Source of the DNA: Mesoflavibacter zeaxanthinifaciens DSM 18436
Lineage (GTDB): Bacteria > Bacteroidota > Bacteroidia > Flavobacteriales > Flavobacteriaceae
NCBI RefSeq assembly: GCF_000422365.1
Contig: NZ_AULQ01000001.1
Coordinates: 310,001-374,000 of the forward strand
Reading direction: 5' to 3'
DNA: 64,000 nucleotides
Shown: piece by piece, positions 1 through 64,000 of the stretch
Layout of the letters: each line of letters starts with the position of its first letter
How positions within the stretch are numbered: the stretch's first letter is position 1
Program-made: the position numbers and the translations under genes
The notes under the pieces: generated by a model
The model's input: the letters and a program-made list of their open reading frames with translations, nothing else
Database searches by the model: none
Told to the model about the DNA's origin: nothing

Positions 1-775
1 AACCATTATTCCTAGTTTACAGCAAATTTCTAAAGCAGAAACAGTAGTTGTTAGATTAAGCCGAAGTCTAGAAAATTCGTCTAATCACCAATTAAAAGAT
101 GGCGATGTTATTTATGGTACTTTAGAAAATGAAGTTATAGAATTTATTGAACACGACGTAAAATTTTCTGCTCACGTTATTAAAGGTCACAAAACAGGTT
201 ACTTTTTAGATCATCGTGCTAACAGAAAACAAGTAGGCGAGTGGAGTAAAGACAAAACTGTATTGGATGTATTTAGCTACGCTGGTGGTTTTTCGGTACA
301 CGCGTTATATAATGGCGCAAAAGAAGTAACCAGTTTAGATATAAGTAAACAAGCTTTAGAAGTAGCTATCCAAAACGGAAAATTAAACGATTATACAGGA
401 ATACATAAAACCATTGCAGGTGATGCTTTTGAAGCGCTTAAACAACTTATTAAAGACAAGAAAACGTTTGACGTCGTTGTTATAGATCCTCCAAGTTTTG
501 CAAAACAAGCATCAGAAATAGATTTAGCTAAAAAGAAATACGCACAATTAGCTCAATTAGGAGAACAACTTACTGCTAAAAAAGGACTATTAGTTTTAGC
601 GTCATGTTCTTCTAGAGTTGTCCCACAAGCATTTTTCGATATTAATAAACAGGTTTTGCTAGATAGTAATAGATCGTTTAACCTAATTTTGAAAACTGGA
701 CATGACATTGATCATCCAGTAACCTTTCCTGAAGGAGAATACCTAAAATGTGGTTATTATAGATTTCAAAACTAA
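1..775 (+). CDS. Class I SAM-dependent rRNA methyltransferase (RlmI-like), 5' truncated
   Basis: The reading frame is open from base 2 to the TAA at 773-775, so the gene begins before the window; about 257 residues are visible. It resembles RlmI/RlmK-type 23S rRNA cytosine-5 methyltransferases. The motif KTGYFLDHRANR sits just before the Rossmann domain, followed by the SAM-binding segment VLDVFSYAGGFSVHA and the catalytic-loop motif DPPSFAK. The first internal ATG at 263 lies inside the SAM fold, so it cannot be the true start. The N-terminal PUA-like domain expected in this family would be mostly outside the window. The family call is firm; the exact target base is inferred. Confidence 0.88.
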   Translation, partial: TIIPSLQQISKAETVVVRLSRSLENSSNHQLKDGDVIYGTLENEVIEFIEHDVKFSAHVIKGHKTGYFLDHRANRKQVGEWSKDKTVLDVFSYAGGFSVHALYNGAKEVTSLDISKQALEVAIQNGKLNDYTGIHKTIAGDAFEALKQLIKDKKTFDVVVIDPPSFAKQASEIDLAKKKYAQLAQLGEQLTAKKGLLVLASCSSRVVPQAFFDINKQVLLDSNRSFNLILKTGHDIDHPVTFPEGEYLKCGYYRFQN

Positions 776-835
776 AAAGTGTTATGCATGCATAATATTT
801 TTTGTATATTTATGCGATCAAATAAACTGATAAAT

Positions 836-1780
836 ATGCAAACTAAACTTACAGAGTTACTTAATATAAAACATCCTATCATAATGGCGCCAATGTTTTT
901 GGTGTCTAACGTTGCAATGGTTAAAGAAGCAATGAATTCTGGTATTGCTGGATGTATACCAGCATTAAACTATCGTACTTTAGAAGAATTAAGAGCAGCG
1001 ATTAAAGAACTTAAAGCTAGCAAGCCTGAAGGTGGCGCATTTGGTTTTAACTTAATTGTAAACAAGTCAAACCCTAAAGCTAAAGCACAATTAGATGTGT
1101 TGTGCGAAGAAGGTTGTGATTTTATTTTAACGTCTTTAGGTAACCCAAAAGAAACGATAGAACATGCTCACAAAGTAGGTATCAAAGTGTTTTGTGATAT
1201 TACCGATTTACGTTTTGCCCAAAAAGTAGAAAGTTTAGGCGCAGATGCTGTTGTTGCAGTAAATAATGAAGCTGGCGGACATAGAGGAAATATCTCACCA
1301 GAAGAATTAATTTCAACTTTAAAAAATAATTTAAATATTCCTGTTATTTCTGCTGGTGGCGTTGGCTGTAAGGCAGATATTGATAAAATGTTAAGTTATG
1401 GCGCTGTTGGCGTATCAGTTGGAAGTCCATTTATAGCGTCTGTAGAAGCTGGCGTTACAGAAGAATATAAACAAGCTTGCGTAGATTATGGCGCAGAAGA
1501 TATAGTAATGACCGAGCGTATTTCAGGAACACCATGTACCGTCATTAATACACCTTATGTTAAAAAAATTGGTACAAAAGCTACTTGGATAGAAAACCTG
1601 TTAAACAAGAATAAAAAATTGAAAAAATGGGTTAAAATGATTCGTTTTTCAATAGGAATGAAAGCAACCGAAAAAGCAGCTAAAAAAGCGACTTATAAAA
1701 CGGTTTGGGTCGCAGGTCCAAGTATAGAACACACTAAAGAAATTTTACCTGTAAAAGACATTATTGCAAATCTTGTCTAA
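836..1780 (+). CDS. Nitronate monooxygenase / 2-nitropropane dioxygenase family flavoprotein
   Basis: This 314-aa protein has the FMN-binding TIM-barrel fold of the NMO/NPD family: N-terminal HPIIMAPMFLVSN, a central AVNNEAGGHRG and the phosphate-binding VISAGGVGCKAD and GAVGVSVGSPF. Such enzymes oxidise alkyl nitronates or serve related flavin chemistry; enoyl-reductase FabK is a close relative, so the substrate is uncertain. I chose the ATG at 836 because the protein then begins MQTKLTELL directly before the barrel. The longer GTG start at 779 adds about 19 low-complexity residues. A near-consensus -7 box (TATATTTA) lies just upstream of 836. The next gene follows after 1 bp. Confidence 0.85.
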   Translation: MQTKLTELLNIKHPIIMAPMFLVSNVAMVKEAMNSGIAGCIPALNYRTLEELRAAIKELKASKPEGGAFGFNLIVNKSNPKAKAQLDVLCEEGCDFILTSLGNPKETIEHAHKVGIKVFCDITDLRFAQKVESLGADAVVAVNNEAGGHRGNISPEELISTLKNNLNIPVISAGGVGCKADIDKMLSYGAVGVSVGSPFIASVEAGVTEEYKQACVDYGAEDIVMTERISGTPCTVINTPYVKKIGTKATWIENLLNKNKKLKKWVKMIRFSIGMKATEKAAKKATYKTVWVAGPSIEHTKEILPVKDIIANLV

Positions 1781-1781
1781 G

Positions 1782-2402
1782 ATGAAATACTTATGCTTAA
1801 TCCTAGTTTTAATAGTCTCTTGTGCAAAAAAAGAGACTGTAAAAACTGGTGATGTTATTTTTAGAGAACCAATAACAACTAGTCAACTTTCTGAAGCCAT
1901 AAATGAAGTCACGCAAACCAAAAAAGTGACTAATTATACGCATATGGGAATTTGTTTTATTGAAAATGATTCGGTAAAAGTGATACATTCTGATGCAGAT
2001 TTAGGTGTTGTAATTCAACCTTTACAAGTGTTTTTACAACCAGAAGATTCTACAACGTATTTTGCAGATGTTTACCGTATAAATCAGCTTGAATCTGCTC
2101 AAGCTTCAAAAGCTATTAGTAATGCAAAAGCGTTGGTTGGTCAGCCTTACAATACCACTTATATTTTTGAAGATGAAGGTTATTATTGTTCAGAATTTGT
2201 CTACGAAGCCTTCAAAGATCATCAAGTGTTTCAATTAGAACCAATGACGTTTAAAGATCCAAAAACCAATCAATTTCACGAGGGTTGGATTAGTCATTAC
2301 AAAGCATTAAATATCGAAATTCCCGAAGGTAAGTTAGGTTGTAATCCTAACGGAATGGCTAATAACAAGCACCTAACTTTAGTAAAAAGCTTCAGAAATT
2401 AG
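1782..2402 (+). CDS. YiiX-like permuted papain-fold (NlpC/P60-type) lipoprotein
   Basis: The predicted 206-aa lipoprotein has a signal peptide ending in lipobox IVSC (Cys14). The mature part carries the two landmarks of permuted NlpC/P60 (YiiX/YebB-like) thiol hydrolases: His54 in YTHMGICF and Cys136 in GYYCSEFVYEAF. The fold is associated with peptidoglycan or amide hydrolysis, but the substrate here is unknown. The ATG at 1782 is 1 bp after the previous stop, so the two genes are probably co-transcribed. A TTG at 1764 would overlap the upstream gene and spoil the signal peptide, so I rejected it. Confidence 0.78.
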   Translation: MKYLCLILVLIVSCAKKETVKTGDVIFREPITTSQLSEAINEVTQTKKVTNYTHMGICFIENDSVKVIHSDADLGVVIQPLQVFLQPEDSTTYFADVYRINQLESAQASKAISNAKALVGQPYNTTYIFEDEGYYCSEFVYEAFKDHQVFQLEPMTFKDPKTNQFHEGWISHYKALNIEIPEGKLGCNPNGMANNKHLTLVKSFRN

Positions 2403-2483
2403 TTAATAAAATATTAATCTCTGAAATTGATTTTTGAAGGTTTTTTAAGTTTTGTAACTTGTAGAAAACCAACTTAAATCTTA

Positions 2484-3758
2484 ATGAAACGAATTTTATA
2501 TTTTTTTATAATTCTGTTAATAATAGCGTTAGGCTTGTTATATTGGTCAACTTCGTCTACAGACCAAGTTTTCAAAAAGTCAGAATTAATTAATATTAAA
2601 AACATCAATTCGGTAGATTTTAAAACTAAAGATTCTGTATTAGTTGCAGCAAGTGATTTGTATCAAGCAGATGAGGTTAAAAAACTAATGCAAGGCGAGC
2701 AATACCGTAAAGCTTGGTCAACACCTGTAAAAGTGCCAGTTATGTATTTAGATACTTTATTTGGTGGCGTTACTATAGAAAAAGAAGGTGGCGGTAAGCA
2801 AACCCATTCTTTAAAATTAAAAACCAAAAATGATATCGAATTAACCTTACGAAGCGTTAATAAAGATCCAGAAGCATTAATTCCGGAATTTGCAAAAACT
2901 TTAGGATTAGAAAATATTGTGGTAGATGGTATTTCGGCACAACATCCTTACGCAGCTATTTTGGTGGCTAAATTAGCAGATTACGCCAAAGTACATCACA
3001 CAAAACCTAAATTAGTTTTTGTTCCTAAACAGAATACCTTAAAACACTATAATGATAAATACGGAAATAGATTATTTCTTTTAGAATATGAAACCGAAAG
3101 CAAAACCAATTGGACTAACGAAAATAATGTAATTGAAATATTAGACACAGACGATTTACAAGAGTTAAAATTAGAGCAAAAAGAAAAACTTACTGTAGAT
3201 AAAAAAACTTTGATTCGTGTCCGACTTTTTGATTTATTAATTGGCGATTGGGACAGACATACCAAACAATGGGGCTGGATTGTAAAACAAGAAAAAAAAG
3301 TGCAAAAAGCTATACCAATTGCAGGAGATAGGGACAATGCTTTTTTTAGTGTAGATGGCGTTTTACCAACCATACTTTCAGATAAAAATGTAGTTCCAGA
3401 ATTAAGACCATTTGCATCAGAAATAGATTTTATGCCAGGATTAGTCTATCCTTTTGATCAATATTTTCTTATAAATACGTCCGAAGAATTATTTGTCGAG
3501 CAAGCAAAACAGCTTCAAAAATTATTAACCGATCAGGTTTTAGAACAATCGTTGTCTGTTTGGCCAAAACAAATAGCAGAAATAGATGGAGAAGAAATCA
3601 TCTCGAAAATAAAATCAAGACGTGACCATTTAATAGAATATGCTAAGCAATTTAAAGCCGAAATAGATAAAAAAGGTTTAGTAAATCAACCGTTAAAAGG
3701 TTCGGAAGACATTAATTTACCTCAAAAATTATTACAGTGTTTTGAGTGTAATAATTAA
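2484..3758 (+). CDS. Membrane-anchored atypical kinase-like protein (GDWDRH / DRDNAF motifs)
   Basis: A 424-aa protein with one N-terminal membrane anchor (residues 4-21) and an extracytoplasmic domain. Motifs run in kinase-like order: a Gly-rich GGGKQTHSLKLK at 102-113, LRSVNKDPEA at 122-131, GDWDRH at 254-259 and GDRDNAF at 281-287. The pair [GN]xDRH followed by a DxD/DN motif recalls the catalytic Asp and metal-binding Asp of HipA/Fam20C-type atypical kinases. From memory, similar segments occur inside Bacteroidota metallophosphoesterase/BamA-like fusion proteins, but here the module stands alone. The motifs are visible; kinase activity is inference. It could instead be an inactive or nucleotidyl-transferring relative. 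It precedes menI by 46 bp with no evident functional link. Confidence 0.55.
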   Translation: MKRILYFFIILLIIALGLLYWSTSSTDQVFKKSELINIKNINSVDFKTKDSVLVAASDLYQADEVKKLMQGEQYRKAWSTPVKVPVMYLDTLFGGVTIEKEGGGKQTHSLKLKTKNDIELTLRSVNKDPEALIPEFAKTLGLENIVVDGISAQHPYAAILVAKLADYAKVHHTKPKLVFVPKQNTLKHYNDKYGNRLFLLEYETESKTNWTNENNVIEILDTDDLQELKLEQKEKLTVDKKTLIRVRLFDLLIGDWDRHTKQWGWIVKQEKKVQKAIPIAGDRDNAFFSVDGVLPTILSDKNVVPELRPFASEIDFMPGLVYPFDQYFLINTSEELFVEQAKQLQKLLTDQVLEQSLSVWPKQIAEIDGEEIISKIKSRRDHLIEYAKQFKAEIDKKGLVNQPLKGSEDINLPQKLLQCFECNN

Positions 3759-3804
3759 AATTCTTCTAAAATAGTTAGTAAATTTACAGCTCAAAATTAT
3801 AACG

Positions 3805-4227
3805 ATGCAATACACAAAAGAAGAAGTGCTAGCACAAGCCAATAAAGCTAGTAAAAATACACTAATGGAAACTTTAGAAATAGAAATGGTAGATTTTGGA
3901 CCAGATTTTTTAGTAGCCAGAATGCCAGTTACTTCAAAGGTACATCAACCAGATGGTGTGTTACATGGTGGCGCAACAGCAGCGTTAGCAGAAAGTGTTG
4001 GTAGTTTTGCATCGGTTATTTTTACAGACTCTAATTTAATGGTTAGAGGCTTAGAAATTACAGCAAACCATGTAAAAAGTATTAGAGAAGGATTTGTATT
4101 TGCAAAAGCAACATTTTTACACAAAGGTCGTACCACGCAATTGTTGGATATTAGAGTTACTGATCAAGATGAAAACCTAATATCTATCTGTAAATTGTCA
4201 ACTATTTCTTTACCAAAAAAGAAGTAA
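3805..4227 (+). CDS. menI: DHNA-CoA thioesterase, hotdog fold (MenI/YdiI type)
   Basis: A 140-aa hotdog-fold protein, close to the usual 136-140 aa of YdiI/MenI. The signature VLHGGATAALAES places the HGG at 54-56 and the catalytic Glu at position 63, the same position as in E. coli YdiI. The expected reaction is hydrolysis of 1,4-dihydroxy-2-naphthoyl-CoA to free DHNA, the step between MenB and MenA. Generic PaaI-type thioesterases share the fold, so context decides: the gene lies 3 bp upstream of menF and heads the men gene group. The specific substrate therefore remains an inference from synteny and motif. Confidence 0.8.
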   Translation: MQYTKEEVLAQANKASKNTLMETLEIEMVDFGPDFLVARMPVTSKVHQPDGVLHGGATAALAESVGSFASVIFTDSNLMVRGLEITANHVKSIREGFVFAKATFLHKGRTTQLLDIRVTDQDENLISICKLSTISLPKKK

Positions 4228-4230
4228 TTA

Positions 4231-5355
4231 ATGCAGCAATCGTTTTTCAATCAATTACAAAATCGTTTAGTAAATCAGTTACCATTTGTAGCGTATCGTA
4301 AGCCAAATGAGACTAGTGTTTCTGCTATTTTACAAAAGAATGACGCTGTAAATTATTGTCAAGATTTTACTAATTCTGGTTTTGTGTTTTCACCATTTGA
4401 AAATATTGAAAACGCTATTATTTTTCCTTTAAACGAAAGCGAAATTATTGAGTTTAAAGATGAAATAATTTTAGATGAAACGGAACATTCTCAATCAAAT
4501 TTCAATTTAGAAAATAGAGAGGAAGCAAAGCAATTTCACGTTAATTTAGTTGAAAATGCTGTAAAAGCAATTAAAAACGAAAGTTTTAAAAAAGTAGTTG
4601 TTTCCAGAGTTGAACAATCGCCATTTAATAGTTCAGAAACTATTTTGCTATTTAAAAGATTGCTAAATAACTATAAGACTGCAATGGTGTATTGTTGGTA
4701 CCATCCAAAAGTAGGTTTGTGGTTAGGAGCAACACCAGAAACGTTATTAAAAATTGAAGGTAACCGATTGCAAACAATGTCGTTAGCAGGTACACAACCG
4801 TATGTAAATACAACAGATGTAACTTGGCAAAATAAAGAAATTGAAGAACAGCAATTTGTGACCGATTTTATTGTTAATAGCCTAAAACCTTTGGTAAATA
4901 GTGTAAGTACGACAAAACGACAAACGATAAAAGCTGGTCAATTATTACACTTACAAACAAAAATTTCGGCAGTTTTTGATAAAGCTAATTTCAACTTTAA
5001 AAATGTTTTAAAAGCGTTGCATCCTACGCCAGCAGTTTGTGGATTACCTAAAGCGCCAGCAAAAGATTTCATTTTAAAAAATGAAAATTATAATCGTGAG
5101 TTTTATACCGGTTTTTTAGGCGAACTTAATTTTACGCAAACAAAATCAAGAAATACCAACCGTAAAAATGTAGAAAACAATGCTTACCAAAGCATTAAAA
5201 CCGTAACTAATTTATTTGTTAATTTACGTTGTCTTCAAATTAAAAATAATCAAGCATTAATCTACGTTGGTGGCGGAATTACAAAAGATTCTAACCCAGA
5301 AAAAGAATGGGAAGAAACCGTTGCAAAAAGCTTAACCACAAAAAGCTTACTTTAG
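4231..5355 (+). CDS. menF: Isochorismate synthase
   Basis: This 374-aa protein of the chorismate-binding family converts chorismate to isochorismate, the first committed step of menaquinone synthesis. Diagnostic stretches are LWLGATPETLLK, MSLAGT, a Glu-rich NKEIEEQQFV, LHPTPAVCGLPK, YNREFYTGFLG and the C-terminal YVGGGITKDSNPEKEWEE, which carries Mg-binding glutamates. The N-terminal half is short and divergent, as in many Bacteroidota versions. An ATG at 4231 sits 3 bp after menI, and menD follows after 62 bp. Salicylate-type isochorismate synthases are an alternative by sequence, but neighbouring menD settles the role. Confidence 0.93.
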   Translation: MQQSFFNQLQNRLVNQLPFVAYRKPNETSVSAILQKNDAVNYCQDFTNSGFVFSPFENIENAIIFPLNESEIIEFKDEIILDETEHSQSNFNLENREEAKQFHVNLVENAVKAIKNESFKKVVVSRVEQSPFNSSETILLFKRLLNNYKTAMVYCWYHPKVGLWLGATPETLLKIEGNRLQTMSLAGTQPYVNTTDVTWQNKEIEEQQFVTDFIVNSLKPLVNSVSTTKRQTIKAGQLLHLQTKISAVFDKANFNFKNVLKALHPTPAVCGLPKAPAKDFILKNENYNREFYTGFLGELNFTQTKSRNTNRKNVENNAYQSIKTVTNLFVNLRCLQIKNNQALIYVGGGITKDSNPEKEWEETVAKSLTTKSLL

Positions 5356-5417
5356 GCTAGATTTCTTTTAAAATCAAATTCATTTAGACTTAAAAATTGC
5401 GTATTTTTGTAAGTAGA

Positions 5418-7166
5418 ATGAAGTACCCAAAAATTCCTTTAGCACAGACCGTTGTTCAGCTTTGTAAAGCTAAACAGATTCAACATATTATTTTATCACC
5501 AGGTAGTCGTAATGCGCCGTTAACCATAGGTTTTACGCATGACGATTATTTTAAATGTTACAGTATTGTAGACGAGCGTTGTGCGGCATTTTTTGCTCTT
5601 GGTATTGCACAACAAATTAAAGCGCCAGTTGCAGTTGTTTGTACGTCTGGTAGTGCTTTGCTAAATTATTATCCAGCAGTTTCAGAAGCGTTTTACAGCA
5701 ATATTCCATTAGTCGTTTTAAGTGCCGATCGACCAAAATTCTTAGTTGGTATTGGTGATGGACAGACGATTAATCAAGAAGATGTCTATAAAAATCACAT
5801 TTTATATTCGGCAAACTTAAAATTAGATTTAGACGAAAAAAAATCTAAAAAACAAGACGATTTGCCAATCATGAAAAGTATTGAAAATAGGATAGAAAAC
5901 TTTTTAGGGTTACAACAAAGTATTCAAGACTATAATGAATCGGAAATTAATAAAGCCATAAATACTTCTATTGAAAGTTTAGGTCCAGTACACATTAATA
6001 TACCATTTGACGAGCCACTTTATGATAGAGTAGACGCACTTACTGTAAATCCAAAAGTGATACTACCTAATGTAGAAGATGAAATTGAGAGCGATTACCA
6101 AACGTATGCTGAAATTTGGAATAAATCAGATCGAAAACTGGTTTTAGTAGGTGTTTTAAGCCCAAATTCTGTAGAGCAAAAATTTATCAACCAATTGGCA
6201 GAAGATGATAGTGTTTTGATTATGACAGAAACTACATCAAACCTTCATCATTCTAAGATTGTACCAAATATAGATAAATTAATAGCAGCGTTAACACCTG
6301 AAGAATATCAAGTTTTAAAACCTGAAATTGTATTAACATTTGGAGGTTTAATAGTTTCAAAAAAAATAAAACGCTTTTTAAGAGACTATCAACCAAAACA
6401 CCATTGGCATGTTGGTAAAAATAAAGCTAACGATACATTTTTTGTTCTAGATAAAGTCTTTAAACAAAATATAAATTCATTTTTTAATGCTTTTTTACCA
6501 CTAACTATTGCTAATCAAAGTAAATATGCTTCATTTTGGTTATCACAATTAGAAAATCGTAGAAAAAATCATATTGATTACTTAAATAAAATAGAATTTA
6601 CAGATTTTAAAGCATTTCATTCTATTTTAAATACTGTACCAAATAATTGGCAACTTCAAGTAAGTAATAGCTCCACTATTAGATATTTGCAATTATTTGA
6701 TGTCAATCCTACTTTAGAGGTATTTTGTAATAGAGGAACAAGTGGCATTGATGGTAGTACAAGTACAGCAATTGGAGCAGCGATAGGTAATACAAAACCA
6801 ACACTTTTTATTACAGGAGATTTATCTTTCTTTTATGATAGTAATGCCTTGTGGAACAACTACATCCCAAAAACTTTCAGGATTATTGTTATTAATAATG
6901 AAGGTGGCGGAATTTTTAGGATTCTTCCAGGTCATAAAAACACTGTTAATTTTGATTATTACTTTGAAACTAAACATCATTTAACAGCAGAGCATCTTTG
7001 TAAAATGTACAATATTGAATATGTAGAAGCTAATAATGAATTTGAGTTAAATGAAGCTTTATCAAAATTTTATGAACCATCAAACAAACCAAAGTTGTTA
7101 GAAATTTTTACGCCATCTACCCAAAATGATGATGTTTTACTTAATTACTTTAAAGAAATAAAATAA
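5418..7166 (+). CDS. menD: 2-succinyl-5-enolpyruvyl-6-hydroxy-3-cyclohexene-1-carboxylate synthase
   Basis: This 582-aa thiamine-diphosphate enzyme joins isochorismate and 2-oxoglutarate to make SEPHCHC. It shows the N-terminal ThDP pyrimidine domain (SPGSRNAPLT, then CTSGSALLNYYPAVSEA), a variable central domain and a C-terminal pyrophosphate domain with GTSGIDGSTSTAIGAA and GDLSFFYDSNALWNN. The length matches the family. I start at ATG 5418 (MKYPKIPLAQ). The longer TTG start at 5397 would place a perfect -7 promoter box (TATTTTTG, 5402-5409) inside the coding region. That box suggests menD may also be transcribed separately from menI-menF. Confidence 0.95.
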   Translation: MKYPKIPLAQTVVQLCKAKQIQHIILSPGSRNAPLTIGFTHDDYFKCYSIVDERCAAFFALGIAQQIKAPVAVVCTSGSALLNYYPAVSEAFYSNIPLVVLSADRPKFLVGIGDGQTINQEDVYKNHILYSANLKLDLDEKKSKKQDDLPIMKSIENRIENFLGLQQSIQDYNESEINKAINTSIESLGPVHINIPFDEPLYDRVDALTVNPKVILPNVEDEIESDYQTYAEIWNKSDRKLVLVGVLSPNSVEQKFINQLAEDDSVLIMTETTSNLHHSKIVPNIDKLIAALTPEEYQVLKPEIVLTFGGLIVSKKIKRFLRDYQPKHHWHVGKNKANDTFFVLDKVFKQNINSFFNAFLPLTIANQSKYASFWLSQLENRRKNHIDYLNKIEFTDFKAFHSILNTVPNNWQLQVSNSSTIRYLQLFDVNPTLEVFCNRGTSGIDGSTSTAIGAAIGNTKPTLFITGDLSFFYDSNALWNNYIPKTFRIIVINNEGGGIFRILPGHKNTVNFDYYFETKHHLTAEHLCKMYNIEYVEANNEFELNEALSKFYEPSNKPKLLEIFTPSTQNDDVLLNYFKEIK

Positions 7167-7186
7167 TTTTATCGTAAAAAAATACC

Positions 7187-7209
7187 TTTTATCGTATTTG
7201 TTATATTTG
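7187..7209 (+). promoter_or_regulatory. Candidate promoter region upstream of the DUF2853 gene
   Basis: A perfect Bacteroidota -7 box TATATTTG lies at 7202-7209, about 80 bp before the ATG at 7291. No TTG is found at the usual distance upstream. A 10-bp direct repeat, TTTTATCGTA, occurs at 7167-7176 and 7187-7196, exactly 20 bp apart, just upstream of the box. This spacing would suit a regulator binding one face of the helix. Promoter function is inferred. Confidence 0.4.
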
Positions 7210-7290
7210 TGAATAGTAACCATTTACAATAAATCAAAAAATTGTACCTTTAAAGTAGCTAAAAACATTAATCTATAAAAAGTTATTATT

Positions 7291-7629
7291 ATGAGTAAAC
7301 GCGATGAATTAATTACTAAATATGCAGCAGATTTAAAAGATAAATGTGGTGTAGATCCTGATATGGATTTGTTAACAAAAGTAACGATAGGTTGCGGACC
7401 ATCAATTTACAATGCAGATGCAGCAACTGTTTCTGGATCTGATCAATCAGAATTAGATACAGTAAAAAACAATTTTTTAATTAAAAAATTAGGTTTAAAT
7501 GATGGGCCAGAATTAGATAAAGCAATAGATGCTGTTATGGAAACTTACGGTAAATCTAACAGAAATAAATATAGAGCTGTTGTATACTACTTATTAACTA
7601 AACATTTTAATAAAGAATCTGTATACTAA
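7291..7629 (+). CDS. DUF2853 family protein
   Basis: A 112-aa soluble, mostly helical protein with the family pattern VTIGCGPSIYNADAATVSGS, then NNFLIKKLGL and a C-terminal YRAVVYYLLTKHF. I recognise this as the DUF2853 family, which has no assigned function that I know of. It has no signal peptide or membrane segment, so it should be cytoplasmic. It stands alone: 124 bp after menD, with its own candidate promoter and a strong terminator just downstream, so it is probably monocistronic. Position between men genes need not mean a role in menaquinone synthesis. Confidence 0.8.
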   Translation: MSKRDELITKYAADLKDKCGVDPDMDLLTKVTIGCGPSIYNADAATVSGSDQSELDTVKNNFLIKKLGLNDGPELDKAIDAVMETYGKSNRNKYRAVVYYLLTKHFNKESVY

Positions 7630-7644
7630 TAGATAAAAAATATT

Positions 7645-7680
7645 AAAAAAAGCGTTACACATTTCTGTAACGCTTTTTTT
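7645..7680 (+). terminator. Rho-independent terminator after the DUF2853 gene
   Basis: A perfect 9-bp stem, AGCGTTACA (7651-7659) and TGTAACGCT (7666-7674), has a 6-nt loop. An A-run precedes it and a T-run follows, so it may work in both directions. It begins 16 bp after the stop codon. Confidence 0.9.
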
Positions 7681-7699
7681 ATATGCTTACATTTGCAAA

Positions 7700-8536
7700 A
7701 TGATACAATTAGGAGAATATAATACACTTGAAATTTTAAGAGACACACAACCAGGATTATTTCTTGGTGATAGTGAAGGTAACGAAGTATTGTTGCCAAA
7801 CAGATACGTACCAGAACACTTTGAAATAGGAGATAAGATTGAAGTATTTGTTTACCTAGATAATGAAGAACGTATCATTGCAACAACAACAAAACCTTAC
7901 ATTAAAAACGGAGAGTTTGCAATGCTACGTTGTAATGAGGTTTCTAAATATGGTGCTTTTTTAGACTTTGGTTTAGTAAAAGAATTATTCTGTCCGTTTA
8001 AAGAACAAGCTTTCCCGATGAAAAAAGGAGGTTGGTATTTAGTAAGGTGTTATATAGATGAAAAAACAGAACGTCTAGTAGCTTCAAGTAAAACCAATAG
8101 GTTTTTAGATAATACTAATCTAACGGTAGAACAGTTTGAAGAAGTAGATTTAATAGCATCACATCCAAGTGATATTGGTATGAATGTTATTGTAAATAAT
8201 ATACACTCAGGATTAATTTATAAAGACAATATTTATCAAGATATAAGTGTTGGAGACAAGCTAAAAGGAATAGTTAAAAAAATTAGACCAGGTAATAAAT
8301 TAGATATAGCTTTAGGTCAAATAGGTTACAGAAGTATAGAGCCTAATGCAGACAAAATTTTAGAAGAATTAAAAGATAACTCTGGTTTTTTACCTTATAA
8401 TGATAAATCTAATCCAGAAGATATTAAAGAAGCTTTAGAGATGAGTAAAAAAAGCTTTAAAAAGGCAATAGGTACACTTTATAAACAAAAATTAATATTA
8501 ATTAAAGAAGATGGTATACACCTTAACCAACATTAA
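7700..8536 (+). CDS. cvfB: CvfB-family S1-domain RNA-binding protein
   Basis: This 278-aa protein matches the CvfB/YitL family: about three consecutive S1-like OB domains (residues 1-65, 70-130 and 145-215) and a C-terminal winged helix (about 225-275, SFKKAIGTLYKQKLILI). Recognisable segments are LLPNRYVPE, GAFLDFGLVKELFCP and SGLIYKDNIYQDISVGDKL. In Gram-positive bacteria CvfB binds RNA and influences virulence gene expression; the role in Bacteroidota is not established. A -7 box, TACATTTG (7688-7695), sits 5 bp before the ATG, which suggests a very short leader. The 3' end overlaps the convergent next gene by 14 bp. Confidence 0.85.
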   Translation: MIQLGEYNTLEILRDTQPGLFLGDSEGNEVLLPNRYVPEHFEIGDKIEVFVYLDNEERIIATTTKPYIKNGEFAMLRCNEVSKYGAFLDFGLVKELFCPFKEQAFPMKKGGWYLVRCYIDEKTERLVASSKTNRFLDNTNLTVEQFEEVDLIASHPSDIGMNVIVNNIHSGLIYKDNIYQDISVGDKLKGIVKKIRPGNKLDIALGQIGYRSIEPNADKILEELKDNSGFLPYNDKSNPEDIKEALEMSKKSFKKAIGTLYKQKLILIKEDGIHLNQH

Positions 8537-8954
8537 AGTGTCTATACTTACTTTGGTTTTTTAGTCTACACCATTTTATAGCTTCATATAAATCATTAAA
8601 TCTTTGCATTTTAAACCTAAAGAAAAATTTTTCCATTAAAGCACTTTGCCAACTACTTTCAAATTCTGTAACTATAGCATATCCATTTAATTTTAAATTT
8701 GCTTTTTGAAATTTTAACCAATCTTGTGGTTTAACAGAGTATTTGTTAACTCTATTAGATATGTAACAAATCTGTTTTCCAGAAGGATAATGTTTTAAAG
8801 CTTCATGTATAATTTCTTGGGCTTCGTCCCAAGTAAATGTAACACCTTCATTGATTTCTGAAATTATTATTCCATCTAAAAAATAAAAGATCCCACTATC
8901 AGATACATAAACATCTTCTATTTGATTGGCTAAATTTGTGTTTTCAACTTTCAT
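8523..8954 (-). CDS. Hypothetical cytoplasmic protein, STAS/SpoIIAA-like fold suspected
   Basis: A 143-aa protein without signal peptide or membrane segment. Its layout is an N-terminal beta-rich part (GIFYFLDGIIISEINEG), a helix with TWDEAQEIIHEALK, a strand QICYISNRVN, and a C-terminal FNDLYEAIKWC. This alternation and the closing DLYEAIKWC helix resemble the SpoIIAA/STAS-like proteins common in Flavobacteriia, which often bind lipids or small ligands. That fold is my inference from pattern; no function is known. A minus-strand -7 box, TATTTTTG, lies at 8986-8993, about 30 bp before its start codon. Confidence 0.5.
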   Translation of the reverse strand: MKVENTNLANQIEDVYVSDSGIFYFLDGIIISEINEGVTFTWDEAQEIIHEALKHYPSGKQICYISNRVNKYSVKPQDWLKFQKANLKLNGYAIVTEFESSWQSALMEKFFFRFKMQRFNDLYEAIKWCRLKNQSKYRHFNVG

Positions 8955-9135
8955 AAAAATTAATAGCGTTAAATTTCTTATAGTTCAAAAATATTTTGTT
9001 TGTAAGCGAAATCTTAAATTATGAGGTCGCTTAAAAAAAACTTTCGATAAAATTCACTTTTATTGCGACAAACAAATTTAAAATGAAGAATAAATTGTGT
9101 GTCTATAACTGTTTGAAAATTAGTTTATTTAACAC

Positions 9136-9179
9136 CTAAAACGTTTTAGATTTGTAAGAATTAAGCAAATTACTTACAA
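9136..9179 (+). promoter_or_regulatory. menB promoter region with overlapping palindrome
   Basis: A perfect -7 box, TAGATTTG, lies at 9147-9154, 93 bp upstream of menB. It overlaps a perfect 14-bp palindrome, CTAAAACGTTTTAG (9136-9149). A second inverted repeat follows at 9152-9158 (TTGTAAG) and 9173-9179 (CTTACAA). Repressor or leader-RNA control of menB-menA is an inference. No TTG lies at the expected -33 spacing. The rest of the 293-bp gap (8955-9247) shows nothing else I can name. Confidence 0.4.
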
Positions 9180-9247
9180 GTTATTTATTAGTAATACACA
9201 CTAAAAATTATATAATTACTTATTTTTACATTATAAAAAATAACATC

Positions 9248-10087
9248 ATGAGCCAAATTAATTGGGAAACAGCCAAAGAATATCAAGATATAACTTATAG
9301 AAAATGTAATGGTGTTGCACGTATTGCATTTAATAGACCAGATGTACGTAATGCGTTTAGACCGCAAACAACAAAAGAATTATACGATGCTTTTTATGAT
9401 GCAAATGAAGACACATCAATAGGTGTAGTTCTTTTATCTGCAGAAGGACCATCTTCTAAAGATGGAATTTACAGTTTTTGCTCCGGTGGCGATCAAAAAG
9501 CTAGAGGACATCAAGGTTATGTTGGAGAAGATGGTTACCATAGGTTAAATATTTTAGAGGTACAACGTTTAATTAGATTTATGCCAAAAGCTGTTATAGC
9601 TGTAGTCCCAGGATGGGCAGTTGGTGGCGGACACAGTTTGCACGTAGTTTGCGACCTTACTTTGGCAAGTAAAGAACATGCTATTTTTAAACAAACCGAT
9701 GCTGATGTTACTAGTTTTGATGGTGGTTATGGATCTGCATATTTGGCAAAAATGGTAGGACAAAAAAAAGCACGTGAAATTTTCTTTTTAGGAAGAAATT
9801 ATTCGGCACAAGAAGCCTATGAAATGGGAATGGTAAATGCAGTTATACCACATGCAGATTTAGAGGATACTGCTTACGAATGGGCACAAGAAATCTTAGC
9901 TAAATCACCAACATCTATTAAAATGCTAAAGTTTGCAATGAATTTAACAGACGATGGTATGGTTGGACAACAAGTTTTTGCAGGTGAAGCAACACGTTTA
10001 GCTTATATGACTGACGAAGCAAAAGAAGGTCGTGATGCCTTTTTAGAAAAACGTAAACCTAATTTTCCTAAAAAATGGATTCCTTAA
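9248..10087 (+). CDS. menB: 1,4-dihydroxy-2-naphthoyl-CoA synthase
   Basis: This 279-aa crotonase-family enzyme cyclises O-succinylbenzoyl-CoA to DHNA-CoA. MenB-specific motifs are FCSGGDQKARG, WAVGGGHSLHVVCDLT (oxyanion hole and bicarbonate/active-site region), IFKQTDADVTSFDGGYGSAY and the C-terminal FLEKRKPNFPK. Length and order match the family, and no key residue appears missing. It lies 1 bp upstream of menA and is surely co-transcribed with it. It is separated from menD by two unrelated + strand genes and one minus-strand gene, so the men genes form a cluster rather than one operon. Confidence 0.96.
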   Translation: MSQINWETAKEYQDITYRKCNGVARIAFNRPDVRNAFRPQTTKELYDAFYDANEDTSIGVVLLSAEGPSSKDGIYSFCSGGDQKARGHQGYVGEDGYHRLNILEVQRLIRFMPKAVIAVVPGWAVGGGHSLHVVCDLTLASKEHAIFKQTDADVTSFDGGYGSAYLAKMVGQKKAREIFFLGRNYSAQEAYEMGMVNAVIPHADLEDTAYEWAQEILAKSPTSIKMLKFAMNLTDDGMVGQQVFAGEATRLAYMTDEAKEGRDAFLEKRKPNFPKKWIP

Positions 10088-10088
10088 G

Positions 10089-10994
10089 ATGAAAAACACT
10101 TTAAAATGGATATCTGCAATGCGCTTGCGTACGCTACCTTTATCAATATCAGGAATAATTATAGCGTCTTGTTTTGCAGGATATAATGGTGTTTTTGATA
10201 TAAAAATATTTGTATTAGCAATTTTAACAACACTTAGTTATCAAATTCTGTCCAATTTAGCTAACGATTATGGAGATGGTGTAAAAGGCACTGATAATGA
10301 TGATCGTATTGGACCACAAAGAGCATTACAAAGCGGTGCTATCACTAAGGAAGAAATGTTTAATGCCATAAGAATAAACATATTAATATCTATAGTTTTA
10401 ACTGTGGGATTGGTCTATTATTCTTTTGGATCGGATAACCTTCTATTAGCTTTACTTTTTTTTGGTTTAGCAGGATTGGCGGTTAGAGCTGCTGTTAAAT
10501 ATACTGTTGGTAAGTCAGCGTATGGCTATCGAGGCAAAGGAGATATTTACGTATTTATATTTTTTGGTTTAGTAAGTGTTATAGGTTGTTATGTGCTTTA
10601 TGCAAAGCAGATAGACCATGTATTAATTTTACCAGCTATTAGTGTTGGTATGTTAAGTACAGCAGTATTAAATCTTAATAATATGAGAGATATAATCTCT
10701 GATACAAAATCAAATAAAATTACATTAGCGGTCAAATTAGGTAAAGAAAAAGCAAAAAAATACCATTACTTTTTAGTTGGAGGCGCTATGATTTGTGCTC
10801 TCGTTTTTAGTGTTTTATATTATACTTCTTCACCTTTTAGTTTATTATTTATCATTTCTTACATACCATTACTTATACATTTGTCTAAGGTAAATAAGGT
10901 GTCAAATCCAAAAGACTTTGATCCTGAATTAAAAAAACTAGCTTTATCTACCGTATTATTTAGTGTACTTTTAGGTGTAGGTTATTTGTTGTAA
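10089..10994 (+). CDS. menA: 1,4-dihydroxy-2-naphthoate polyprenyltransferase
   Basis: This 301-aa integral membrane protein of the UbiA superfamily attaches the isoprenoid tail to DHNA, giving demethylmenaquinone. The first Asp-rich motif is at Asn59-Asp69 (NDYGDGVKGTD), followed by IGPQRALQSG. The second is LNLNNMRDIISDTKSNK near residues 196-212. About eight or nine hydrophobic helices fit the family. The ATG at 10089 is 1 bp after the menB stop. The tail length cannot be read from the sequence. Confidence 0.95.
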   Translation: MKNTLKWISAMRLRTLPLSISGIIIASCFAGYNGVFDIKIFVLAILTTLSYQILSNLANDYGDGVKGTDNDDRIGPQRALQSGAITKEEMFNAIRINILISIVLTVGLVYYSFGSDNLLLALLFFGLAGLAVRAAVKYTVGKSAYGYRGKGDIYVFIFFGLVSVIGCYVLYAKQIDHVLILPAISVGMLSTAVLNLNNMRDIISDTKSNKITLAVKLGKEKAKKYHYFLVGGAMICALVFSVLYYTSSPFSLLFIISYIPLLIHLSKVNKVSNPKDFDPELKKLALSTVLFSVLLGVGYLL

Positions 10995-11004
10995 ATTATT
11001 TTAT

Positions 11005-11894
11005 ATGAAATTATTAAAACTTATTTTCTTAGTATTGTTACTTAGTAGCTGCCAATTCAATCAGTCAGTAAATAAAAACTTTAACACAGATACTTACACT
11101 AGAGGAAAAGGTCTTGCATGTAACGATGTTTATATGACAATTAATGATGTAGAGGATAACAGAAATGAAATTATCTACGGAGAGAAAATAAAGTTTGTTT
11201 TTAATGGTATTACTGGTTTTAATGTGATAGAAGACAAGTCTTATCCTGCAATGTCAATTTATGTTGTTAAAAACCAAAAAGATACGGTTTAAATATTCCA
11301 AATACGATTAAAGATATATCTGTTAATGGTACAGACTTAAAACCATTGCAATTACAAGCTCATATAACTGCAGGGTTACCTTATTCTAAAAATGAAACAT
11401 ATAAAGTTTTTGTAGATATATGGGATACAAAAGGTAATGGTACTTATAATCTAGAAATGCCTTTTACGGTTAAAGAAAATGACCTTTTAAGAGTAAAGAC
11501 TGAAGGGCTAGAATATTCTAATGTTTATTTATGGGATCAAAGCAAAGAGCAAGTATTGACTAGCAAAGATAATTTTAAATTTGGTAAAGAGTATTTATTA
11601 TTTATTGAAGGTTTAAATGGATTATCAGTTAAGGACAGTCTTGTATATCCAATGTTTTCTTTAGATATTATTGATAATGATAAAGAGGAAATCTTATCAA
11701 GCAGTAATTTGTTTAATGTTAGTGAAACTAAAGGAGTATCGTACAATGATATTAAAGAGAAATTTTATGTAAATTTTAGTTTTACAGAAGGTTACTTGTC
11801 TAATCCTTGTAAATTAAAATCTGTTGTTAAAGATTTATATTCAGAAAATGAAATAAGAATTTTAACAGAAATTAATATAGAAACTCAAGAATAA
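11005..11894 (+). pseudogene. Duplicated-module lipoprotein interrupted by a one-base frameshift
   Basis: The first part (11005-11292, 95 aa) is a lipoprotein start with lipobox LLSSC. It stops at TAA 11290-11292 after QKDTV. The second part continues in another frame from about 11289 to 11894. Adding one T to the T-run at 11288-11290 restores a single 296-aa protein reading DTV-LNIPN. The restored protein is an internal duplication: GEKIKFVFNGITGFNV...SYPAMSIYVV in the first half matches GKEYLLFIEGLNGLSV...VYPMFSLDII in the second. The repeat alignment runs across the break, which supports a real indel in this strain or a base-calling error. The family and function are unknown. It follows menA by 10 bp. 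Confidence 0.7.
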
Positions 11895-11898
11895 CTAT

Positions 11899-12690
11899 TT
11901 ACCTGACATCACTTTTAATAACTAAACGATGTAATAGTTTAGGAAAAAATCGTTTTAAATAAACTCCAAAAATTTCCTTTTTACCAATATATACTTCAAA
12001 TTTTTCCTTTTGTATCGCTTTAATCATACGTTTACTAAATTCAGAAACTGTTAATCCTTTTTCAGTTGCTTGATCTTGTTTATTTTGTAAACTTCCATCG
12101 CCTATTAAAGCATTTTTTGCAATATTAGTATTGACAAAACCAGGACAAACAATAGTTACTTTTATATTGTCTTTTTGATGTTCCATACGTAAAGCATCAA
12201 AAAAACCGTGTAAAGCATGTTTTGCGCCACAATATCCAGATCTGTAAGGCGAACTAAATTTACCCATCAGACTTGTAACCACTACAAAATGCCCATTTTT
12301 ATTTTTGATAAAATGTGGTAGTAAAGCTTTACTTAACGCAACGGTACCTAAATAATCAACATCCATCAATTTTTTGTCTACACTAATATCTGTATCTACA
12401 ATTAATGATCGTTGACTAATACCACCATTATTAATTAAAATATCAATATTTCCAAAGCAGTTAACTGCGGTTTCAACAACAGTTTTCATGTTATTAATTT
12501 CGGCTAAATCAAAAGGAATAACAGCTACATTTTCAGGCGTTTTACAGGTTAGTTTTATAGCTTCTAATTTGGCTTTATTTCTTGCAGAAATAATTAACTT
12601 ACAATCCATATTAGATAAATGCTCAACAAGACCTTTTCCTATTCCACTAGAGGCACCAGTTATCCAAACAACTTTATTGTTGAAGTTCAT
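11899..12690 (-). CDS. Short-chain dehydrogenase/reductase (SDR)
   Basis: This 263-aa classical SDR has the nucleotide-binding TGASSGIGKGL near residue 11, the structural NNGGISQRS near residue 87, the catalytic Ser in VVTSLMGKF and the YCGAKHA motif carrying the Tyr-x-x-x-Lys-like active site. Here the motif is YCGAK, which preserves Tyr and Lys. The basic residues after the first beta strand (SARNKAKLE) favour NADP(H). The substrate is unknown. Its start overlaps the end of the sterol-desaturase-like gene by 17 bp, so the two form a minus-strand operon and may act on the same lipid-like substrate. Confidence 0.85.
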   Translation of the reverse strand: MNFNNKVVWITGASSGIGKGLVEHLSNMDCKLIISARNKAKLEAIKLTCKTPENVAVIPFDLAEINNMKTVVETAVNCFGNIDILINNGGISQRSLIVDTDISVDKKLMDVDYLGTVALSKALLPHFIKNKNGHFVVVTSLMGKFSSPYRSGYCGAKHALHGFFDALRMEHQKDNIKVTIVCPGFVNTNIAKNALIGDGSLQNKQDQATEKGLTVSEFSKRMIKAIQKEKFEVYIGKKEIFGVYLKRFFPKLLHRLVIKSDVR

Positions 12691-13579
12691 TTTGTCTGTT
12701 CTTTAACCATTCATTTCTTAAATCATCGCTTAGTTTTCCTGTACCATCATGTTTCCAACCTGGTGGTTTTATTAGATAATTAATTCTATTTTTTAAAGAA
12801 ATTTTATGTTTAAAAGTATCTTTAAACATAAAAAACCATTCTATAAAAGCAACTTTTATAGGATTATAAGTTTTAATGTTGCTAACTAATCCATAGATCA
12901 CCTTTTCTTCATCTAATTCTTCTTGAAATGTTCCAAAAAGTTTATCCCAAATAATTAAAATACCAGCATGGTTTCTGTCTAAATAAATAGGATTGCTTCC
13001 ATGATGTACTCTATGATGCGATGGTGTATTAAATATAGCTTCAAACCATTTAGGCATTTTGTTAATAGCTTCGGTATGTATCCAAAATTGATACAGTAAG
13101 CTTATTGACATTTGGAGTAAAATCATACCAGGATGAAATCCAACTAGAGGTAACCATAACCAAAAAATAAAGGTGTAAAAACCACCAGACCACGTTTGCC
13201 TTAAAGCTGTACTTAGGTTATAATGTTGAGAAGAATGATGCACAACATGCGAAGCCCAAAATAAACGACATTGATGAGATATCCTATGAAACCAATAATA
13301 ACTAAAATCGTCAGCAAAAAAGATTAAAACAAAACTCCACCAAGTAACAGGAATCGTAAAAAGCCTAAAGTTATCATACACAAAATAAAAAGCAGCAATA
13401 ACAATTGCTTTACTTATAAAGCCAAGTAAGACATTGCCAATGCCCATACTTAAAGACGTTACAGAGTCTTTAGTTTGGTAAGATTTTAAATTTAATCTAA
13501 CAGTATAGACTACTTCTACAACCATAGCTATTATAAAAAAAGGAATAGCATATAGTATAATATTAGGAAATTGATGCAT
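12674..13579 (-). CDS. Sterol desaturase / fatty acid hydroxylase family membrane protein
   Basis: A 301-aa integral membrane di-iron protein with the three histidine clusters of the family: HRISH, HVVHH, and HHRVHHG followed by the terminal NHAG box. About four hydrophobic helices surround them. Family members hydroxylate or desaturate lipids using oxygen. Bacterial members of this type are sometimes involved in carotenoid or sphingolipid/ornithine-lipid hydroxylation, but nothing here fixes the substrate. The downstream overlapping SDR suggests a two-step oxidation or reduction of a lipid. A minus-strand -7 box lies at 13612-13619. Confidence 0.85.
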   Translation of the reverse strand: MHQFPNIILYAIPFFIIAMVVEVVYTVRLNLKSYQTKDSVTSLSMGIGNVLLGFISKAIVIAAFYFVYDNFRLFTIPVTWWSFVLIFFADDFSYYWFHRISHQCRLFWASHVVHHSSQHYNLSTALRQTWSGGFYTFIFWLWLPLVGFHPGMILLQMSISLLYQFWIHTEAINKMPKWFEAIFNTPSHHRVHHGSNPIYLDRNHAGILIIWDKLFGTFQEELDEEKVIYGLVSNIKTYNPIKVAFIEWFFMFKDTFKHKISLKNRINYLIKPPGWKHDGTGKLSDDLRNEWLKNRQNELQQ

Positions 13580-13611
13580 TATAATTTGGGTTATATATGG
13601 ACTAAAAATAC

Positions 13612-13632
13612 AAAAATAATTACCTATTTTTG
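13612..13632. promoter_or_regulatory. Divergent -7 boxes between the sterol-desaturase-like gene and menC
   Basis: Two TAnnTTTG boxes lie back to back. TATTTTTG reads on the minus strand at 13612-13619, serving the desaturase gene. TATTTTTG reads on the plus strand at 13625-13632, only 11 bp before the menC ATG. Neither has a clear TTG at -33. Leaders would be very short on the menC side. Confidence 0.45.
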
Positions 13633-13643
13633 AAACTAACTTT

Positions 13644-14678
13644 ATGAAAGCAACCTACAAAAAACATATTTTAAACTTTAAAGTGCCTAGTGGTACATCT
13701 AGAGGTATTTTAAAAACCAAAGAAACTTGGTTTATAATCATTGAAAATGAAGATAAAAGAGGTATTGGAGAATGCGGAATTTTAAGAGGCTTAAGTACAG
13801 ACGATAGACCAGATTACGAAGTACAATTACAATACACGTGTAATAATATTGAAAAAGGTTTAGATGTTCTTTATTCTGAAAACGAAGAATTTCCTAGCAT
13901 TCAAATTGGATTAGAAATGGCTTTTAAAAGCTTAGAAGCTAAAGACCCTTTTATCTTGTTTCCATCTAATTTTTCAAAAGGTAATGACTCTATTCCGATT
14001 AACGGATTAATTTGGATGGGAGATAAGTCCTTTATGAATCAACAAATCAAACAAAAAATAGCAGATGGTTTTGATTGTATAAAGTTGAAAATTGGCGCTA
14101 TAGATTTTCAAACAGAACTTGATATTTTAAAAGGGATTAGGCAAAATTTCAGCGAAAGCGATATAGAAATAAGAGTAGATGCTAATGGAGCTTTTAGTAT
14201 TGATTCTGCTTTAGAAAAACTTAAACGCCTATCTGACTATAAATTACATTCTATTGAGCAGCCAATAAAACCAAACCAATGGGATCAAATGGCAAAACTT
14301 TGTGAAAAAACACCTTTAGCAATTGCATTAGATGAAGAATTAATAGGTGTTTTTAACGAAGATAAAAAGCAGGAACTATTACGTGTAATCAATCCACAAT
14401 ATATCATCTTAAAACCAAGTTTTATAGGCGGTTTTAAAGGTAGTAACACATGGATTACCCTTGCCGAAAAACAAAATATTGGTTGGTGGATTACTAGTGC
14501 TTTAGAAAGTAACGTTGGACTTAACGCTATTGCACAATACACCTATTTAAAAGAAGTCACAATGCCTCAAGGTTTAGGTACAGGTAGCTTATTTACCAAC
14601 AATATTTCTTCACCATTAACAGTAAAAAATGGTACATTGCAATACAATACAAATTTAAATTGGGACTTTAATTTTTAA
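13644..14678 (+). CDS. menC: o-Succinylbenzoate synthase
   Basis: This 344-aa enolase-superfamily enzyme dehydrates SHCHC to o-succinylbenzoate. The catalytic and metal residues are in place: the KxK pair at Lys147 and Lys149 (CIKLKIG), Asp179 in RVDANGAF, Glu205 in SIEQP, Asp230 in ALDEE and Lys257 in ILKPSFIGG. Dipeptide epimerases share the fold, but the men context makes OSBS most likely. The gene opens a + strand operon with the CPBP protease (gap 3 bp) and menE. Confidence 0.92.
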   Translation: MKATYKKHILNFKVPSGTSRGILKTKETWFIIIENEDKRGIGECGILRGLSTDDRPDYEVQLQYTCNNIEKGLDVLYSENEEFPSIQIGLEMAFKSLEAKDPFILFPSNFSKGNDSIPINGLIWMGDKSFMNQQIKQKIADGFDCIKLKIGAIDFQTELDILKGIRQNFSESDIEIRVDANGAFSIDSALEKLKRLSDYKLHSIEQPIKPNQWDQMAKLCEKTPLAIALDEELIGVFNEDKKQELLRVINPQYIILKPSFIGGFKGSNTWITLAEKQNIGWWITSALESNVGLNAIAQYTYLKEVTMPQGLGTGSLFTNNISSPLTVKNGTLQYNTNLNWDFNF

Positions 14679-14681
14679 CCT

Positions 14682-15665
14682 ATGGATTATATAAAACAAG
14701 CCTTTTACGCTAAGCATGATGTATGGCGTTATATTGTTGGATTATTAATAATACTAGTTGCTTGGCAGTTTGTTGGCGCTATACCATTAATGATTGCATT
14801 AGTATTAGCAGTCGTTAACCAAGGAGGCAATTTAAATAATACACCTACAGATATAGCAGGATTGGTAGATCTTTTAGGTCAAAATAGCTTTTTAGTATTA
14901 ATGTTAATCTCGTTTTTAATTGGTCTTATAAGTTTATTTTTAGTTGTTAAATTTATTCATAATCAATCCTTTACTTCATTAACAACAGCTAGAGCTAAAG
15001 TAGATTGGAAGCGTGTATTCTTTTCGTTTTTCTTTTGGGGAATTATTTCTTCTGCTATGGTGATTTTAGATTATCAATTAACACCAGAAGATTATGTGTG
15101 GAATTTCGATTTACAAAAATTCTTAGTTTTAGCAGTTATCGGTATCGTGTTGTTACCATTTCAAACTAGTTTTGAAGAATATTTATTTAGAGGCTATTTA
15201 ATGCAAGGTATTGGTGTTATTGCAAGAAATAGATGGTTACCACTGGTAATTACTTCAGTAATTTTCGGAGTAATGCACATTGCTAATCCAGAAGTAGAAA
15301 AACTAGGTTATGTTATTATGGTATATTATATAGGTACTGGTTTTTTCTTAGGAATTATAACTTTAATGGACGAAGGTATGGAGCTTGCACTTGGTTTTCA
15401 CGCAGCAAATAACTTGTTTACAGCATTACTGGTAACTGCAGATTGGACAGCTTTACAAACAGATTCTATTTTAAAAGACATTTCAGAACCTGGTGAAATG
15501 GCTTTAGGTGAAATCTTTGTTCCAGTGTTTATAGTGTTTCCAATTCTATTATTTATTTTTTCTAAAATGTATAAATGGAATAACTGGAATGATAGATTAT
15601 TTGGTAAAGTTGAAGCTCCAGAATTAGATATAACTACAGATATTGGCAATGACACCAACGTATAA
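14682..15665 (+). CDS. CPBP-family intramembrane glutamic protease
   Basis: A 327-aa integral membrane protein with about eight hydrophobic segments. It carries the three conserved motifs of the Abi/CPBP (Rce1-like) family: FEEYLFRG with the catalytic Glu pair and Arg, FGVMH with a His, and LGFHAANN with a second His and Asn. All presumed active-site residues are present, so an active intramembrane protease is likely; the substrate is unknown. The gene sits between menC and menE and overlaps the start of menE by 17 bp. Translation is therefore coupled, but I see no biochemical reason for the pairing. Confidence 0.85.
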   Translation: MDYIKQAFYAKHDVWRYIVGLLIILVAWQFVGAIPLMIALVLAVVNQGGNLNNTPTDIAGLVDLLGQNSFLVLMLISFLIGLISLFLVVKFIHNQSFTSLTTARAKVDWKRVFFSFFFWGIISSAMVILDYQLTPEDYVWNFDLQKFLVLAVIGIVLLPFQTSFEEYLFRGYLMQGIGVIARNRWLPLVITSVIFGVMHIANPEVEKLGYVIMVYYIGTGFFLGIITLMDEGMELALGFHAANNLFTALLVTADWTALQTDSILKDISEPGEMALGEIFVPVFIVFPILLFIFSKMYKWNNWNDRLFGKVEAPELDITTDIGNDTNV

Positions 15666-16734
15666 AAACATTCATAATCGTTTTAAGTTAAACGGTACTC
15701 ATTACAATTTTGAAGATTTAAAAGAAGTCGCTTATAGCTTTATTAAAGAAGGTTTAGATTTTGAAAAACAAATAGGAGACTTTTTAAATCATTGGCAAGA
15801 TGATAGCGAGTTTATCGATGTAAAAACTTCAGGATCTACAGGTCAACCAAAAACCATTTGTTTAAGTAAACAAGCTATGGTAAATTCTGCAATAGCTACA
15901 GGAGATTATTTTGGGTTAGAACCAGGTAATACAGCCTTAATGTGTCTTCCTGCAAATTATATAGCAGGAAAAATGATGCTAGTCCGTGCACTAATTTTAG
16001 GTTTAGAAATTGATGTAATAGAACCAAAAACTAATCCAATTTTTGATAACGAAGTGCACTACGATTTTTGTGCAATGATACCTATTCAAGTACAAAAAGC
16101 AATACAAAGATTAGATCATATTAACACGTTAATAATTGGTGGCGCTTCGGTAAATTATCAATTAAAAGAAAAGCTTCAAAATTTAAAAGTGAATGCTTAT
16201 GAAACTTATGGAATGACCGAAACCATTACTCATGTTGCAGTAAAAAAACTAAATAATTTCAAAACAGATAACGATTGTAGTCCAGTTGAAGCTTCTTATT
16301 TTGAGACCTTACCAAATATCAATATATCACAAAATAAATCGCAATGTTTAGTTATTGATGCACCAAATATTTTAGAGGAAACAATAGAAACAAGTGATGT
16401 TGTAAAATTACATTCTGCAACTACTTTTGAGTGGTTAGGACGTAAAGATAATGTGATTAATTCTGGTGGAGTAAAACTGTTTCCAGAACAAATTGAAGCC
16501 AAATTACAGTCTCAAATAGCTTCACGATTTTTTATTTCAAAAGAAAATAATGATAAGTTTGGAGAGCAAGTTATACTTGTTGTAGAAGATAAAGATTTCA
16601 ACTTAAAACCTTCAGATTTAAAAGATTTATCTAAGTTAGAAGTGCCTAAAAATATCTACACTGTAGATAAATTTATAGAAACATCTTCAGGAAAAGTAAA
16701 CAGAGGTAAAACATTACAACTACTTCAAAAGTAG
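15649..16734 (+). CDS. menE: o-Succinylbenzoate-CoA ligase, short form
   Basis: This 361-aa adenylate-forming enzyme activates o-succinylbenzoate with CoA. It has the ATP-binding loop TSGSTGQPK, the motif YETYGMTETITHVA, the hinge region WLGRKDNVINSGGVK and the C-terminal lysine in SSGKVNRGK. It is about 100 residues shorter than typical MenE because the N-terminal part is reduced; this seems common for the flavobacterial form. I use the ATG at 15649 (MTPTYKNIH). The alternative TTG at 15643 adds only two residues. Together with menB, menC, menD, menF, menI and menA it nearly completes the pathway; only menH is not found in the window. Confidence 0.92.
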   Translation: MTPTYKNIHNRFKLNGTHYNFEDLKEVAYSFIKEGLDFEKQIGDFLNHWQDDSEFIDVKTSGSTGQPKTICLSKQAMVNSAIATGDYFGLEPGNTALMCLPANYIAGKMMLVRALILGLEIDVIEPKTNPIFDNEVHYDFCAMIPIQVQKAIQRLDHINTLIIGGASVNYQLKEKLQNLKVNAYETYGMTETITHVAVKKLNNFKTDNDCSPVEASYFETLPNINISQNKSQCLVIDAPNILEETIETSDVVKLHSATTFEWLGRKDNVINSGGVKLFPEQIEAKLQSQIASRFFISKENNDKFGEQVILVVEDKDFNLKPSDLKDLSKLEVPKNIYTVDKFIETSSGKVNRGKTLQLLQK

Positions 16735-16827
16735 ACTTCACTCAACAAAAAATACACTTTACTCAATAGCGGTTTTATAAGCATTGGTTTGGTTATAGTT
16801 TAGTTATAAACTTTAAAACCAAGGATT

Positions 16828-17478
16828 ATGAAAACAATTCTATCATTAGTATTATTTCTGTTTTTAACGGTCATTAATGCACAAGAAACAACGCTCACAA
16901 CTAAATCTTTAAAACTTGATAATCTAATTTCATTTGTAGCAGACAATTTTCCTTTGCAATCAGAAAATAATAACGAAGATGACGAAAATTATGAAGAAGA
17001 AGTAACTCAATTAAACTATCAAGTTACTTTTTTATTAGAAACAACGACTTCAAATTTTTCTGATGAAGATGAAATTATATTAAAGCAAGCCTTTAAATTT
17101 TTATCAAATAGATTAAGTAAAGAAGATAAGCTTTCAATAGTTGTTTATTCTGGTCAAAACGGATTATTATTAGATAATCAATCACCAAAATCACTTAAAA
17201 AAATTCTTCATGCATTAAGTGATGTAAAAAAGAATATCATCGAAGAGTATGATGATGGAATAGAAGACGCTTATTCTCATGCAAACTCAAATTTCAACAC
17301 AGAATCTCATAATATTTTAGTTATGGTAAGAAATCCAGATGCTAAAGTAGAAACTAGTGAAACAGAAGAAATTGTTGAAACCTTAAAAGCAAACGGAGCA
17401 AAAACTAAGGATAATAGTATCGTGCTTTTAACAGCTATTTCATTACTACCAGAATTAATCGAAGTTATTAAAAAATAA
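16828..17478 (+). CDS. Exported protein with a degenerate VWA-like domain
   Basis: This 216-aa protein has a signal peptide (residues 1-18, ending VINAQ) and an acidic linker. Its domain is clearly related to the VWA domain of the next gene: LKQAFKFL here against LKQAFKLL there, and KLSIVVYSG against KVSIVVYAG. The metal-ion site has decayed. DxSxS is replaced by E71-T-T73-T-S75. The Thr loop GGSTAGG has no counterpart, and ATDGD is replaced by MVRNPD. It probably lost metal-dependent ligand binding but may keep the fold, for instance as a partner of the neighbouring protein. The gap to that gene is 12 bp, so they share a transcript. Confidence 0.65.
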   Translation: MKTILSLVLFLFLTVINAQETTLTTKSLKLDNLISFVADNFPLQSENNNEDDENYEEEVTQLNYQVTFLLETTTSNFSDEDEIILKQAFKFLSNRLSKEDKLSIVVYSGQNGLLLDNQSPKSLKKILHALSDVKKNIIEEYDDGIEDAYSHANSNFNTESHNILVMVRNPDAKVETSETEEIVETLKANGAKTKDNSIVLLTAISLLPELIEVIKK

Positions 17479-17490
17479 AACCATCAAATT

Positions 17491-19599
17491 ATGAAACTAT
17501 TTTTAAAATCAATTTTAGTACTTTTTACAATAGTACAAATACAAGCACAAGAAAAAAAAATAAGCGGTGTTGTCTCTGATGAGAATGGGTTACCATTACC
17601 ATCTGCAACCGTTTTAGTTAAAGGAACATCAAATGGAATTCAAACCGATTTTGATGGAAAATACTCCATTACAGCACAAGTAGGAGACATATTAGTATTT
17701 AGTTACGTTGGTTACAATACAAAAGAAGTTACAGTAGGATCTTCTAATACAATAAATGTTAGTATGGTACCAGATAATAATTTAGACGAAGTTATCGTAG
17801 TTGGTTATGGTACAACTAGACATCGTGTAAAGAAAGAAAGAATAAAAAATGCTAGTCAATTAGTTAGTAACAAACAGCAAGAATCTTCTAATGTGGTACA
17901 AGCTTTAAGTGGACAAGTTGCAGGTGTAGCAATAACTAATTCCACAGGTCAACCTGGTAATACAGCTAATATTAGAATTAGAGGTTATAATTCATTAACA
18001 GGGAATAGAGATCCCTTATATGTTATTGACGGAAGAATTTCTAGCAAAGACGATTTAAATACTATTAAAGCAAGAAAAGTATCAGAAGTTAAAGTTGCTA
18101 AAAATTTTGTTGGTCAAGCACTTTATGGAGACAAAGGAAAACACGGAGTAGTTTTCGTAAAAACTAAAAATAGCAATTATATACTACCAGATATAGAAAG
18201 TATTGAAAACGAATCCTACACAAAAATTCACGAAAACAAGTTTAAAACTGTAAGTGCCTCACCATTATCAACATTTTCAATAGATGTAGATAAAGCAGGT
18301 TATAGCAATGTAAGACGCTTAATTAATAATGGTCAATTTGTACCAGCAAATGCTGTAAAAATTGAAGAAATGGTTAATTATTTCAATTATAATTATCCGC
18401 AACCAAAAGACGAGCATCCATTTTCTATCCATACAGAAGTCGCAAAAACACCATGGAATCAAGACACAAAATTGGTTAAAATTGGATTACAAGGTAAAAT
18501 TTATGAAAATGAAAATTTACCTGCAGCAAATCTTACATTTTTAATTGATGTATCTGGATCTATGGGAAGTCCAAATAAATTAGGATTATTAAAACAAGCA
18601 TTTAAATTATTAGTAAATCAGCTTAGAGAAAAAGACAAAGTATCTATCGTGGTTTATGCTGGAGCAGCAGGAGTTGTTTTAAAACCAACATCTGGTAAAC
18701 ATAAAGATAAAATTATTGAGGCTTTAGATAATTTAGAATCCGGCGGTTCTACAGCTGGTGGCGCAGGTATACAATTAGCATACAAATTAGCACAAGAAAA
18801 CTTTAATAAAAAAGGCAATAACAGAGTGATTTTAGCAACCGATGGTGATTTCAATGTTGGCGCATCTTCAGATCAAGATATGGAAGATTTAATTACTGAA
18901 AAACGTAAATCAGGCGTATTTCTTTCGGTTTTAGGTTTTGGTTATGGAAATTACAAAGATTCTAAATTAGAAACTTTAGCCGATAAAGGTAACGGTAATC
19001 ACGCTTACATAGACACAATGCAAGAAGCTAGACGTATTTTTGAAAGTGAATTTGGCGGAACGTTATTTACCATTGCAAAAGATGTAAAATTACAAGTAGA
19101 ATTTAACCCAAATAAAGTACAAGCCTACCGTTTAATTGGTTACGAAAATAGATTGTTAGCAGACGAAGATTTTATTGATGACACTAAAGATGCTGGCGAA
19201 TTAGGCGCAGGACATACCGTAACAGCACTTTATGAAGTGATTCCTGTTGGTGTAAAAAGCGAATTTATTAAAAATGAAATTGATTTAAAATACACAGACA
19301 AAAAAGCAAATAACAATTATTCTGATGAGTTGTTTACAGTAAAATTCAGATACAAAAAACCAGACGAAGATACGAGCTTAGAGATGGTTCATGTTCAAAA
19401 AGATGAAACAACAGAAGCTTCCGAAAATATGAATTTTGCTAGCGCAGTAGCTTTATTTGGTATGCAATTAAGACAATCACAGTTTTATAATAACGCATCT
19501 CAAGATTTAGTGATACAATTAGCAGAAAAGGGAAGAGGAGAAGATAAAAACGGATATCGCGCAGAATTTATCCGACTAGCAAAAACACAAACATTTTAA
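17491..19599 (+). CDS. Exported YfbK-type VWA protein fused to carboxypeptidase-regulatory and TonB plug domains
   Basis: The 702-aa protein begins with a signal peptide (1-19). Next come a carboxypeptidase-regulatory-like domain (about 22-105, ISGVVSDENGLPLPSATV and VVGYG), a TonB plug-like domain (about 110-225, VAGVAITNSTGQPGN and IRIRGYNS), a VWA N-terminal domain (STFSIDVDKAGYSNVRR), a VWA domain with an intact MIDAS (D353-V-S355-G-S357, then GGSTAGGAG and ATDGD) and a C-terminal YfbK-like region. No beta barrel follows the plug, so it is not a transporter. The plug region may dock on an outer-membrane partner while VWA binds protein; this is inference. Similar fusions are seen in Bacteroidota. 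Confidence 0.82.
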   Translation: MKLFLKSILVLFTIVQIQAQEKKISGVVSDENGLPLPSATVLVKGTSNGIQTDFDGKYSITAQVGDILVFSYVGYNTKEVTVGSSNTINVSMVPDNNLDEVIVVGYGTTRHRVKKERIKNASQLVSNKQQESSNVVQALSGQVAGVAITNSTGQPGNTANIRIRGYNSLTGNRDPLYVIDGRISSKDDLNTIKARKVSEVKVAKNFVGQALYGDKGKHGVVFVKTKNSNYILPDIESIENESYTKIHENKFKTVSASPLSTFSIDVDKAGYSNVRRLINNGQFVPANAVKIEEMVNYFNYNYPQPKDEHPFSIHTEVAKTPWNQDTKLVKIGLQGKIYENENLPAANLTFLIDVSGSMGSPNKLGLLKQAFKLLVNQLREKDKVSIVVYAGAAGVVLKPTSGKHKDKIIEALDNLESGGSTAGGAGIQLAYKLAQENFNKKGNNRVILATDGDFNVGASSDQDMEDLITEKRKSGVFLSVLGFGYGNYKDSKLETLADKGNGNHAYIDTMQEARRIFESEFGGTLFTIAKDVKLQVEFNPNKVQAYRLIGYENRLLADEDFIDDTKDAGELGAGHTVTALYEVIPVGVKSEFIKNEIDLKYTDKKANNNYSDELFTVKFRYKKPDEDTSLEMVHVQKDETTEASENMNFASAVALFGMQLRQSQFYNNASQDLVIQLAEKGRGEDKNGYRAEFIRLAKTQTF

Positions 19600-19617
19600 T
19601 TAATTTTTTAATGTATT

Positions 19618-19692
19618 TAGAACTAGATTGTATTTTTAATTTTTAATCATTTATTTTTATGGTCTAACTAAAAATACAATCTATGAGTTCTA
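19618..19692 (+). promoter_or_regulatory. Long inverted repeat enclosing the sulP start codon
   Basis: The left arm at 19618-19638 pairs with the right arm at 19669-19692. The core is 15 bp perfect (19624-19638 with 19669-19683). Six more pairs follow (TAGAAC with GTTCTA) after a 3-nt bulge, TGA at 19684-19686. The loop is 30 nt. The ATG of the transporter gene (19683-19685) lies at the bulge, so an mRNA hairpin would hide the start codon. Translational control, for example by a ligand, a protein or temperature, is a plausible but untested reading. Confidence 0.6.
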
Positions 19693-21338
19693 AATTTTAC
19701 GATTTTAAAAACTTAAAAGGAGATTTAACTGGCGGATTAGTAGCTGGTGTAGTTGCTTTACCTTTAGCATTAGCATTTGGTGTACAATCTGGTTTAGGTG
19801 CAATTGCAGGACTTTATGGCGCAATAGCTGTTGGTATTTTTGCTGCTATTTTTGGTGGTACAGCTACACAAGCAAGTGGACCAACTGGTCCAATGACGGT
19901 TGTTTCTGCAGCATTAGTTGCTGCTTCCATAGAAATTACCGGTAGTTTGGAAGCTGCAATGCCAATCATAATTCTTACGTTTTTATTAGGCGGAATTTTT
20001 CAGATTGTTTTTGGATTTTTAAACATTGCAGGTTACGTTAAATACTTTCCATATCCTGTAGTTTCTGGATTTATGAGTGGCGTAGGATTAATAATAATTA
20101 TCCTTCAGTTGTTCCCATTTGTAGGATTAAGTTCGGCTAAATCTACATGGTTAGTGATGCAGGATTTACCTAGATTGTTTTCAGATTTTAACTGGCAAGC
20201 TTTAGTTTTAGGTGTCATAACAATTATTGTTTATTTTGTTTTTCCGTATATAACAAAAGCGATTCCTAGTGCTTTGGTTGCTTTAATTTTTTCATCTGTA
20301 TTATCATTTTTATTAAAATGGGATGTACCAATTATTGGCGAAATTCCTTCAGGTTTACCAAGTTTACAAGTTTCTGGATTATTTTCAATAGACGCTAGTG
20401 CTTACGCTTTAGTTTTAGAATACGCTTTGGTTTTAGCTGTTTTAGGCTCGATAGATTCGTTATTAACTTCGGTTATTGCAGATAATATGACCAAAACAAA
20501 ACACAATAGTAACCGCGAATTAATTGGACAAGGAATAGGTAACTCAATTGCTGCAATTTTTGGTGGTATTCCTGGTGCTGGCGCAACCAAAGGAACAGTG
20601 ATAAACATAAATTCTGGCGGACGTACAAGATTATCTGGCGCAACACACGGTTTGTTTTTATTAGCGGTTTTATTAGGTTTAGGTAAGTTAGCAGCATTTA
20701 TTCCGTTATCGGTTTTAGCTGGATTATTAATTCCAATTGCGTTTAAAATTATTGATGTTAAAGGCTTAAAACATTTACTAGTTGTACCAAGAGCAGATGC
20801 TGTAGTTTTAATAATTGTTTTATTAATTACCACATTTGGTAGTTTAATACAAGCAGTAGGAATTGGATTATTATTAGCCTCTTTATTATTTATGAAACGC
20901 GCTAGTGATATTGGTGAAAAAGGTTTAGAAGTTGGTACATTGGCTGGTTTTGATGGTGAAAAACCTTGGCAAGACGAAAAAGAGTTTTACGAAGAGCATA
21001 AGGACAAAGTATATATTAAACACCTTTACGGACCGTTATTTTTTGGATTTACTTCTCATTTTCAAGATGAAATTGCAAACATTCCTAAGCAAGTAAAGGC
21101 TTTAATTATTAGATTAGATCGTGTACCATACATTGATCAATCTGGTTTATATGCTTTAGAAAATGCAGTCTTAGATTTAGAACAACGTGGTATACAAGTA
21201 CTTTTAACAGCTGTACAAGAACAACCAAAAGATAAATTAATATCTATAGATATTGTACCAGATTTAATTTCTGAAGAACATATTTTTGATACTATAGAAG
21301 ATGCTTATGCGTATTTAAGAACGCATTTTAAATTATAG
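19683..21338 (+). CDS. SulP-family inorganic anion transporter with STAS domain
   Basis: This 551-aa protein has roughly 10-12 membrane helices (residues 10-430) and a cytoplasmic STAS domain (about 440-545). SulP features include LTGGLVAGVVALPLALAFG near the N-terminus, ASGPTGPMTVV, and IPGAGATKGTVININSGGRT in the core. The STAS part reads LIIRLDRVPYIDQSGLYAL, including the conserved Ser after DQ. Bacterial members carry sulfate, bicarbonate or dicarboxylates; the substrate cannot be settled here. No carbonic anhydrase or sulfate gene is adjacent. The start codon lies in an inverted repeat. The 3' end meets a convergent gene after 3 bp. Confidence 0.9.
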   Translation: MSSKFYDFKNLKGDLTGGLVAGVVALPLALAFGVQSGLGAIAGLYGAIAVGIFAAIFGGTATQASGPTGPMTVVSAALVAASIEITGSLEAAMPIIILTFLLGGIFQIVFGFLNIAGYVKYFPYPVVSGFMSGVGLIIIILQLFPFVGLSSAKSTWLVMQDLPRLFSDFNWQALVLGVITIIVYFVFPYITKAIPSALVALIFSSVLSFLLKWDVPIIGEIPSGLPSLQVSGLFSIDASAYALVLEYALVLAVLGSIDSLLTSVIADNMTKTKHNSNRELIGQGIGNSIAAIFGGIPGAGATKGTVININSGGRTRLSGATHGLFLLAVLLGLGKLAAFIPLSVLAGLLIPIAFKIIDVKGLKHLLVVPRADAVVLIIVLLITTFGSLIQAVGIGLLLASLLFMKRASDIGEKGLEVGTLAGFDGEKPWQDEKEFYEEHKDKVYIKHLYGPLFFGFTSHFQDEIANIPKQVKALIIRLDRVPYIDQSGLYALENAVLDLEQRGIQVLLTAVQEQPKDKLISIDIVPDLISEEHIFDTIEDAYAYLRTHFKL

Positions 21339-21341
21339 CAG

Positions 21342-23321
21342 TTACAGTCTATCTTTATATACCAAATCCTCGTTTAGGTTATAGGCTCTCCAAAGTCCAA
21401 TAGGTTTGTCTTTACGGTATTTACCGCTAATTTTTAAAATCCCGTTTGGATAAAATTCTTGGTATTTACCGTGTTTTAAACCGTCTTTCAGTTCGACTAC
21501 AATATGTGGTTTTCCGTTAGCGTAGTTTTTGGTGAATGTTTTTGCAGTTAAGTCTGTTGGATATAATTCGGCAACATTAAATACTGTGTTTTTATCTAAA
21601 TTTTCTTCGGTAATTTCTATAGAATAAGATGAAGTATATTGCTTTTCTTTAAAGGTGAAATTGTTTTTAACAGATTTTAAATCATCGTATTGCACAACAA
21701 TTTTACTGCTAAAAAACTTGTTTTCTGGTGTTAATTGTAATCCAATTTGAGGAAAACAAATAAAGTAATCTTTGTTAGCTTTTAGTTGTTTTTTGGTGTC
21801 ATTATCTACAAATTGGTAAGCCGAATTATATAAACTTGGCGTGTTAATGTAGGCAAAAACACTTGATCTATTTTCAAATCTATCTTCAAAATCTATAAAA
21901 GCTTCAAAATTAGTAAGCGTTTCTTTGTCAATGTAAGTGTTTATAATACTTTTAAGCGTGTTTGGATGATTGCTAAACACCACATAATCATCAATTATAG
22001 TGAAGTAAGGCTTTTCAATATCTTCAAATAAACCGCCTAAAAACAGTTTAAAAAAGCCTTTAATTTGCATGAAATTAATAGCGTAACCTTTGTAGTTTAT
22101 TTCTTTGAATTTTACAGGACTTCGCTTTCTAATTTGTTCTAAAACAAAACCCAAATTTTCTTTAGCATCATCTTTATGTTTTGCCTTTAAAACTAAAGCG
22201 ACATCTTGTTTAGATTGCGAAACAGACGAATGTAATTGAAGTAAAGCCACTTCGTCATCAACCCAATTTATAAAGTGTCTTTTTATATTTATTTTAAGGA
22301 AACTTTCGACTTGCTCTATACCTTCGGTATAAGATTTAAATTGTTTTGGGTTTTCTTTTTGAAGCGCTTCAAAATTCTGATAAAATTCAGAAAAACGACT
22401 AAAACCAAAGCTAAGGTACAATGCGGTTTGTTTTGGCGCTATTCCGGTAATGCTGCGTCCACCTTTACCTGATTTTTGTAAGGCTTTAAGGTAGATACCA
22501 GCATTTGGATTAACATTTGTAATTCCATTTGCGGTAATGATATTTTTATTTAAGTCGAAACTAAAGCCACTAAACGCCAAACTTTTACTAATTGATGTGG
22601 TTAGTGTGTTGGGTTTATTGGAGAAAACTTTGACAAATTTATCTAAATAATCATATTGAAAATATAGACGAAACATATCATCACCGTCGACTTCTTTTTT
22701 AACCTCTAAAAAATTAAGATTTCGACCAATTTCTGGTTCTAAATATTGATCAATAGAGGCTTCTACTAACGTGTGCACGTAGGACGCAATCATTTGATTT
22801 TTAATAAAACTTATGTATAGCGTTTCGTGTGTTTTGTTATCGTAAACTTCAGTGATTTTATGAGTTTTATAATCTCGTTTACTCACTTTGTAATTGTTGT
22901 TTACAACAGTATTTAAATGCGACTTTAATACATTTAACCGAGATAGTTTTTGTAGGTCGACTACATAAAAAAAGCCATATTTTTTTGGCGCATACACGTG
23001 AGCAGAAACTAAAACATCTCTGTTACCAATACGATTAAAAACCGATTCTTTTTCTTTAAAAATAGAATCGAGTTTATTTAGATTTTTAGCAAGCGTATTA
23101 AAATAGTCGTTAGTGTTTAGATGTTGCCAAATTTCACTTTCACTAATGGTAGCCCAATTATCTACAGGTTGATCGGTTTCGATAACATAAACCGCATCTT
23201 TTGGTACTAAATATATGGATTGAATGTTATCGTTTGTAGCAAAGTAAAACACATAAACTTGATACAAACAAAAAGCTATAAACAATACTCCTAAAGCAGA
23301 TAAAATGGGGAGTTTTTTCAT
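21342..23321 (-). CDS. Single-pass membrane protein with DUF3352-like body and C-terminal MORN-type repeats
   Basis: A 659-aa protein with an N-terminal membrane anchor (about residues 5-25) and a large exported part. The body, starting YLVPKDAVYVIETDQP and containing many aromatic beta strands, resembles the DUF3352 proteins of Bacteroidota and Cyanobacteria. The last about 60 residues hold MORN/YwqK-like repeats: YANGKPHIVVELKDGLKHG, EFYPNGILKISGKYRKDKP and LWRAYNLNEDLVYKD. Function is unknown. The gene lies 3 bp downstream of the acyl-CoA carboxylase gene on the same strand, so it is probably co-transcribed; no functional link is obvious. Confidence 0.6.
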   Translation of the reverse strand: MKKLPILSALGVLFIAFCLYQVYVFYFATNDNIQSIYLVPKDAVYVIETDQPVDNWATISESEIWQHLNTNDYFNTLAKNLNKLDSIFKEKESVFNRIGNRDVLVSAHVYAPKKYGFFYVVDLQKLSRLNVLKSHLNTVVNNNYKVSKRDYKTHKITEVYDNKTHETLYISFIKNQMIASYVHTLVEASIDQYLEPEIGRNLNFLEVKKEVDGDDMFRLYFQYDYLDKFVKVFSNKPNTLTTSISKSLAFSGFSFDLNKNIITANGITNVNPNAGIYLKALQKSGKGGRSITGIAPKQTALYLSFGFSRFSEFYQNFEALQKENPKQFKSYTEGIEQVESFLKINIKRHFINWVDDEVALLQLHSSVSQSKQDVALVLKAKHKDDAKENLGFVLEQIRKRSPVKFKEINYKGYAINFMQIKGFFKLFLGGLFEDIEKPYFTIIDDYVVFSNHPNTLKSIINTYIDKETLTNFEAFIDFEDRFENRSSVFAYINTPSLYNSAYQFVDNDTKKQLKANKDYFICFPQIGLQLTPENKFFSSKIVVQYDDLKSVKNNFTFKEKQYTSSYSIEITEENLDKNTVFNVAELYPTDLTAKTFTKNYANGKPHIVVELKDGLKHGKYQEFYPNGILKISGKYRKDKPIGLWRAYNLNEDLVYKDRL

Positions 23322-23324
23322 TAA

Positions 23325-24968
23325 CTACACTTGTAAAACACCCATATTAAAAGGTTTTTCGATAGGCGAGTGGTTAGCTGCTTCTATACCCATACTTATC
23401 CATGTTCTTGTATCTAAAGGATCTATAACTGCATCTGTCCAAATACGTGCTGCAGCGTAATAAGGTGATACTTGATTGTCGTATCTCGCTTTTATTTTAT
23501 TAAATAATTCTTCTTCTTTTTCTTTAGTAATCTCTTCACCTTTTTTCTTTAAAGAAGCAGTTTCTATTTGTAATAAAACTTTTGCAGCGCTATTACCACT
23601 CATAACAGCTAACTCTGCACTTGGCCAAGCAGCGATTAAAGTAGGGTCATAAGCTTTTCCGCACATTGCGTAGTTACCAGCACCATAACTATTACCAACA
23701 ACAATTGTAAATTTAGGAACTACAGAATTACTAACTGCATTAACCATTTTGGCACCATCTTTTATGATACCGCCATGTTCACTTTTGCTACCAACCATAA
23801 AACCGGTAACATCTTGTAAAAACACTAATGGGATTTTTTTCTGGTTACAATTAGCTATAAATCTGGTTGCTTTATCAGCGCTATCATTATAGATTACTCC
23901 TCCAAATTGCATTTCGGTTGGTTTGGTTTTAGAGCCCTTAGTTTTTACCAAAGTACGTTGGTTGGCTACAATACCTACAGCCCAACCATCAATACGTGCA
24001 TAAGCAGTGATAATGGTTTGTCCGTAACCTTCTTTATATTCATCAAATTCAGAATTATCTACTAATCGTTTGATAATTTCTTTCATATCGTATTGATCGG
24101 CGCGAGATCTAGGTAAAATCCCATAAATATCTTCTGGATTATCTTTAGGTTTTTTAGCTTCTATACGATTATAACCAGCTTTATCATAATCACCAATCTT
24201 ATCTACAATTCTCTTAATTTTATCTAAAGCATCTTTATCGTCTGCAGCTTTATAGTCTGTAACGCCACTAATTTCGCAATGCGTAGTTGCACCGCCAAGA
24301 GTTTCGTTATCTATACTTTCGCCAATTGCAGCTTTTACTAAATAACTACCAGCCAAAAAGATACTACCAGTTTTGTCTACAATTAAAGCTTCATCACTCA
24401 TAATAGGTAAGTAAGCGCCACCAGCAACACAACTTCCCATTACAGCAGCAATTTGTGTAATTCCCATACTACTCATAACCGCATTGTTTCTAAAGATGCG
24501 TCCAAAATGTTCTTTATCTGGGAAAATTTCGTCTTGCATTGGTAAATAAACACCAGCAGAATCTACAAGATAGATAATTGGTAATCGGTTTTCTATAGCA
24601 ATTTCTTGCGCGCGTAAGTTTTTCTTTCCAGTGATCGGGAACCATGCACCAGCTTTAACTGTAGCATCGTTAGCAACAACGATACATTGTTTACCACTTA
24701 TGTAACCTATTTTTACAACAACGCCACCAGAAGGACAACCACCATGTTCTTTATACATGTCTTCTCCTGCAAATGCACCAATTTCAATAGATTTTCTTTT
24801 GTTATCTAAAAGATAATCAATACGTTCTCTTGCTGTAAGTTTGCCTTTTTCATGGTGTTTAGCAATACGCTTTTCTCCGCCACCAAGCTTTACTTTAGCT
24901 AATTTTTTCTTTAGTTCTGAGACTAATAATTTATTGTGATCTTCGTTTTTATTGAAGTTTAAATCCAT
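23325..24968 (-). CDS. Acyl-CoA carboxylase carboxyltransferase (beta) subunit, methylcrotonyl-CoA carboxylase-like
   Basis: This 547-aa protein has the double crotonase fold of biotin-dependent carboxyltransferases, which move CO2 from carboxybiotin to an acyl-CoA. Segments such as LRAQEIAIENRLPIIYLVDS, MGSCVAGGAYLPIMSDEA, VTGFMVGSKSEHGG and GNSYGAGNYAMCG match the methylcrotonyl-CoA carboxylase beta type. That would place it in leucine degradation. Propionyl- or geranyl-CoA carboxylases cannot be fully excluded. The biotin-carrying alpha subunit is not in the window. Genes for related acyl-CoA steps are also absent here. Confidence 0.87.
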   Translation of the reverse strand: MDLNFNKNEDHNKLLVSELKKKLAKVKLGGGEKRIAKHHEKGKLTARERIDYLLDNKRKSIEIGAFAGEDMYKEHGGCPSGGVVVKIGYISGKQCIVVANDATVKAGAWFPITGKKNLRAQEIAIENRLPIIYLVDSAGVYLPMQDEIFPDKEHFGRIFRNNAVMSSMGITQIAAVMGSCVAGGAYLPIMSDEALIVDKTGSIFLAGSYLVKAAIGESIDNETLGGATTHCEISGVTDYKAADDKDALDKIKRIVDKIGDYDKAGYNRIEAKKPKDNPEDIYGILPRSRADQYDMKEIIKRLVDNSEFDEYKEGYGQTIITAYARIDGWAVGIVANQRTLVKTKGSKTKPTEMQFGGVIYNDSADKATRFIANCNQKKIPLVFLQDVTGFMVGSKSEHGGIIKDGAKMVNAVSNSVVPKFTIVVGNSYGAGNYAMCGKAYDPTLIAAWPSAELAVMSGNSAAKVLLQIETASLKKKGEEITKEKEEELFNKIKARYDNQVSPYYAAARIWTDAVIDPLDTRTWISMGIEAANHSPIEKPFNMGVLQV

Positions 24969-25072
24969 AGAATGTCATTTTTTCACGAATTTACAAAAAG
25001 TAAATGCTTTTTAATACAAAAAATGTAATACGTTAATTAATTCATAAAATGTTACCGTTGTAAATATATCCC

Positions 25073-25103
25073 TTGGAATATAAATTTATATTTCCTAATT
25101 TTG
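25073..25103 (+). promoter_or_regulatory. Complete Bacteroidota-type promoter for the flavin reductase operon
   Basis: TTG at 25073-25075 and TAATTTTG at 25096-25103 are separated by 20 bp, matching the TTG-N(17-23)-TAnnTTTG consensus of the Bacteroidota housekeeping sigma factor. The ATG at 25130 gives a leader of about 20 nt. This also argues against the TTG at 25073 as a start codon. Confidence 0.75.
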
Positions 25104-25129
25104 TATTAACAAACAAAAAGATATTTACA

Positions 25130-25666
25130 ATGAAAAAAATAATAGCTTTTGCAGGAAGTGATAGTAAAACATCTATAAATAAGCAATTAGTAACATATGC
25201 TTCTAATCTAATCAATGGTTTTGAGGTTGAAATTTTAGACCTTAATGACTATCCATTACCAACTTACAGTGTAAATATTGAAAAGGAATCTGGTTTTCCT
25301 GAAAACGCGAAGTTGTTTTTAGAAAAGTTAAAGACTGCAGATGCTTTTATAATTTCTCTTGCAGAGCATAATAACGCTTACACAGCAGTTTTTAAGAGTT
25401 TAATGGATTGGTTATCTAGAATAGAGTTAAATTTCTTTTTTAACAAACCTTTACTTTTAATGAGTACTTCACCAGGAGCAAGAGCTGCAATTTCGTCTTT
25501 TAGTATGGGTGAAGAAAGGTTTCCAAGACATTCGGCAGAGATTGTTTCAACATTTAATTTACCATCTTTCAATGATAATTTTAAAGATGAAAAAATTATT
25601 GAAGATGCATTAAATGAAGAATTAAAGCAGGCGGTAGATAAATTAACATCAGTTTTAAATAAATAA
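25130..25666 (+). CDS. NADPH-dependent FMN reductase family flavoprotein
   Basis: This 178-aa flavodoxin-like protein begins IIAFAGSDSKTSINKQL, the FMN phosphate-binding loop of the family. It continues with EILDLNDYPLPTY, ISLAEHNNAYTAVFKSLMDW and MSTSPGARAA. Members reduce FMN, quinones, azo dyes or chromate with NAD(P)H. The gene starts a three-gene operon with a MarR regulator (gap 4 bp) and a pirin. That arrangement is typical of redox or quinone/electrophile stress responses, and I infer that MarR controls the set. Confidence 0.86.
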   Translation: MKKIIAFAGSDSKTSINKQLVTYASNLINGFEVEILDLNDYPLPTYSVNIEKESGFPENAKLFLEKLKTADAFIISLAEHNNAYTAVFKSLMDWLSRIELNFFFNKPLLLMSTSPGARAAISSFSMGEERFPRHSAEIVSTFNLPSFNDNFKDEKIIEDALNEELKQAVDKLTSVLNK

Positions 25667-25670
25667 TAAT

Positions 25671-26114
25671 ATGTCAAGTTTTTCAGAAGCTATAAATTCA
25701 TCTTTTAAAGATAACAGAGTTAAGGCTATGCTTAATATTCTATATACTGCAAATTGGATTTCTAGTCATCAAAATGAATTTTTTAAACAGTTTGGGTTGT
25801 CTCCACAACAATATAATATTTTAAGAATTTTAAGAGGTGCTAAAGAACCAATTAAGGTACAAACTATTAAAGAACGTATGGTAGAACGTGCGCCTAACTT
25901 AACACGACTTACCGATAAATTATGTGATAAAAGTTTAATAGAACGCATTCCTTTTGAAGGTGATAGACGTGTTGTTTTGATTGGTATTACTAAACAAGGA
26001 TTAGAATTATTAGAAAAAATAGATCCGCAAAGTCCACAATTAAATTTATTAAAAAATTTAAACGAAGAAGAAGCTAACCAACTTAGTGACTTATTAGATA
26101 AAATGAGGGATTAA
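25671..26114 (+). CDS. MarR-family transcriptional regulator
   Basis: A 147-aa winged-helix protein with the dimerising N-terminal helices, the recognition region IKVQTIKERMVERAPNLTRL and the wing IERIPFEGDRRVVLIGIT, a typical MarR pattern with the Asp-Arg-Arg wing. No Cys is present, so sensing by cysteine oxidation is unlikely; a small ligand is a better guess. It lies inside the flavin reductase-pirin operon and probably represses it. I do not see an obvious palindrome at the promoter. Confidence 0.88.
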   Translation: MSSFSEAINSSFKDNRVKAMLNILYTANWISSHQNEFFKQFGLSPQQYNILRILRGAKEPIKVQTIKERMVERAPNLTRLTDKLCDKSLIERIPFEGDRRVVLIGITKQGLELLEKIDPQSPQLNLLKNLNEEEANQLSDLLDKMRD

Positions 26115-26148
26115 TATTGGGAAAATATTGCTAAAAGAAAAGAAAAAA

Positions 26149-26865
26149 ATGAAAACAATTGTACACAAAGCAGAAGACCGTGGATATACAAACCACGGAT
26201 GGTTACAAGCTAATCACAGTTTTAGTTTTGCTAATTTTTTTAATCCAGAAAAAGTTCAATTTGGAGCTTTAAGAGTCTTAAATGACGACATTATAGCTCC
26301 AAGTATGGGATTTAGTACACATCCGCATGATAATATGGAAATTATTACCATTCCTTTAAAAGGGACTTTAAAACATAAAGATTCTATGGGTAACACATGG
26401 GAAATGGTAGAAGCAGGAGAAGTACAAGTAATGAGCGCTGGAAGTGGCGTACAACATTCTGAAATGAATGCAAAAACAGACGAGTATTTAAATTTATTTC
26501 AAATTTGGATATTTCCTGATAAAAAAAATGTAAACCCACGTTACGATCAAAAACATTTTAATGCAGAAGATAGGCAAGGTAAATTACAAACCTTAGTATC
26601 TTCTATTGATAATGATGACGAAGGTTTAAAAATTCATCAAAATGCTAAGTTGTCAAGAATTGATTTATCAAAAGATGAATCTTTTACCTATAATCTTATA
26701 AGTGAAAATCATGGTGTTTATATTATGACTATTTCTGGAAATTTTTCAGTAGAAAATAATCAATTAGAATCAAGAGACGCAATAGGTGTTTATGATACAA
26801 AAGATTTTACTTTAAAGACTAAGGAAGACACTCAGCTTTTGTTCATAGAAGTACCGATGAGCTAA
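26149..26865 (+). CDS. Pirin family protein (bicupin)
   Basis: This 238-aa protein has the pirin N-terminal cupin: HSFSFANFFNP, then STHPHDNMEIITIPLKG and the AGEVQVMSAGSGVQHSEMN segment. The metal ligands His-x-His (HPH) and His-x-Glu (QHSE) are all present. Some pirins show quercetinase activity and others act as redox cofactors, so the function is open. I chose the ATG at 26149; the TTG at 26128 would add seven mostly lysine residues. It closes the flavin reductase-MarR operon and is followed by a strong terminator. Confidence 0.88.
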   Translation: MKTIVHKAEDRGYTNHGWLQANHSFSFANFFNPEKVQFGALRVLNDDIIAPSMGFSTHPHDNMEIITIPLKGTLKHKDSMGNTWEMVEAGEVQVMSAGSGVQHSEMNAKTDEYLNLFQIWIFPDKKNVNPRYDQKHFNAEDRQGKLQTLVSSIDNDDEGLKIHQNAKLSRIDLSKDESFTYNLISENHGVYIMTISGNFSVENNQLESRDAIGVYDTKDFTLKTKEDTQLLFIEVPMS

Positions 26866-26891
26866 TACATTTTAAAGTATAATTTATAAAA

Positions 26892-26920
26892 AAAGCACTC
26901 TATAAAAGAGTGCTTTATTT
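26892..26920 (+). terminator. Rho-independent terminator after the pirin gene
   Basis: A 10-bp perfect stem, AAAGCACTCT (26892-26901) and AGAGTGCTTT (26907-26916), has a 5-nt loop and runs straight into the T-rich TTTA repeat. The stem core is nearly the same as that of the terminator at 48437. Confidence 0.88.
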
Positions 26921-26941
26921 ATTTATTTATTTATTTATTTA
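26914..26941 (+). repeat. (TTTA)7 tetranucleotide microsatellite
   Basis: Seven exact TTTA copies overlap the terminator tail and contain the stop codon of the minus-strand MFS gene (26935-26937). Copy-number change would shift little in the protein because every register soon meets TAA. It could alter terminator strength. Confidence 0.85.
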
Positions 26942-28083
26942 TGTTTTCTAATTAGAATAATGATTCCCGCAAGAATAATTCCTGTACCAGCCATAGCAGC
27001 TCCAACCCAATCTGCAGAGGTATAACCGTAACCCATTGCAATTGGTAGTCCTGCAAAATACGCACCAGATGCATTACCAATATTAAATGCACTTTGATTT
27101 AAAGAAGAGCCTAAGGTTTCAGAGCCTTTTGATGCCTTTATTATCAATAATTGTATAGGAGTTGAAATTGAAAAAGCTACAACACCGATAATGAAAGTCA
27201 TCACTAAAACCATTATTTTATCATGTGCTGCATACGTATTGATAACTAAACAAATAGCCATCATAATTAATACAATAGTTACAGCATAAAGCGACGAGAA
27301 TTTTTCAGCTAATTTAGCACCAACAAAATTGCCAATAACCATACCTAGACCAGCTAATATCATTGCGTAGGTAACAATATCCTCAGTGTGATGAGCAACT
27401 TCAGTGATTAACGGAGCTATATAACTATACCAAGCAAAAAACCCGCCAGTTCCAATTGTTGTTAGAAGTATGATTAACCAAAGTTCTGTACGTTTAAAGA
27501 TTTTAAATTCTTCTAAAAAGCTCTTATCAGAAGAATTCTTTAAAAATGGCATCCAAAATTTGACACCTAGTACAGCCATAATACCAACTAAACCAACAAG
27601 TAAGAAAGATACACTCCAAGAAAAGTTTTTTCCTAAATAAGTACCTAGTGGTACACCTAAAAGGTTAGCAAAGGTTAGTCCGCTAAACATAATAGCTATA
27701 CCTTGTGCTTCTTTACTAGGTTTAGATAATTTACCAGCAACGACAGCACCAATACCAAAAAATGCACCATGTGGTAAACCAGATAAAAAACGTAATATAA
27801 TGAATGAATTATAGCCAGTTGCAAAAGCAGATAAGGTGTTAAACACCGTAAACCAAACCATTAAACCCAAAAGCATTTTGTTTGACGGAAATTTGCTTCC
27901 AAAAGCTGTTATGGTTGGAGCACCAACAACAACACCTAATGCATAAGCAGATATAAAATGACCTGCAACAGGAATACTTACATTAAAAGCAGTTGCTACA
28001 TCTGGTAGAATTCCCATAATAACAAATTCAGTAAGTCCAATTCCAAATCCGCCAATTGCTAAAGATAGTAAGGCTTTATTCAT
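26935..28083 (-). CDS. MFS transporter, DHA1-like (AraJ/sugar or drug efflux type)
   Basis: A 382-aa protein with about 12 membrane helices. It begins LSLAIGGFGIGLTEFVIMGILPDVA, the usual first helix of the DHA1 AraJ/YdhP-like exporters. The helix 2-3 loop (GSKFPSNKMLLG) and FILRFLSGLPHGAFFG (helix 4 Arg) are conserved. Substrates of this group range from sugars to purines and drugs; none is indicated here. The gene is transcribed away from the CAL67264-EttA genes. The stop codon falls in a TTTA repeat, leaving a short lysine-rich tail (IRKHK). Confidence 0.85.
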   Translation of the reverse strand: MNKALLSLAIGGFGIGLTEFVIMGILPDVATAFNVSIPVAGHFISAYALGVVVGAPTITAFGSKFPSNKMLLGLMVWFTVFNTLSAFATGYNSFIILRFLSGLPHGAFFGIGAVVAGKLSKPSKEAQGIAIMFSGLTFANLLGVPLGTYLGKNFSWSVSFLLVGLVGIMAVLGVKFWMPFLKNSSDKSFLEEFKIFKRTELWLIILLTTIGTGGFFAWYSYIAPLITEVAHHTEDIVTYAMILAGLGMVIGNFVGAKLAEKFSSLYAVTIVLIMMAICLVINTYAAHDKIMVLVMTFIIGVVAFSISTPIQLLIIKASKGSETLGSSLNQSAFNIGNASGAYFAGLPIAMGYGYTSADWVGAAMAGTGIILAGIIILIRKHK

Positions 28084-28372
28084 ATAAAGAGGTAGTTTAA
28101 GGATAAAACAAGTTACAAATGTAATTTGTACAATTAACTTTAGAATCCTTAATTTTTATAATAATATGTTAATTGAAAACTCTTTAAAATAACCCCTAAA
28201 AAATTACTAAATAAAGAAAAAAAGAGAATCACTTTAATTAATTTATAATAGATAAATTGGTAACTCTTGTAATTAAAATTGTTTGTTAGAATTGTAAAAA
28301 AGCACTTAAATTATCTGCTTTTTTTACAAAATAAACGATATTTGTTTTTACTAAACTATAAAAGGATTTAAA

Positions 28373-28555
28373 ATGGCAATGAATAAAAATACAGTCTTAG
28401 CATGGGCAACAACAATAATGATAATAGTAGGATTAGCGCTAATAGCACTTGGTGCTTTTAGGTATGATGATGTTGCTGGTTGGGGATTTGCTTCTGTAGG
28501 AATTGGTTTTTTTGCAATCGCATGGGTATTTAACGCACTTAAAGGTCGCGTATAA
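28373..28555 (+). CDS. Small two-helix membrane protein (CAL67264-like family)
   Basis: A 60-aa protein made of two hydrophobic helices (about residues 10-30 and 36-54) joined by FRYDDVAGWG, with a short basic tail. I recall a small flavobacterial membrane family named after Gramella CAL67264 with this look and length, so I tentatively place it there. The gene is 33 bp upstream of ettA on the same strand and probably co-transcribed. A second ATG at 28379 is equally possible as start. The 289-bp gap before it (28084-28372) has one weak A/T-rich hairpin near 28294-28327 and nothing else I can name. Confidence 0.65.
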   Translation: MAMNKNTVLAWATTIMIIVGLALIALGAFRYDDVAGWGFASVGIGFFAIAWVFNALKGRV

Positions 28556-28588
28556 TTGTAATAAATAATAAAAAATAAGATATAAAAT

Positions 28589-30280
28589 ATGTCAGACGAT
28601 AAAAAAGTAATATTCTCAATGTCTGGTGTTACCAAAACGTTTCAAAGCGCTAATACACCAGTACTTAAAAATATATATTTAAGCTTCTTTTACGGAGCAA
28701 AAATTGGTATTCTTGGACTTAACGGTTCGGGTAAATCTACCTTGTTAAAAATCATAGCAGGTGTAGATAAAAATTATCAAGGTGATGTTGTTTTTTCTCC
28801 AGGATATTCAGTTGGTTATTTAGAACAAGAACCACAATTAGACGAAGAAAAAACAGTGTTAGAAGTTGTTAAAGAAGGTGCTGCAGAAACAGTTGCAATT
28901 CTTGATGAATACAACAAAATTAATGATATGTTTGGTTTAGAAGAGGTTTATAGCAATCCAGAAAAAATGGAAAAGCTAATGAATCGCCAAGCCGAACTTC
29001 AAGATCAAATCGATGCTTCTAATGCTTGGGAATTAGACACTAAATTAGAAATCGCTATGGATGCACTACGTACTCCTGAAGGCGATAAAAAAATAGGTGT
29101 TTTATCTGGAGGAGAAAGACGTCGTGTAGCACTTTGTAGATTATTATTAAAAGAACCAGATGTGTTATTATTAGATGAGCCAACTAACCACTTAGATGCA
29201 GAGTCTGTACATTGGTTAGAGCATCACTTAGCACAATACAAAGGAACTGTAATTGCAGTAACGCACGACCGTTATTTCTTAGATAATATTGCTGGTTGGA
29301 TTTTAGAATTAGATAGAGGTGAAGGTATCCCGTGGAAAGGAAATTATTCGTCTTGGTTAGATCAAAAATCTAAACGAATGGCTCAAGAAGGTAAAGCAGC
29401 TTCTAAGCGTCAAAAAACATTAGAACGAGAGTTAGAATGGGTTAGACAAGGTGCTAAAGGAAGACAAACAAAGCAAAAAGCACGTTTAAAGAATTACGAC
29501 AAGTTAATGAGTCAAGATCAAAAACAATTAGACGAAAAACTTGAGATTTATATTCCTAACGGACCACGTTTAGGAACAAACGTTATTGAAGCTAGCGGAG
29601 TAAGTAAAGCTTACGGAGATAAATTATTATACGAAGACTTAAACTTTAATTTACCACAAGCAGGAATTGTTGGTGTTATTGGTCCTAACGGAGCTGGTAA
29701 AACAACAATTTTTAGAATGATTATGGGTGAAGAAACACCTGATAAGGGCGAATTTAAAGTTGGTGAAACAGCAAAGATTGCTTACGTAGACCAAAGTCAT
29801 TCTAACATAGATCCTGAAAAAACAATATGGCAAAACTTTAGTGATGAGCAAGAATTGGTCATGATGGGAGGAAGAGAAGTTAATTCTCGTGCATACTTAA
29901 GCCGATTCAACTTTTCTGGTAGCGAGCAAAATAAAAAGGTCAAATTATTGTCTGGTGGAGAACGTAACAGACTTCATTTAGCAATGACGTTAAAAGAAGA
30001 AGGTAACGTATTACTTCTGGATGAGCCAACAAACGACCTTGATGTAAATACACTTCGTGCATTAGAAGAAGGTTTAGAAAACTTTGCAGGTTGTGCGGTT
30101 GTTATATCTCACGACAGATGGTTTTTAGACCGTATTTGTACGCATATTTTAGCTTTTGAAGGTGATAGCCAAGTTTACTTCTTCGAAGGTGGATTTAGTG
30201 ATTATGAAGAAAATAAGAAAAAACGTCTTGGTGGCGATTTAATGCCAAAACGAATCAAGTACAAAAAACTAGTAAGATAA
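28589..30280 (+). CDS. ettA: Energy-dependent translational throttle protein EttA (ABC-F)
   Basis: This 563-aa soluble ABC-F ATPase has two nucleotide-binding domains. The first has Walker A GLNGSGKST, signature LSGGERRRVALC and Walker B VLLLDEPTNHLD. The second has GPNGAGKTT, LSGGERNRLHLA and VLLLDEPTNDLD. The linker between them (AQEGKAASKRQKTLERELEW, then RQTKQKARLKNY) and the ending DLMPKRIKYKKL are typical of EttA, which binds the ribosomal E site and gates the first elongation steps by ADP/ATP ratio. Length agrees with E. coli EttA (555 aa). A strong terminator follows. Confidence 0.95.
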   Translation: MSDDKKVIFSMSGVTKTFQSANTPVLKNIYLSFFYGAKIGILGLNGSGKSTLLKIIAGVDKNYQGDVVFSPGYSVGYLEQEPQLDEEKTVLEVVKEGAAETVAILDEYNKINDMFGLEEVYSNPEKMEKLMNRQAELQDQIDASNAWELDTKLEIAMDALRTPEGDKKIGVLSGGERRRVALCRLLLKEPDVLLLDEPTNHLDAESVHWLEHHLAQYKGTVIAVTHDRYFLDNIAGWILELDRGEGIPWKGNYSSWLDQKSKRMAQEGKAASKRQKTLERELEWVRQGAKGRQTKQKARLKNYDKLMSQDQKQLDEKLEIYIPNGPRLGTNVIEASGVSKAYGDKLLYEDLNFNLPQAGIVGVIGPNGAGKTTIFRMIMGEETPDKGEFKVGETAKIAYVDQSHSNIDPEKTIWQNFSDEQELVMMGGREVNSRAYLSRFNFSGSEQNKKVKLLSGGERNRLHLAMTLKEEGNVLLLDEPTNDLDVNTLRALEEGLENFAGCAVVISHDRWFLDRICTHILAFEGDSQVYFFEGGFSDYEENKKKRLGGDLMPKRIKYKKLVR

Positions 30281-30294
30281 TAACCGATTAAACT

Positions 30295-30330
30295 AAAAAA
30301 TCCTCAAAAATAATTTTTGAGGATTTTTTA
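30295..30330. terminator. Bidirectional terminator between ettA and the convergent lipoprotein gene
   Basis: A 16-bp perfect stem (30295-30310 with 30314-30329) has a 3-nt loop. Six A on one side and six T on the other allow action on both strands. It lies 14 bp after the ettA stop. Confidence 0.88.
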
Positions 30331-30335
30331 TTTTG

Positions 30336-30356
30336 CTAACTGCTAACTGTTTACTG
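30336..30356. repeat. Short heptamer array (CTAACTG)
   Basis: CTAACTG occurs at 30336-30342 and 30343-30349, followed by TTTACTG (30350-30356), which contains the stop codon of the minus-strand lipoprotein gene. The same heptamer forms a longer array at 56498-56574, also between a terminator and the 3' end of a minus-strand gene. Confidence 0.7.
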
Positions 30357-31142
30357 ATTTGGATACCATTCCAAAAGCTCTACATTAATATCAGGATTAC
30401 CTTCATTTACAATAGATTTAAATTTTTCTACATCGCTCAAACCTTCAGTACCTCTAAAGTGGTAAGGATAAACGGTTTTAGGTTTAAAATCTAATACAGC
30501 ACTAGCTGCACTTTCAACTGGCATTGTGTAAGGTAAATTCATACAAACAAAAGCTTTATCAATGTTTTTAAGATTTCTCATTTCTGGGATATCTTCGGTA
30601 TCACCAGAGATGTAAACACGTTCGTCTCCAAAGGTTAATACATAACCATTTCCTCTTCCTTTTTCATGAAATTTTAAAGCTTCTTCACGTAAATTATACA
30701 TTGGTATAGCTTCAATATTTATGTCTTTAACAACTGCTGTTTGTCCGTTATTCAACACTTTAAACATTGGTTTAAAGTCTTCAGGAAATTTGTCTACTAC
30801 AGCTTGAGGCGCTACTATTATTGTGCCATTAAGATTTAGTTCTTTTAAAGTATCAATACTTAAATGGTCGCCATGTATATCTGTAATTAAAATAATTGTA
30901 GGTTGTTTAAAATCAGCAAATGCTGCTTTGCCACCAGTAGGATCTACATAAATAGTTTCGTCATCATAATTCATTACCATGGTTGCGTGTGTGATTGGTG
31001 TAAAATCTAAGCTAGCTTTGGTTTCTTTTTGTTCAATTACTTCTGTTTTAACCATTTCAGAAGTCGTTTCTTGTTTCGTATTCTCTTTACAACTAGTCAA
31101 TAAAACAGACATTGAAAGAGTAATAAATAGTAGTTTTTTCAT
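30351..31142 (-). CDS. Metallo-beta-lactamase-fold lipoprotein (UlaG-like)
   Basis: The 263-aa protein starts with a lipoprotein signal (lipobox VLLTSC, Cys18). Its fold is recognised from YVDPTGG, IILITDIHGDHLS (88-95), RGNGYVLTFGDERVYISGDTE and the C-terminal YPYHFRG. The usual HxHxDH metal motif reads D88-I-H90-G-D92-H93, so the first His is Asp. The other ligands (the Asp in SGDTE and the His in YPYHF) are present. It is probably an active hydrolase with a modified metal site, anchored in the periplasm or outer membrane. The substrate is unknown. It is monocistronic and converges on ettA. Confidence 0.8.
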   Translation of the reverse strand: MKKLLFITLSMSVLLTSCKENTKQETTSEMVKTEVIEQKETKASLDFTPITHATMVMNYDDETIYVDPTGGKAAFADFKQPTIILITDIHGDHLSIDTLKELNLNGTIIVAPQAVVDKFPEDFKPMFKVLNNGQTAVVKDINIEAIPMYNLREEALKFHEKGRGNGYVLTFGDERVYISGDTEDIPEMRNLKNIDKAFVCMNLPYTMPVESAASAVLDFKPKTVYPYHFRGTEGLSDVEKFKSIVNEGNPDINVELLEWYPNQ

Positions 31143-31309
31143 TTTTTATGGTTTTCTTTTAAAGATAAGTATCAATCGATAGAAAAAATAATTTGTAACA
31201 TTTTTATAACAAATAATACCAATATTATGAGCATTAAATATTTCTTCAACTAATATTTTTTAACGAAATTGCTTACAGAAAATTTGTCCAACCTTAAAAC
31301 AAAGTATAT

Positions 31310-32656
31310 ATGTCTGATGATTTTGACTTATTAGAAACTAACTCTCAAGAAAAAAACGAAAAAGTTGACGTTAATTGGGGAAAAGCAATTGACACCATGA
31401 AGTCTAAACTAGCACAAGAAGACGATCCTGAAAGTCGTCAAAAAATTCTTAACGCGACCTTAGATGATGTTGTTCACATGGCAGAAAAAGACCGTACAAC
31501 ACTTTTAGATGCAATTAAAGACTTAACCGATTATCAAGATGAAGTTGGGATACTTTTCGAGCGTTTTTCGTCTTTAAATGAAGACGAGCAAAAAGTTATC
31601 GACGATGCACAAAAAGCTTTAGAACGTGCTAAAATCGAACTTGAAGACGCAGAAAACAAACCAGATACGTGGTGGAATAACCTTTGGGGAAGAAAAAGCA
31701 AAATCAAAAAAGCCGAAGATACTTTAAAAGAAGCCGAAAAAACACGTGCAGCTGCAGATAATAAAGCAAAAGCAATGTTCCAAGAGCGTATAGAAAGTGC
31801 AGATGTGCAAACCTTGTTAAGCGAGTTATCTTACAAATCTCAAGCTGCAATTACACGATTAAAAAATCGTGAGGTAGAAATTAAAGAAGTAGAAGATAAG
31901 TTACAAGACGCTATAGTAGAAGCATCTAAAAACCATACAAAAGCGTTAGAGAAAAAAGCCGAAACCGAAGCTAAACTAGAAGAGCAATACGCATTATTAA
32001 AACAAGCGCGTCAAGCTTTAGAAGAAGTAGCAGATAAACAATCTACAGAATACTCAGAAGCGTTAGCTAAAGTCACAAAACTAGAGCAAAAAGTAGAAGA
32101 ATTAGAAGGTCTTAAAAACGCTTACACAACTTTAGCTGCATCAAAAGATAGCTTTGTTCACAAGCATAATTTAACGATTAAAGTTTTAACGTCTTTACGC
32201 AGTAATTTACAGACGCATCGTGCAAAATTAAAGTCAGATACAGACGAGCGTTTAAAGTATTACGATGGTTACGTTGTAGCGCTTAAAGCACGTACAGACC
32301 AAGAGTTTGCCTCTATTTTAGAGCATTTAGGAGTAAAAACAGACGAGCATATTGGAGAGACGTTAGCAGCAATGCACACAGCAAGTGCAAGAGCACGTCA
32401 AGAGATGATGGACAATATACCAGTACACGAAAAAGTAATGCAAGGTGTTTACAGTAGTTATGCAGAAGCGTTACAAGAAATCCGCGCAAAAGACGTAGAT
32501 ATTCAAAAGAATTTTGCCGAGCGTTATGGTATCGACATGAAAGAAATTTTTGAAGACTATTACAAAGCAGATGCTAATCAACCTACTGAAGATAATTCTG
32601 GAGGCGTTGGTAATGGTGCTCCAAAACAAGACACCGAAGACGATTTATTAGGTTAA
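31310..32656 (+). CDS. Long coiled-coil protein heading the AAA+ gene cluster
   Basis: A 448-aa soluble, highly charged protein dominated by predicted coiled coils (about residues 85-290), with an acidic disordered tail ending EDDLLG. A tryptophan-rich amphipathic stretch, DTWWNNLWGRKSK (119-131), stands out and might insert into membranes. The C-terminal third (about 290-410) is helical, with HKHNLTIKVLTSLRSNLQTH and DIQKNFAERYGIDMKEI. I do not recognise the family; a loose likeness to TelA or PspA-type membrane-associated helical proteins is only an impression. The next plus-strand genes follow after a 203-bp spacer with a dispersed repeat. I infer it works with the AAA+ ATPase downstream. 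Confidence 0.6.
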   Translation: MSDDFDLLETNSQEKNEKVDVNWGKAIDTMKSKLAQEDDPESRQKILNATLDDVVHMAEKDRTTLLDAIKDLTDYQDEVGILFERFSSLNEDEQKVIDDAQKALERAKIELEDAENKPDTWWNNLWGRKSKIKKAEDTLKEAEKTRAAADNKAKAMFQERIESADVQTLLSELSYKSQAAITRLKNREVEIKEVEDKLQDAIVEASKNHTKALEKKAETEAKLEEQYALLKQARQALEEVADKQSTEYSEALAKVTKLEQKVEELEGLKNAYTTLAASKDSFVHKHNLTIKVLTSLRSNLQTHRAKLKSDTDERLKYYDGYVVALKARTDQEFASILEHLGVKTDEHIGETLAAMHTASARARQEMMDNIPVHEKVMQGVYSSYAEALQEIRAKDVDIQKNFAERYGIDMKEIFEDYYKADANQPTEDNSGGVGNGAPKQDTEDDLLG

Positions 32657-32659
32657 AAT

Positions 32660-32830
32660 TGTCACTTCGAGTGATTTTGAGGAACGAGAAATTGTATCGA
32701 GAAGATGGGCGTTACCTACTTTTGCTTTTTATGGCAAAAGTAGGTCAGGCTTTCGGTAGTCGCAATCAAAGATGTGCTCCAACAATACCTCAATCCTTAA
32801 CGCATCACTTAGCCAAGTAAAAGTAAAACG
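32660..32830. repeat. Dispersed non-coding repeat element with 12-bp hairpin
   Basis: This stretch differs from the rest of the window in its GC-richer blocks (CACTTCGAGTGATTTTGAGG, GGGCGTTACC, GGTCAGGCTTTCGG). It holds a perfect 12-bp stem, ACCTACTTTTGC (32714-32725) and GCAAAAGTAGGT (32734-32745). Similar GGCGTTACC-hairpin-GGTC-GGCTTTC elements are, from memory, scattered through flavobacterial genomes. It fills most of the 203-bp gap between the coiled-coil gene and the first small ORF, and I see no ORF in it. Confidence 0.6.
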
Positions 32831-32859
32831 CAAAAGTTAGTCAATATTTACAGTGTAAA

Positions 32860-33036
32860 ATGGATAACTTCATTCAATTTATTAAAGACAACGGATTATC
32901 AATAATCATAGTCATTGTTGGTATTTTCATTATAAAAACAACAAGTTCAGACATTGGATTAATCATTGGTAGTGTTAATGTATTAGTCTTTGGCGGATTA
33001 ACATTAAAGGCACTGATTCAATATTTAAAAAAATAA
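32860..33036 (+). CDS. Small two-helix membrane protein
   Basis: A 58-aa ORF starting MDNFIQFIKDNGLSII and ending ALIQYLKK. It has two hydrophobic helices (about 13-26 and 31-48) linked by KTTSSD. I do not recognise a family. Support for a real gene: the stop (33034-33036) is followed directly by the ATG of the next small ORF, both lie on the strand of the cluster, and the hydrophobic pattern is regular. It may be a membrane component of the AAA+ cluster. Confidence 0.5.
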   Translation: MDNFIQFIKDNGLSIIIVIVGIFIIKTTSSDIGLIIGSVNVLVFGGLTLKALIQYLKK

Positions 33037-33216
33037 ATGAAAAAACAGAGTTATATTTTTTTAGGCATTTTAAGCTTAACTTTTATTTCAATTGTATGTA
33101 TTCATTTTAATAATGATCATAAAGAATGTTTTGATTTAAAAGAACAAAAGGTTTTACAAGACGGAACAGTAGTTAAAGTTGAAAAACATATTTGTAATGA
33201 AAAATATAACTTTTAA
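33037..33216 (+). CDS. Small exported or membrane-anchored protein
   Basis: A 59-aa ORF starting MKKQSYIFLGILSLTFISIV, a signal peptide or anchor, followed by a 35-residue part with three cysteines (at about 21, 31 and 53) and a lysine/glutamate-rich sequence. It starts on the base after the previous stop. No family is recognised. The Cys21 context (SIVCIH) is a poor lipobox, so a signal anchor is more likely. The next cluster gene begins 32 bp later. Confidence 0.5.
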   Translation: MKKQSYIFLGILSLTFISIVCIHFNNDHKECFDLKEQKVLQDGTVVKVEKHICNEKYNF

Positions 33217-33248
33217 GATTTGCTATTAAAAAAGCTAACAGCAAAAAC

Positions 33249-34313
33249 ATGTCAATACATCATATTACAACACCATTAGATTCGGCTATTTTAGATAGTA
33301 AAGCACAATATGTGTTTTATCATAAAAAAGTAGATTTTGCTCTTAAAGAATTGATTGTTGCAGTACAGCAAAACAATTTGTGTACACAACAAGAGATTGT
33401 GTTTTTTAAGCAATATGCAGATTTGTTGTTGTATTCTATCGAGGCTATGCGTATTAAATACATGTACGACGAGGAAGATAACATGAAAGTTGATGTAACG
33501 GATTCTGGATTTCCTAATTATTTAGAGTTTAGATATCTTTATAATGATTTATCATTACGTCATAATTACATTAATAAATTAAAAGATGTATCACAATTAC
33601 AGGAAGAGTTTTTAGACCAATTATTAAGGGTAAAAGAACCAGTCAGACGTGATAAATTATTTCAAGCAGCGTCAATAGTTTATTATACTTCTGTAGAGCA
33701 AAAATATATTTTCAACCGTTTTGTACAAGGTAAAATCATAAAAGCACCAGAAGGTAGTCAAGCAGAATATATGACCAGTTGGAGTTTTTATGACGTGTCC
33801 TTAAACAGACCATTTATTTGTTACATGTATTTTGATTACGATGGTAAAGATCCTTTAAAAGACAAAGAAGATATCTACGAGGTTTTAAACAAAGTAGCAG
33901 ATCGCCAAATGGATTTAGATACTATGGCTTATGGTATAGATAGACGTTTAAAACGTGTATTGCCAAAACATATTAAGCGGTTAGATGTTGGTGCATTTCA
34001 TAATGTATTTGCAAAAGACGAAAACGAATTAACACATACCATTTTAGAAGCAATAGCAAAAAAAGAAGTGCCTTTAGAAGCTTACGCGTTGTCTTTTAAA
34101 GTACATGAGGTTATGTCTGGAAGCACATTTCAAGAAGGCGGATTTTTTAATAAGCAAGTGTTGCAAAATTGGAGTCCAGTTATCAAAAAAAAATATGTCT
34201 TTGCGCCTCATAGAATCATACAGCTATTATACAACAAAAACCCTGAAATAATGAATAAACTGGCTAAACCGCCATTTCAAATTTCAGATTTAAAAATTGA
34301 AAAAATTAAATAA
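33249..34313 (+). CDS. Protein of unknown function, AAA+ cluster member
   Basis: A 354-aa soluble protein with no signal peptide or membrane helix. It is rich in aromatic and charged residues; notable stretches are YLEFRYLYNDLSLRHNYI, SFYDVSLNRPFICYMYFDYD and MAYGIDRRLKRVLPKHIKRL. The last part, PPFQISDLKIEKIK, is short and basic. I recognise no catalytic motif. It ends 2 bp before the AAA+ ATPase gene, so the pair is translationally close. A substrate adaptor or structural partner of the ATPase is the simplest inference. Base composition matches the neighbours. Confidence 0.6.
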   Translation: MSIHHITTPLDSAILDSKAQYVFYHKKVDFALKELIVAVQQNNLCTQQEIVFFKQYADLLLYSIEAMRIKYMYDEEDNMKVDVTDSGFPNYLEFRYLYNDLSLRHNYINKLKDVSQLQEEFLDQLLRVKEPVRRDKLFQAASIVYYTSVEQKYIFNRFVQGKIIKAPEGSQAEYMTSWSFYDVSLNRPFICYMYFDYDGKDPLKDKEDIYEVLNKVADRQMDLDTMAYGIDRRLKRVLPKHIKRLDVGAFHNVFAKDENELTHTILEAIAKKEVPLEAYALSFKVHEVMSGSTFQEGGFFNKQVLQNWSPVIKKKYVFAPHRIIQLLYNKNPEIMNKLAKPPFQISDLKIEKIK

Positions 34314-34315
34314 AA

Positions 34316-36274
34316 ATGGAACACAATTCCACATTTCCTATAAAAAAATCAGAACTAGATGTGTTACGTGATGAAGCGTCATCTTACTTAAAAAGTGTAA
34401 GTTGGGAGCAAGGCGCGCGTGCAAAAAACAGAGATAAAGATGCTAAAGACGAGTCTATTTTATTGTATCTATCTCGTGCTAATAATGGTTCTTCAGTTTC
34501 TGTAACATCAGTTTCAAAAACCATTTTAGCTCTAAAAAAGCGTTTGTTGCCAGATAGTATTGCAATTCCAATTCATCTAAACCAGACGTTATATGCCGTT
34601 CAAGAAGGTATTACTTTAGGAACGTGGATAAAAGATAGCTATTATGATGCATCGGGTTTATCAAGTTTAAACGAGCGTAAATCAGCATTAGATAGTAGTG
34701 GAAAACGCGAATACGAAAGCAAAATGCAAACCGCAACAGCGTTTATGTTATTTGCAACGTCTTATTATATTCTTCATCAAATAAAACCTTATGCGTCAGA
34801 CGATTTAAGTGTGATGAAACAGAAGTTTGCAGGTATTCCGGAAGTGTCTTTACTATCACCATTAAAAGGAATTTCGTGCACATTATTTTACTATGACAAA
34901 TATTTAGCGCATCCAGATATAATCAAATCTGATAAAGATGTAGCCGATTTTACAGCGGTATTTTTTGAAGCTGTAATAGACGAAATTAATTTAAGACGAA
35001 GCAGTTTAGAATACACCGAAACGATTGTAGATAGAACATACAAGTTAGAAAACAGTGATTTTGCTATTTCTGGTTGGGAAAACACGTTTCAAGGTACTGC
35101 AAAAAGTGTAGAGTTTAATAAAATTAAATTCGAGCAAATTGTAGGTAACAGAGATGCTAAACACTTTGCACGTCGTTTAACAGAAAGAATGCTAAGCTAC
35201 GATTTTGCAGCACAGAAAAATCCGTTTCAAGAATTAGGCGGATTCATGCCAGTCTTTATGGGTTACGGTATTCCTGGAACAGGAAAAAGTATGCTTATCG
35301 CTGCTATAGCAACACGTTTAAAAGAACATTGTGATAATTTAGATATTCCGTTTTTGTTTCATCCAATGCCAGATACTTTAATTAGTACATTTCAAGGTGG
35401 ATCTGCCGAAAAAATGGTAGACTGGATGAAACCTTTACAAGATCCAACAAAATTAATTTTTGCACCAATTGATGATGCCGAAAATAACTTGCAAGAGCGT
35501 ACAGCACAAGGTGTTTCGGCTGGTGTAAAAGAAGTTATTGGTGTCTTTTTACGTTATACAGAAGGTGCTTATGCAGTTAATTATGGGAATAGTTCTATTG
35601 GTTTGTTTACTAACTTACCAGAAATGTTGGATAAAGCCGTAATCTCTCGTGTACAAGGACGTTTTAAAATTGACGGAGCACGTACAGAACACGATTTTTT
35701 AGATCAAGATCATTTATGGTGGCGTAAGTTTGAAAAGACAATGCCAGACTTTGTAAACATGCAAAATCCTACAAATTATACTTATTTACAAGATCAAGGT
35801 TTGGCGAAAAATATGGGTGAAATTTTAAACGTATCTAACAAACCAACAGAACAACGTGTTTTAGAAGCTTATGATATTGCCGAAAAGCAACATAAAACAA
35901 CAGATCATTTGTTTTATGCTACGCTGTATAAAGAAATACAGAAGATATTTCCGTTTTTCTCTTCTAGAGATGTTAGGAATATACAAAGCGCAATTTCATT
36001 ACGTTTAACCGATTTTGATTTAGAAGAAAGCTGGTTTGAAAATCCAGAGATTTATTTCAAAAAAGATTACGATACCAAGTTTGCGATGCTTCAAGAATTA
36101 ATGAAAGCTAACATGAAAGGTTTAGATTTTTCTGAAATTAGACGACAAGAAGTTGTACGTTATTTAGATAATGTTGCAACCATTGCAGATACCGATTTTA
36201 AGCGTCAAGTAGAAGGTAGAGTTAATCAATTAAATATTGAAATGGAAGCTAGAAAGCAGTTTGATAAATCTTAA
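34316..36274 (+). CDS. Classic-clade AAA+ ATPase
   Basis: This 652-aa protein has an uncharacterised helical N-terminal region (1-260) and a single AAA+ module. It shows Walker A GIPGTGKS (318-325), Walker B LIFAPIDDAE (380-389), where the usual DE is DD followed by AE, and the sensor-1-like LFTNLPEMLDKAVISRVQGRF (430-450, with Asn433). The SR motif SRVQGR (444-449) supplies the Arg finger. This resembles the Vps4/Cdc48/FtsH branch, whose members pull on proteins or remodel membrane-bound polymers. No protease or membrane domain is fused. The C-terminal 150 residues are helical. It is the likely motor of the cluster and sits 2 bp after the 354-aa gene. Confidence 0.8.
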   Translation: MEHNSTFPIKKSELDVLRDEASSYLKSVSWEQGARAKNRDKDAKDESILLYLSRANNGSSVSVTSVSKTILALKKRLLPDSIAIPIHLNQTLYAVQEGITLGTWIKDSYYDASGLSSLNERKSALDSSGKREYESKMQTATAFMLFATSYYILHQIKPYASDDLSVMKQKFAGIPEVSLLSPLKGISCTLFYYDKYLAHPDIIKSDKDVADFTAVFFEAVIDEINLRRSSLEYTETIVDRTYKLENSDFAISGWENTFQGTAKSVEFNKIKFEQIVGNRDAKHFARRLTERMLSYDFAAQKNPFQELGGFMPVFMGYGIPGTGKSMLIAAIATRLKEHCDNLDIPFLFHPMPDTLISTFQGGSAEKMVDWMKPLQDPTKLIFAPIDDAENNLQERTAQGVSAGVKEVIGVFLRYTEGAYAVNYGNSSIGLFTNLPEMLDKAVISRVQGRFKIDGARTEHDFLDQDHLWWRKFEKTMPDFVNMQNPTNYTYLQDQGLAKNMGEILNVSNKPTEQRVLEAYDIAEKQHKTTDHLFYATLYKEIQKIFPFFSSRDVRNIQSAISLRLTDFDLEESWFENPEIYFKKDYDTKFAMLQELMKANMKGLDFSEIRRQEVVRYLDNVATIADTDFKRQVEGRVNQLNIEMEARKQFDKS

Positions 36275-36280
36275 TTAATC

Positions 36281-36925
36281 ATGGAAACAGCTAACATTGA
36301 AACTACAGAACAGAATGTAACTAAATATAGTATTCAAGACTATATGTCTATTGGATATTTATTTTTATTAGTTTTAGGTGTAGCCAATCAAGCTATATTT
36401 TATGGGTTGTTAGGTGTAAATATTTTTGAATACACATCGGTTTTAGATGTGTTATTAAGTCCGTTAGCTGTGATAAGTTCTCATTGGCTTATGCCTGTTG
36501 TATTAGCAGTACTTATACCATTAATGATTGGATACTTTAAACTTTTACAATGGTATTATGCAAAGCTTTCAAAAAAGGAAAAATACCAATCAGGAAAAAA
36601 GAAAGAGAAACTAGATAAGGTACTTAAAAGTTTAAATAAAAAGTATGCTGTAATTCCTTTTATTTTATTGATGCTAATTTGTATGTTTTTAGGTTTTGGA
36701 TTAGGCGGTGGATATAAAAGTAAAGAAAGGCTAGAAACACAAGATTACAAATACACACATCAAATTGTTTATGAAGATGGAGAAGTTAAAGATGTGAAAA
36801 TTTTAGGAAAAAATAGCTTGTATGTTTTTTATGCCACAAAGGATAATAATGAAGTTCAGATTTCACCAGTAGAAGGAAATATAAAAAACATTATAAAGTT
36901 AACTTCAAAAGACACAAAAGAATAA
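36281..36925 (+). CDS. Multi-pass membrane protein, AAA+ cluster member
   Basis: A 214-aa protein with about four hydrophobic segments (near residues 25-48, 56-68, 70-86 and 124-142). A strongly basic cytoplasmic loop (AKLSKKEKYQSGKKKEKLDK) lies between helices 3 and 4. After the last helix comes a small beta-rich domain of about 65 residues (HQIVYEDGEVKDVKILG). I recognise no family. It starts 6 bp after the ATPase gene and is probably the membrane anchor or substrate channel of the system; this is inference from position. Confidence 0.6.
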   Translation: METANIETTEQNVTKYSIQDYMSIGYLFLLVLGVANQAIFYGLLGVNIFEYTSVLDVLLSPLAVISSHWLMPVVLAVLIPLMIGYFKLLQWYYAKLSKKEKYQSGKKKEKLDKVLKSLNKKYAVIPFILLMLICMFLGFGLGGGYKSKERLETQDYKYTHQIVYEDGEVKDVKILGKNSLYVFYATKDNNEVQISPVEGNIKNIIKLTSKDTKE

Positions 36926-36956
36926 TTTGAAAAATTTTATTCAGATTTAGATCAAA

Positions 36957-38192
36957 ATGCAAAAACTAAAACAAGCCAATTTATATAGAAGTGAATTAAT
37001 TCCCGTTAGCGGAAAGTTAGTGGAGCGTTATAATAAATGCTTAGTTAAGCTTGGTTTTACGCCAACAAAATTAACTTCATTTTTTATTGATGGCGTTGGT
37101 TACAGTCCAGAAATAGCAGAAGAAAAAGGCTCGACGATGTACTTAAATAATGGTGAAGCAAATCCGCATGCCATTATCATTTCGCCTTTACAAAAGGGTA
37201 AACCTGTATATTCTCCATTTCATAGTTTTGATAAAGAAATGATGCAGCAAGTATTTAGAATTCATGGTGATAAAATAAATGATATTACTCGCGATAGTGC
37301 CATTTGCCTAGATTTTGATCAAAATATAGATGCGTTTTATGAGCCATTAGATGTTTTAAAATATGATAAAGTAAGTATCAACTTTCATCTAATAGATAAT
37401 TTAAATAAAGCTCAAAAAGAACAAGAGCGACTTATTGAAATTTTTAAAAAAGGCAATAATTTTATAGATGAAAGTATTCATGAGCAATTGTTAGAATCTG
37501 CTAAAACATATGGAGACTTACGTCATAGAGATTTAACTTTACACAGTCTTCAGCATCAGTCAGAATCTTTTTACACCAAAGCTTTTGGTGGTGTTTATGT
37601 ACTAAGAGATTTTATATCTCCAATCGTGGTTTTTGAAGATTTAAAATGGTATAAAGAAGCTATAAAAGATACCATACACGATGTGTTGATTTATCATATT
37701 AATCAACCAGAGTTAATGGAAAAATTGCGAGATCATATTATTGTAGAATATGATTTAGAAGCTGCGTTAAATACAGATCGATACCAACGTATTAAAAAAA
37801 TGGAATTTGCAATGTCTTTAAAAGAGACACAACATCCAATACAGCAAATACTTAATGATAATGTGTTATTTAAAAGTTATTTAAATAAATTGGATATTGA
37901 TACAAGAAAAAAGATTATGGGTGTAGAAATATACCTTGAAAAATTAGAAGTTAGTAATCAATACAAAATACACGATTTGGTAGATATAGGTATTTTTAAT
38001 GCATTACATACACCACACTCTTCATTACATGTTTCTCAACAAGATTTAATATGGAAGTTATTAATCAATATTTCATCAAGAGATGTTTTATTTTTGTTTT
38101 GGTATGATAAAGATGAATTTTACAAACAATACGCTACTTGGGATGAATCTTTTCAAGATTGGGTTGTAGAAACTATATTAAAAAATATATAA
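36957..38192 (+). CDS. Protein of unknown function (possibly DUF6638-like), AAA+ cluster member
   Basis: A 411-aa soluble protein. N-terminal LYRSELIPVSGKLVERYNKC and DGVGYSPEIAEEKG, a central segment LESAKTYGDLRHRDLTLHSL, and VYVLRDFISPIVVFED characterise it. I have a faint memory of a flavobacterial DUF6638 family like this but cannot confirm it. No catalytic motif is clear; a few His/Arg-Asp clusters could be functional. It lies 31 bp after the membrane protein gene and ends just before a terminator, so it closes the first transcription unit of the cluster. Confidence 0.55.
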   Translation: MQKLKQANLYRSELIPVSGKLVERYNKCLVKLGFTPTKLTSFFIDGVGYSPEIAEEKGSTMYLNNGEANPHAIIISPLQKGKPVYSPFHSFDKEMMQQVFRIHGDKINDITRDSAICLDFDQNIDAFYEPLDVLKYDKVSINFHLIDNLNKAQKEQERLIEIFKKGNNFIDESIHEQLLESAKTYGDLRHRDLTLHSLQHQSESFYTKAFGGVYVLRDFISPIVVFEDLKWYKEAIKDTIHDVLIYHINQPELMEKLRDHIIVEYDLEAALNTDRYQRIKKMEFAMSLKETQHPIQQILNDNVLFKSYLNKLDIDTRKKIMGVEIYLEKLEVSNQYKIHDLVDIGIFNALHTPHSSLHVSQQDLIWKLLINISSRDVLFLFWYDKDEFYKQYATWDESFQDWVVETILKNI

Positions 38193-38222
38193 AAAAACAG
38201 GTCGTTTAGACCTGTTTTTTTG
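38193..38222. terminator. Terminator closing the first part of the AAA+ cluster
   Basis: A 9-bp perfect stem, AAACAGGTC (38195-38203) and GACCTGTTT (38209-38217), has a 5-nt loop and is flanked by A and T runs. It starts directly after the stop codon and also suits the convergent protease gene. Confidence 0.88.
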
Positions 38223-38241
38223 TTTCATTAAGATTATTAAT

Positions 38242-41040
38242 CTATTTTTTTATAAACTTTTCTAAAGATTTTAAACCGTTAGAGTTAATCTCTAAAAAGT
38301 ACATTCCTTGTGATAAATTAGTAATATTTATTTGATAATTAAGCGTATTATTTTCAAGAGATATTGTACTTATTAATCTTCCATTTATATCGTAAATGGT
38401 TAATTTTTCAATATTTGTGTTAGACGAAATATTTAAAATGTTTAACGCAGGATTTGGATAAACTTTATAGTTTTTAATCTCAAACTCTTCATTAGATAGA
38501 GCAGCTGCAGGAGCAAAGCTATATATTCCATCAATACCTGTAAAGTCTCCGGTTAAGGTTACTCCGCCATTATAACTACCAATAGTAGCCATAACGTTTT
38601 CAACAGTGCCAGAAGTACTTTCTCTATTAATAACTAAGTCGTTTCTTGTATAGGTGCCAGCAACAGCAGTTTCCCAACCAGCAACTTCAGCTTCGGTAAA
38701 ATAAAAAGTAATAGTATTATTTCCTGATTGAGTCGCTTGTGTAGCAGTAACTTCAAATTGCTTATCCATTGCTAATAATGGAGCTGTACTACCATTAATT
38801 GGTTGTCCGGCAGTTCCATCTCTATAAACACTTACATTTACACAGTCGTAATTAAAATTATCATTGTTTTCTAAACTAGCAATAATGTTACCATTACTAG
38901 AGTCGTAAGCATAAACTAATCCAGAACTAGCTAAAGGTACAATTGCATTTGTTGTTCCGTTATTAACACTAGTTTGTATGTTTGCATTACCTTGGCTAGT
39001 TACAGTAAAATTATCAATAGCTAAACCATAAGCCCAATTTCCTAAATCATTATATAAGAAAGAAATTAATACGTTAGATTGTCCAGCATAAGCAGAAAGG
39101 TCTACATCTACATTGGTCCATTCTGAATAAGAAATAAGTTCTGGTCCTACATTTTGCCAAGTTAAACCATTATCTGTAGATGCTTGTATAAAACTATCTG
39201 AAGCATATTGATCATTACTATCTGTATAAATAATATCAAAATTTAAATTAGCTGTACTGTAAGTAGAAAAATCAAATGGAGTAGTGTACATTAAGCGTTC
39301 TTGATTCATGTTACAATTACAAGCATCATCATTAACATAAGCAAAGTTAGTTGAGTTACCAACTGTACTCCAAGAGCTAGATGAAGATGATGCTGCATCT
39401 CCTATTGAGAAAGTAGGAAAACCATTTCCTGTAACAGTCCAATTTGTTAATCCAGATTCAAAATCATCCGAAGCTAAAGTTACATTACTACCTATTGAAG
39501 GAGCATAATCATCGTCAGTTATAGTAAAAGTTTTTGTATCTATAGTACCTAATTGAGCGTCACCACCATTTGCATTTAAAGATAGGTTTAAAGAAAAGGT
39601 TTCATCACCTTCAATAAAAGCATCATTATATACTCTAACAGTAAAAGTTTGATCTGTATCATCTCCTGCTAAAAATGTTATAGGATTAGGTGTTATAACT
39701 TCAAAATCTTCAAGGTTTGTAGCCGTTTCATTAATGATATTAACCGTAACATCTGCATTGTTAGATGCAGGCATAGCAATTCTTAAATTAAAATCTATAT
39801 CTTGATAATCGCAACCAGTAGCTTCATTTACAGTAGAAGTAGCACTAGAAAAAGTTACGTAAGGTGCTTCAGGGTTAGGGTCATCAACTCCACAGTTAGG
39901 CATATTAGCACCTATTGCAGCAATTAAATTATCGCTTCTTCCGTAAGAACCATTTGGGCAACCACCAGTATTATGGATTGCAACTACTAAATGATCAGAA
40001 TAGCGTATTACTGGAGACCCAGAACTACCACCTTCTGTATCACATTGGTATTCTACACGATTAGGAAAATCTCCTTGGTTTGTAATCATAGCAAATCCGT
40101 TTGCATCGCCACCAACATCTGTATTTACAGCAATTTCTTTTCTTCTTCCTGCTGGATGTTGAGGTATATAAATTCTTTCTCCTACAGGTGCTATTGTAGA
40201 TGATAAGCTTAAGTATCCATAAGTAGAAGTTGGGTTAACTGGTAGCATAACAAGCGTAAAGTCTAAGTTTGCGTCTGTTTGAATAAAAGTAGAAGATGTA
40301 GCTACTAGGTCTTGTAAAGCAAAAGTTGTTTCGGCACAATCAGCATATTTATAATTAAATAAAAATTCTGTATTTAATGCGTCAGTTGAGTTTTCGATAC
40401 AATGGTTATTGGTCATTAAGTTTCCGTCACAACCTAATAACCAACCTGTACATAATCCACTACCACCAATAAGTAGTCTACATACAGCTTCAGATTTTCT
40501 ACCCATTTCTGTACCATCGTAGCAAACAATAGCTTCTTTATCATCAAAACTACATACAGTTTCTGTGTCTTGAGGTGTCAAAATTTCAAAAGCACTACTT
40601 ATTTTATCAACACTATACCCATAGGCTACAGTATCAATATCAAATCCGTAATGGTTATTATTTCCGTTTTGACTGTATAATTCAACAATTATATGATCGC
40701 TCCATATAGTTGTAGACCAAAAAGTATCAATCATTTGGTCTTCATTACCAATTAATTTACCTTGGTTATAATAGAAAAACTCTTCAGAAGTTTTTGGGCT
40801 ATATACCTTTACATAATCTCCAGAGTTTAAATCAAAATTCTTAAAATGTACTTTTACATAGCCAGAACCAGTAGATCTAAATTCTTTTTGAAAAACTATA
40901 CCTGTTTGATTATTAGAGTAATATGGGTTTGAGGATATGTCTACACTATATTCATCCCCAATTTTTAAACGACCACTATTGTCTTGAGCAATTATTATAT
41001 TAAAACAAAAAAGAAATAAAAAGAGAAGTTTTAGTTTCAT
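38242..41040 (-). CDS. Secreted trypsin-like (Lys-C-like) serine protease with T9SS type A sorting domain
   Basis: The 932-aa protein has a signal peptide (1-19), a beta-rich N-terminal prodomain (20-165) and a chymotrypsin-fold catalytic domain. His213 lies in TNNHC, Asp260 in NLDFTLV and Ser340 in GGSSGSP, like lysyl endopeptidases. Next come a Calx-beta-like domain (about 390-510), a MAM/jelly-roll-like domain (about 520-690), another beta domain, and the C-terminal T9SS type A signal (YPNPALNILNIS to EKFIKK). It should cross the outer membrane by type IX secretion and be released or anchored there. It is on the opposite strand, splitting the AAA+ cluster, and has its own promoter region. 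Confidence 0.88.
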   Translation of the reverse strand: MKLKLLFLFLFCFNIIIAQDNSGRLKIGDEYSVDISSNPYYSNNQTGIVFQKEFRSTGSGYVKVHFKNFDLNSGDYVKVYSPKTSEEFFYYNQGKLIGNEDQMIDTFWSTTIWSDHIIVELYSQNGNNNHYGFDIDTVAYGYSVDKISSAFEILTPQDTETVCSFDDKEAIVCYDGTEMGRKSEAVCRLLIGGSGLCTGWLLGCDGNLMTNNHCIENSTDALNTEFLFNYKYADCAETTFALQDLVATSSTFIQTDANLDFTLVMLPVNPTSTYGYLSLSSTIAPVGERIYIPQHPAGRRKEIAVNTDVGGDANGFAMITNQGDFPNRVEYQCDTEGGSSGSPVIRYSDHLVVAIHNTGGCPNGSYGRSDNLIAAIGANMPNCGVDDPNPEAPYVTFSSATSTVNEATGCDYQDIDFNLRIAMPASNNADVTVNIINETATNLEDFEVITPNPITFLAGDDTDQTFTVRVYNDAFIEGDETFSLNLSLNANGGDAQLGTIDTKTFTITDDDYAPSIGSNVTLASDDFESGLTNWTVTGNGFPTFSIGDAASSSSSSWSTVGNSTNFAYVNDDACNCNMNQERLMYTTPFDFSTYSTANLNFDIIYTDSNDQYASDSFIQASTDNGLTWQNVGPELISYSEWTNVDVDLSAYAGQSNVLISFLYNDLGNWAYGLAIDNFTVTSQGNANIQTSVNNGTTNAIVPLASSGLVYAYDSSNGNIIASLENNDNFNYDCVNVSVYRDGTAGQPINGSTAPLLAMDKQFEVTATQATQSGNNTITFYFTEAEVAGWETAVAGTYTRNDLVINRESTSGTVENVMATIGSYNGGVTLTGDFTGIDGIYSFAPAAALSNEEFEIKNYKVYPNPALNILNISSNTNIEKLTIYDINGRLISTISLENNTLNYQINITNLSQGMYFLEINSNGLKSLEKFIKK

Positions 41041-41198
41041 TAGTTAATTAGTTAAGGGTTACAAAGTTGTAAATATATACGAAAAAAATTAATTATGGTT
41101 TATATAATTAATTAACTAATTAAAAGAATATATCTCAAAAAAAATACTTGTTTACCTGTAACTATTGCTATAAATTTACTACAAATAAATAAAAAGGA

Positions 41199-41723
41199 AT
41201 GACACTAGAACTTATCATATTTGTAGCCTCAATTTTATTCGGAATTTTATTGTATTGGAGAGAATCTAAAAGCAATAAAGTCTATCGGTTTTTTAATAAA
41301 CTAATGTATTCTAAAGAGTTACAAATGAAATCTGATAGTAAAAAAGGATTCATTTTTCAACAAAATTTTCTGCTTAGGTTAGTTTATATAACAGTTTTGT
41401 TTTTAGTAACAATAGTAGTTGTTCAATTTATTTTACCAATTTCAGTTTCATTAGTACAATGGTTTGTGTCTGCAATTGTAGGTACATTAATTGGTACGTA
41501 TCTAGCTAATTTTATACTTAAATCTAGCGATGTTATTGGTGAAAAAAGTGAATCTTTTGAAGACGTTTTAAACGAAAGTATAAACAAAGGAAAAGAGTTT
41601 ATAGACGACTTAAAAACCAAAGACACTAAAGTTGTAGAAGAAGCTAAAAAAGAAATAAAAGAAGAGCCTAAAAAAGAAGAAAAAAGTGCACGCCAACGTC
41701 TTAAAGACAAAGGATTAATGTAG
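41199..41723 (+). CDS. Membrane protein with charged cytoplasmic tail
   Basis: A 174-aa protein with an N-terminal helix (2-20) and two closely spaced helices (about 58-78 and 86-106, the latter Gly/Thr-rich SAIVGTLIGTYLANFIL). A 65-residue tail very rich in Lys and Glu follows (VEEAKKEIKEEPKKEEKSAR), ending RQRLKDKGLM. No family is recognised. It is followed after 37 bp by another membrane protein, and both resume the strand of the AAA+ cluster beyond the protease gene. I infer membership of that cluster, but the 158-bp gap upstream shows they have a separate promoter. Confidence 0.5.
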   Translation: MTLELIIFVASILFGILLYWRESKSNKVYRFFNKLMYSKELQMKSDSKKGFIFQQNFLLRLVYITVLFLVTIVVVQFILPISVSLVQWFVSAIVGTLIGTYLANFILKSSDVIGEKSESFEDVLNESINKGKEFIDDLKTKDTKVVEEAKKEIKEEPKKEEKSARQRLKDKGLM

Positions 41724-41760
41724 TAGCTTTAAGCTTTTTTTAAATTAGAATACAATATTT

Positions 41761-43521
41761 ATGATAAAAAATTACTGGAATAAAGGCAGAAAACAAAAAA
41801 CAATAGTCATAATAATAAGCTTGGTAGTAGTAGGTCTTTTATTCTTTTTAAGAGACGATTATCAACCTGCATTATTGTTTTTTAGAAAATATATCTTCAT
41901 AATAATATTAAGTGCAATTGTTTTATTTTTTGGGTTAAAAAAATTCCGAAACTCACCATCAACAGGAACACGTTTAGGTATTCTAGGTATTTTGGTAGCT
42001 TTTTTTGGATTGCTTTACGTGTTAGGTTGGCACTTAAAACTTTATGATTATATGAAAACATATAATGTTTTTAATAATTTAAATAGAGTTGAAATTAACG
42101 AATTACCTCTTACACAAAACGAACGTATACAACCATTACGTAACATTTTTTCTATGGCTAACGAAAGTGTTGGCGAAACCAAAGATGTTTCCTTACCGCA
42201 TTTAGTTAGAGTAGATGGCGAAAATAAATGGACTATGGCAATTCAGCCAACCGAAAAGTACGTATGGCAAGGAATAAGTGATAATACAGAAGAAGTGTTT
42301 GCAGTACCAAGCACAACTCCATTTCCTCGTTTTTCTAATGAAAACCGAATTCCAGTAACATTCTCAATAGGAGAATCTTTAAAATTTAGTCGAAACACAT
42401 ACAACGCAGTAGTACAACGCTTTAATCCTTGGATGTTATTCAATTACGAGCCAAGCGACACCTATTATATGAAAAATGATAAAGGTGATTGGGTTGAAGT
42501 TGTTAGTTTAATTAAATGGAAAGGTTTTTTCTTTCCGTATCCAACCTTTGGTGGTGTTATGATTATTGAAAATGGAGAACATGATTTTAATGATTATTTA
42601 GAACGAATGGTTATTGGTAAAGGCACATTTATAGCTCCAGACCAAATGAAAAACTATCCATTTTTAACACGTCAAAATACCTTGGCAGAAAAAGTATCAC
42701 GTTTACAAGCAGAATCTTTAAAGTTTCTTGGCGGATTTAGTGATCCATTACCATGGAATATGGAAACTGCTGTAAAAATTCCTGTTTTACCAGACGATCA
42801 AAACCAGCAACCTTTTGTTACCGATTTTGATTTTTCAGAAGCTAATAAAGATGCATATAGTGGTTTATATCATTGGTTTGGTTTAGAACCAGTAGGCGAT
42901 GAGCGTACCAGTTTAACTTACAGTGTTTTTGTGCCTGCAGATGGCACAGAAAAGCTATTTTACTACGATCATGCTAGTAAAAAACAAGGTTATGCAGGTG
43001 TTTCTGCTATGCCTTTAAAAGTGATAGAATCTAGAAAAGAATACGATTGGTCTGTTAATAAACCAGTAGAGTTTAGACCATATATAAAAGAAATAGCTGG
43101 TAAAAAACGTATGTTTTTTCTAGGTACTATTTCTTCAATTAAAAAGGATAATGCGCAGTTTGATGGTTCTGCAACACCAGATTTAGCATTAATTGATAGC
43201 GAATATCGTGATGTAGTTTGGATTGATGCAAAACATCCTAGTCAATGGAATAAAATAGTTTATGATCAGTTAAATGAAGCTTGGCGTGCTAGTGAAGGTA
43301 TTGGTAACTTTTTTCAAGAAGATAATACTATGTTAGATGCTATAAGTGGAATGGAAGACAAAGTAATTGAAATAGATTCCACATTAACTAATTCTACAAA
43401 CAAAGACTTGACCGTTGAAGAATTAAAAGCACAAATTGATTCAATAAAAAATGCCAGAAAACAAAGTGAAGTAGAACGTTTACAACGCGAATTAGACTCA
43501 TTAAAAGCTTTAGAAAACTAA
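41761..43521 (+). CDS. Three-helix membrane protein with large exported domain, unknown function
   Basis: A 586-aa protein with three N-terminal helices (about 14-32, 38-58 and 70-92). A large domain of about 430 residues follows (VRVDGENKWTMAIQPTEKYV, FNPWMLFNYEPSDTYYMKN, WKGFFFPYPTFGGVMI), and a C-terminal coiled coil of about 50 residues (TVEELKAQIDSIKNARKQ) ends it. The pattern of tryptophans and repeated Gly-Gly suggests a beta-rich fold. I do not recognise it. With odd helix number and N-terminus inside, the domain would be periplasmic. It probably partners the preceding membrane protein. Its stop overlaps the convergent regulator gene by 4 bp. Confidence 0.5.
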   Translation: MIKNYWNKGRKQKTIVIIISLVVVGLLFFLRDDYQPALLFFRKYIFIIILSAIVLFFGLKKFRNSPSTGTRLGILGILVAFFGLLYVLGWHLKLYDYMKTYNVFNNLNRVEINELPLTQNERIQPLRNIFSMANESVGETKDVSLPHLVRVDGENKWTMAIQPTEKYVWQGISDNTEEVFAVPSTTPFPRFSNENRIPVTFSIGESLKFSRNTYNAVVQRFNPWMLFNYEPSDTYYMKNDKGDWVEVVSLIKWKGFFFPYPTFGGVMIIENGEHDFNDYLERMVIGKGTFIAPDQMKNYPFLTRQNTLAEKVSRLQAESLKFLGGFSDPLPWNMETAVKIPVLPDDQNQQPFVTDFDFSEANKDAYSGLYHWFGLEPVGDERTSLTYSVFVPADGTEKLFYYDHASKKQGYAGVSAMPLKVIESRKEYDWSVNKPVEFRPYIKEIAGKKRMFFLGTISSIKKDNAQFDGSATPDLALIDSEYRDVVWIDAKHPSQWNKIVYDQLNEAWRASEGIGNFFQEDNTMLDAISGMEDKVIEIDSTLTNSTNKDLTVEELKAQIDSIKNARKQSEVERLQRELDSLKALEN

Positions 43522-44993
43522 CTAAATTGTTTAAAAATATCGTTTACAACGGTTTCAATTTTTAGGTTTTTTTGTTCTTTTTCTAAGATTTTAGCTGGTA
43601 CCATTCGCTCTTTACAATCTTTGATCGCACAACGCTCGCAAGTAACACCAACATTAAAGGTTTCAATTTTTTTGTCCTCTAAAAAGTTAAGCTTTCTTTT
43701 TAATTGTTGGTTAATTAATAATCCTATACTAACGCTTCTATATTGATCGGTTTTAAACGGATCTTTTGTTGCAGAAGACAATACTAAATATGATTGGTTA
43801 CTATCTGGATAATTAGAGATTTGTAAATTAAACACATGTTTATCGTTTGTATTTACAATGTCTTTTAACACCTTTAAAGACATCCAACGTCTGCAATAAT
43901 GCTCGTTTGTTTCGTTAGCATGAGGCGAATGTTGATGTGATAAATGCAGCTCTTTGGTTAAGTAAAAGTTTGGACTATTTTTTTTATGAATAAAACGTAA
44001 GAAAAATAAATTCTGAATATTAAAATCTTTAGGTAATATATTGGTTAAACGCTGATAAAAAGATTCTGGAGAAGCGTTAAACGATTGTGCAATTTGCACA
44101 AATTGCTTTTCGTCAAAGGTTTTTTTCTTAAATAGTTTTTCGACTTGATTAGTAAGTAATTCCTGCGGTAAAATTAACGAACCAGCAAAATAAGACGCGT
44201 AAAAATTATTTAATACTTGATCAAAATTCTCGAATTTAATCCAGGAAAATGTATATAATCGTTCTTTATAATTCAAATAATTATACGCAATTTCTTTAGC
44301 ATAAATAAACGTACGTTGGGCTTCATCTATATGATTAGCCACTAACAACGTTTTTGTTTTAGGTATAAAAATAGATCTTAAATTATCTAATTCTTTATAA
44401 TTTTCTAATTCTTTATTATTAATAGTGTAGCCATATTCTTCAACTAAAATTTCTTCTAATTCTAAAGATGAAATATTAGCTTTTAAATCTAATTGATAAG
44501 CTTCTGCAAACTTAATTACGCTTTGCTCTAAAGCTTCAAAATAGTTATTATTTGCTTCTTGAAAAGAACGTACAGACGCCAAATAAAAACTTTCTTTACT
44601 AAAGCTGTAATGTTGTGCTATTTCTATAATAGTACTGATAAAAGCATTGACTTTATCTGGTGCATTTGCAACAATATCTATCAAGTCGCTTTCTTTTATA
44701 CCAAATAATTCTAACGGAATTTCCTTTAAAATCTTTGACTTTAAGATATCACCAATTGGCGCTAAATTTTTATCCAATTTTAAGGATACAAATTGATCGT
44801 AAGGCACATCTAATTTTTCAGATAATATTGCAATCTTATCAGGTTTAGGATATTTTTTTCCTTTTTCAATTTCGTTTAAATACGATTTTGACAACCCAGA
44901 TAATTTAGATAATCCAAATAGGGATAAATTCCTGTCAGATCTTATCTGCTTTAGCTTTAAGCCAAAAATTAACTTAATATAATCTTCTTCCAT
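43518..44993 (-). CDS. XRE/ImmA-IrrE-type regulator of acetate or short-chain acyl metabolism (RamB/ScfR-like)
   Basis: A 491-aa regulator with an N-terminal Xre helix-turn-helix (about 7-65, LSLFGLSKLSGLSKSYLNE), a central region related to ImmA/IrrE, and a C-terminal domain. The C-terminal domain contains NEHYCRRW and ends with the Cys cluster CERCAIKDCKERMVP. The ImmA/IrrE zinc motif HExxH is replaced by KEIAY (in RTFIYAKEIAYNYL), so peptidase activity is unlikely. This architecture matches RamB and ScfR regulators of aceA/aceB and propionate genes, and the gene is divergent from aceB. Start at ATG 44993; the upstream TTG at 45011 is inside the promoter region. Confidence 0.85.
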   Translation of the reverse strand: MEEDYIKLIFGLKLKQIRSDRNLSLFGLSKLSGLSKSYLNEIEKGKKYPKPDKIAILSEKLDVPYDQFVSLKLDKNLAPIGDILKSKILKEIPLELFGIKESDLIDIVANAPDKVNAFISTIIEIAQHYSFSKESFYLASVRSFQEANNNYFEALEQSVIKFAEAYQLDLKANISSLELEEILVEEYGYTINNKELENYKELDNLRSIFIPKTKTLLVANHIDEAQRTFIYAKEIAYNYLNYKERLYTFSWIKFENFDQVLNNFYASYFAGSLILPQELLTNQVEKLFKKKTFDEKQFVQIAQSFNASPESFYQRLTNILPKDFNIQNLFFLRFIHKKNSPNFYLTKELHLSHQHSPHANETNEHYCRRWMSLKVLKDIVNTNDKHVFNLQISNYPDSNQSYLVLSSATKDPFKTDQYRSVSIGLLINQQLKRKLNFLEDKKIETFNVGVTCERCAIKDCKERMVPAKILEKEQKNLKIETVVNDIFKQFS

Positions 44994-45011
44994 AATAGCA
45001 AATATAATCAA

Positions 45012-45062
45012 TTTTGCGAATATTATTTTTTAGCGAAAAAATAAAAACAGCGAACGTTCGCT
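45012..45062. promoter_or_regulatory. Operator-like array between the RamB-like gene and aceB
   Basis: A perfect 14-bp palindrome, AGCGAACGTTCGCT, lies at 45049-45062. Two more GCGAA half-sites stand at 45016-45020 (TTTTGCGAA) and 45033-45037 (AGCGAA). GCGAA starts therefore occur at 45016, 45033 and 45050, each 17 bp apart. The divergent regulator is the obvious binder, controlling both itself and the glyoxylate shunt genes. No GC-rich sequence of this type is seen in the other gaps. Confidence 0.65.
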
Positions 45063-45112
45063 TGTTTTTTTAAAAAGTTTGTTTTAATATTGCTTTATAA
45101 ATACAAAACGTC

Positions 45113-46711
45113 ATGGAATACAGCACATTAAAATTACCAACAGTACAATTTTCTAAAGCGGTAAAACAGTATTACCCAGAAATTTTAACCGATGAAGCTT
45201 TAGAGTTTCTTTCTGCTTTACACGAAAAGTTTAATTCTAATAGATTACAATTATTGTCCAGACGTGTAGAACAACAAAAGGTGTTTGACCAAGGTAAATT
45301 TCCAGAATTTCCTAGAGAGACTAAAGCCATAAGAGAAGGTGATTGGACAGCAAATGCAATTCCGGAAGATTTACAAGATAGACGCGTAGAAATTACTGGT
45401 CCAGTAGATAGAAAGATGATTATTAATGCATTAAACTCTGGCGCAAAAACCTTTATGGCAGATTTAGAAGATAGTAACGCGCCAAGTTGGAAAAACTCAA
45501 TCGAAGGTCAGCAAAATTTATTAGATGCTAATAATAAGACTATTATTTTACACGATAGTAAACGTAATAAAACTTATAAATTAAACGATAAAACAGCAGT
45601 ATTACTAGTGCGTCCAAGAGGATTGCATTTGAACGAAAGACATCTTTTATTTAATGATCAAGAAGCGTCTGGAAGTTTAGTAGATTTTGGTTTGTATGTG
45701 TTTCATAACACCAAAACAATGCTAGAACAAGGTACTGCGCCTTATTTTTATCTGCCAAAATTAGAACATTATTTAGAAGCACGTTGGTGGAATGAGGTAT
45801 TTACCTTTGCCGAAAACTATTTAAATGTTCCTGTTGGCACATTTAAAGCAACGGTTTTAGTCGAAACTATTACGGCTAGTTTTCAATTAGATGAAATTAT
45901 TTACGAATTAAAAGATCATATTGTCGGACTTAATTGCGGACGTTGGGATTACATTTTTTCTTACATCAAAAAGTTTAGAAATCATCCAAATTTTGTTGTA
46001 CCAAATCGCGATCAAGTAACAATGACGTCGCCATTTATGGACGCCTATTCAAAATTAGTAATCCAAAGATGTCATAAAAGAGGTATTTTAGCAATTGGCG
46101 GAATGGCGGCACAAATTCCTATAAAAAATAACGAAACAGCTAATAAAGCAGCGTTAGAAAAAGTAAGAAAAGACAAAGAACGCGAAGTAAAAAATGGTCA
46201 CGATGGGACTTGGGTAGCGCATCCAGCATTGGTAGAGGTAGCAATGAATGAATTTGATAAACACATGAAAACGCCAAATCAACTTCATGTTACAAGAGAT
46301 GATATTACTATAACAGAAGAAGATTTAGTAGAAATCCCAAATGGAACTGTTACCGAAGCAGGAATAAGAAAAAACATAAACGTCGGCATTCTTTATATCG
46401 AAGCATGGCTACGTGGTTTTGGCGCAGTTGCGCTATATAATTTAATGGAAGATGCAGCTACAGCAGAAATCTCTAGAACTCAAATTTGGCAATGGTTAAA
46501 AAATGAAGTAACTCTTGAAGATGGACGTGTATTTAATAACCAATTATTTACTGATATTTTTGATGATGAAGTTGAAAAATTGATCACAGAAATAGGAGAC
46601 GATGCTATTAAAAATACAAAATTTGAATTAGCGATTTCGTTATTTAAATCTTTGGTAACTGCTACCGAATTTGAAGAGTTTTTAACATTACCAGCTTATA
46701 AATACTTATAA
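45113..46711 (+). CDS. aceB: Malate synthase A
   Basis: This 532-aa TIM-barrel enzyme condenses glyoxylate with acetyl-CoA to malate, the second step of the glyoxylate shunt. Conserved pieces are FMADLEDSNAPSWKN (with active-site Asp/Glu), LLVRPRGLHLNE, AIGGMAAQIPIK, HDGTWVAHPALV, NVGILYIEAWLRGFGAVAL and MEDAATAEISRTQIWQW. The length agrees with the A-type enzymes (about 530 aa), not the 720-aa G type. It lies 72 bp upstream of aceA with a hairpin in between, and divergent from its probable regulator. Confidence 0.96.
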   Translation: MEYSTLKLPTVQFSKAVKQYYPEILTDEALEFLSALHEKFNSNRLQLLSRRVEQQKVFDQGKFPEFPRETKAIREGDWTANAIPEDLQDRRVEITGPVDRKMIINALNSGAKTFMADLEDSNAPSWKNSIEGQQNLLDANNKTIILHDSKRNKTYKLNDKTAVLLVRPRGLHLNERHLLFNDQEASGSLVDFGLYVFHNTKTMLEQGTAPYFYLPKLEHYLEARWWNEVFTFAENYLNVPVGTFKATVLVETITASFQLDEIIYELKDHIVGLNCGRWDYIFSYIKKFRNHPNFVVPNRDQVTMTSPFMDAYSKLVIQRCHKRGILAIGGMAAQIPIKNNETANKAALEKVRKDKEREVKNGHDGTWVAHPALVEVAMNEFDKHMKTPNQLHVTRDDITITEEDLVEIPNGTVTEAGIRKNINVGILYIEAWLRGFGAVALYNLMEDAATAEISRTQIWQWLKNEVTLEDGRVFNNQLFTDIFDDEVEKLITEIGDDAIKNTKFELAISLFKSLVTATEFEEFLTLPAYKYL

Positions 46712-46717
46712 AAAAAT

Positions 46718-46750
46718 GATCCTGCGATTGCGGCAACAATCAACAGGATC
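46718..46750 (+). other. Intercistronic hairpin between aceB and aceA
   Basis: GATCCTG (46718-46724) pairs with CAGGATC (46744-46750), and GATTG (46726-46730) with CAATC (46737-46741). Small bulges and a 6-nt loop complete a 33-nt stem-loop. No T-run follows, so it is unlikely to terminate. It could set the aceA/aceB ratio by partial attenuation or mRNA processing. Confidence 0.6.
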
Positions 46751-46783
46751 CAATTATTAATAATAAATAACTATTACAAAATT

Positions 46784-48415
46784 ATGAAAAATTTATTTGA
46801 TACTAATTACAATTCTGCTTTACAAACAATACAAGATTTAAAAGCAAAATTTGGTACAACTTGGGAAGCAATTTCGGCTCAAAATGGTGCAAGAATGAGG
46901 TTTCAAAACCAGTTTAAAACAGGTTTAGACATTGCAAAATATACTGCAGCTATTATGCGAAAAGATATGGCAGAATATGATGCAGATGCTTCAAATTATA
47001 CACAGTCTTTAGGTTGTTGGCATGGTTTTGTGGCACAACAAAAAATGATTGCCGTAAAAAAACACCACAATACAACAAATAAAAGATACTTATACTTATC
47101 GGGTTGGATGGTAGCTGCATTACGTTCAGAATTTGGACCATTACCAGATCAATCTATGCACGAAAAAACAGCAGTTCCTGCATTAATTGCAGAGATTTAT
47201 GATTTTTTACGTCAAGCAGATGCGATAGAATTAAACGATTTATTTAGACGTTTAGAATTAGGCGAAGATGTACAAGATCAAATAGATAATTTTCAAACAC
47301 ATATCGTACCAATTATAGCAGATATAGATGCTGGTTTTGGTAACGAAGAAGCGACGTATTTATTAGCAAAAAAAATGATTAAAGCTGGTGCATGTGCGAT
47401 ACAGATTGAAAACCAAGTGTCTGATGCCAAACAATGCGGTCACCAAGATGGTAAAGTAACTGTACCACATGAAGATTTTATAGCCAAATTAAATGCGGTT
47501 AGATATGCATTTTTAGAGCTTGGAGTTGATGAAGGAATTATTGTAGCAAGAACAGACTCTGAAGGTGCAGGATTAACGCAAAAGCTTCCGGTAAGTAAAA
47601 CAAAAGGCGATTTAGCTTCTAAATATTTAGAGTTTGTAGATGCAAATCCAGTTAATATTGAAGACGTAACCGAAAATGAAGTGTTATTAAAACGAAATGG
47701 GCAATTAGTAAAACCTGTACGATTAGCCAACGGATTGTATAAATTTAAAGAAGGCTCTAATATAGATAGAGTAGTGCTAGATTGTATTACTAGCTTACAA
47801 AATGGCGCTGATCTTTTATGGATAGAAACGCCAACACCAAATGTAAAGCAAATAGCACATATGGTAAATCGTGTAAAAGATGTTGTGCCTAATGCTAAAT
47901 TAGTTTACAATAATTCACCATCGTTTAATTGGACTTTAAACTTTAGAAATCAAGTGTATGAAGAAATGTTAGCTGAAGGTGAAAACATGACTGCTTACGA
48001 CCGTAATAATTTAATGGATGCAGAATATGATAATACCGAATTATCTTTTAGAGCAGATCAAAAAATTAAAACATTTCAAATGGATGCAGCACGAGAAGCT
48101 GGTGTTTTTCATCATTTAATAACATTACCTACTTATCACACTACAGCGTTGCATATGAATGATTTAACCAAAGGTTATTTTGGTAAAGATGGTATGTTAG
48201 CTTACGTTAAAGACGTGCAAAGACAGGAAATACGCAAAGGTGTAGCTTGTGTAAAACACCAACGTATGGCTGGATCTGATTTAGGGGACGACCATAAAAC
48301 ATTTTTCGCAGGAGATAATGCTTTAAAAGCTGGTGGCGCAAAAAATACTTCTAATCAATTTGAAACTAAAAAACAGGTTAAAAAAGAGGAAAATACTATA
48401 AGCGTTGTTGCTTAA
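46784..48415 (+). CDS. aceA: Isocitrate lyase
   Basis: This 543-aa enzyme splits isocitrate to succinate and glyoxylate. The catalytic cysteine lies in AKQCGHQDGKVTVPHEDF, the longer-type version of the KKCGH motif. GCWHGFVAQQKM near residue 76, ADIDAGFGNEEA, IVARTDSEGAGLT and LVYNNSPSFNW complete the phosphoenolpyruvate-mutase-superfamily pattern. Length fits the about 530-545-aa subclass found in Pseudomonas-like and Bacteroidota genomes. It ends with a lysine-rich tail (ETKKQVKKEENTI). It forms an operon with aceB, allowing growth on acetate or fatty acids, and a strong terminator follows. Confidence 0.95.
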   Translation: MKNLFDTNYNSALQTIQDLKAKFGTTWEAISAQNGARMRFQNQFKTGLDIAKYTAAIMRKDMAEYDADASNYTQSLGCWHGFVAQQKMIAVKKHHNTTNKRYLYLSGWMVAALRSEFGPLPDQSMHEKTAVPALIAEIYDFLRQADAIELNDLFRRLELGEDVQDQIDNFQTHIVPIIADIDAGFGNEEATYLLAKKMIKAGACAIQIENQVSDAKQCGHQDGKVTVPHEDFIAKLNAVRYAFLELGVDEGIIVARTDSEGAGLTQKLPVSKTKGDLASKYLEFVDANPVNIEDVTENEVLLKRNGQLVKPVRLANGLYKFKEGSNIDRVVLDCITSLQNGADLLWIETPTPNVKQIAHMVNRVKDVVPNAKLVYNNSPSFNWTLNFRNQVYEEMLAEGENMTAYDRNNLMDAEYDNTELSFRADQKIKTFQMDAAREAGVFHHLITLPTYHTTALHMNDLTKGYFGKDGMLAYVKDVQRQEIRKGVACVKHQRMAGSDLGDDHKTFFAGDNALKAGGAKNTSNQFETKKQVKKEENTISVVA

Positions 48416-48436
48416 TTAATTTGTTAGTTTTAATTG

Positions 48437-48468
48437 AAAAAGCACTCTAAAAGTAGAGTGCTTTTTTT
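48437..48468 (+). terminator. Rho-independent terminator after aceA
   Basis: A 13-bp perfect stem, AAAAAGCACTCTA (48437-48449) and TAGAGTGCTTTTT (48454-48466), has a 4-nt loop and a T-run. It starts 22 bp after the aceA stop. Confidence 0.9.
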
Positions 48469-48511
48469 GTAACAATTATTTTGATTTTCAGACTTATAAG
48501 TAAAGCAGATT

Positions 48512-49006
48512 ATGGGATACATGGGATTTGGTATGTTAAGTTGGGTTTATAATATGAAACCTCGTAAACCTTTTTCTGTTGAAAGAAAACCGTCTTTTAC
48601 AGCTGTTCCAGTCTATAAAAGAAAATTTAAGCTTCAGCATTCTAAATCTTCATCTAAAAAAGTTGCTTTAATTGCATTAATAATCTTATTGATTGTTACA
48701 CCAATTTCATTTTCTATGGTAAATCAGTTTTTAAAACATTCAAAAACTATAACTACAGCTAAGCAAAAGTTAGAAAAAAAAGAAGATAAAATTGCGTTTA
48801 ATTTTTTATTAGAATCAGGTATAAATCGACTGTATTCTAAAGATTATAAAGGTGCTTTTTCAGAGTTTAAATTAGCATATAAAATCAATCCTAAACATTT
48901 ACAAACGCAAACATTAATTATTGAAACCTTAACTGTATTATGCGTTAATAACAATGATTATTGCAGTTATTTAGATAAGTTTTTAAATGAAATTAATTCA
49001 TATTAA
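48512..49006 (+). CDS. Hypothetical single-pass membrane protein with TPR-like tail
   Basis: A 164-aa protein. A basic N-terminal region (KPRKPFSVERKPSF to HSKSSSKK) precedes one membrane helix (about 51-70, ALIALIILLIVTPISFSMV), and a helical exported or periplasmic tail follows. The tail contains SGINRLYSKDYKGAFSEFKLAYKINPKH, close to a single TPR repeat pattern (aromatic and Ala/Gly positions). No family is recognised. The 3' end overlaps the convergent GNAT gene by 14 bp. Confidence 0.55.
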   Translation: MGYMGFGMLSWVYNMKPRKPFSVERKPSFTAVPVYKRKFKLQHSKSSSKKVALIALIILLIVTPISFSMVNQFLKHSKTITTAKQKLEKKEDKIAFNFLLESGINRLYSKDYKGAFSEFKLAYKINPKHLQTQTLIIETLTVLCVNNNDYCSYLDKFLNEINSY

Positions 49007-49466
49007 ATTCCATTTTAATATCTGCTCTTTTGTAAGGTGTATTTGGTTCTAGCTTAACTTCTTTAAATCCAATTTTTTTATACAAATAAATGGCATTTTC
49101 TAAAGATCTGTTAGAATAAAGCAATAAGTTTTTAAACTTATTTTCTTTAGCAAAATTTATAGCATGATTTAATAGTTTTTGTCCAATTTTTTGACCTCGC
49201 ATTTTTGGTAAAACAGCCATTTTTGTAAGTTCAAAACCTTCTTTATCTTTTAATGGCATAAATGCATAGGTACCAACTACAGTATCGTTTAATTTTGCAA
49301 AAAAGATGTAACCACCTTTGTTAATAATATATTTTTCAGGTTGGCTTAAAACGTCTTCATCTAAAGGTTCTACGTAAAAATAGGTTTCTAACCATTCTTT
49401 ATTTAGTTTATAAAAATCTTTACTATATAGTTTATTAAATGGTATAATATTAATTGTTCCAGTCAT
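48993..49466 (-). CDS. GNAT-family N-acetyltransferase
   Basis: A 157-aa GNAT protein. The acetyl-CoA binding motif A is present: LTKMAVLPKMRGQKIGQKLL, with the R/Q-x-x-G-x-G-like pyrophosphate loop. Motif B follows in NKFKNLLLYSNRSLENAIYL, then YKKIGFKEV. The acceptor substrate is unknown. The gene's ATG overlaps the stop of the small membrane protein gene upstream by 1 bp, so it belongs to an operon with hutG and that gene. Confidence 0.85.
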   Translation of the reverse strand: MTGTINIIPFNKLYSKDFYKLNKEWLETYFYVEPLDEDVLSQPEKYIINKGGYIFFAKLNDTVVGTYAFMPLKDKEGFELTKMAVLPKMRGQKIGQKLLNHAINFAKENKFKNLLLYSNRSLENAIYLYKKIGFKEVKLEPNTPYKRADIKMEFNMN

Positions 49467-49756
49467 TAATTTAAATATATAATGGCAAATCCAAAAAGTA
49501 GTAAACTTATAAACGAAATGAAAAAAGTTAAATTAAGAATTGATTTATCTGCAATATTTTTTTTTACCAAATCAATAATCATCCAAATAGGTATTGCGAT
49601 AATTAAAACTAAACTAGGTATAGTAAATAATTCTGCTAACGCTTTAAACCATTGTGAATCAATACGATTTATGTATAAAAATAGATGAGTGACTATATAA
49701 ACAAAAACTAAAAAAGCTAGAGCTAATCTTATATATTCAATTTTTAGTTTATTCAT
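49466..49756 (-). CDS. Small three-helix membrane protein
   Basis: A 96-aa protein with three hydrophobic helices (about 9-28, 41-62 and 72-94) and no recognised motif. It overlaps hutG by 8 bp upstream and the GNAT gene by 1 bp downstream, so translation of all three is coupled. The family is not known to me and a role in histidine degradation is not evident. Confidence 0.6.
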   Translation of the reverse strand: MNKLKIEYIRLALAFLVFVYIVTHLFLYINRIDSQWFKALAELFTIPSLVLIIAIPIWMIIDLVKKNIADKSILNLTFFISFISLLLFGFAIIYLN

Positions 49757-50777
49757 TTTTGGTGTTTTTTGCTTTAATAAAATCGGTTATTAAATAAGTA
49801 ATTAATTTACCTACTTGATTGGCTGTCTTTTTTGTTGGTGCAGCTTCGCAAATATGCAAATATTTTACATGTTTTCGTTTTGCAAAATAATGTAAAAATT
49901 GTCTTGTTTTTTTAACGCTAAATCCACTTGGTGTTTTTGCACTACTTGGTATATTTATAATAGCATCGCAATCTATTTCAATTCCAAATTCATTTTTACA
50001 AATATGGTCTTTACCTCGTTTTAAAGCGTTTTTAAATGATGTTTTTTGTCTTACATCTATGTCTTCATAGGTTATGTAGTCTAGCTTTTTATCAGTGTCT
50101 AAACTCTCGAAAATTGGAGTAGAGGTGTAGTTTTCATGTAAACCAAAAATAAAATACTTTTTTAAAAAACCTTCGTTGTATGCGTAGCTAAAACCATTTC
50201 CGCTATGTCTTCCTTCTAAGTTTCTAAAATCGGTATGGGCATCAAAATTAATTGCATTAATCGGTTTTTTTAAGCCTAAAGATGTACCTTTAATCATTCC
50301 GTAAGCATTATTGTGTCCGCCACCAATAGCAATAGGTGTTTTACCAGCGCTAATAATTGTACAAACTAAGTCTGTAACGTGTTTATCAATTTCGGTAACC
50401 AATTTTCTTGCACTTTGTAAATGTTTTTTATCGTTTTGCTTAAGTTTTGATAGTTGTTCTAACTCTTCAGTAAAATCTAAATGTCCTAATATCAAAACTC
50501 TATTAGCTGCTGTAAAAGGGTTACTTTGTATATTTAACAAAACTTTAATTGTGGCATTCCAAGCGTTGTAAGTGCCAGTATTTCCTAGGTTTGCGAATAC
50601 ACCAACATCTTCTGGTAAACCAAAAATAACGTAGTCAACGTCTAAAGATTTAATTGCGTCGTATATATTAGAAACGTTGGATAATAACTTGATTTGTTCA
50701 CCAAATTTTATTTCTCCATCACGAGTATTAAGTAAATTGTTTACTTCTAATTTTTCTAATAAAATTAGTTTTTCCAT
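49749..50777 (-). CDS. hutG: Formimidoylglutamase (arginase/agmatinase superfamily)
   Basis: A 342-aa binuclear manganese enzyme of the ureohydrolase family. The metal-binding motifs are GGGHNNAYG (His), NAINFDAHTDFR (Asp-x-His-x-Asp) and EIDCDAI (Asp-x-Asp), all present. The Bacteroidota formimidoylglutamase-type ending (NIPSSAKTPSGF, then CEAAPTK) fits histidine catabolism: formimidoylglutamate to glutamate and formamide. hutI lies nearby on the same strand, separated by one + strand gene. Agmatinase or guanidinobutyrase remain possible by fold alone. Confidence 0.8.
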   Translation of the reverse strand: MEKLILLEKLEVNNLLNTRDGEIKFGEQIKLLSNVSNIYDAIKSLDVDYVIFGLPEDVGVFANLGNTGTYNAWNATIKVLLNIQSNPFTAANRVLILGHLDFTEELEQLSKLKQNDKKHLQSARKLVTEIDKHVTDLVCTIISAGKTPIAIGGGHNNAYGMIKGTSLGLKKPINAINFDAHTDFRNLEGRHSGNGFSYAYNEGFLKKYFIFGLHENYTSTPIFESLDTDKKLDYITYEDIDVRQKTSFKNALKRGKDHICKNEFGIEIDCDAIINIPSSAKTPSGFSVKKTRQFLHYFAKRKHVKYLHICEAAPTKKTANQVGKLITYLITDFIKAKNTKNE

Positions 50778-50876
50778 TTGCTTTTTATAAGTTTTGTAGA
50801 ATAAAATTAAGGTTTTTAAATCAAAGTTTATCCAAAAAAAAGAATTAACGTTTCACCCTTAAAAAAATTAAATATT

Positions 50877-51761
50877 ATGGCAAACAACACTGCAAGCACA
50901 GGATTAAAAGTAGCATTAGGTATAGCTTTAGTGTTATTTATTGGTACAGCTGTTTATACTGGATCTTTATATAGCGAAAAACAAGAAACAGAGCAGCAAT
51001 TAAAAACAGAAAAAAATGATGTATTAGCTAACTTAAATGCAATGAAGTCTAAGTACGACTTGGCATTAAGCGAAAACGAAGTGACTAATCAAAATTTAGT
51101 AGATGCAAGAGAAAGAATACAAGGTCTTATAGATTCTTTACAAACTGCAGAAACTAACGTAAAAAGTTTATGGAGGTATAAACAAAAGTACCTTGCATTA
51201 CAAGAAGAAATGGATGTTTTATTAACAGAAAATGACCGTTTAAAAGTAGAGAACATGCAGCTTGCAACGACTTTAGATAGTACAAAAGTGCAACTTGAAG
51301 AAAGAGCAATGTTTAATGACTCTTTAATGATACAAAATACAGCATTAGCTGAAGTTATGGAAAATGCAGCTGTCTTAAATACAGTAAATCTTAAAGGATA
51401 TGGTGTTTTAGTGCGTAATAATGGTAAGTTAGTACCTATGGAAAGAGCTAGACGTGTAGACAAAATTAGAGTATGCTATACTGTTGCTAAAAACAAGTTG
51501 GTACAATCTGGAGATAAAGAGTTATACGTGCAAGTTATTGATCCAAAAAACAATATTTTAGGAGCAAACCAACAAGTAACCTTTGGAGAACAAACTTTAA
51601 ATTACAGTGTTATTAGTAAGTTTAATTACGAAAATGGAAACTTAGATATATGTGAGTTTGTAAGTAATAATACAGACGACGATTTTGAAGATGGTCGCTA
51701 TCAAGTAAACGTATTTAACGGAAACGAATTGGTATCTAGCTCTGAATTTACACTTAAATAA
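50877..51761 (+). CDS. Membrane-anchored coiled-coil protein, unknown function
   Basis: A 294-aa protein with an N-terminal anchor (about 9-28), a long coiled coil (about 32-165, ENDRLKVENMQLATTLDST) and a C-terminal beta-rich domain. That domain contains LKGYGVLVRNNGKLVPMERA, CYTVAKNKLV and YVQVIDPKNNILG. This resembles a widespread but uncharacterised Bacteroidota type whose C-terminal domain sits in the periplasm. It interrupts the two hut genes on the other strand and ends at a bidirectional terminator. Confidence 0.6.
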   Translation: MANNTASTGLKVALGIALVLFIGTAVYTGSLYSEKQETEQQLKTEKNDVLANLNAMKSKYDLALSENEVTNQNLVDARERIQGLIDSLQTAETNVKSLWRYKQKYLALQEEMDVLLTENDRLKVENMQLATTLDSTKVQLEERAMFNDSLMIQNTALAEVMENAAVLNTVNLKGYGVLVRNNGKLVPMERARRVDKIRVCYTVAKNKLVQSGDKELYVQVIDPKNNILGANQQVTFGEQTLNYSVISKFNYENGNLDICEFVSNNTDDDFEDGRYQVNVFNGNELVSSSEFTLK

Positions 51762-51800
51762 TATTCAGTAACAATGTAGATATTGTTAATTATTCCACTA

Positions 51801-51830
51801 AAAAGCCCATATTAATTTTGGGCTTTTTTT
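51801..51830. terminator. Bidirectional terminator between the coiled-coil gene and hutI
   Basis: A 9-bp perfect stem, AAAAGCCCA (51801-51809) and TGGGCTTTT (51819-51827), has a 9-nt loop and a T-run. It lies 40 bp after the + strand stop and directly at the hutI stop codon. Confidence 0.88.
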
Positions 51831-53068
51831 TATGCAATAATTTGACCGTTAATAATTACAGTTTCTATGTTATTTTCTCCAAAAGAATACGGTAAATAAT
51901 AGTAGCTAGGTATTTGTTTAGTGATTATTACATTTGCTTTTTTACCTCTGGTGATACTTCCGTATTGTTTCTCTATACCCATAGCGTAAGCACCATTAAT
52001 GGTTGCTGCATTAATAGCTTCTTCTGGTGTCATTTTCATTTTTATGCAAGCTGTACTTACTACAAAATTCATATTTCCGCTAGGTGTAGATCCTGGATTA
52101 TAATCTGTAGCTAAAGCTAAAGGTAAACCTGCATCAATCATTTTTCTTGCAGGAGTATACGGAATACTTAAAAAGTAGGAGCAAGACGGTAACGCAACTG
52201 GCATGGTATTACTACCTTTTAAAACTTCAATGTCGTCATCATTCATTTCTTCTAAATGATCTACGCTTAAAGCATTGTTTTCTACAGCTAACGCTACGCC
52301 TCCAAACGCATTAAATTGATTTACGTGTATTTTTGAAGCCATATGATGTTTTTTACCAGCTTCTATGATTTGTTTAGTATCATCTAAATCAAAATATCCT
52401 TTTTCGCAAAAAATATCAATGTAGTCTGCTAATTGCTCTTTTTCAATTAGTGGTAGCATTACATTTATAATTTCATCTAAATAACCTTGTTTGTTGTTTT
52501 TATAATGTTGTGGTAGTGCATGTGCTCCTAAAAACGTGGCTCTTACTTTTACAGGAAATTCTTTTTTTATGCGTTTAATTACACGAAGCATTTTAAGTTC
52601 TGCTTCTGGAGTTAGTCCGTAACCAGATTTAATTTCTAATGCGCCTGTACCTAACTTCATAACGGTTTTAACGCGTGCAATAGATTGATTGTAAAGTTCT
52701 TCTTCAGAAGTGTTTTGAAGTGTTTTAGCACTGTTTAATATTCCTCCACCACGATTAGCAATTTCTTCGTAAGTCAACCCATTAATACGGTCTACAAACT
52801 CTAATTCACGATTACCAGCGTAAACAATGTGTGTATGAGAATCGCACCAAGTTGGTAATACAAATTTACCAGTTGCATCAATAGTGGTTTCTGCTTCTAT
52901 GGAAGCAGCATCTTCCATTGGTCCATAACTTATAATGGTATCATTTTCTATTAAGAGATATGCATCTTCTATTGTAGGTAGCGTTTTCATGTCATTACCT
53001 GAAATAAACGATGGACAATTTTCTCTAACTTGAAGTAATGATTTTATGTTGGTAATTAATATGGACAT
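51830..53068 (-). CDS. hutI: Imidazolonepropionase
   Basis: This 412-aa amidohydrolase opens the imidazolone ring in histidine degradation, giving N-formiminoglutamate, the substrate of HutG. Metal and substrate residues are present: DSHTHIVYAGNRELEFVDR (His-x-His), KSGYGLTPEAELKMLRVI, HVNQFNAFGG (His), SVDHLEEM (His) and LATDYNPGSTPSGN (Asp). Length is typical (about 405-415 aa). hutH and hutU are not in the window. The upstream gap contains an inverted repeat and faces a Crp-like regulator gene. Confidence 0.93.
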   Translation of the reverse strand: MSILITNIKSLLQVRENCPSFISGNDMKTLPTIEDAYLLIENDTIISYGPMEDAASIEAETTIDATGKFVLPTWCDSHTHIVYAGNRELEFVDRINGLTYEEIANRGGGILNSAKTLQNTSEEELYNQSIARVKTVMKLGTGALEIKSGYGLTPEAELKMLRVIKRIKKEFPVKVRATFLGAHALPQHYKNNKQGYLDEIINVMLPLIEKEQLADYIDIFCEKGYFDLDDTKQIIEAGKKHHMASKIHVNQFNAFGGVALAVENNALSVDHLEEMNDDDIEVLKGSNTMPVALPSCSYFLSIPYTPARKMIDAGLPLALATDYNPGSTPSGNMNFVVSTACIKMKMTPEEAINAATINGAYAMGIEKQYGSITRGKKANVIITKQIPSYYYLPYSFGENNIETVIINGQIIA

Positions 53069-53124
53069 ATGGTTATTTTTAGATGAAATTCAAAGATAGA
53101 TATTTTAATAAAAATTTATAATTG

Positions 53125-53168
53125 AAATATTCGTTCTTTTCAATAATAATGCAGTTTGTCGAATATTT
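53125..53168. promoter_or_regulatory. Inverted repeat between hutI and the Crp-like gene
   Basis: Nine-bp arms AAATATTCG (53125-53133) and CGAATATTT (53160-53168) are separated by 26 bp in the 183-bp divergent gap. A dimeric regulator could bridge them; whether it is the adjacent Crp-family protein is unknown. The arms do not resemble the classical TGTGA Crp half-site. Confidence 0.35.
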
Positions 53169-53251
53169 AAATCTAAGTCAAATTTTTCAAAAACTTTTTT
53201 GTACTATGTCAAGATTAACTAATTTTAATCAAACATCCCTTAAAATATCAA

Positions 53252-53842
53252 ATGATAACACCTGACTTAATACAAGCATTTAAAGATAATGTAAGTGAGT
53301 TTTATGATATTTCTTATGAGTCTTTGCACCTTTTAAAAGAAATAACAGAAGTTAGAGAGCTTAAAGCTGGAACAATTTTAGAAAATGTTGGAGATATACC
53401 TAACAGCGTTTATGTTATTATTGATGGGTATTGTAGATCTTATTTTGTAAATGAAAAAGGTAAAGAATTTACAAAAGCAATTTATAAACCTTTAGATATT
53501 TTCACTTCTTTTAATGCTATAATCAAACAAATACCGGCAGATTGTTATTATGCAACTTTAACAAAATGTACTGTAATAGTTACAAATTATAACGAATACA
53601 TTAATTTAAGAGAACAACATCCTGATATATTAAAGTTTCATTTTAGTTATTTAGAAAATTTAATATGTCAAAACGATGTAAGACATAAAGAGCTTTTAAG
53701 TATGAATGCTACAGAGCGATATTTGAGTTTAAGAAAACAAATACCAAATATTGATAATTTAATACCTCAATATCAAATAGCAACTTATTTAAGTATTACA
53801 CCTGTGCAATTAAGCAGAATAAGAAATAATTTAAACCATTAA
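53252..53842 (+). CDS. Crp/Fnr-family transcriptional regulator
   Basis: A 196-aa protein with a cyclic-nucleotide-binding-like beta roll (about 20-115, AGTILENVGDIPNSVYVIID), a dimer helix, and a helix-turn-helix near the C-terminus (about 165-190, YQIATYLSITPVQLSRIR). It lacks the N-terminal Cys cluster of Fnr and the phosphate-binding RAA motif of cAMP-binding Crp is not clear, so the ligand is unknown. Proteins of this compact type are common single-gene regulators in Flavobacteriia. It is divergent from hutI and followed by a terminator. Confidence 0.85.
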   Translation: MITPDLIQAFKDNVSEFYDISYESLHLLKEITEVRELKAGTILENVGDIPNSVYVIIDGYCRSYFVNEKGKEFTKAIYKPLDIFTSFNAIIKQIPADCYYATLTKCTVIVTNYNEYINLREQHPDILKFHFSYLENLICQNDVRHKELLSMNATERYLSLRKQIPNIDNLIPQYQIATYLSITPVQLSRIRNNLNH

Positions 53843-53929
53843 CATATGTTAATGCATAAACTTGATGTTTTAAGTATAATTGTATTGTTATAATACTACA
53901 CACATATTAATAACTAACTTACACACAAA

Positions 53930-53970
53930 AAAACCGTTAAAAAGTTAATTTTTAACGGTTTTCCTTTTTT
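53930..53970. terminator. Bidirectional terminator between the Crp-like gene and fumC
   Basis: A 14-bp perfect stem (53930-53943 with 53949-53962) around ACCGTTAAAAA has a 5-nt loop and T-runs. It lies 87 bp after the Crp-like stop and 17 bp from the fumC stop. Confidence 0.88.
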
Positions 53971-53986
53971 AAAGTATATAAAGTTA

Positions 53987-55384
53987 TTATTTAAGACTTC
54001 CAACCATGTCTTCTGGTTTTACCCATTCGTCATAATCTTCTGCGCTTACATAACCTAAATTAATTGCTTCTTCTTTTAAAGTAGTACCGTTTTTGTGTGC
54101 TGTGTTAGCAATTTCGGCAGCTTTATAATAACCAATTTTTGTGTTTAAAGCAGTCACTAACATTAAAGAATTGTTTAATAATTCTTTAATCACTGCGTGG
54201 TTTGGCTCTATACCAGATGCACAATTTACATCAAAACTTACACAAGCATCTCCAATTAATTGTGCAGACTCTAAAATATTAGCCGCCATAACTGGTTTAA
54301 ACACGTTAAGCTCGTAATGTCCTTGTGTACCACCAACAGTTATCGCCACATCATTACCCATAACTTGCGCACAAACCATGGTTAAAGCTTCGCATTGTGT
54401 TGGGTTTACTTTTCCTGGCATGATAGAACTTCCAGGCTCGTTAGCAGGAATAATAATCTCTCCAATTCCAGATCTTGGTCCAGACGCCATCATACGTATA
54501 TCGTTAGCAATTTTATTTAAAGACACAGCAATTTGTTTTAAAGCGCCATGACTTTCTACAATTGCATCGTGTGCAGCTAACGCTTCAAACTTATTTGGTG
54601 CTGTGATAAATGGTAAACCTGTAAATTCAGCAATATATTCTGCTACACGTTTATCGTAACCTTTTGGTGTGTTTAGACCTGTACCAACAGCTGTACCACC
54701 TAACGCTAATTCTTTTAAGTGGTCTAACGTGTTTTCTAACGCTTTTAAACCGTGATCTAACTGAGATACGTAACCAGAAAACTCTTGTCCTAACGTTAAT
54801 GGCGTTGCATCCATTAAGTGTGTACGACCAATTTTTACAACGTTTTTAAATTCTTCAGATTTCTTTTTTAAAGTATTGCGTAATTGTTTAACACCAGGTA
54901 TGGTTGTTTTTACAATTTTTGAGTAAGCTGCAATGTGCATTCCTGTAGGGAAGGTATCGTTAGACGACTGCGATTTGTTAACATCATCATTTGGTTGAAT
55001 AGTTTTATCGCCATCACCAATAGTTTTACCAGCTAATTGATGCGCACGGTTAGCGATAACCTCGTTAACATTCATGTTAGATTGCGTACCAGAACCAGTT
55101 TGCCAAATCACTAACGGAAACTGATCATCATGTTTACCTGCTAAAATCTCGTCACAAACCTTAGCTATAAGGTCGCGTTTTTCTACCGGTAACACGCCAA
55201 GCTCGCAGTTAGTGTAAGCAGCAGCTTTTTTAAGGTAAGCAAAACCGTAAACAATTTCTAAAGGCATAGATGCAGGCGCACCAATTTTAAAATTGTTACG
55301 AGAGCGTTCTGTTTGTGCGCCCCAAAGTTTGTCTGCAGGCACTTTAACCTCGCCCATTGTATCTTTTTCTATTCTGTATTCCAT
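53987..55384 (-). CDS. fumC: Class II fumarate hydratase
   Basis: This 465-aa fumarase converts fumarate and malate in the citric acid cycle. The superfamily signature [18 protein letters not shown] is exact. N-terminal pieces [20 protein letters not shown] and [15 protein letters not shown], and [13 protein letters not shown] with the active-site Ser/Thr/His region, are all present. The length matches FumC (about 465 aa), and no iron-sulfur cysteines are needed. Aspartase shares the fold, but [14 protein letters not shown] favours fumarase. A minus-strand -7 box, TAAATTTG (55413-55420), lies 29 bp upstream of the start. Confidence 0.94.
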
Positions 55385-55541
55385 GGTATAGTTGATTATA
55401 AAAATAAGACTACAAATTTATAAAAAATTGAGGTCTTAATTAAGTGAATGTTAATAAGAAATAAATACTTTTTAGGGTTTGTATTTGAGATGTTGAATAA
55501 TTTGTCGAAATTGTGGTTTAATAATAATTTATTTTAATATC

Positions 55542-55967
55542 ATGAATTTAAATAGGTCAATCTTCTTTATCTTTTTGTTTTGCTCCACCATTAGTTTTGC
55601 TCAAAAAAAAGACAATCCTAATATAAGTATATTATTAAAACAATGGGAATTAGTAGATTTTGAAACTGTTGATAGTTCTTCAGATAAAATGATAGTAACT
55701 TTAACAAAGTATGCAGATAAGGTTAGATTTAATTTTAGAGAAGATTTTTATTTACAGGTTGTTTATTCTGAAACTAAAAAAGAAATTTATAAATGGAAGT
55801 TTAAACGAAAATTTACAATTGAAATTACACCATTAGATATTAATAGTTATAATAAAGATATTGTTGGAGAATTTGTAATAAGAGACTTAAGTAATATTTC
55901 CTCTATATTTTTAGAGCATAAGGGACAACCTCATAATGGTATAATGCTCAAACTTTCTGAAAATTAA
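55542..55967 (+). CDS. Small exported protein, unknown function
   Basis: A 141-aa protein with a signal peptide (1-20, cleavage after ISFAQ). A beta-rich body follows with ILLKQWELVDFETVDSSSDK, a lipocalin-like-looking start, and ends FLEHKGQPHNGIMLKLSEN. The tryptophan and repeated strands suggest a small lipocalin-type barrel, but this is only a visual impression. No homologous family is recognised and no operon partner is close. Confidence 0.5.
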   Translation: MNLNRSIFFIFLFCSTISFAQKKDNPNISILLKQWELVDFETVDSSSDKMIVTLTKYADKVRFNFREDFYLQVVYSETKKEIYKWKFKRKFTIEITPLDINSYNKDIVGEFVIRDLSNISSIFLEHKGQPHNGIMLKLSEN

Positions 55968-56009
55968 TAAAAAATCTTAACAACTCTGTTAATAATTTTT
56001 AGGATAGTG

Positions 56010-56040
56010 TTGTTTAAAAAAAAGGTAATAAGTATCTTTG
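56010..56040 (+). promoter_or_regulatory. Complete Bacteroidota-type promoter for a small membrane protein gene
   Basis: TTG at 56010-56012 and TATCTTTG at 56033-56040 are spaced by 20 bp, an excellent match to the TTG/TAnnTTTG consensus. The leader to the ATG at 56073 would be about 25 nt. Confidence 0.75.
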
Positions 56041-56072
56041 CGGTAACAATAAACAAGTAATTAGACGTAATC

Positions 56073-56249
56073 ATGTTCGAATTTGACCAATATTTAGGCT
56101 TTTTAGCATTTTTAACTATCTTAACCATAGGATTTTGGTTAATGATTTTTTTAATCACATTTGTAGTTCCTTATTGGATTGGAGGAAGCTTAATAGAGCG
56201 TTTAAAAGAAATTAAAGAAGAGAAAAAAGCAAAAAGACAACAGGCTTAA
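56073..56249 (+). CDS. Small single-helix membrane protein
   Basis: A 58-aa ORF with one long hydrophobic segment (about 9-38, LAFLTILTIGFWLMIFLITF) and a charged tail IERLKEIKEEKKAKRQQA. It is backed by a near-perfect promoter 33 bp upstream and a perfect 18-bp terminator 22 bp downstream. These make it a well-supported monocistronic small gene. No family is recognised. Confidence 0.75.
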   Translation: MFEFDQYLGFLAFLTILTIGFWLMIFLITFVVPYWIGGSLIERLKEIKEEKKAKRQQA

Positions 56250-56270
56250 GCTTTTTATTAATCATATTTA

Positions 56271-56315
56271 AAAAGGGAAATTCTAAAATAGTTTTAGAAT
56301 TTCCCTTTTTTTTAT
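56271..56315 (+). terminator. Terminator after the small membrane protein gene
   Basis: An 18-bp perfect stem (56271-56288 with 56292-56309) has a 3-nt loop and a T-run. It is the longest perfect terminator stem in the window. Confidence 0.92.
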
Positions 56316-56346
56316 GTGTTATATTAAGTGGTTTTGTCATTTAGAG

Positions 56347-56430
56347 TTGTCACATTGAGCGCAGTCGAAATGAAAGTAAAGGATCTATTTATTTAAGATT
56401 ATAAGATTCCTCAATTCTTCGGAATGACAG
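56347..56430. repeat. Palindromic dispersed repeat element
   Basis: The element runs from TTGTCACATTGAGCGCAGTC to ATTCTTCGGAATGACAG. Its ends are imperfect inverted repeats (TGTCA...TGACA). GTCACATTGAGCGCAGTCGAAATG-type sequences are, from memory, common interspersed elements in Bacteroidota genomes. It lies between two terminators and contains no ORF. Confidence 0.6.
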
Positions 56431-56452
56431 TTGATTGATATTTTAGGATATA

Positions 56453-56490
56453 AAAAAAGGGTTTATTACAATTTAATAAACCCTTTTTTA
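56453..56490 (-). terminator. Terminator for the TonB-dependent outer-membrane protein gene
   Basis: A 16-bp perfect stem, AAAAAAGGGTTTATTA (56453-56468) and its complement (56474-56489), has a 5-nt loop. On the minus strand it lies 89 bp after the stop, with a heptamer array between. Confidence 0.85.
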
Positions 56491-56497
56491 TAGTTTG

Positions 56498-56574
56498 CTA
56501 ACTTCTAACTTCTAACTTCTAACTTCTAACTTCTAACTGCTAACTGCTAACTGCTAACTGCTAACTGCTAACTA
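56498..56574. repeat. Tandem heptamer array: five CTAACTT, five CTAACTG, one CTAACTA
   Basis: Eleven exact heptamers occur head to tail: CTAACTT at 56498-56532, CTAACTG at 56533-56567 and CTAACTA at 56568-56574. It ends 4 bp before the stop codon of the minus-strand TonB receptor gene. Because seven is not a multiple of three, TAA appears in all three + frames, and TAG (from CAGTTAG) in all three minus frames. Confidence 0.9.
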
Positions 56575-56578
56575 AAAA

Positions 56579-59098
56579 CTATCCTTCAAACTCATCATCT
56601 CCATTATAGTTGTTATTTCTGCTACCTCTATTGCGTTCTTTTTTCTGATTAAATCTGTAAATCATAGATAAGGTAATTTGACGTTGTCTCCATTGAAATT
56701 CTGAAGTTACACGTTCTGTAGCTGTTGTTGTAACAGAGTTTCTTTTTCTTGAGTTAAATACATCTCTTACGTTTAAAGATAAAGTAGCTTTATCTTTAAA
56801 AATCTCTTTACTAAATGCTAAATCCATAGAGAAAATTCCGTCTGTATCAGATTGTGCATCAGATCTAGCACCTCTATAAAATGCATTTGTTTGCCAATCT
56901 ATTTTTGCTGGTAAAGTTACTTTACTACTAAATCTAGCAAACCAACTTGTGTTTTTTGCGCTGTAATCTACACCGTTAAATTCTCCTTCGGTATTAAATT
57001 GGAAAAAGTTAATACTAGAGTTTAAACGTAACCATTTTTCAGGGTTGTATAACACACCAAGTTCGGCTCCAGTACGTTTGTTTGTAGATAAGTTAACAGG
57101 AATTGTTCTAATAATATTAATACCATCTGTTGTTACACTACCGGTGTTTTCTTGTACACGCTCAAAAGAATCTGTTTCGTGTTGGTAGTACACAGATGTA
57201 GTCAGTGTTAATTTATCCCAACGTTTTAAATATCCTAAATCAAAAGTGCTAGAAAATGCTGGATCTAGGTTTGGGTTACCTTGAAAAACTCTTGTTCTAC
57301 TTGATCTGGTAGGAAAAGGATTAATAAACCAACCACGTGGTCTGTTAATACGTCTGTTGTACCCTAGTGTTATGCTTTCTTCTTTCTGATCTTCTTTTGC
57401 AAGATTATAAATTAAGTTTACTGTTGGGAATAAACCTAAATAGTTTTTATCAAAATCTGTATCAATCGGGAAACCAAAAGCATCGTTTAATTCTTGATCA
57501 GATAATCTTGAGTCAATTTTTCCTTTTAATTGTGTATGCTCTAATCTAAGACCTAATAAAAAAGAGAATTTACCTAATTTGGTACCGTATTGCGTGTAAA
57601 GTGCGTTTACGTTTTCTGAATAATCAAAAACGTTTGTAATAGTATCGTTTACAAATAAAGATCCATCTGTAATGTTTTCTTGTTCTAAAAGATAGTCTGT
57701 CACTTCATTTTGAAAACTACCTCGGTAACCAGCTTCAAATCTAGAATCTTCACCAATTGGTAATACATAATCTGCTTGTACTAAATATTCTTTTTGATCT
57801 TCTGTTTGATAAATTTGTTCTCTTTGAAATGGTTCTGGATTAGCATCTTCGGTAAAATCATAATTTTCATCTAAAAACGTAAATTGCTCTTCTTTATCAA
57901 TTACATATTGAAAATCTGCAGTTAATTGATGACCTTTATCATCAAATTTAGTGATGTAATTTAATGCGAATTGGTAGCTGTTGTCTTCTTCATTTTGACG
58001 CTCGTATCTTGTAGTTTGCTCAACTAAACCACCATTATAACGTTCTGAAATATTTGTTGATAAATCTGCATCTTCACCATATCTATAGAAAAAACTTCCT
58101 GTTAAAGATGTTTTATCTGATAAGAAGTATTCCATACCAATGTTACCGTTATAATTACGATTAAGCCTAGTAACATCTTGGTCTTCTATAATTTGTCTAT
58201 ATTCTGGTGTTTGTAAAATACCGTCTTCATCTAAATAATCAAAATAATAGGTGTCACTATCACTTGTTCTTGGTGCGTCAAAATATCTAAAACCTATGTT
58301 TGAAAATAGGTTGAATTTTTCTGTTCTGTAGTTTAATGTTGTAGCAACACCAACTAAATCTGGATTACCAGCGTTTAAATTAATAGAACCATTAAAACCT
58401 AAAGTTTCCTTTTGACGTAGAATAATGTTTAAAATACCAGCGGTACCTTCGGCATCATATCTAGCAGAAGGCGATGTAATAACCTCTACACGCTCTATTG
58501 CTTCTGCAGGAAGCTGACTTAACACATTGCTGTCTCCAAAACCAGCAAGTGCAGATGGTTTACCGTTAATTAAAATTCTAACATTTTCGTTACCTCTTAA
58601 ACTAATACCACCTTCTATATCTACAGAAACTGAAGGGACATTATTTAAAGCGTCACTTACAGTTCCTCCAGCTGTCGTTAAATCTTTACCAATGTTGTAG
58701 ATTTTTTTATCAAGTCTAATGTCTACAGTGGTTTTTTCGGCAACGATTTCAATTTCATCTAAAGTTTCTGCATCTACAGATAGGGAAGTGGTACCTAAGT
58801 TTGTATTGCTAGTAATTGATTTGTTATTGATTGTTAGCTTTTTAAAGCCTATATATTCGTATGAAATGTTATAAGTTCCTGCTGCAACTTTAATGTTGTA
58901 ATTACCTTTGGTATCTGTTATTCCTCCTGTAACATCACTAGCATCTGTTGTGCTAGTAAATACAATTGTTGCGTATTCTAATGGTGTTTGAGTGCTAGCG
59001 TCTACAATTTTACCTTTTACTGTAATTTCTTTTTCGTTCTGAGCAAAAATTAGCGTTGTAAATAAAAGAATAAAACTGGTTAGTATTTTTTTAGTCAT
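56579..59098 (-). CDS. TonB-dependent outer-membrane receptor (outer membrane beta-barrel family)
   Basis: The 839-aa protein has a signal peptide (1-19), a carboxypeptidase-regulatory-like domain (about 25-105, VKGKIVDASTQTPLEYATI), a plug domain (about 120-235, DALNNVPSVSVDIEGGISLR and RVEVITSPSARYDAEGTAG) and a C-terminal beta barrel to residue 839. This is the OMP_b-brl_3 type rather than SusC. No SusD partner is adjacent, so the ligand cannot be inferred. The C-terminus is an acidic and Arg/Asn-rich tail, NYNGDDEFEG. A candidate promoter region with an inverted repeat lies at 59123-59158. Confidence 0.88.
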   Translation of the reverse strand: MTKKILTSFILLFTTLIFAQNEKEITVKGKIVDASTQTPLEYATIVFTSTTDASDVTGGITDTKGNYNIKVAAGTYNISYEYIGFKKLTINNKSITSNTNLGTTSLSVDAETLDEIEIVAEKTTVDIRLDKKIYNIGKDLTTAGGTVSDALNNVPSVSVDIEGGISLRGNENVRILINGKPSALAGFGDSNVLSQLPAEAIERVEVITSPSARYDAEGTAGILNIILRQKETLGFNGSINLNAGNPDLVGVATTLNYRTEKFNLFSNIGFRYFDAPRTSDSDTYYFDYLDEDGILQTPEYRQIIEDQDVTRLNRNYNGNIGMEYFLSDKTSLTGSFFYRYGEDADLSTNISERYNGGLVEQTTRYERQNEEDNSYQFALNYITKFDDKGHQLTADFQYVIDKEEQFTFLDENYDFTEDANPEPFQREQIYQTEDQKEYLVQADYVLPIGEDSRFEAGYRGSFQNEVTDYLLEQENITDGSLFVNDTITNVFDYSENVNALYTQYGTKLGKFSFLLGLRLEHTQLKGKIDSRLSDQELNDAFGFPIDTDFDKNYLGLFPTVNLIYNLAKEDQKEESITLGYNRRINRPRGWFINPFPTRSSRTRVFQGNPNLDPAFSSTFDLGYLKRWDKLTLTTSVYYQHETDSFERVQENTGSVTTDGINIIRTIPVNLSTNKRTGAELGVLYNPEKWLRLNSSINFFQFNTEGEFNGVDYSAKNTSWFARFSSKVTLPAKIDWQTNAFYRGARSDAQSDTDGIFSMDLAFSKEIFKDKATLSLNVRDVFNSRKRNSVTTTATERVTSEFQWRQRQITLSMIYRFNQKKERNRGSRNNNYNGDDEFEG

Positions 59099-59122
59099 AA
59101 TTAGGTTTTTGTTCTAAGACGC

Positions 59123-59158
59123 CAAAAATACTTACAGGTTTAACCTTACTTGGTTAAA
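59123..59158 (-). promoter_or_regulatory. Promoter region of the TonB receptor gene with inverted repeat
   Basis: A minus-strand -7 box, TATTTTTG, lies at 59123-59130. An inverted repeat, TTTAACC (59139-59145) and GGTTAAA (59152-59158), stands just upstream of it on that strand. A regulator site is possible. No clear TTG at -33. Confidence 0.4.
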
Positions 59159-59198
59159 GCTTTGTTAAATAAAAATGAATAGTGTTAACGTACGTTAA

Positions 59199-59561
59199 TT
59201 AGTCTGGAATAATATCAAAAATACGTTTTGCAGGTTTTCCTATTACGGCTTTTTCTCCGTTAATGATTATTGGTCTTTCAATAATTTCTTGATACTCAAC
59301 CATTAGATCCAAAAGCTCTTCGTTATTAAACTTATGATTATCTTGATGTAAGTGATCAAAATTTTCTTTCCAGACTTTACTTTCTTTCCTAATTAGTTCT
59401 TCTGGATTAATTTTAAGAAGCTTTATTATTTTTTGAAGTTTTATTTTATCTAAAGGTTTATCCTGATATTTGATAGCTTCTTGATCATGTTTACTTGTCT
59501 CTAAAATTTCTAAACACTTATTTGAGTTTGGAGAGTCTGGGTTGTGATATATTACTATCAT
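59199..59561 (-). CDS. ArsC/Spx-family protein lacking the catalytic cysteine
   Basis: A 120-aa thioredoxin-fold ArsC-like protein. It begins IVIYHNPDSPNSNKCLEIL; the family pattern YHNPxC is here YHNPDS, so the catalytic Cys10 is Ser, and a Cys appears at 16 instead. The C-terminal cis-Pro region IIERPIIINGEKAVIGKPAK is conserved. It is a paralog of the gene that precedes it in the operon (59637-59978), which keeps the cysteine. Arsenate reduction is therefore doubtful; an Spx-like or structural role is open. Confidence 0.75.
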   Translation of the reverse strand: MIVIYHNPDSPNSNKCLEILETSKHDQEAIKYQDKPLDKIKLQKIIKLLKINPEELIRKESKVWKENFDHLHQDNHKFNNEELLDLMVEYQEIIERPIIINGEKAVIGKPAKRIFDIIPD

Positions 59562-59636
59562 TATTGTTTAAGGGGAAATTTTATTACTCTATAATTATTT
59601 ATGGTTTTAAATATTAATGATTAATAGCGATACAAT

Positions 59637-59978
59637 TTAAATAATTTTTTTAATATTTTCAGGTGGTCTACCAACAATAGCTTTATTTTTATTTACAACA
59701 ATTGGTCGTTCTATTAACTTAGGATTTTCAATCATTATTGTAATTGTTTCATTATCAAATAATTGTTTGTTTTTGTAGTTTTCTTTCCAAATAGATTCAT
59801 TTTTTCTAACTAGGTCAATTGGTTTAATACCTAGTAGTTCTATGATGTCAGAAAGTTCTTCTTTTGTAGGCGTATTTTCTAAATATTTAACAATTTCAAA
59901 ATCTTTACCTGATTCTTCAAGAATTTGTAATCCTTCTCTAGATTTTCTACATCTTGGGTTGTGATATATTTTAATCAT
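59637..59978 (-). CDS. ArsC-family (arsenate reductase-like) protein
   Basis: This 113-aa thioredoxin-fold protein begins IKIYHNPRCRKSREGLQIL with the catalytic-type Cys10 and the Arg at 9 and 14. It ends with LIERPIVVNKNKAIVGRPPEN, the conserved cis-Pro and Arg region. YffB and Spx are relatives, so true arsenate reduction is not proven. No arsenic resistance genes (arsB, acr3, arsR) are nearby, so this may be a general stress or redox protein. It lies 9 bp downstream of prfB on the same strand and 75 bp before its paralog. Confidence 0.78.
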   Translation of the reverse strand: MIKIYHNPRCRKSREGLQILEESGKDFEIVKYLENTPTKEELSDIIELLGIKPIDLVRKNESIWKENYKNKQLFDNETITIMIENPKLIERPIVVNKNKAIVGRPPENIKKII

Positions 59979-59987
59979 ATTAATTTT

Positions 59988-61098
59988 TTAAAGATTATTA
60001 TTGTCTTCGGTTTGTTGCCCCATCATCATTAAATAAGACTTTAAAAATGGTTCTATATGACCATCCATTACAGCATCTACATTACCAGTTTCGTGACCAG
60101 AACGTACATCTTTAACTAACTTGTATGGATGCATAACATAGTTTCGTATTTGGCTTCCCCATTCAATTTTCATTTTACCAGCTTCAATATCATCACGTTG
60201 TGCCATTTGTTTTTGAAGTTCAATTTCATAAAGCTGAGATTTTAGCATTTGTAAGGCACGAGCACGGTTATCATGTTGCGATCGTGTTTCTGAGCATGAA
60301 ATTTGAATTCCAGTAGGTTTGTGTGTTAATTGTACTTTAGTTTCAACTTTATTTACATTTTGTCCTCCGGCACCACTTGATCTAGCGGTGGTAATTTCTA
60401 TATCTGCTGGGTTAATTTCGATTTCAATAGTATCATCAACCAAAGGATAAACATAAACAGAAGCAAAACTTGTATGTCGTTTTGCGTTACTATCAAATGG
60501 CGAAATTCTTACTAATCTATGAACACCGTTTTCTCCTTTTAACCAACCAAAAGCAAAGTCGCCTTCAATTTCTAAAGTCACTGTTTTTATACCAGCAACA
60601 TCACCTTCTTGAGAGTTAAGTTCTTTTACCTTAAAACCATTTTTTTCTGCGTACATTAAATACATACGCATAAGCATACTTGCCCAATCGCAGCTTTCTG
60701 TACCACCAGCACCAGCTGTTATTTGTAAAACAGCGCTAAGGCTATCACCTTCTTCAGAAAGCATATTTTTAAATTCAAGATTTTCTATAGCAGTTTCTGC
60801 TTTTTCAAACCTAGATTCTACATCTTCTAAGCTAGCTTCCTCTTCTTTAAAAAACTCGTATATAACTTCTAAATCTTCAATATAAGTTTTAGCATTGTCA
60901 TAGTCTTCTATCCATTTTTTCTTTTCTCTGATGGATTTCATGACTTGCTCTGCAGCTTTAGAATCATTCCAAAAATTCGGGTCAAATGTTTTTTCTTCTT
61001 CGTTACGAAGCTCTATTGTCTTTGCATCTAAGTCAAAGATATTGCCTTAAAGACTTAAGGCGTTTATTAAGATCTTTAATTTGATCTGTTGTAATCAT
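59988..61098 (-). CDS. prfB: Peptide chain release factor 2, programmed +1 frameshift
   Basis: RF2 releases polypeptides at UGA and UAA. Reading begins at the ATG at 61098-61096 with [20 protein letters not shown] and meets an in-frame TGA at 61035-61033 in the conserved context CTT TGA C (61038-61032). A +1 slip gives Leu-Asp and joins the long frame (61034-59988). The total is about 369 aa, matching the family. The stop-codon recognition tripeptide SPF (VRISPFDS) and catalytic GGQ ([11 protein letters not shown]) are present. An AGG stands upstream of the slip site, as in E. coli. A -7 box (61117-61124, minus) suggests a short leader. An ATG at 60941 is internal. Confidence 0.95.
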
Positions 61099-61193
61099 AT
61101 AATATATTGTTTGAAACAAAAATAAAATTATTAGTAAGATTCTAAAATTTATTAAAACAATATTTATAGTTTTATCTCTAAAAAAATATACTA

Positions 61194-62213
61194 ATGATTA
61201 TAGATTTAAGAAGTGATACGGTAACTAAACCAACACCAAAAATGCTTGAGGCAATGATGCAGGCTAAAGTTGGTGATGATGTGTATAATGAAGATGAAAC
61301 TGTTAACGCTTTAGAAGAAAAAATAGCTAATCTTTTTGGAAAAGAAAAAGCATTGTTTTTTCCTAGTGGGACTATGGCTAATCAAACTGCTATTAAATTA
61401 CACACCAATCCTGGTGACCAAGTAATTTGCGATAAATATGCTCATATTTTTAATTATGAAGGTGGTGGCGCATCTTTCAATAGTGGTGTTTCTTGTAAAT
61501 TAATAGATGGTAATCGAGGAATGTTTACTGCAAAACAGGTTGAAGAAGCAATAAATCCACCAGATTTTTATCATAGTCCGTTAACCAGATTAGTCGAAAT
61601 TGAAAATACCACAAACAAAGGTGGCGGCGCATGTTGGGATTTTGACGAAATATTAAAAATAAAATCACTTTGTAAAACACATAACTTAGGATTTCATTTA
61701 GATGGTGCAAGATTATGGAATGCTTTAGTAGCAAAAGAAGAAACTACAGAACAATACGGTAAAGCTTTTGATACCATATCTGTTTGCTTAAGTAAAGGTT
61801 TAGGTTGTCCTGTTGGATCCGTTTTAGTAGGTGATAAAGCAATTATGGAAAACGCAATACGAATTAGAAAGATATTAGGTGGAGGCATGAGACAAGTAGG
61901 TTTTCTTGCTGCTGCAGGTTTGTATGCTTTAGATAATAATATTGAAAGATTAGCCGAAGACCATAAAAAAGCAAAGTATATAGCAGAATTATTACAACAA
62001 TCTAATTACGTTAAAAATGTAGAGTCAGTAGAAACAAACATCGTTATTTTTGAATTGTATGAAGAAACAAGCGAAAAGTTTTTGAAATCGCTTTCTGACA
62101 ATAAAATTCTTATTACCAATATGGGAAATAACAAACTAAGAATGGTAACACATTTGGAAATTACTGATAATGAAGTTGATATGTTAGAAAATGTAATTAA
62201 GTCACTTTTTTGA
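61194..62213 (+). CDS. Threonine aldolase / beta-eliminating lyase family PLP enzyme
   Basis: A 339-aa fold-type I PLP enzyme starting [19 protein letters not shown], the standard opening of low-specificity L-threonine aldolases. [14 protein letters not shown] binds PLP phosphate, [12 protein letters not shown] holds the PLP-ring Asp, and [15 protein letters not shown] holds the Schiff-base lysine. The expected reaction is threonine to glycine and acetaldehyde; other beta-eliminating lyases are less likely. It is monocistronic with prfB divergent on the left. Confidence 0.9.
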
Positions 62214-62304
62214 ATATAAATTTAATATTATTTAAAAGTTGCTTATGTCGTTTTTTTATGCATTTTATCGATTTTTTGGTTTTTCTTAACAGTTAATGTT
62301 AAAA

Positions 62305-62312
62305 TAAGTTTG
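62305..62312 (+). promoter_or_regulatory. Candidate -7 box of the OmpA-family gene
   Basis: TAAGTTTG matches TAnnTTTG exactly, 88 bp before the ATG at 62400. A TTG at 62276-62278 is 26 bp away, slightly too far. The rest of the 186-bp gap (62214-62399) shows no other element. Confidence 0.35.
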
Positions 62313-62399
62313 AATAGTGCTTTTTTTGTCTGAAATTAGTTGTAAAATGCTAATTTATAGTCTTTTATTAATCTATTTATAAACTTAAATTAACAAAAA

Positions 62400-64000
62400 A
62401 TGAAAAAAGTATTACTAACGATTTTGTCTTTTGTAGCCTGTACAGCAGTATTTGCACAAGACTTACCAACAAATCCTGAACCAGGAAAATGTTACGTTCG
62501 TTGTGTTACTCCAGATGTATGGGTAAACCAAGATGTAACAGTACAAGTGGCACCAGCTTATAAAAAGCTATCTGTTGTGCCAGCTAGTTACAACACGGTA
62601 ACAGAAGAAGTTATTGTGCAAAAAGCAGGAACAGAATTATCAGTAGTTCCAGCAAAGTACGAAACTCAGAATTTTGATGTAGTAGTACAAGAGGCAAGTC
62701 AAAAATTAGAAATCATACCATCATCAGTTTCTTACGAAGAGGAAACTGTTGTTGTACAAGAAGCTAGCCAAAGATTAGAGGTAGTTCCAGCTGTTTACGA
62801 AACTCGTACTTTTGAAGTAGTAACTCAACCAGCAACGCAACGTTTAGAGGTTATTCCTGCTAAATACGAAACAAGAGAAGAAACAGTAGTTGTTCAATCT
62901 GCAAGTCAAAAATTAGAAGTAATTCCTGCTGTTTGGGGAACACAAACTATTACATATAAGAAAAGAGAATTTGGTAACACTTTAAAAGTTGTACCAGCTA
63001 AATTTACTTCTAGTTACCAAGTTATAGAGGTTAAACCTGCAACTGCAAAGTGGGAAATGAGCGATACACCAGCTGCAGAGTGCCAATCAAGTGATCCTAA
63101 CGATTGTAGATACTGGTGTTATAAAAGTGTACCAGCACAAAACATTACAATAAATACTACTGAATTAGCTTCAGATGCTTCTGTAATAACTACTCCAGGA
63201 TGTGATAATTCTAATGGAGGAGCAGATGATTGTGGTATGGCTACTTATACTCAAAAAGTTATAGAAACTCCTGCAACAACAAGAGTTATTGATATTCCTG
63301 CTGTTACAAAAACAGTTAAGAAAACAGTAATGGTTACTCCTCCAACGACAAGAGTTATCGAAGTGCCTGCAAAAACTAAAACTATGGAGCGTGTTGTAAT
63401 GGTTACACCTCCTACAACAAGAGTTATAGATATTCCTGCTGTTACAAAAACAGTTAAGAAAAAAATCATTACTCCAGAAACAACTCGTGTAGTTACCATT
63501 CCAGAAGTTACTCAAACAATGAAGCGTGTGGTTATGTCTACACCTCCAACTACAAGAACTATAGATATAGCTGAGAAACGTTCTACAATCAAGAAAACTG
63601 TTTTAGCTTCAGATGCTAGAGTAGAAGAGTCTGTTGTACCGGCTGTTAATAAGACAGTTACAAAAGAAGTTTTACAAACTAAAGGAGGTTTAACAACGTG
63701 GAAAGAAGTTGACTGTAAGTTAGTAGAATATAATGACCTTAACATAAACTGGAATTTAGGTTCTGCAACTTTAACACCTGCAGCAAAAGCAGAGATAGAT
63801 GCTAAATTATTACCAGTATTAGCAGATGGTGTATCTGTAGAGATTGCTTCTCATACAGACTCAAGAGGATCTAAAGAATCTAATAGATTATTATCAGAGA
63901 GAAGAGCACAAGCTGTAACTAATTATTTAATTTCTAAAGGAATTAATTCTTCAAGAATTACTTCTAACGGTTATGGTGAGTCAAGATTAACTAACAGATG
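62400..64000 (+). CDS. OmpA-family outer-membrane protein with long internal repeats, 3' truncated
   Basis: The ORF runs from ATG 62400 to the window end (533 residues seen). It has a signal peptide (1-20). Block 1, about residues 50-190, has tandem units of 23 residues (for example EASQRLEVVPAVYETR, then PATQRLEVIPAKYETR). Block 2, about 282-426, has units like VMVTPPTTRVIEVPAKTKT. An OmpA-type peptidoglycan-binding domain starts near 447 (NWNLGSATLTPAAKAEIDA, then IASHTDSRGSKESN). Cysteines are clustered between the blocks. It probably spans the periplasm to the outer membrane. Reverse-strand ORFs within the repeats are shadows. An upstream -7 box, TAAGTTTG, lies at 62305-62312. Confidence 0.82.
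   Translation, partial: MKKVLLTILSFVACTAVFAQDLPTNPEPGKCYVRCVTPDVWVNQDVTVQVAPAYKKLSVVPASYNTVTEEVIVQKAGTELSVVPAKYETQNFDVVVQEASQKLEIIPSSVSYEEETVVVQEASQRLEVVPAVYETRTFEVVTQPATQRLEVIPAKYETREETVVVQSASQKLEVIPAVWGTQTITYKKREFGNTLKVVPAKFTSSYQVIEVKPATAKWEMSDTPAAECQSSDPNDCRYWCYKSVPAQNITINTTELASDASVITTPGCDNSNGGADDCGMATYTQKVIETPATTRVIDIPAVTKTVKKTVMVTPPTTRVIEVPAKTKTMERVVMVTPPTTRVIDIPAVTKTVKKKIITPETTRVVTIPEVTQTMKRVVMSTPPTTRTIDIAEKRSTIKKTVLASDARVEESVVPAVNKTVTKEVLQTKGGLTTWKEVDCKLVEYNDLNINWNLGSATLTPAAKAEIDAKLLPVLADGVSVEIASHTDSRGSKESNRLLSERRAQAVTNYLISKGINSSRITSNGYGESRLTNR

Follow-up and report, generated by a model that had tools for sequence, protein, structure and literature searches.

The locus runs from position 31,310 to position 43,521 of the window, the whole 64,000-nucleotide stretch of DNA that was analysed, and consists of genes on the forward strand with one opposing gene among them. 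The ORFs have the places and sizes given in the original prediction; their lengths are 448, 58, 59, 354, 652, 214, 411, 932, 174 and 586 aa:

31310..32656, + strand: CC448, 448 aa, all-helix model; core gene 1
32860..33036, + strand: S58, 58-aa ORF with two hydrophobic segments (hydropathy); accessory
33037..33216, + strand: S59, 59-aa ORF with one hydrophobic segment (hydropathy); accessory
33249..34313, + strand: U354, 354 aa, soluble, no recognised fold; core gene 2
34316..36274, + strand: AAA, 652-aa classic-clade AAA+ ATPase, N-terminal ~260 aa without assignment; core gene 3
36281..36925, + strand: TM214, 214-aa membrane protein, three or four hydrophobic segments (hydropathy); accessory
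36957..38192, + strand: D6638, 411-aa DUF6638 protein (PF20343); core gene 4
38242..41040, - strand: opposing gene, 932 aa, in divergent orientation
41199..41723, + strand: TM174, 174-aa membrane protein, charged tail probably cytoplasmic; core gene 5 in Bacteroidota loci
41761..43521, + strand: U586, 586 aa, with three TM helices at the N-terminus and a large domain that is probably periplasmic; core gene 6 in Bacteroidota loci

Conservation and spread of the gene set

The CC448 and AAA genes, searched independently, were found in the identical 76 of 259 genomes of the window's family and never apart. They share a contig in 74 of these genomes, with start-to-start distances of at most 4.5 kb, and lie on separate contigs of fragmented assemblies in the remaining 2. 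CC448, U354, AAA, DUF6638, TM174 and U586 are all on the same strand in 98 of 105 loci, two of the 105 being one and the same contig. Because of these shared genomes and same-strand loci, the grouping is not a product of chance, and the expectation that the genes stay together across genomes was borne out.

The set persists in other families down to 42–46% AAA identity and extends beyond Bacteroidota to Vibrio and rhizobia, where the core order CC448-U354-AAA-DUF6638 is kept in all six records retrieved (10 were found). U354 is present in 104/105 loci and in 6/6 proteobacterial records, and CC448 homologues were detected in six Vibrio and rhizobial records with E values of 1.3e-10 to 5.3e-16. 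Among 291 genomes of the class, DUF6638 occurs in 7, all of them within the 8 that carry the AAA gene. Across 95 loci, the six genes have protein distances that correlate at 0.92–0.98; against a special tie among them, AAA distances in the 59 loci with a neighbouring ABC-F gene correlate just as well with those of ABC-F (0.72) as with those of the core genes (0.55–0.77). Of the 74 named loci with 4 kb or more of upstream sequence, 53 have the ABC-F gene upstream. Presence of the set is patchy (76/259, 7/108 and 2/9), and it was not found in the viral contigs and phages searched. The genes occur as one unit in numerous marine bacteria, with a four-gene core common to Bacteroidota, Vibrio and rhizobia, and TM174 and U586 are two further membrane genes of the Bacteroidota loci.

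The membership first proposed holds for the CC448, 354-aa, AAA, 411-aa, 174-aa and 586-aa genes, but the 214-aa gene and both tiny ORFs are not core. Clustering of the intervening ORFs in the 105 loci gives the 58-aa gene a cluster of 3 ORFs, the 59-aa gene one of 9 (in the CC448-U354 slot) and the 214-aa gene one of 7 (in the AAA-D6638 slot); the tiny ORFs and this membrane gene are variable accessories. The four helices ascribed to the 214-aa protein appear as hydrophobic segments at a relaxed threshold, whereas a stricter one gives three. In many loci a Nudix hydrolase gene separates AAA from DUF6638 (a cluster of 65 ORFs, one member confirmed by Pfam), and GIY-YIG genes also occupy slots (a cluster of 9, one by Pfam). 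Toxin-antitoxin-like pairs were seen in slots as well, judged by eye only, and the window carries a trypsin-like gene as an insertion. At a locus of the same genus (L018), the opposing gene is missing and the 174-aa gene directly follows the 411-aa gene.

The helical protein and the AAA+ ATPase

The AF2 model of CC448 is all helix and of moderate confidence (mean pLDDT 68, pTM 0.46). Three short elements of the protein were followed across its homologues:

31322..31333, + strand: FDLL motif, N-terminal residues 5-8, in 103/103 full-length Bacteroidota members
31664..31696, + strand: hydrophobic hairpin tip DTWWNNLWGRK, residues 119-129
32639..32650, + strand: C-terminal DDLL peptide, after a low-confidence tail

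In the FDLL motif, F5 and D6 are nearly invariant across phyla, and the LL is not retained in Proteobacteria. The hairpin tip sits between predicted helices 91-115 and 128-163 and contains W121, W122 and W126 at the positions first reported; W122, N123, L125, G127 and K129 are invariant in 18 members, and the 4 aligned proteobacterial members keep G127 and a hydrophobic-then-basic stretch. The C-terminal pattern [DNE][DN][LMI][LM] is found in 102/103 Bacteroidota members and is missing from 6 proteobacterial members, so that DDLL is no universal handle.

CC448 might have turned out to belong to a well-known, unrelated family; a Pfam search of 18 members with E values up to 0.1 gave no family match. 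The likeness to PspA or ESCRT-III suggested for it failed at the sequence level: the same search returned neither PspA_IM30 nor Snf7 (for Snf7 the comparison was by Pfam only), and hhalign against 7 PspA proteins gave probabilities of 1.8–2.1%. A likeness to TelA also found no support: PF05816 gave 0 matches in the window genome with E values up to 1, and hhalign probabilities against 5 TelA proteins were 0.1–0.2%. The helical part has no common descent with ESCRT-III detectable by these comparisons. Its model resembles many helical bundles equally, with fold matches within the noise for long helices, so CC448 may still work in an ESCRT/Vps4-like way.

The AAA protein was correctly recognised as a classic-clade AAA+ ATPase, as it scores 35.4 bits with Pfam AAA (PF00004), above the curated cut-off of 21.2, and the cross-phylum profile matches VCP/CDC48, RPT, Vps4 and Pch2. 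Proteobacterial homologues score 50.1 and 41.8 bits with PF00004. The following motifs were located:

35267..35290, + strand: Walker A GIPGTGKS, residues 318-325; G.PGTGK[ST] in 112/112 members
35384..35398, + strand: pore loop 1 STFQG (S-x-[FY]-Q-G), residues 357-361; 112/112, ordered after Walker A
35459..35476, + strand: Walker B FAPIDD, residues 382-387, with Asp-Asp where Asp-Glu is usual
35645..35662, + strand: second-region-of-homology arginines SRVQGR, residues 444-449
35957..35968, + strand: sensor-2-like FSSR, residues 548-551; F[ST][SG]R in 112/112, in order

Walker A and the SR motif lie where they had been predicted: G318-S325 is kept in 12/12 aligned members save residue 319, which is I or K, and the same 12 all share S444, R445 and R449, the two arginines being invariant also across phyla (11 aligned members). 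Walker A, the sensor 1 Asn and the two arginines form an ordered string in 112/112 members. Residues 357-361 presumably act as pore loop 1, a role judged by their position, as in AAA+ proteins in general. The Walker B reads IDD in 112/112 members and IDE in 0/112, so the catalytic glutamate of a canonical hhhhDE Walker B is absent. This invariant Asp-Asp suggests slow or switch-like ATP hydrolysis, and it could also mean weak hydrolysis.

No MIT or Vps4 C-terminal domain was found in the window protein (Pfam, E up to 1), nor a peptidase or protease domain match (Pfam) or a hydrophobic segment of its own. The CdvC model matched weakly and partially (15.5 of 650 bits), IetA matched weakly (22.5 bits in PADLOC; 14.7 against a cut-off of 510 bits in NCBIfam), and IetS had no match among the cassette proteins.

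Soluble and membrane partners

U354 and DUF6638, two conserved soluble proteins, show no relation to one another. U354 of the window has no Pfam match, with weak ones (best E 0.022) in at most 4 of 18 members, and the PDB gave no match below E 0.47. The 411-aa protein belongs to DUF6638 (PF20343, E 2.8e-34, 119.2 bits against a curated cut-off of 27), a family without an assigned function and without a mention in the literature searched. U354, DUF6638 and U586 gave no recognisable enzyme family; the best of the weak matches in that search was DUF4199 (E 2.8e-4, 4/15 members).

Of 98 TM174 members, 75 have three segments, 21 have two and 2 have four; in those 75, the mean K+R count is 9.52 in loop 1 plus after TM3, compared with 0.16 elsewhere. 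U586 has three segments in 98/99 members, with a mean K+R of 8.95 inside and 2.74 outside, and its domain was modelled with a pLDDT of 83 and a pTM of 0.87, without a clear solved match. From these charge distributions, the TM174 tail is probably cytoplasmic and the large domain of U586 periplasmic.

In 3 of 4 rhizobial records, DUF6638 is directly followed by a two-TM gene, DUF2333 (PF10095), which one paper of the literature searched mentions as part of an hcp locus, without a characterised role. Bacteroidota loci carry TM174 and U586 in its place, with 0 DUF2333 matches among the 2216 ORFs of the 105 loci. DUF2333 was not seen in the fourth rhizobial record (L192), and two Vibrio loci have no same-direction membrane gene directly adjoining the core, so it is not certain that the core works at the membrane.

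Proposed function and comparison with known systems

The gene set most likely encodes an inner-membrane AAA+ remodelling machine. More specifically, and with some reserve, we propose a dedicated machine that would assemble and dismantle a helical, membrane-bound structure. AAA would form a hexameric ring whose aromatic pore loop grips a partner in order to pull or remodel it. As its client, CC448 is the likeliest candidate, whose conserved and probably flexible ends may serve as a handle in Bacteroidota and whose conserved hydrophobic hairpin tip would contact the inner membrane. U354 and DUF6638 may act as cytosolic adaptors, and TM174, with its cytoplasmic tail, and U586, with its periplasmic domain, would hold the machine in place and connect it with the envelope. 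The helical structure would probably be built and taken apart much as ESCRT-III is with Vps4, as an analogy.

Alternatively, AAA could be a chaperone that matures or activates a U354 + DUF6638 enzyme or envelope complex in the manner of RavA or CbbQ, with CC448 as a scaffold and not the client. The two soluble, mutually unrelated proteins, the Vibrio core without adjoining membrane genes and the 65-ORF Nudix cluster fit this explanation. However, RavA and CbbQ are MoxR-type AAA+ proteins, the AAA profile matches classic-clade proteins, and U354, DUF6638 and U586 belong to no recognised enzyme family; we regard it as rather unlikely. An Msp1- or FtsH-like extractor for membrane-protein quality control, guided to failing proteins by TM174 and U586, would suit a classic AAA domain near FtsH, VCP and Vps4 and the cytoplasmic tail and periplasmic domain of the membrane partners. 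It leaves unexplained CC448, which was present wherever AAA was, and the window AAA lacks both an anchor of its own and a protease domain match, which makes this explanation less probable still.

A role in defence or conflict, directed at phages or plasmids, would account for the patchy presence, the weak PADLOC match to IetA, and the GIY-YIG genes and by-eye toxin-antitoxin-like pairs in the slots. We consider it improbable, since ABC-F is a common chromosomal neighbour, the viral contigs and phages searched lack the set, and the core has no recognised nuclease, protease or pore-type effector. Least probable is true homology with the PspA/ESCRT-III plus Vps4 pair. The predicted helix layout of CC448 does not resemble the ESCRT-III hairpin, the PspA_IM30, Snf7, hhalign (~2%) and MIT results all speak against homology, and what favours it is the helical gene adjoining a classic AAA, together with the report in PMC11237479 that PspA and Snf7 homologues of bacteria have classic AAA+ proteins as partners.

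In summary, no description, name or known function was found for the gene set, as the original prediction had supposed. Its overall reading stands as far as a conserved set with a classic AAA+ motor, a helical protein (by model) and membrane proteins is concerned, but the PspA/ESCRT-III and TelA likeness found no support at the sequence level. For five of the six core proteins no characterised relative was found, although two phyla have the four-gene core in common. Conserved AAA+ motors as a rule act on a definite client; since likely clients and adaptors are encoded beside this one, its role is directly testable in culturable bacteria, and so, as a peculiarity of its own, is the invariant replacement of the catalytic glutamate.

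Among known systems, TelA (PF05816) was considered because of its sequence style; it is similar to CC448 in protein size, without sequence homology. The AAA domain weakly matches IetA models of IetAS, far below the NCBIfam cut-off, and the conserved set has no protease partner. An identity with FtsH was rejected, as the window AAA has no zinc protease domain match and no membrane anchor. Bacterial PspA or Snf7 operons carry classic AAA+ ATPases and share with the present locus helical and classic AAA+ genes side by side and membrane proteins; in the portion of the source consulted (PMC11237479), they have no counterpart of U354 or DUF6638, and CC448 has no PspA/Snf7 homology and the window AAA no MIT match. 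Vps4/CdvC differ from the window AAA, which has an N-terminal region of ~260 aa without an MIT match, no Vps4 C-terminal domain match and an Asp-Asp Walker B, but have in common with it the classic-clade AAA+ domain, the aromatic pore loop and the arginine fingers. If CC448 proves to form a polymer on the membrane that the motor recycles, the set would be an independent solution to the ESCRT-III/Vps4 problem. A bolder reading, which we offer quite tentatively, is an unnamed, widespread class of bacterial AAA+ machines whose classic AAA+ ring, marked by the invariant Asp-Asp Walker B, would cycle a helical protein with a hydrophobic hairpin tip that enters the inner membrane. This would be an independently arisen counterpart of ESCRT-III/Vps4, and in Bacteroidota a membrane protein, its large domain possibly of new fold, would link it to the periplasm.

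Conservation and arrangement of the gene set

The gene list and coordinates of the original prediction were confirmed in the window, which comes from a genome of 2.97 Mb in 21 contigs. Several gaps between neighbouring genes were short: 2 bases (U354-AAA), 6 bases (AAA-TM214), 31 bases (TM214-DUF6638), and 37 bases (TM174-U586). One gene lies between DUF6638 and TM174, against the direction of the operon:

Window 38242-41040, minus strand: 932-aa trypsin-like protein with a type IX secretion tail

At L018, a locus of the same genus, TM174 directly follows DUF6638 and this protease gene is not present; the simplest explanation of the gene is therefore a recent insertion. A scan for a Bacteroidota-type promoter pattern gave 2 matches against 8.1 expected, neither at a start of the cassette. 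A regulator gene with HTH, M78-peptidase, and ScfRs-type regions (window 43518-45011, minus strand) adjoins a putative malate synthase gene; taking this neighbour to be malate synthase, the regulator is probably part of the glyoxylate genes and not of the AAA system.

Whether the genes stay together in other genomes was examined in 259 genomes of the same family, searched once with an AAA alignment and once with a CC448 alignment (E up to 1e-10), the protein alignments having been built from a diverse subset of loci. AAA was found in 76 genomes and CC448 in 76, a script comparison showed the two sets to be identical, and 183 genomes had neither at this threshold. In 74 genomes the pair shared a contig, their starts separated by no more than 4,539 bases; the remaining two (G813 and G967) are fragmented assemblies with the genes on separate contigs. 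The predicted co-occurrence was thus borne out, and the gene set is a unit. In class-wide samples, 8 of 295 genomes had AAA and 7 of 291 had DUF6638, all seven among the eight. The eighth genome, G331, also carries DUF6638 by direct comparison (locus L041), and it was therefore either outside the DUF6638 sample or missed in it. Full-length AAA was present in 11 of 40 relatives, five more of which had weak matches to the ATPase domain only, and AAA was present in 5 of 395 genomes, the window genome being included in both of these samples as well as in the 259 and the 295 genomes above. Two samples excluding it gave 7/108 and 2/9 genomes.

CC448, U354, AAA, DUF6638, TM174, and U586 were all found on one strand in 98 of 105 AAA-bearing loci. 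Two of these loci, L019 and L072, have identical AAA sequences and probably represent a single genome; counted once, they leave 97 of 104 distinct loci. Among the seven loci without the full six, L052, L088, and L137 stop at a contig end, and at L073 only TM174 was not recognised. At L026 the first four genes are followed by others in place of TM174 and U586. In the genome of L035 (G310, contig C5; L035, L149, and L150), DUF6638 lies about 9 kb from AAA on the same strand with other genes between them, and L142, of the same genus as L035, has the first three genes only within the stretch fetched.

Pairwise protein distances of the six genes correlated at 0.92-0.98 across 95 of the 105 loci, those without a long enough copy of any gene being omitted. 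At the 59 loci with a neighbouring ABC-F gene, the correlation was 0.55-0.77 between core genes and 0.28-0.72 between core genes and ABC-F. Because the highest of the latter values, that of AAA with ABC-F, falls within the core range, the distance test including ABC-F argues only mildly for a unit.

Core and variable genes

The best 80 of 342 relatives in a genome scan bear titles of Flavobacteriaceae genera or unclassified Bacteroidia, and AAA identity in other families of the same class (taken as Bacteroidia) was 42-46%. A translated search of 72,556 plasmid records found AAA relatives in 10 (4 Vibrio, 4 Sinorhizobium, 1 Shinella, and 1 Rhizobium), with about 27% identity over 78-88% of the length. 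Six of the 10 were fetched, and all six had the order CC, U354, AAA, DUF6638 on one strand. Profile E values in these six proteobacterial records were 1.3e-10 to 5.3e-16 for CC, 2.5e-32 to 1.5e-41 for U354, 1.1e-70 to 3e-90 for AAA, and 3.9e-34 to 5.8e-65 for DUF6638. No match to TM174 or U586 was found in the same six Vibrio and rhizobial loci. In three rhizobial loci (L190, L194, and L191), the next gene after the core encodes DUF2333 with two hydrophobic segments; DUF2333 was not found in the rhizobial locus L192, in the two Vibrio loci, or among 2216 ORFs of 105 Bacteroidota loci. In the literature searched, DUF2333 is named in one paper, as an hcp-locus gene without a characterised role. 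As the order is kept in 6/6 proteobacterial records while TM174 and U586 are unmatched there, these comparisons indicate that CC448-U354-AAA-DUF6638 is the core and that the membrane genes differ between clades or are absent from its immediate surroundings.

Genes also occur between the core genes. Two Sinorhizobium records have an extra small ORF between AAA and DUF6638, annotated in L190 as an endonuclease-domain protein, and an insertion element lies at the same place in L190. Across the 105 loci, 194 same-strand ORFs of at least 45 aa between core genes formed 48 clusters, with shorter or opposite-strand ORFs omitted. The two tiny ORFs and the four-helix membrane gene (TM214), which had been counted as members of the set, belong to this variable part. 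The largest cluster (65 ORFs) encodes a Nudix hydrolase and lies between AAA and DUF6638, with a Pfam E value of 1.3e-13 for the one member scanned. The gene is found in many Flavobacteriaceae loci (e.g., L019:4238-4825) and is absent from the window; its product may be an accessory enzyme that the system often includes. Genes like those for 23S rRNA intervening-sequence proteins (a cluster of 30 ORFs, spread over two slots) and GIY-YIG-like genes (a cluster of 9) also recur inside the operon, each with Pfam confirmation of one member. Example slots of these inserts are:

L022:12286-12642, recurrent insert
L086:12667-12966, recurrent insert

Other features were seen in the proteobacterial replicons. 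Two Vibrio megaplasmids of about 0.9 Mb have an mfd gene, by annotation, directly after the four-gene core:

L189:15130-18591, mfd
L193:11295-14756, mfd

L190 is an S. meliloti record labelled pSymB, yet it is 3.7 Mb long and includes genes for anthranilate synthase and choline uptake, which are taken to be chromosomal; the record may be mislabelled, or replicons may have fused. The S. meliloti genes may be SMc02729-02734, a tentative mapping on which no conclusion here rests; one study lists a ChvI-bound fragment inside SMc02733.

Motor, helical protein, and membrane proteins

The AAA protein scored above the Pfam cut-off for the AAA family. A cross-phylum AAA profile matched a VCP-like ATPase (8.4e-11), then CDC48, RPT4, AFG2, Vps4, Pch2, Pex6, and katanin, in agreement with the predicted classic-clade assignment. 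Searched alone, the AAA domain of the window matched these families too, with E values from 2.8e-4 upwards, and a Bacteroidota-only profile had no match at E up to 0.001. No Pfam family matched the N-terminal region of about 260 residues. All 112 AAA members (106 Bacteroidota, the window included, and 6 Proteobacteria) have, in fixed order, Walker A, an S-x-[FY]-Q-G pore loop, an IDD Walker B, F[TS]N (sensor-1), two arginines four apart, and F[ST][SG]R. Walker B read IDD in every member and IDE in none. The second acidic residue of Walker B is the catalytic glutamate; because this position is aspartate here, hydrolysis could be slowed.

The CC448 protein of the window had no Pfam family at E up to 0.1, and 18 members gave scattered weak Pfam matches (best E 0.004; CofC in 5/18, best E 0.004). 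Profile matches in the PDB were weak and covered stretches of resolvases (best E 0.009) and keratins (best E 0.006). AlphaFold2 predicts a helical structure (mean pLDDT 68, pTM 0.46), with low confidence at residues 1-20, 329-392, and 412-448, and the Trp stretch lies in the turn that joins helix 91-115 to helix 128-163. W122, N123, L125, G127, and K129 are invariant in the 18 members. The turn of the proteobacterial proteins is shorter, with hydrophobic and then basic residues, in an alignment judged by eye. Bacteroidota members have an N-terminal FDLL (103/103) and an acidic-leucine C-terminal peptide (102/103), the latter absent from proteobacterial members.

The proposed PspA or TelA likeness of CC448 failed in the sequence tests. 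TelA, considered because of the look of the protein, had no PF05816 match in the window genome, and hhalign against five same-class TelA proteins was negative; PspA homology was rejected at the sequence level by Pfam on the 18 members and by hhalign. The leading Foldseek matches were F-BAR domains and an alpha-pore-forming toxin component (E 0.012-0.018), and VIA matched alpha-pore-forming proteins and syntaxin-type and MukEF bundles at Z 11.8-12.6, where helical bundles under about Z 13 may reflect a common arrangement only. Among the 50 matches listed by each program, none was to ESCRT-III or PspA. As these matches are within long-helix noise, no fold relative is claimed.

Three hydrophobic segments were recognised in 98 of 99 U586 proteins, whose positive charges (mean K+R 8.95 vs 2.74) point to a cytoplasmic N-terminus and a large periplasmic domain. 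Among 98 TM174 proteins, 75 have three segments, 21 have two, and 2 have four; the C-terminal tail of the 75 is predicted by charge to be cytoplasmic. The model of the U586 domain (window 42037-43302) was of good confidence (pLDDT 83, pTM 0.87), with five models ranging from 60 to 83. There was no clear solved-structure match by Foldseek (best inulosucrase, E 7.2e-4, TM-score 0.22) or VIA (Z at most 4.7). Many of the structures listed are beta-propellers; the modelled domain is possibly a degenerate propeller, and its fold is a candidate for a new or degenerate one. U586 members weakly matched DUF4199 (4/15, best E 2.8e-4), and TM174 of the window weakly matched NF047333 (22.8 of 90 bits). Comparison of U354 with DUF6638 showed no relation.

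Proposed function and known systems

The motor, of the threading type, is constantly accompanied by two soluble proteins and by a helical protein whose tip is membrane-like, and the Bacteroidota loci add a membrane pair with cytoplasmic and periplasmic parts. The most likely reading of this composition is a machine for remodelling a helical assembly on the inner membrane, which would work in the manner of ESCRT-III with Vps4. Rival explanations are that AAA is a chaperone for a U354/DUF6638 complex or a membrane extractor. The set could also be a defence system; against this reading, of the 74 named loci with 4 kb or more of upstream sequence, 53 have a chromosomal neighbour in common, and no relatives were found in viral contigs or phages.

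By its motifs and profile matches, the motor is assigned to a known clade, and AAA+ remodelling machines are a known kind. A literature search covering few subscription papers found no description of the gene set and no paper naming DUF6638, in line with the original prediction, which recognised no named system, and the set may be categorically new. Classic AAA+ ATPases associated with bacterial homologues of PspA or Snf7 are described in a 2024 survey of PSP systems (PMC11237479), as are further Bacteroidetes neighbourhoods that combine PspA, Snf7, and a coiled-coil protein, and a separate AAA+ protein with fused coiled coils. The present set, compared by description only, is absent from the sections of that survey consulted. 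The resemblance to ESCRT/PspA-type remodelling noted in the original prediction did not extend to membership at the sequence level; because these tests fail, the set is kept apart from ESCRT-III/Vps4, to which it would be similar in its proposed mode of work.
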